NCBI GenBank assembly: GCA_030425785.1
Contig: JAUHYJ010000056.1
Span: forward strand, 1-11,519
Length of the DNA: 11,519 bases
Direction: 5' to 3'
Source of the DNA: Acidimicrobiia bacterium
GTDB lineage: Bacteria; Actinomycetota; Acidimicrobiia; Acidimicrobiales; Ilumatobacteraceae
Part shown: positions 1 to 11,519 of the stretch, piece after piece
How positions within the stretch are numbered: the first letter of the stretch is position 1
Layout: every line of letters begins with the position of its first letter
The notes under the pieces: generated by a model
What the model was told of the DNA's origin: nothing
What the model saw: the letters and a program-made list of their open reading frames with translations, nothing else
Database searches by the model: none
Translations under genes and position numbers: made by a program

Positions 1-537
1 GCCGACGCCGACGACCCGGCCGCCGGTTCGCCGTGGACGGCCACCGATGCGTCACAGCTCGGCTATCGCGTGAAAGAGGTCCTGTTCGGTGTCGACACCG
101 ACGCGGTCGGTCGTACCAATCAGGTCACCGGCGAACTGACGATCGAGGGCACACAGGTGACGACCGCATCGTTCACCGTCGACGTCGCCAGCATCGAGAG
201 CGACGACGGCCGCCGCGACGGCCAGTTCCGCGGCCGGATCATGTCGACCGACGAGTTCCCCGAGGCGACCTTCGTCCTGACCGAGCCGATCGAGCTCGGG
301 ACCGAGCCGGTCGAAGGTGCGAGCGTCACGACCTCGGCGACGGGCGACCTGACCCTGCGCGGCGTCACCAACACCGTCACCTTCGACGTCGAGGCACAGC
401 TCCAGGGCGGCCGCATCGGCGTGCTCGGCAGCATTCCGGTCGTGTTCGCCGACTACGAGATCGACAACCCGTCGTTCGGCGGCGTCCAGACCGAGGACGA
501 GGGGCTGCTCGAATTCGTTCTCGTGTTCGAGCAGTGA
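1..537 (+). CDS. YceI-family lipid-binding-like protein, 5' end outside window
   Basis: The frame is open from base 1 to the TGA at 535-537 (178 residues visible). The visible start is a polar Asp/Ala/Pro-rich stretch, then a W-T followed by the SQLGYRVKEVLFG segment typical of the first strands of the YceI beta-barrel. Later landmarks are the FTVDVASIESDDGRRDGQF region, the F-P-E-A-T-F strand and a C-terminal G-L-L-E-F strand. YceI proteins are usually secreted or periplasmic lipocalin-like barrels that bind isoprenoid-type lipids; the ligand here is unknown. The acidic linker before the domain suggests that a signal peptide, lipid anchor or membrane segment lies upstream, but that part is outside the window. 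A GTG at 70 could be mistaken for the start, but it falls inside the domain's first strand, so the gene is 5'-truncated by the window. It converges on the ABC pair with a 34-bp gap. Confidence 0.9.
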   Translation, partial: ADADDPAAGSPWTATDASQLGYRVKEVLFGVDTDAVGRTNQVTGELTIEGTQVTTASFTVDVASIESDDGRRDGQFRGRIMSTDEFPEATFVLTEPIELGTEPVEGASVTTSATGDLTLRGVTNTVTFDVEAQLQGGRIGVLGSIPVVFADYEIDNPSFGGVQTEDEGLLEFVLVFEQ

Positions 538-571
538 CCGCGAGATCGGCGGCCCGTCCGCTCGTGCGGCG

Positions 572-2356
572 CTAGGCGGGTTGGGTCCGGGCCCACGCCG
601 ACGACAACGACGCGTACCGCCCGCCGAGCGCGACCAGCTCGTCGTGGGTACCGAGCTCGGCCAGCCGGCCGGCGTCGATCACGGCGATCCGGTCGGCTCG
701 GCGGACGGTGCTCAGCCGGTGGGCGACGACGATCGTCGTCCGGCCCGAGGTGAGCCGCTCGAACGCTTGCTCGACGAGCGCCTCGGTGCCCGGATCGAGG
801 CTCGAGGTCGCCTCGTCGAGCACCAGGACGGCCGGGTCGACCAGGGCAGCCCGCGCGAGCGACACGAGCTGACGCTCGCCGGCCGACAGGCGGGACCCGC
901 GTTCGCGCACCTCGGTGTCGAGACCGTCCGGGAACTGCTCGAACCGCTCGCGGACACCGATCGAGTCGAGCGCGCGGTACAGATCCGCGTCGGACGCGGA
1001 CGGATCGGCGATGCGGAGGTTGTCGGCGATCGTGCCGTCGAACATGAACCCCTCCTGGGGCACGACGACGATCCGACGGCGGAGCGACGCGAGCGTCGCC
1101 TGACGCAGGTCGATGCCCCCGACGGACACCGAACCCTCGCTCGGGTCGTAGAGGCGGGCGATCAGCTTGGCGACCGACGACTTGCCGGCGCCGGTTGGCC
1201 CGACCAGGGCGAGCTTCTCACCGGAGGCGATCGTGAGGTCGATGTCGTCGAGGACCCGGGCCGTCGTGCCCGGATACGAGAACGAGACGTGATCGACGAC
1301 GAGGTCGCCACTCGCCGGCAGGTCGACGGCGCCGGGCGCCTCGTCGAGGTCGGGTGAGGTGTCGAGGATCTGGAACATCTTGTTGAGCGACGCCGTGGCG
1401 GATTGCAGCACGTTGTAGAGCTGCGAGAGCTGCTGCACCGGCTCGAACAGACTCGACAGGAGCAGCACGACCGCGACCACCGTGCCGACCGACACCTGGT
1501 TGTTGGCGGCGAGCCAACCACCGGCACCGATCGCGATGGCGGTGGCGCACACCCCGAGGAACTCGACGACACCGAAGTACCAGGTGGACACCTTGACGCT
1601 GTGGATGTGCGAGTCGTACAGCTCGCGGTTCACGGCACGGAACCGGCGCCGCTGCTCGGGCTCGCGTGCCGACGCCTGGATGACCTGGACCCCGGCGATG
1701 TTCTCCTGCATCGACGACAGGTTCTCGCCGACCTTCTCGCGGACGTCGAGATAGGCGACGTTCGACACCCGCTGGAACCGGCGGGTCGCGAGGATCAGTG
1801 CCGGCATCACCAGCAGCGAGATCAGGGTCAGCTGCCACGACATGACGAGCAGGACGACGAGCGCGAAGCCGACGAGGATCGTGGCCGACACGAACTGGAG
1901 CAGGCCCCACTGCACGAGCTCGGACATCGACTCGATGTCGGCCGTCATGCGCGACACGAGGACGCCGGCCTTGTTGCGGTCGAAGAACGCCAGCGACTGC
2001 CGCTGGATGTGCCCGAACAGCCGGAGCCGCAGACTGCGCAGGAAGCCCTCGCCGGTCAGGTTGACGTAGACGTACTGCAGGCGGCTGCCGACGAACGCCA
2101 CGATCGCGACCACGATGTAGACGCCGATCGCGAGGTTGAGCGCGGCACGGTCACCGTTCGTGATCCCGGTGTCGATGGCGTACCGCAGCAGGAGTGGCCC
2201 GATGATGGTGGTGGCCGTGGCGAGCGTCGCGAAGCCCAGGGTCGCGAGTGCGAGCTTGCGCTGGGGGCGCGCGAGTCGGGCCGCCCGCGCCAGGACGCGC
2301 TTGGCCTCGTCGCGGTCGAGGCGGTCCTCCTCGTCGACACCGGGCGGGACGCGCAT
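572..2356 (-). CDS. ABC exporter half-transporter, catalytically complete subunit
   Basis: This 594-residue protein has the membrane domain first (about residues 30-330, several hydrophobic helices) and then an ATP-binding domain. Visible motifs are Walker A GPTGAGKS (386-393, K392), Q-loop Q434, a variant signature LSAGERQ (490-496), Walker B ending in D514 with the catalytic E515, a D-loop SLD, and switch His546. It belongs to the type IV (exporter, multidrug/lipid-type) ABC family at the cytoplasmic membrane; the substrate cannot be read from sequence. The start ATG (2354-2356) shares one base with the TGA of the upstream transporter gene, so the two are almost certainly translated together. 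The partner has a degenerate Walker B and a canonical LSGGQ, while this subunit has the opposite arrangement. That complementarity is the mark of heterodimers such as TM287/288 and LmrCD. Family and heterodimer are secure; the cargo is not. Confidence 0.93.
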   Translation of the reverse strand: MRVPPGVDEEDRLDRDEAKRVLARAARLARPQRKLALATLGFATLATATTIIGPLLLRYAIDTGITNGDRAALNLAIGVYIVVAIVAFVGSRLQYVYVNLTGEGFLRSLRLRLFGHIQRQSLAFFDRNKAGVLVSRMTADIESMSELVQWGLLQFVSATILVGFALVVLLVMSWQLTLISLLVMPALILATRRFQRVSNVAYLDVREKVGENLSSMQENIAGVQVIQASAREPEQRRRFRAVNRELYDSHIHSVKVSTWYFGVVEFLGVCATAIAIGAGGWLAANNQVSVGTVVAVVLLLSSLFEPVQQLSQLYNVLQSATASLNKMFQILDTSPDLDEAPGAVDLPASGDLVVDHVSFSYPGTTARVLDDIDLTIASGEKLALVGPTGAGKSSVAKLIARLYDPSEGSVSVGGIDLRQATLASLRRRIVVVPQEGFMFDGTIADNLRIADPSASDADLYRALDSIGVRERFEQFPDGLDTEVRERGSRLSAGERQLVSLARAALVDPAVLVLDEATSSLDPGTEALVEQAFERLTSGRTTIVVAHRLSTVRRADRIAVIDAGRLAELGTHDELVALGGRYASLSSAWARTQPA

Positions 2357-4194
2357 CAGCCGGGCACCCCGGACATGTCGTCCATGTCGTCGTCGGTCGA
2401 CGCGCCGCCGGTGTCGTCACCGGCAGCATGGGCAGCGGCGGCGGACGCGGCCAGCACCTGTCGGTAGCGCGCGTCGGACGCGAGCAGCTCGTCGTGGGTG
2501 CCGTCGGCGACCACTCGCCCGCCGTCGAGCAGCACGACCCGATCGGCCATCGCGATCGTGCCGGCGCGGTGCGCGATCACGATGGTCGTGCGGTCCTGCA
2601 TCACCGTGCCCATCGCGCCGCGGATCTCGTGCTCCTTGCTCGGGTCGACGGCGCTGGTGGCGTCGTCGAGGATCAGCACGTCGGGGTCGGCCACGACGGC
2701 GCGGGCGATCGCGATGCGCTGACGCTGGCCACCCGACAGCGAGAAGCCGCGCTCGCCGAGGATCGTGTCGTACCCGTGCGGCAGCGCGTCGATGAACTCG
2801 GCCGCGCCGGCGAGCTCGGCCGCCCGGCGGACCTCGTCGAAGGTCGCGTCGGGATGCGCGAACGCGATGTTCGCGGCGACGGTGTCGTGGAACAGCAGCG
2901 TGTCCTCGAACACCAGCCCGACCGAGCGCCGGACGTCGTGGACTGCCATGTCGCGCAGATCGACACCACCGAGCGAGATCGATCCGGCCGACGGGTCGTA
3001 GAAGCGGATCAGCAGGCGGGCGATCGTCGACTTGCCGCTGCCGGTCGCGCCGACGACGGCGATCGACGAGCCGGCCGGGACGTCGAACGACAACCCGTCG
3101 AGCACGGTGTCGCCGCCGTCGTAGCCGAACGTGACACCCTCGAAGCGCACGTGGCCGGCATCGGTCGGCCGGGCGACGGGCTGGTCGGGGTCGACGACCT
3201 CGGGGGTGACGCTCAGCACGTCGTCGATGCGCTCGAGTGCTGCAGCACCGCGCTGCGCGAACGCGACCGTCATGCCGATCGAGCGCAGCGGCCACACGAG
3301 CAGCTGGACGTAGAAGTTGAACGCGACGAGGTCGCCGATCGTCATCTCACCGTTGATGACCCGATAGCCGCCCACACCGAGCACGGCGATGAGTCCGATC
3401 GACGGGAGCAGTTCGTTGACGGGCAGGTGGGTCGCGCGGATGCGGGCGGCCTTCATCGACGCGCCCTTGATGTCGTCGGCCTCGGTGGCGAGCTTGTCGG
3501 CCTGGACCTGCTCGGCGCCGAACCCCTTCACGACGCGGATGCCGGCGACCGTCTCCTCGACGACGTTGGCGAGCTGCGCCTGCTCCTGCTGCACCTCGTG
3601 CACCGCCGGGTGGACACGCGTCGAGAAGCGACGGCCGTTGACGTAGATGAACGGCAACGGCAGGAGCGCGAACAGGGCGAGCACCGGGTCCATCACGAAC
3701 AGGGCGATCACGACGAAGGTGATGAGGAAGAAGTTCGACACCGTGATCGGGATCATCACGACGAACGCCTGGATCTGGTTGAGGTCGCTCGAGCCCCGGC
3801 TCATGAGCTGACCGGTCTGGGCCCGGTCGTGGAACCCGATGTGCAGGCCGAGGATGTGGTCGAGCAACTGCTCGCGGAGGCGACGCTCGACCAGGCGGCT
3901 CTGCGAGAACGCGATGAAGCGCCGCAGCGCCGTGAAGGTGCCGGTGACGAGGCCGGCGCACCCGATCCAGATCGCCCACTTCCAGGCGCTCTCCTCACCG
4001 AGGATCGCACGGTCGATGGCGAGGCGCGTGAGCTGTGGGATCGCCACCTTGCCGAGCGTCCACATCAACCCGACGGCGATGCCGAGCCCCAACCCGACCC
4101 ACTGACGCCGGAGTAGGGCGAGCAGCGGCTTCCACGGCGCGCTGGATGGCGCGCGATCGGGGGGTCGTTCGTCGTCGGTCACGTGGCGATCCAC
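2356..4194 (-). CDS. ABC exporter half-transporter, degenerate-site subunit
   Basis: This 612-residue protein has a membrane domain (about 30-320) followed by an ATP-binding domain. Walker A is GATGSGKS (K388) and the signature is a canonical LSGGQ (486-490). The catalytic Glu after Walker B is Asp (D510-D511, LDDATS) and the Q-loop position carries Glu (E430 in VFEDTL). Switch His542 is kept. Asp for Glu and the lost Q-loop Gln are typical of the non-hydrolysing site in heterodimeric exporters. The C-terminus ends in an Ala-rich then Asp/Gly-rich tail (about 583-612) that is probably disordered. It is first in the pair and overlaps the next start by one base. The GTG at 4194 gives the longest product. 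However, a TAGCGT box lies at 4193-4198 on the minus strand, overlapping that GTG, and would favour the in-frame GTG at 4182 (608 residues). Confidence 0.92.
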   Translation of the reverse strand: MDRHVTDDERPPDRAPSSAPWKPLLALLRRQWVGLGLGIAVGLMWTLGKVAIPQLTRLAIDRAILGEESAWKWAIWIGCAGLVTGTFTALRRFIAFSQSRLVERRLREQLLDHILGLHIGFHDRAQTGQLMSRGSSDLNQIQAFVVMIPITVSNFFLITFVVIALFVMDPVLALFALLPLPFIYVNGRRFSTRVHPAVHEVQQEQAQLANVVEETVAGIRVVKGFGAEQVQADKLATEADDIKGASMKAARIRATHLPVNELLPSIGLIAVLGVGGYRVINGEMTIGDLVAFNFYVQLLVWPLRSIGMTVAFAQRGAAALERIDDVLSVTPEVVDPDQPVARPTDAGHVRFEGVTFGYDGGDTVLDGLSFDVPAGSSIAVVGATGSGKSTIARLLIRFYDPSAGSISLGGVDLRDMAVHDVRRSVGLVFEDTLLFHDTVAANIAFAHPDATFDEVRRAAELAGAAEFIDALPHGYDTILGERGFSLSGGQRQRIAIARAVVADPDVLILDDATSAVDPSKEHEIRGAMGTVMQDRTTIVIAHRAGTIAMADRVVLLDGGRVVADGTHDELLASDARYRQVLAASAAAAHAAGDDTGGASTDDDMDDMSGVPG

Positions 4195-4198
4195 GCTA
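4193..4198 (-). promoter_or_regulatory. Candidate -10 box (TAGCGT) for the ABC pair
   Basis: TAGCGT on the minus strand fits the TANNNT actinobacterial -10. A transcript from it would begin near 4186, just before the GTG at 4182 and after the GTG at 4194. The same ggTAGCGT string stands before the DUF3039 start. No convincing -35 is seen. The box would let the ABC pair be transcribed independently of the upstream ArsC-like gene, which lies 61 bp away on the same strand. Confidence 0.4.
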
Positions 4199-4255
4199 CC
4201 GAGCGCTCACGCCGACCGCAGTGTCGGTTGCCCGTTGGACGAACGGACGCCCCGG

Positions 4256-4612
4256 TCAGCCGCCGAGCAGCTCGCGGACACGCTCCTTCGGCCGGCCGAT
4301 GATGGCGGTCGAGTCGGTGACGACGAGCGGGCGCTGCATGATCATCTTGTTGGCGGTGATGACGTCGACGATCTGGTCGACGGTCTGCACGTCGTCGTCG
4401 GACAGCTCGAGCTTCTTGAAGAGGCTGTCACGCCGGACGAGGTCGGTCGGCGGGTCCTCGAGCTTGGCGATGATGTCGCGCAGGGTGTCCGCGTCGGGCG
4501 GGGCCTTGCGGTAGATCACGATGTCGGCGTCGACGCCCAGTTCTTCGGCAATGCGCACGGCATTGGTCGACGAGTTTCAATTCGGGTTGTGGTAGATCGT
4601 CACGGTGCTCAC
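4256..4612 (-). CDS. arsC: ArsC/YfgD-like thiol oxidoreductase with in-frame TGA at the active site, probable selenoprotein
   Basis: Reading from GTG 4612, the protein is 118 residues and begins MSTVTIYHNPN-U-NSSTNA, where U is the TGA codon at 4577-4579. ArsC-family enzymes (about 115-120 residues, thioredoxin-like fold) have YHNPxC there, and that Cys is the catalytic nucleophile, so TGA replaces exactly this residue (position 12). The rest is intact: an Arg after the LVRRDSLFKKL helix, the QRPLVVTD strand and the IGRPKERV end match the family's conserved Arg positions. Known role: reduction of arsenate or of a related oxidised thiol substrate with glutaredoxin or thioredoxin partners; YfgD-like members are less well defined. 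A 6-bp hairpin with GU in its loop follows the TGA, as expected for a bacterial SECIS. Without recoding, only the 100-residue part from ATG 4558 would be called, and it lacks the active site. The GTG is supported by a TACCGT box 8 nt upstream. The alternative is a nonsense mutation of TGC or TGT. Confidence 0.85.
4549..4565 (-). promoter_or_regulatory. Bacterial SECIS-like hairpin after the ArsC-like TGA
   Basis: In the mRNA, CAAUGC pairs perfectly with GCAUUG (6 bp, no mismatch) around a five-base loop CGUGC. The stem begins at nt 12 after the UGA and the loop at nt 18. Bacterial SECIS elements lie inside the coding region about 16-37 nt from UGA to the apical loop, with a G, preferably GU, among the first two loop bases. 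Here the second and third loop bases are GU. A self-complementary GUCGAC at nt 6-11 recurs at nt 43-48 and could add a lower stem. SelB would bind the apical loop to deliver Sec-tRNA. This is read by eye and not tested by a folding programme. Confidence 0.7.
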
Positions 4613-4620
4613 GGCGCGAC

Positions 4621-4626
4621 ACGGTA
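4621..4626 (-). promoter_or_regulatory. Candidate -10 box (TACCGT) for the ArsC-like gene
   Basis: TACCGT on the minus strand lies 8 nt before the GTG at 4612. This matches the TANNNT spacing of leaderless or nearly leaderless actinobacterial transcripts. No Shine-Dalgarno precedes the GTG. The box therefore supports the upstream GTG, rather than the ATG at 4558, as the true start, which puts the TGA inside the gene. Confidence 0.5.
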
Positions 4627-4643
4627 GCGCCCGGCTGCGTGGC

Positions 4644-4664
4644 CCGGGATCTCCGGGATCTCCG
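4644..4664. repeat. Two 9-bp direct repeats (CCGGGATCT) upstream of the ArsC-like gene
   Basis: CCGGGATCT occurs twice head to tail at 4644-4652 and 4653-4661, followed by CCG. It lies about 18-38 bp upstream of the TACCGT box, where a -35 or an activator site would be. It sits in the 133-bp divergent region between the ArsC-like gene and the gene at 4746. It could be an operator, but such short GC-rich repeats also arise by chance. Confidence 0.35.
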
Positions 4665-4678
4665 TGACACCCCTGCCG

Positions 4679-4684
4679 TAGGGT
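4679..4684 (+). promoter_or_regulatory. Candidate -10 box (TAGGGT) for the gene at 4746
   Basis: TAGGGT fits TANNNT and would give a start of transcription near 4691, with a leader of about 55 nt ahead of ATG 4746. No -35 hexamer at standard spacing is evident. The leader ends in a strong ribosome-binding site, so unlike most neighbours this gene appears to have a leadered mRNA. Confidence 0.35.
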
Positions 4685-4735
4685 GGCGGTCGCCGACTTC
4701 CCTCAGCCGTACGCCCACCCCGGGCGCGACCCGCC

Positions 4736-4742
4736 GAGGTGA
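4736..4742 (+). promoter_or_regulatory. Shine-Dalgarno (GAGGTGA) fixing the start at 4746
   Basis: GAGGTGA, a seven-base match to the anti-Shine-Dalgarno, lies three bases before ATG 4746. It is the clearest ribosome-binding site in the window and decides this start. Confidence 0.6.
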
Positions 4743-4745
4743 ACC

Positions 4746-5204
4746 ATGTCCGCTCCCCTCCCCCGCCGCGTGCCCCGTGCGCGCATCGACCCGATCGACG
4801 ACGCGCGCCGGGCGCGCACGCTGATCGACGCTGTGGTCGCCGTGCCACTGCGACCCGAGACGATCGTCGTCGTGCTCGACGACGCCCACTGCGGCCTCGG
4901 CATCGTCACCGTCGACGGTGCCGGCGACCCCGAGCGCACCGTCGCCGTCGTCGAGGTGCTCGCGGTGCCGGGCCTGTTCGACGGCGAGGCCGGCGCGCTG
5001 CTCGTGGCAACGGTCTGCCCGTCCCGCCCAGACGCTGCCTGCCTGCAGGCCGATGATGCCGACCGCTGGTTCGAGATGTGCGATCTGGCCGAGGCGGCCG
5101 GGCTCGAACTCGTCGAGTGGTTCGTCTACGGGCCCGACGGCGTCAGCTGTCCGCGTGACCGGACGGGTTCGCCGCCGCGCTGGCCCGCCGCTCGGTGGGC
5201 GTGA
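4746..5204 (+). CDS. Protein of unknown function, 152 residues
   Basis: I do not recognise this family with confidence. The first 20 or so residues are Arg/Pro-rich. A compact alpha/beta core follows: the strand ETIVVVLDDAHCGLGIVTV (about 38-56), an acidic helix around 61-75, ALLVATVCPSR (84-93), and DADRWFEMCDLAEAAGLELVEWFVYG (104-129). The last segment, a hydrophobic strand then Trp-Phe-x-x-Gly, faintly recalls the end of RadC/JAB-like domains ('lG...L.D..i.G'). The His/Ser/Asp zinc motif of JAB proteases is absent, so I make no functional claim. It has no signal peptide or membrane span. The start is set by a strong Shine-Dalgarno. The last 62 bases overlap the DUF4031 gene tail to tail, and the C-terminal 20 residues (Arg/Pro/Ala-rich) are probably disordered. 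It is divergent from the ArsC-like gene across 133 bp. Confidence 0.75.
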   Translation: MSAPLPRRVPRARIDPIDDARRARTLIDAVVAVPLRPETIVVVLDDAHCGLGIVTVDGAGDPERTVAVVEVLAVPGLFDGEAGALLVATVCPSRPDAACLQADDADRWFEMCDLAEAAGLELVEWFVYGPDGVSCPRDRTGSPPRWPAARWA

Positions 5205-5448
5205 GCCGGAGCCCGGCGCCGCGCAACCGCCGCAGCAGCTCGCGGCTCTCGACCACCTGGGCACCGGCGGCGATCAGCGCGTCCCGGTACTCCTCGGGGA
5301 TGTCGTAGTGGTCGCCCTGGAACCCGCGGCGCGGGATGCCGTTCGCGTCGGCGAACGCATGCAGTTCGTCGTACGAGTCGTCGCTGACGAGGTGGCACCA
5401 CTTCCGACCCCGGTGCCACCAGCGCGCTTCGTCGATCAAGATCGTCAC
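5143..5448 (-). CDS. DUF4031 domain protein
   Basis: This 101-residue protein starts with TILIDEARWWHRGRKWCHLVSD and continues with SYDELHAFADANGIPRRGF, QGDHYDIPEEY and RELLRRLRGAGLR. These match the actinobacterial DUF4031 pattern: paired Trp before H-R-G-R, CHLVSD, and GDHYD(I/V)PEEYR. Its function is not known; conserved His, Cys and Asp residues suggest a metal site or small enzyme, which is inference. The frame stays open upstream to 5565, but the homology begins right after the GTG at 5448, and the extension would be antisense to the HD gene, so GTG 5448 is chosen. It diverges from the HD gene with only 25 bp between starts and overlaps the 4746 gene by 62 bp at its 3' end. The C-terminal 20 or so residues, polar and Ala/Ser-rich, are probably flexible. 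Confidence 0.88.
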   Translation of the reverse strand: MTILIDEARWWHRGRKWCHLVSDDSYDELHAFADANGIPRRGFQGDHYDIPEEYRDALIAAGAQVVESRELLRRLRGAGLRLTPTERRASAAANPSGHADS

Positions 5449-5473
5449 CCGACGAGCCTGACACACTGATCGC

Positions 5474-6172
5474 ATGAGCGCCGACGAACGCGAACTGCGC
5501 ACCGCGTGGCAGCGACACGTCGGCACGGGCGCGACGGCCGACGCGTGGTTCGACTCGGTGGTCACCCGCCATCGTGCCCCCGGTCGGCACTACCACGACC
5601 TCCGTCACGTGCGCTGGGTCGTCCACCACGTGCGCGAACTGGCGAACGCCACCGACCCGCCGCGCACCGACGGCGAGGTCGACCGGCTCGTCGCCGCCGC
5701 GTGCTTCCACGACGTGGTCTACGACGCGACACGTCACGACAACGAGGCCCGCAGCGCCGATCTGGCACGTCGTGCACTTCTCGAGATCGGCTGGGACACC
5801 GGCGCCGTCGACCACGTCGGCACCCTGATCGAGGCGACCGCCGGACACGCGGACCCCGACGACCGGTCGCAGCCCGATGTCACGACGGCGGTGTTGCTCG
5901 CGGCCGACCTGGGCGTGCTCGCCACCGAGGCGAACCGCTACGGCGACTACGTCCGCAACGTGCGCCGCGAGTACGCACACCTCGACGACGGAGCCTGGCG
6001 GGCCGGGCGCGAGGCGTTCGTCGACGCCATGCTGGCTCGCGACCGCATCTTCCCGGACGTGCTCCGGCTCGATCGATGGGAACGTCGGGCACGCGCCAAC
6101 CTCGCCGCCGAACGGGCGGCGTCGACGGCGGTCAGCGGCGGACGCGACGCTGGCGGCGGACGCGAACCCTGA
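5474..6172 (+). CDS. HD-domain metal-dependent hydrolase
   Basis: This 232-residue soluble protein carries the HD-superfamily pattern: YHDLRHV (H41, H45), then CFHDVVYD (H79-D80), the HDNE segment (88-91), and a later Asp in LLAADLGVLA (D145). The order H...HD...D is the metal-binding set of HD phosphohydrolases. The exact family resembles the predicted 'metal-dependent HD superfamily phosphohydrolases' of about 200-230 residues, whose substrate is not established; a nucleotide or phosphoester is possible. The C-terminal 25 residues are Ala/Gly/Arg-rich and look disordered. ATG 5474 is chosen because the family's N-terminal helix begins within about ten residues. The gene diverges from DUF4031 with a 25-bp gap, so both promoters must lie in or near the neighbour's coding sequence. 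Its last 41 bases overlap a possible small minus-strand gene. Confidence 0.88.
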   Translation: MSADERELRTAWQRHVGTGATADAWFDSVVTRHRAPGRHYHDLRHVRWVVHHVRELANATDPPRTDGEVDRLVAAACFHDVVYDATRHDNEARSADLARRALLEIGWDTGAVDHVGTLIEATAGHADPDDRSQPDVTTAVLLAADLGVLATEANRYGDYVRNVRREYAHLDDGAWRAGREAFVDAMLARDRIFPDVLRLDRWERRARANLAAERAASTAVSGGRDAGGGREP

Positions 6173-6254
6173 TCGGCTCGGCCTGCGGACCACGCGCGGA
6201 CGCCACCGCCACCAGCCCGAACAGGGCGGCGAGGCTGTACCACAAGGTCGTCAT
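6132..6254 (-). CDS. Possible 40-residue single-span membrane protein
   Basis: ATG 6254 opens a 40-codon frame ending at TGA 6132-6134. Residues 4-20 (LWYSLAALFGLVAVASA) form one hydrophobic segment, and the last third is very basic (RVRVRRQRRVRR). The layout, a short hydrophobic helix with a positively charged tail, fits a small inner-membrane protein with a cytoplasmic C-terminus. Support is limited to this composition, the otherwise empty 167-bp gap it fills, and a weak GGCAGG-like sequence just before the ATG. Its 3' end overlaps the HD gene by 41 bases, and part of the basic tail may simply mirror that gene's Gly/Arg-rich codons. I recognise no family. Confidence 0.35.
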   Translation of the reverse strand: MTTLWYSLAALFGLVAVASARGPQAEPIRVRVRRQRRVRR

Positions 6255-6327
6255 GCCTGCCGAGTGTACGCATCGACGGGCTCCGTGACCAGGCCACCCG
6301 GCCACCACCGGCCGACACGGCGCTGCC

Positions 6328-6333
6328 TACGAT
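6328..6333 (+). promoter_or_regulatory. Candidate -10 box (TACGAT), leaderless start of the M20 gene
   Basis: TACGAT matches TANNNT and ends six bases before ATG 6340, so transcription would start at or next to the A of the ATG. There is no Shine-Dalgarno. This is the classic arrangement of leaderless actinobacterial mRNAs. A -35 is not evident. Confidence 0.55.
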
Positions 6334-6339
6334 GACCGC

Positions 6340-7704
6340 ATGCCCGACACGCAGACCGATCCGCTGACCGGCGAGACCGTCGAATTGCTCCAGACGATGA
6401 TCCGCAACGCCTGTGTGAACGACGGCTCACCCGAGTCCGGCGACGAGGTCCGCAATGCCGACACGCTGCAGCACTTCCTCGAGGGCGGCGGCCTCGACGT
6501 CGAGCGATACGAGTCGATCCCGGGCCGGGGCTCGATCGTCGCCCGCATCGAGGGCACCGACCCCGATGCGCCGTCACTGTGCCTGATGGGCCACACCGAC
6601 GTCGTGCCGGTCAGCCCCGACGGCTGGTCGAACGACCCGTTCGGCGGCGAGCTGATCCGCAACGACGACGGCGTCGACGAGATCTGGGGCCGCGGCGCGA
6701 TCGACATGCTCAACCTCACCTCGTCGATGGCGGTCGCGTTCCGCCACCTCGCCCGATCCGGCTTCCGCCCGAAGGGCGACCTGATCTACTTCGGGGTCGC
6801 CGACGAGGAGGCCGGCGGCGTCTGGGGTGCCGAGTGGATGTTCGAGCACCACCCCGACGTCATCGACGCCGACTACTGCCTGACCGAGCTCGGCGGCTGG
6901 TCGACCGTCGACGAGCACGGCCATCGCCACGTCACCGTCAACGTCGGCGAGAAGGGGCTCGCGTGGCGCCGCCTGCGCGTGACCGGCACGCCGGGCCACG
7001 GTTCGATGCCCTACGGCGCCGACAACGCACTCGTGAAGGCGGCCGAGATCGTCCGCCGCCTGTCCGAGTACCGGTCGACGCCACGCCTCGACGCGACCTG
7101 GAAGGCGTTCGTCGACACGATGCGGGCGCCCGACGAGCTCAAGGCCGCCCTGCTCGACCCCGCCACCGTCTACGACACGATCGCCGGCCTGCCGACGCCC
7201 CAGGCGCGGATGTGCCACGCCCTCAGCCACACGACGATGTCGCCGAACGTCGCACACGGTGGCCAGAAGACCAACGTCATCCCCGACGCGGTCGACGTCG
7301 AGGTCGACATCCGCACGGTGCCGGGGACGACCTACGCCGACGTCGACGCCATGCTACGCGACGCGCTGGGCGACCTGGCCGATCACGTCGAGGTGACCGA
7401 CCTCCAGGTCGGCGACCCGACCGAGTGCGGCACCGACAACGAGCTGTGGGACATCATCTCGAACCGCACCCAGATCGCATACCCGGGTGCGTCCATCGTC
7501 CCCGGGCTGATCGTCGGGGGGACCGACGCCCGCTTCTACCGTCAGCGGGGACGCGTGGCGTACGGGGCGGGCCTGTTCTCACCCGATCTCGACTTCGCGA
7601 CGTTCGGCAGCCGGTTCCACGGCCACGACGAGCGGATCGACGTCGGCAGCCTGGCCCTGGCGACCGAGTTCTGGATCGGCATCGCGCAGGATCTGCTCAC
7701 CTGA
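6340..7704 (+). CDS. M20-family zinc metallopeptidase or deacylase
   Basis: This 454-residue cytosolic enzyme shows the M20/M25/M40 co-catalytic zinc set: MGHTDVVP (H85, D87 catalytic), WGRGAIDM (bridging Asp122), DEEAGG (catalytic E156, metal E157), TELGGW (E183), and HGHDERID near the C-terminus (H427/H429). The middle lid domain begins near the GTPGHGSMPYGADNAL segment, which carries the family's dimer-domain His. The family comprises aminoacylases, dipeptidases and ArgE/DapE-type deacylases; the length and the GWS-x2-PFGGE string resemble general M20 peptidases more than DapE, but the substrate cannot be assigned. The start is fixed by the leaderless -10 box. It is convergent with the PrsW gene across only 16 bp, with no visible terminator, and no operon partner lies on its strand. 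Confidence 0.93.
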   Translation: MPDTQTDPLTGETVELLQTMIRNACVNDGSPESGDEVRNADTLQHFLEGGGLDVERYESIPGRGSIVARIEGTDPDAPSLCLMGHTDVVPVSPDGWSNDPFGGELIRNDDGVDEIWGRGAIDMLNLTSSMAVAFRHLARSGFRPKGDLIYFGVADEEAGGVWGAEWMFEHHPDVIDADYCLTELGGWSTVDEHGHRHVTVNVGEKGLAWRRLRVTGTPGHGSMPYGADNALVKAAEIVRRLSEYRSTPRLDATWKAFVDTMRAPDELKAALLDPATVYDTIAGLPTPQARMCHALSHTTMSPNVAHGGQKTNVIPDAVDVEVDIRTVPGTTYADVDAMLRDALGDLADHVEVTDLQVGDPTECGTDNELWDIISNRTQIAYPGASIVPGLIVGGTDARFYRQRGRVAYGAGLFSPDLDFATFGSRFHGHDERIDVGSLALATEFWIGIAQDLLT

Positions 7705-7720
7705 CGCCCGCACCGCCGCG

Positions 7721-8902
7721 TCAGGCCCCGCCGGCGCTGCGGCGCAGATCGGCCACGGCGCCGTGCGCCTCGTCGGCGAACACTCGGGCGAGCGCGTGGT
7801 CGACCTCGCCGGGCCGCTCGTGCAGGACGGCGAGGCGGGCGAGCGCCGCGTGCACACGGTCGAAGTCGCGTCGGGCCCGACGTGGCAGCGCCTTGCGGAC
7901 GGCGACGAGTCGTTGCCAGCTGCCGAACACCTCGGCCTCGGCCGGCGGAATCCCGTAGCGGAGCACCAGACCGCCCACGGCGTCGACGAAGCGTCGCTGC
8001 TCGCGCCGACGCGCCCGTCGCAGCCCGATCGCGACGGCGACGAAGAGGGCCACGAACAGCGCGATGCCACCGATCAGCACACCGGCGCCGATGCGTTCGT
8101 CGACCGAGTACGTGAGGTCGCCGAGCGCGAGCGTCCCGTTCCACATCGCGTGCGTCAGGATCGCGAGCGCGAGGCCCCACCACATCGCCGGCCACACGGG
8201 CCGACCGTTGAACACGGCCCGGCCGATCGCCCACCCGCTCCAGAACGTGAACAACGGATGAGCGAACGGGGTGAGGAACGCGCGCAGCACGATGGTCGCG
8301 ACGAGCGCGCCGTCGATGTCGGCCAGCCAGAAGTAGGTCATGTCCTCGACGACCGCGAACCCGAGCGCGACCCACCCGGCGTAGACGATCCCGTCACTGA
8401 TGCCGTCGACCTCGCGCCGTCGCACGGCCCACACGATCCCGAGCGCCTTGGTCGCCTCCTCGACGACCGGTGCCGAGACGACCATCGCGACGATCTCGCC
8501 GCCGAGCCACGCGGTGACGGTGTTCGCGACCCACGACACGACGATCGCGACGGTGCCGCCCCACAGCAGCGCGTGGATGCGAGACGGCCGGGGTTCGGGT
8601 TCGACGCGGTCGAGCCACGACAGGACCGGCAGCACGATCACGAGCGGGATCAGCCCCGCGACGACGGCGATCGGCGACTGGACGCCGATGAGACCGACGA
8701 TCAGGACGACGAGGACGCCACACGCCAGCACCGGTGGACTCAACCAGCCGGGCAGCCTCGGGATCCGGCCGTGCCGGCTGGTGACGATCGTGCTCCAGGC
8801 GGATCCGTCGTGCCACCGCCAGCGGCGCGCGTCGGCGGGGTCGGGTCGCCACTGGGCGACCGGGCGGATCGTCGCCGCATCGGGTGGTGGCAGGTCGCTC
8901 AT
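7721..8902 (-). CDS. PrsW-family glutamic intramembrane protease with N-terminal DUF2510-like motif
   Basis: This 393-residue protein begins with a cytosolic WRPDP...RWRWHDGSAWS motif (18-36) resembling DUF2510, then hydrophobic helices at about 53-75, 77-97, 112-132, 136-150, 170-190, 195-212, 240-257 and 272-294. The PrsW/M82 signatures are present: PVVEEATK (E148-E149), GFAVVEDMTYF (E186), FAHPLFTFWSG (H214) and THAMWN (H251, N255). PrsW proteases cut transmembrane or near-membrane anti-sigma factors and related substrates; the target here is unknown. A roughly 100-residue basic cytosolic tail (295-393) extends beyond the core. ATG 8902 follows the upstream 4Fe-4S gene's stop by three bases, so the pair is cotranscribed and probably coupled. 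It converges on the M20 gene. Confidence 0.9.
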   Translation of the reverse strand: MSDLPPPDAATIRPVAQWRPDPADARRWRWHDGSAWSTIVTSRHGRIPRLPGWLSPPVLACGVLVVLIVGLIGVQSPIAVVAGLIPLVIVLPVLSWLDRVEPEPRPSRIHALLWGGTVAIVVSWVANTVTAWLGGEIVAMVVSAPVVEEATKALGIVWAVRRREVDGISDGIVYAGWVALGFAVVEDMTYFWLADIDGALVATIVLRAFLTPFAHPLFTFWSGWAIGRAVFNGRPVWPAMWWGLALAILTHAMWNGTLALGDLTYSVDERIGAGVLIGGIALFVALFVAVAIGLRRARRREQRRFVDAVGGLVLRYGIPPAEAEVFGSWQRLVAVRKALPRRARRDFDRVHAALARLAVLHERPGEVDHALARVFADEAHGAVADLRRSAGGA

Positions 8903-8905
8903 CGA

Positions 8906-9577
8906 TCAACCACCCACGAAGGCTCGCATGTGGAATCGCATCTGTTCCGGACCGTATGCGCCGTCGGCGTTGACGGGACAGGCGCGTCGCGCCGCGCACC
9001 CGAGGTCGGAGCAGCGCGGCTCGGCACCGGATGCCACGTGCACACGACAGGAGATGTGGTCGTACGCGCCCGGCGAGAACGCGTCGACCGGGCAGGTCGA
9101 CAAGCAGGGCGCAGGGCACCCGACGCACGGCGAGCTCGCCTCGCCGGTCGGCGGCGAACCGGCGACGCGCTCGGGGAACACCAGTGCGCCGCGGTACGCG
9201 TGCCACAGGCCTTCGGTCGGGTGCACGAGCAGTCCGATCGGCGACGGCCACACGTCGGCCGCCCGCCGCGCCCACCGCAGGATCGGCGCGAACGGCTCGT
9301 CGCTCGGGTGGATGAGGACACCACCGTGGGCTGCGGCGACGGGTCGCAGCACGCGCCGGGACCACGCATCGAGCGGATCGGGCTCGTCGCGCCGGTCGGC
9401 GGTGAAGCGCTGCCACATCGCACCATCCGACCGATTGCCGACCATGATCACGCCCTGCGCCGGTCGCCCGGCCGGTAGGTCCGGAACGTGGTCGTCCGGC
9501 GTCACGTCGAACGCACCGCGGGCGACCATCCCGGCCTCGGCAACGCCCGCTGCCACGTCGTCGTAGTCGACCGCCAC
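8906..9577 (-). CDS. 4Fe-4S dicluster ferredoxin-like protein
   Basis: From GTG 9577 the protein has 223 residues. The N-terminal two thirds (about 1-147) is a soluble domain with DPLDAWSRRVLRP, HPSDEPFAP, and PIGLLVHPTEGLWHAYRGAL. The C-terminus holds eight Cys: C151, C154, C158, C162-P, then C177, C189, C194, C200-P. This looks like two 4Fe-4S sites, with one Cys spacing longer than the standard CxxCxxC. The arrangement recalls the C-terminus of epoxyqueuosine reductase QueG, but the cobalamin-binding catalytic domain is not evident, so it is not QueG. Family members are usually listed only as ferredoxin-like; the reaction is unknown. Upstream reading stays open to 10066, but a TACGTT box six bases before GTG 9577 and the start of homology favour this start. 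It is first in an operon with PrsW, three bases apart. Confidence 0.85.
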   Translation of the reverse strand: MAVDYDDVAAGVAEAGMVARGAFDVTPDDHVPDLPAGRPAQGVIMVGNRSDGAMWQRFTADRRDEPDPLDAWSRRVLRPVAAAHGGVLIHPSDEPFAPILRWARRAADVWPSPIGLLVHPTEGLWHAYRGALVFPERVAGSPPTGEASSPCVGCPAPCLSTCPVDAFSPGAYDHISCRVHVASGAEPRCSDLGCAARRACPVNADGAYGPEQMRFHMRAFVGG

Positions 9578-9583
9578 GGCCGC

Positions 9584-9589
9584 AACGTA
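9584..9589 (-). promoter_or_regulatory. Candidate -10 box (TACGTT), leaderless start of the 4Fe-4S/PrsW operon
   Basis: TACGTT on the minus strand ends six bases before GTG 9577, so the mRNA would begin at the start codon. The spacing matches the M20 and Roadblock genes in this window, and no Shine-Dalgarno is present. Confidence 0.5.
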
Positions 9590-9826
9590 GCGGCCCGAAC
9601 GGCGAGCCGGCATGCCGTCACCGCCGGCGCCTGCCGATCGGGAACCGTCGACACGGCGCTCGGTGACGGACATCGTCGTGGGCCGCGACGTCGGACACCG
9701 CCCTGGGGCGCCGGACACGATCGACCGTCCGGGCCACGTGGCGCGGCTGGTTCGCGTCGCCGCGCAGTGGCCAACGCGACGGCCGAACACGACCGGAGCC
9801 TCGCCGCTCGTGTGTCGCCGACCGGG
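9590..9826. other. Divergent intergenic region without a gene
   Basis: This stretch separates the divergent 4Fe-4S/PrsW operon from the DUF3039/Nudix operon. Several frames stay open across it, but all have the Arg/Pro/Ala composition of shadow frames and no start with a ribosome site or a recognisable product. I see no hairpin, repeat or tRNA. Apart from the two flanking -10 boxes I can assign nothing to it. Confidence 0.5.
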
Positions 9827-9832
9827 TAGCGT
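9827..9832 (+). promoter_or_regulatory. Candidate -10 box (TAGCGT), leaderless start of the DUF3039/Nudix operon
   Basis: TAGCGT ends seven bases before ATG 9840, again the leaderless spacing. The surrounding ggTAGCGT repeats the box before the ABC pair. No Shine-Dalgarno precedes the ATG. Confidence 0.5.
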
Positions 9833-9839
9833 CGCGGCC

Positions 9840-10127
9840 ATGTCGGAGCTGCAGACCCTGCCCGCCGAGACGATCCCCGACGTCGACGAGGACACCGAGA
9901 CCGGCGAACCGACCGTCGCCCACATCGTCAAGGTGGGCCCCGGCGAGTCCGCCGCCGCCAAGGTGCTCGAGGCGCGCATCAACGGCACCCCGATCGAAGC
10001 GCTGTGCGGCCACGTGTGGGTGCCGGCGCGCGATCCGCGCCAGCTCCCGATCTGCGAGGCGTGCAAGCAGATCTACGACATGTACCGGGTCTTCAACGAC
10101 GGCCTGCGGGACACTCCCGGCGACTGA
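9840..10127 (+). CDS. DUF3039 domain protein, putative zinc-binding
   Basis: This 95-residue protein has an acidic, disordered-looking N-terminus (about 1-25), then AHIVKVG, a helix with AAAKVLEARINGTPIEALCG, and the conserved end ALCGHVWVPARDP...PICEACKQIY. DUF3039 is a small actinobacterial family defined by this ALCGxVWVPxRDPxxxPxCxxC pattern. C56, C72 and C75 could bind zinc, which is inference. Function is unknown. The frame is open upstream to 9612, but the homology and the TAGCGT box seven bases upstream place the start at ATG 9840. The Nudix gene follows after eight bases on the same strand, so the two form an operon. Confidence 0.9.
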   Translation: MSELQTLPAETIPDVDEDTETGEPTVAHIVKVGPGESAAAKVLEARINGTPIEALCGHVWVPARDPRQLPICEACKQIYDMYRVFNDGLRDTPGD

Positions 10128-10135
10128 CGGCGCCC

Positions 10136-10615
10136 GTGGCCGAACTGCGCTTCCGGCAGGCGACCCGCGCCCTGCTGCTCGATCACGACGACCGGCTGCT
10201 GCTCGTGAAGTACATCTTCCCGAGCGGTGCGACCCGCTGGGGAACGCCGGGTGGCGGGCTCGACCCGGGCGAGGACCACGTCGGTGGGCTGCGCCGCGAG
10301 CTCCACGAGGAGCTCGGTCTGACCGACGTCGAGATCGGACCGGTGATCTGGCATCGCACGAACGTGTTCCCGATGATCTCGGGTCACGACGGCCAGCAGG
10401 ACCGATTCCACCTGGTGCGGGTCCCGGCGTTCGATCCGGTGCCGGGCATCGGGTGGGAGCGAATGCGGGCCGAGTTCGTCCACGAGCTGCGGTGGTGGAC
10501 GATCGACGAGATCGCGGCGTCGCCCGAGGCGTTCACCCCCACCCGGCTGGCCGATTTCGCCCGACGCCTCCTGCGCGACGGACCGCCGACCGACCCGATC
10601 GACGTCAGCGGCTGA
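10136..10615 (+). CDS. Nudix hydrolase
   Basis: This 159-residue protein contains a complete Nudix box at residues 40-62: G40-x5-E46-x7-R54-E55-L-x-E58-E59-L-G61-L62, matching GX5EX7REUXEEXGU with the Mg-binding Glu residues in place. It is preceded by the family's strand LLLVKYIF and the WGTPGGGL turn. Nudix enzymes hydrolyse nucleoside diphosphates linked to another moiety; the substrate (oxidised dNTP, ADP-ribose, NADH and so on) is not readable here. GTG 10136 is chosen because the first strand (ELRFRQATRALLL) follows at once, though no strong ribosome site is seen; coupling to DUF3039, eight bases upstream, may supply ribosomes. The frame is open upstream to 10004, but that part overlaps DUF3039. 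The stop TGA at 10613-10615 lies inside the first copy of the 46-bp tandem repeat. Confidence 0.9.
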   Translation: MAELRFRQATRALLLDHDDRLLLVKYIFPSGATRWGTPGGGLDPGEDHVGGLRRELHEELGLTDVEIGPVIWHRTNVFPMISGHDGQQDRFHLVRVPAFDPVPGIGWERMRAEFVHELRWWTIDEIAASPEAFTPTRLADFARRLLRDGPPTDPIDVSG

Positions 10616-10618
10616 CAC

Positions 10619-10654
10619 CCCGGCCAACCCACCGTCGCCGTGCGGTTCGCCGGG
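10619..10654 (+). terminator. Strong hairpin 1 after the Nudix stop
   Basis: CCCGGC pairs with GCCGGG, AACC with GGTT and CAC with GTG, giving 13 bp with one C-C mismatch and one bulged C around a seven-base loop. It starts four bases after the Nudix TGA. The position suits a terminator, but there is no T-run, so it may be a Rho-independent variant, an mRNA 3'-end stabiliser or a REP-like palindrome. Confidence 0.5.
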
Positions 10655-10664
10655 CGGCTGACAC

Positions 10665-10700
10665 CCCGGCCAACCCACCGTCGCCGTGCGGTTCGCCGGG
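10665..10700 (+). terminator. Strong hairpin 2, identical to hairpin 1
   Basis: This is the same 13-bp hairpin in the second repeat copy, 46 bp downstream. The two could act in series, or the whole could form a larger cross-pairing between copies. Its right arm lies where a -35 for the Roadblock gene would be, so folding or protein binding there could touch that promoter. Confidence 0.5.
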
Positions 10701-10715
10701 CGGTCGCCGATCGCC

Positions 10716-10721
10716 GATACT
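10716..10721 (+). promoter_or_regulatory. Candidate -10 box (GATACT), leaderless start of the Roadblock gene
   Basis: GATACT differs from a TATACT-type -10 at one base and ends six bases before GTG 10728. TTCGCC at 10692-10697, at 18-bp spacing, is a possible weak -35 and lies in the second 46-bp repeat copy. Confidence 0.45.
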
Positions 10722-10727
10722 GGTGCC

Positions 10728-11129
10728 GTGAGCGACGCACCCGCCGACACGCCCGAACCGGCCCCGATCGACGAAGCGACGATCGAACGCATCCTCGGCG
10801 AGTTCGTCGACCGTCACGCCGATGTCGATGCCGCCGTGTTCGGCTCCGCCGACGGGCACCCGATCGCTGCCGCCGGCGCCGGCGCCGAACCGGCCACGGT
10901 CGCCGCGATGGGCGCGGCAGCCGTCGGGCTCGCCGGGCAACTGCTGCGGTTCGGTGGGGACGCCGGCGGCGGTGATGCGAACGTCCGCGGGGGCGATGCG
11001 CAGGTCTGGGTGATCGACGTGCGCGGTGCCGCGACCCTGACGGTGATCGGCCGGGCGACCGCGCCCGGAGCCGTCGCCGCGGCCGCGCGAGCCCTCGGTG
11101 AACACCTCGTCACCCTGCTCCGCCCCTGA
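10728..11129 (+). CDS. Roadblock/LC7-like domain protein
   Basis: From GTG 10728 the product has 133 residues: a short acidic Pro-rich N-terminus (about 1-15), a helix IERILGEFVDRHADV, the strand-turn AAVFGSADGHPIAAAGAGAE, a long Ala-rich helix ATVAAMGAAAVGLAGQLLRFGG, then strands AQVWVIDV and ATLTVIGRA and a final helix. The order helix, 'voxSxDGxPia', helix, two strands, helix is that of Roadblock/LC7 (MglB-like) proteins. In actinobacteria such proteins often accompany small GTPases or sensor systems, but no GTPase gene is in this window, so the partner is unknown. The GTG is supported by a -10 box six bases upstream; the longer frame from 10686 would start inside the repeat. The gene is antisense to the unexpected read-through of the DnaE2 frame, which covers 10814-11129. 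Confidence 0.78.
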   Translation: MSDAPADTPEPAPIDEATIERILGEFVDRHADVDAAVFGSADGHPIAAAGAGAEPATVAAMGAAAVGLAGQLLRFGGDAGGGDANVRGGDAQVWVIDVRGAATLTVIGRATAPGAVAAAARALGEHLVTLLRP

Positions 11130-11519
11130 CTGCGGACGTCGGCGGTCATCCTGAGCGGCGTCAGGTGTTCGGCGACGATGTTGATGACACCTTCGGAGCG
11201 TTCGAGCCGGCCGCGGATGACCAGCGCCTGGGCGCTGCGGGCGATCGGCCGGAACCGGGCCCAGCACCCCTTCGACACGACGACGTTCATCAGGCCGGTC
11301 TCGTCTTCGAGCGACAGGAACATCGTGCCCTGCGCCGTCATCGGCCGCTGGCGGTGGGTCACCACACCCGCCACCAGCACCTTGCTGTCCGGGTCACGGG
11401 TCGGGAGCTGATCGGCGGGCGCCACGCCGAGCTCGTCGAGCTGGTCGCGCAGGAACCGGGTGGGGTGGCCGTCGGGCGACACGCCGGTCGACCACAGGTC
11501 GGCGATCGATTCCTCGACC
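10814..11519 (-). CDS. dnaE2: Error-prone DNA polymerase DnaE2, C-terminal end, stop apparently missing
   Basis: The frame enters from the right edge with VEESIADLWSTGVSPDGHP and FLRDQLDELGVAPADQL, then the OB-fold segment VLVAGVVTHRQRPMTAQGT and MFLSLEDETGLMNVVVSKG. It ends in recognisable homology near LTPLRMTADVRS (about 11130). This matches the C-terminus of the error-prone alpha subunit of DnaE2 type, which replaces DnaE1 at lesions and works with ImuA/ImuB in damage-induced mutagenesis. The family normally stops within about ten residues of that point, often after S-R-D-F-R. Here the frame has no stop there and runs on for about 105 low-complexity Arg/Ala/Pro/Ser codons to TGA 10814, antisense to most of the Roadblock gene. 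Either the stop was lost, a frameshift lies near 11130-11150, or the extension is real. The polymerase identity is firm; the end is not. Confidence 0.85.
   Translation of the reverse strand, partial: VEESIADLWSTGVSPDGHPTRFLRDQLDELGVAPADQLPTRDPDSKVLVAGVVTHRQRPMTAQGTMFLSLEDETGLMNVVVSKGCWARFRPIARSAQALVIRGRLERSEGVINIVAEHLTPLRMTADVRSQGRSRVTRCSPRARAAAATAPGAVARPITVRVAAPRTSITQTCASPPRTFASPPPASPPNRSSCPASPTAAAPIAATVAGSAPAPAAAIGCPSAEPNTAASTSA

Follow-up and report, generated by a model that had tools for sequence, protein, structure and literature searches.

An arsC-family gene with an in-frame TGA in an Acidimicrobiia genome very probably encodes an ArsC-like selenoprotein

A gene that seems to be broken by a stop codon in the draft genome of an Acidimicrobiia bacterium very probably encodes a full-length ArsC-like selenoprotein with selenocysteine (Sec) at its active site. 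The gene lies on a contig of 11,519 nucleotides, the whole stretch of DNA that was analysed and that we call the window (Table 1). The draft genome is 83% complete, comprises 857 contigs and is probably a MAG. The minus-strand frame reads VSTVTIYHNPN-TGA-NSSTNAV followed by 99 residues, with 118 codons before the stop. This agrees with a first-pass annotation made from the sequence alone, which had proposed the frame YHNPN-TGA-NSST from the same GTG and a full-length remainder of 106 residues: 106 codons do follow the in-frame TGA, and the read-through protein matches the Pfam ArsC profile PF03960 with 49.8 bits (cut-off 24), over nearly the whole profile and across the TGA. The table-11 ORF list of the window contains for this gene only a fragment of 100 residues (4558-4256), as had been anticipated for a standard gene caller. 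Since this fragment is devoid of the active site, such genes are easily missed or misnamed.

Table 1. Position and nature of the arsC-family gene, its signals and its neighbours in the window
Feature	Position	Strand	Basis
arsC-family gene, predicted selenoprotein of 118 residues	4256..4612	minus	GTG start 4612-4610, TGA stop 4258-4256; Pfam, alignment, dN/dS
In-frame TGA, predicted to be read as selenocysteine (Sec12) in place of the ArsC catalytic Cys12	4577..4579	minus	codon column in homologues
Bacterial SECIS-like hairpin CAAUGC-CGUGC-GCAUUG, GU in the loop	4549..4565	minus	nucleotides 12-28 after the UGA; conservation
TACCGT, likely -10 promoter box	4621..4626	minus	starts 14 nt before the GTG; TANNNT conserved
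ABC transporter, membrane and ATPase parts, first downstream gene	2356..4194	minus	PF00664, PF00005; adjoins arsC in several relatives
Second ABC transporter of the pair	572..2356	minus	PF00664, PF00005
Divergent upstream gene, conserved neighbour marking the locus	4746..5204	plus	no Pfam match

ArsC selenoproteins with a UxxS motif are already known from marine DNA and the window gene adds a new member to them. A paper on the Sargasso Sea described 14 Sec-containing arsenate reductases with the motif UXXS in 2005 (PMC1088965), ArsC-like selenoproteins were reported in Desulfotalea and Desulfuromonas in 2006 (PMC1794560), and the GOS paper of 2008 includes a family 'Arsenate reductase (ArsC) 1' (pfam03960, UxxS) with 77 sequences (PMC2398784). 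The remark in the first-pass annotation that Sec forms of ArsC-like proteins had been predicted in marine metagenomes was therefore right. The UxxS family is also listed in reviews of 2022 and 2026 (PMC9312934, PMC13188914), and the latter counts arsenate reductase among the selenoproteins found bioinformatically that are functionally largely uncharacterised. Likened by their published description, the proteins of 2005 and 2008 and the window protein have in common COG1393/PF03960, Sec at the position of the catalytic Cys, the UxxS motif (here U12-N-S-S), a downstream hairpin and Cys homologues. The former are described from marine metagenome reads, whereas the window gene is carried by a contig of 11.5 kb in an actinobacterial draft genome, and beyond those descriptions the present set includes the Sec machinery, relatives, a promoter, hairpins of two types and a return to Cys. 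In the open-access literature we found no paper joining selenocysteine, selenoprotein and a word beginning with Acidimicrobi, which is not proof of absence.

The window's own genome was examined together with those of 60 relatives, and a homologue match was obtained in 42 of these 61 genomes. One match (G059) is partial and does not include the catalytic column while another genome (G021) gives two homologues, so that the codon was read in 42 homologues from 41 genomes. It is TGA in 24, TGC in 16 and TGT in 2. The in-frame TGA is thus located, as first proposed, exactly where the 18 Cys homologues carry a codon for the catalytic residue. The Sec form is present in 20 of the 37 genomes of the same family and in 4 of the 24 genomes from other families of the order. 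The first-pass annotation had considered that a chromosomal actinobacterial case would be notable: the actinobacterial Sec form is upheld, but the framing as a single case was too narrow. A second set, a scan of named genomes that partly overlaps the first (the same gene is sometimes in both, as identical proteins such as L097 and L022), yielded at least 80 loci, 79 of them with the catalytic column. Among the matches listed, these 79 loci include at least 16 with TGA, 44 with TGC and 19 with TGT, the Sec count being a lower bound because the active-site pattern of the scan contains Cys and is presumably blind to TGA. The question raised at the outset, whether this column holds only Cys codons or TGA, can be answered for both sets: no codon other than TGA, TGC or TGT occurs among the 121 rows (matches listed). 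The named records L097 and L098 have proteins identical to those of the same-family genomes G022 and G034, which points to Ilumatobacteraceae (Acidimicrobiia) as the family of the window. We also observed that 30 of the 38 Sec forms and no fewer than 72 of the 78 Cys forms retain the proline of YHNPxC, at residue -2 relative to the catalytic position, and that it has further replacements among additional Sec loci.

In bacteria, the SECIS consensus has a G early in the apical loop. The window hairpin, a perfect 6-bp stem closed by the loop CGUGC and starting 12 nt after the UGA as first described, exhibits this feature. The exact pattern TGA-N11-CARTGCCGTGMGCATTG occurs once each in 18 of the 397 genomes of the order, including that of the window, and all 18 matches correspond to the Sec-arsC gene; the reversed control gave 0 matches in the same 397 genomes. 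When the 38 distinct Sec rows were sorted by eye on their hairpin, 22 (including the window) fell into a type A, 14 into a type B and 2 (L032 and L107) into neither. In type A (CAAUGC-CGUGM-GCAUUG, nucleotides 12-28 after the UGA) all pairs form in 22/22 rows and five of the six pairs are invariant; this pairing is partly obtained by construction, since the rows were sorted on the hairpin itself, and covariation says nothing for a type that is nearly invariant. The pattern search across the 397 genomes is free of this fault. The type B hairpin (CCUUGGC-GGUC-GCCGAGG) is located about 5 nt farther from the UGA in a basal set of 14 sequences from Actinomycetota and Verrucomicrobiota. Its cells are paired in 99% of cases and it shows compensatory changes: 7 cells are altered on both sides where shuffles give 1.7, and none of 500 shuffles reached this value; three pairs have a change on both sides, a number that 15 of the 500 shuffles reached.

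Codon choice in the hairpin region is also constrained in the Sec forms. At codon offsets +4 to +9 their sameness exceeds the prediction from codon usage by 0.17 to 0.60 (relatedness uncorrected), against just -0.09 to 0.03 in the Cys forms; columns -4, -3, +1, +3 and +17 of the Sec forms are also in excess, by 0.12 to 0.34 (relatedness again uncorrected). The 45 nt that follow the TGA gave no signal in folding energy relative to synonymous-codon shuffles (for the window z is +1.47, hence not lower), nor did the comparison of Sec and Cys forms (mean z -0.55 for 24 rows and -0.18 for 18 rows, p 0.15). The case for the hairpin therefore rests on conservation, plus covariation for type B, and not on stability. 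The first-pass reading of this structure as a SECIS element accordingly stands as far as conservation is concerned, with a pattern specific to arsC in 18 of 397 genomes and fixed synonymous codons, and receives nothing from folding stability.

Residue 12 and Arg60, Arg94 and Arg107 are invariant in 32/32 aligned proteins (24 Sec and 8 Cys forms, which are all of the 42 homologues except the ten Cys forms most distant from the window protein). In the alignment they have the same numbers as in 1I9D, which like 1J9B is a structure of ArsC of the E. coli plasmid R773. The roles of these four residues are presumed from that enzyme, which by sequence belongs to the same fold family. Unlike R773 ArsC, the window protein has Sec for Cys, no other Cys, no adjacent ars genes and a host that perhaps uses mycothiol; in addition, most Sec forms have another residue in place of Arg16 of the CxxSR motif. 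By homology, Sec12 would act as the nucleophile on an arsenate held by Arg60, Arg94 and Arg107, like Cys12 in R773 ArsC. Cys is absent from all 40 Sec rows, which represent 38 distinct sequences taken from the assumed start onwards, so that an internal bond is impossible and an outside thiol would be needed. The window protein differs in this from the UxxC arsenate reductase-like selenoprotein (NF041106; 2026 review, PMC13188914) and from the GOS 'Arsenate reductase 2' (cd03032, UxxC), which belong to the same ArsC superfamily and also have a Sec nucleophile but, as they are described, possess a partner Cys where the window protein has Ser. Mycothiol, together with a mycoredoxin-like glutaredoxin, might plausibly release arsenite and regenerate the selenol. 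The window's genome contains matches to an MshC-like ligase (417 bits, below the cut-off of 485) and to a glutaredoxin of the actinobacterial type (73 bits, below the cut-off of 89.5), which weakly hint at mycothiol; among 14 control genomes, however, the former search also matches in all 14 and the latter in 11. Arsenite would finally leave the cell through an ACR3 exporter.

Arsenate is a substrate that we infer, because the protein reaches 93.6 bits over the full TIGR00014 arsC equivalog model, below the NCBI curated cut-off of 106.05, and no ars gene occurs among the ten neighbouring ORFs scanned. Both observations also speak for a genuine selenoprotein whose substrate is not arsenate, a member of the ArsC/Spx superfamily with a redox or stress function and a conserved fold. 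The replacement of Arg16 in most Sec forms points in the same direction, as does the window's own genome (83% complete), where neither ACR3 (TIGR00832) nor another SBF-family gene was found. This alternative nevertheless appears unlikely to us in view of the invariance of the nucleophile position and of the three arginines in all 32 aligned proteins. Moreover, ten solved arsenate reductases match the window protein at E values from 5e-21 to 6e-12 (a putative one at 4e-4), the best of them far better than the Spx/MgsR regulators, members of the same superfamily with a weak sequence match (best Spx E value 4e-6). An SBF-family transporter is also present in 9 of the 10 genomes searched, all except the window's own, and the one that was examined further, from G021, is an ACR3 (454 bits, cut-off 283). 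A working ArsC-family selenoprotein acting on arsenate is, as a whole, a likely explanation; our confidence goes no higher because the substrate, which the alternative denies, is part of it. For the selenoprotein itself, with arsenate left aside, the probability is in our view very high.

The machinery that a selenoprotein needs is present in the same draft genome. The four genes to which the first-pass annotation had directed attention were all recovered: selA (400 bits, cut-off 268) adjoins selB (265 bits, cut-off 242), which is cut by a contig end, and they are accompanied by selD (327 bits, cut-off 125) and by a tRNA-Sec gene (selC; score 66, gathering score 47) with the anticodon UCA according to ARAGORN. 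The genome therefore has the Sec-decoding trait. It also includes an FdhA-like gene (G000 contig C485:810-2681, L174; 654 bits, slightly below the cut-off of 666) with an in-frame TGA in the sequence NRTUHAPSVVG, followed by a hairpin with a GGUCU loop. We take this TGA to be the FdhA Sec site and the loop to be that of E. coli fdhF, and the gene is a probable second selenoprotein of this genome. An ORF scan for Sec genes in L072-L074 and L174 returned many chance frames, and of its output the FdhA line and three SelD lines were used. The latter indicate that SelD of the relatives L072, L073 and L074 is itself a probable selenoprotein (GAGU-x-CK); the SelD match in the window's genome is without TGA. 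Across the genome set, a selA match was found in 22 of the 24 genomes with the Sec form (in G002 as a fragment at a contig end) and not in the other two, which are drafts 74% and 90% complete, compared with 10 of the 17 genomes that have the Cys form only. The presence of selA is thus weakly linked to the form of arsC (Fisher p 0.02, relatedness uncorrected and any match counted, including the G002 fragment).

We propose that SelB, guided by the hairpin just 3' of the UGA, would deliver Sec-tRNA(UCA) and that residue 12 would consequently be selenocysteine, as the machinery, the column pattern and the conservation of the hairpin suggest. Some bacteria carry tRNAs with a UCA anticodon that are charged with Cys or Ser, and with orthologues that carry Cys at this position one could imagine that a modified tRNA decodes the TGA as cysteine or as another residue. 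Such a decoding seems very improbable in a genome with selA, selB, selD and a good tRNA-Sec, where the FdhA-like gene has a TGA at its presumed Sec position and the arsC hairpin is conserved.

A pseudogene, a sequencing error or a nonsense mutation, leaving the 100-residue fragment from GTG 4558, would account for the table-11 ORF list, which shows just that fragment. This is scarcely credible and was rejected: the TGA column is common to many separate assemblies from several families and phyla, and the part of the gene 3' of the TGA has a dN/dS of 0.18-0.32 relative to eight members of the same genus. A promoter box also precedes the upstream start. The TACCGT sequence that the first-pass annotation had invoked in favour of this start belongs to a conserved TANNNT motif, whose first nucleotide is 11-15 nt upstream of the start codon in 32 rows out of 42 against 1.6 expected from mononucleotide shuffles (the count covers the Sec forms and their near Cys relatives but not 12 Cys rows that are more distant). 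A -10 box so near the start codon suggests a leaderless transcript, and the arsC mRNA is probably of this kind. A genome-wide reassignment of TGA to a sense codon was rejected as practically negligible because TGA is the stop codon of eight of the nine window ORFs checked, arsC among them, and TAG that of the ninth.

A tree was built from 84 proteins (38 Sec and 46 Cys) with the catalytic column masked, after removal of identical proteins and of the Cys rows numbered L141 and higher. The distribution of Sec and Cys over this tree requires 3 changes, or 3-4 over bootstrap trees; when the labels are shuffled, 27.9 are required. All 38 Sec rows are included, with four Cys rows, in one set of 42 rows (support 86/85, unstarred). 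One part of this set (93/73) comprises 16 Sec rows, those of type B plus the two that fit neither type; the other is a branch of 26 rows composed of the type A Sec rows and the Cys forms G034, G019, G020 and G024. G034 branches first within this type A part, so that one gain followed by two reversions is as short as two gains and one reversion; the existence of two types of hairpin would agree with a double gain of Sec. The reversion of G019, G020 and G024 is located inside a starred set of 25 rows, though on branches below the star. Both G019 and G034 have a Cys orthologue at the locus of the window gene. In G019, the window's neighbours are kept and Cys replaces Sec (record L096 has an identical protein), and the Sec form occurs in G262, of the same genus. 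No selA match was found in G019 (99% complete), nor any selB, selC or selD match above cut-off; this relative has lost the Sec machinery and carries Cys at the same locus.

Sec-arsC genes are also found in Verrucomicrobiota (L104, L105, L106 and L111) and in Myxococcales (L095), inside an otherwise actinobacterial set of the tree. Gene transfer is the likely origin of these forms, binning error being the alternative. Our opinion is evenly divided on a history in which Sec-arsC of Acidimicrobiia would result either from one gain, with a shift from hairpin B (GGUC loop) to hairpin A (arsC-specific CGUGM loop, about 5 nt nearer the UGA), or from two gains each with its own hairpin, and in which the gene would have moved between phyla (Verrucomicrobiota, Myxococcota) and returned to Cys in at least one lineage, one genome losing the whole Sec machinery. 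If this is correct, the family would represent a natural experiment on the origin or rebuilding of a SECIS inside a coding sequence, and would also bear on why Sec persists in an enzyme without any Cys. The set combines orthologues of both forms at one locus with two types of hairpin and with the single-contig genomes G001, G009 and G021, and makes directly testable what a Cys enzyme gains from Sec and in what way a SECIS originates or is altered.

The same-strand pair of ABC transporter genes downstream of arsC and the divergent upstream gene are kept in several relatives. Elsewhere in the window, the minus strand encodes a PrsW-type intramembrane metalloprotease (7721-8902; PF13367, 129 bits) and, near the window edge, an OB-fold domain protein (10814-11482; PF01336) which presumably resembles the C-terminal region of a DnaE2-type DNA polymerase III alpha subunit.
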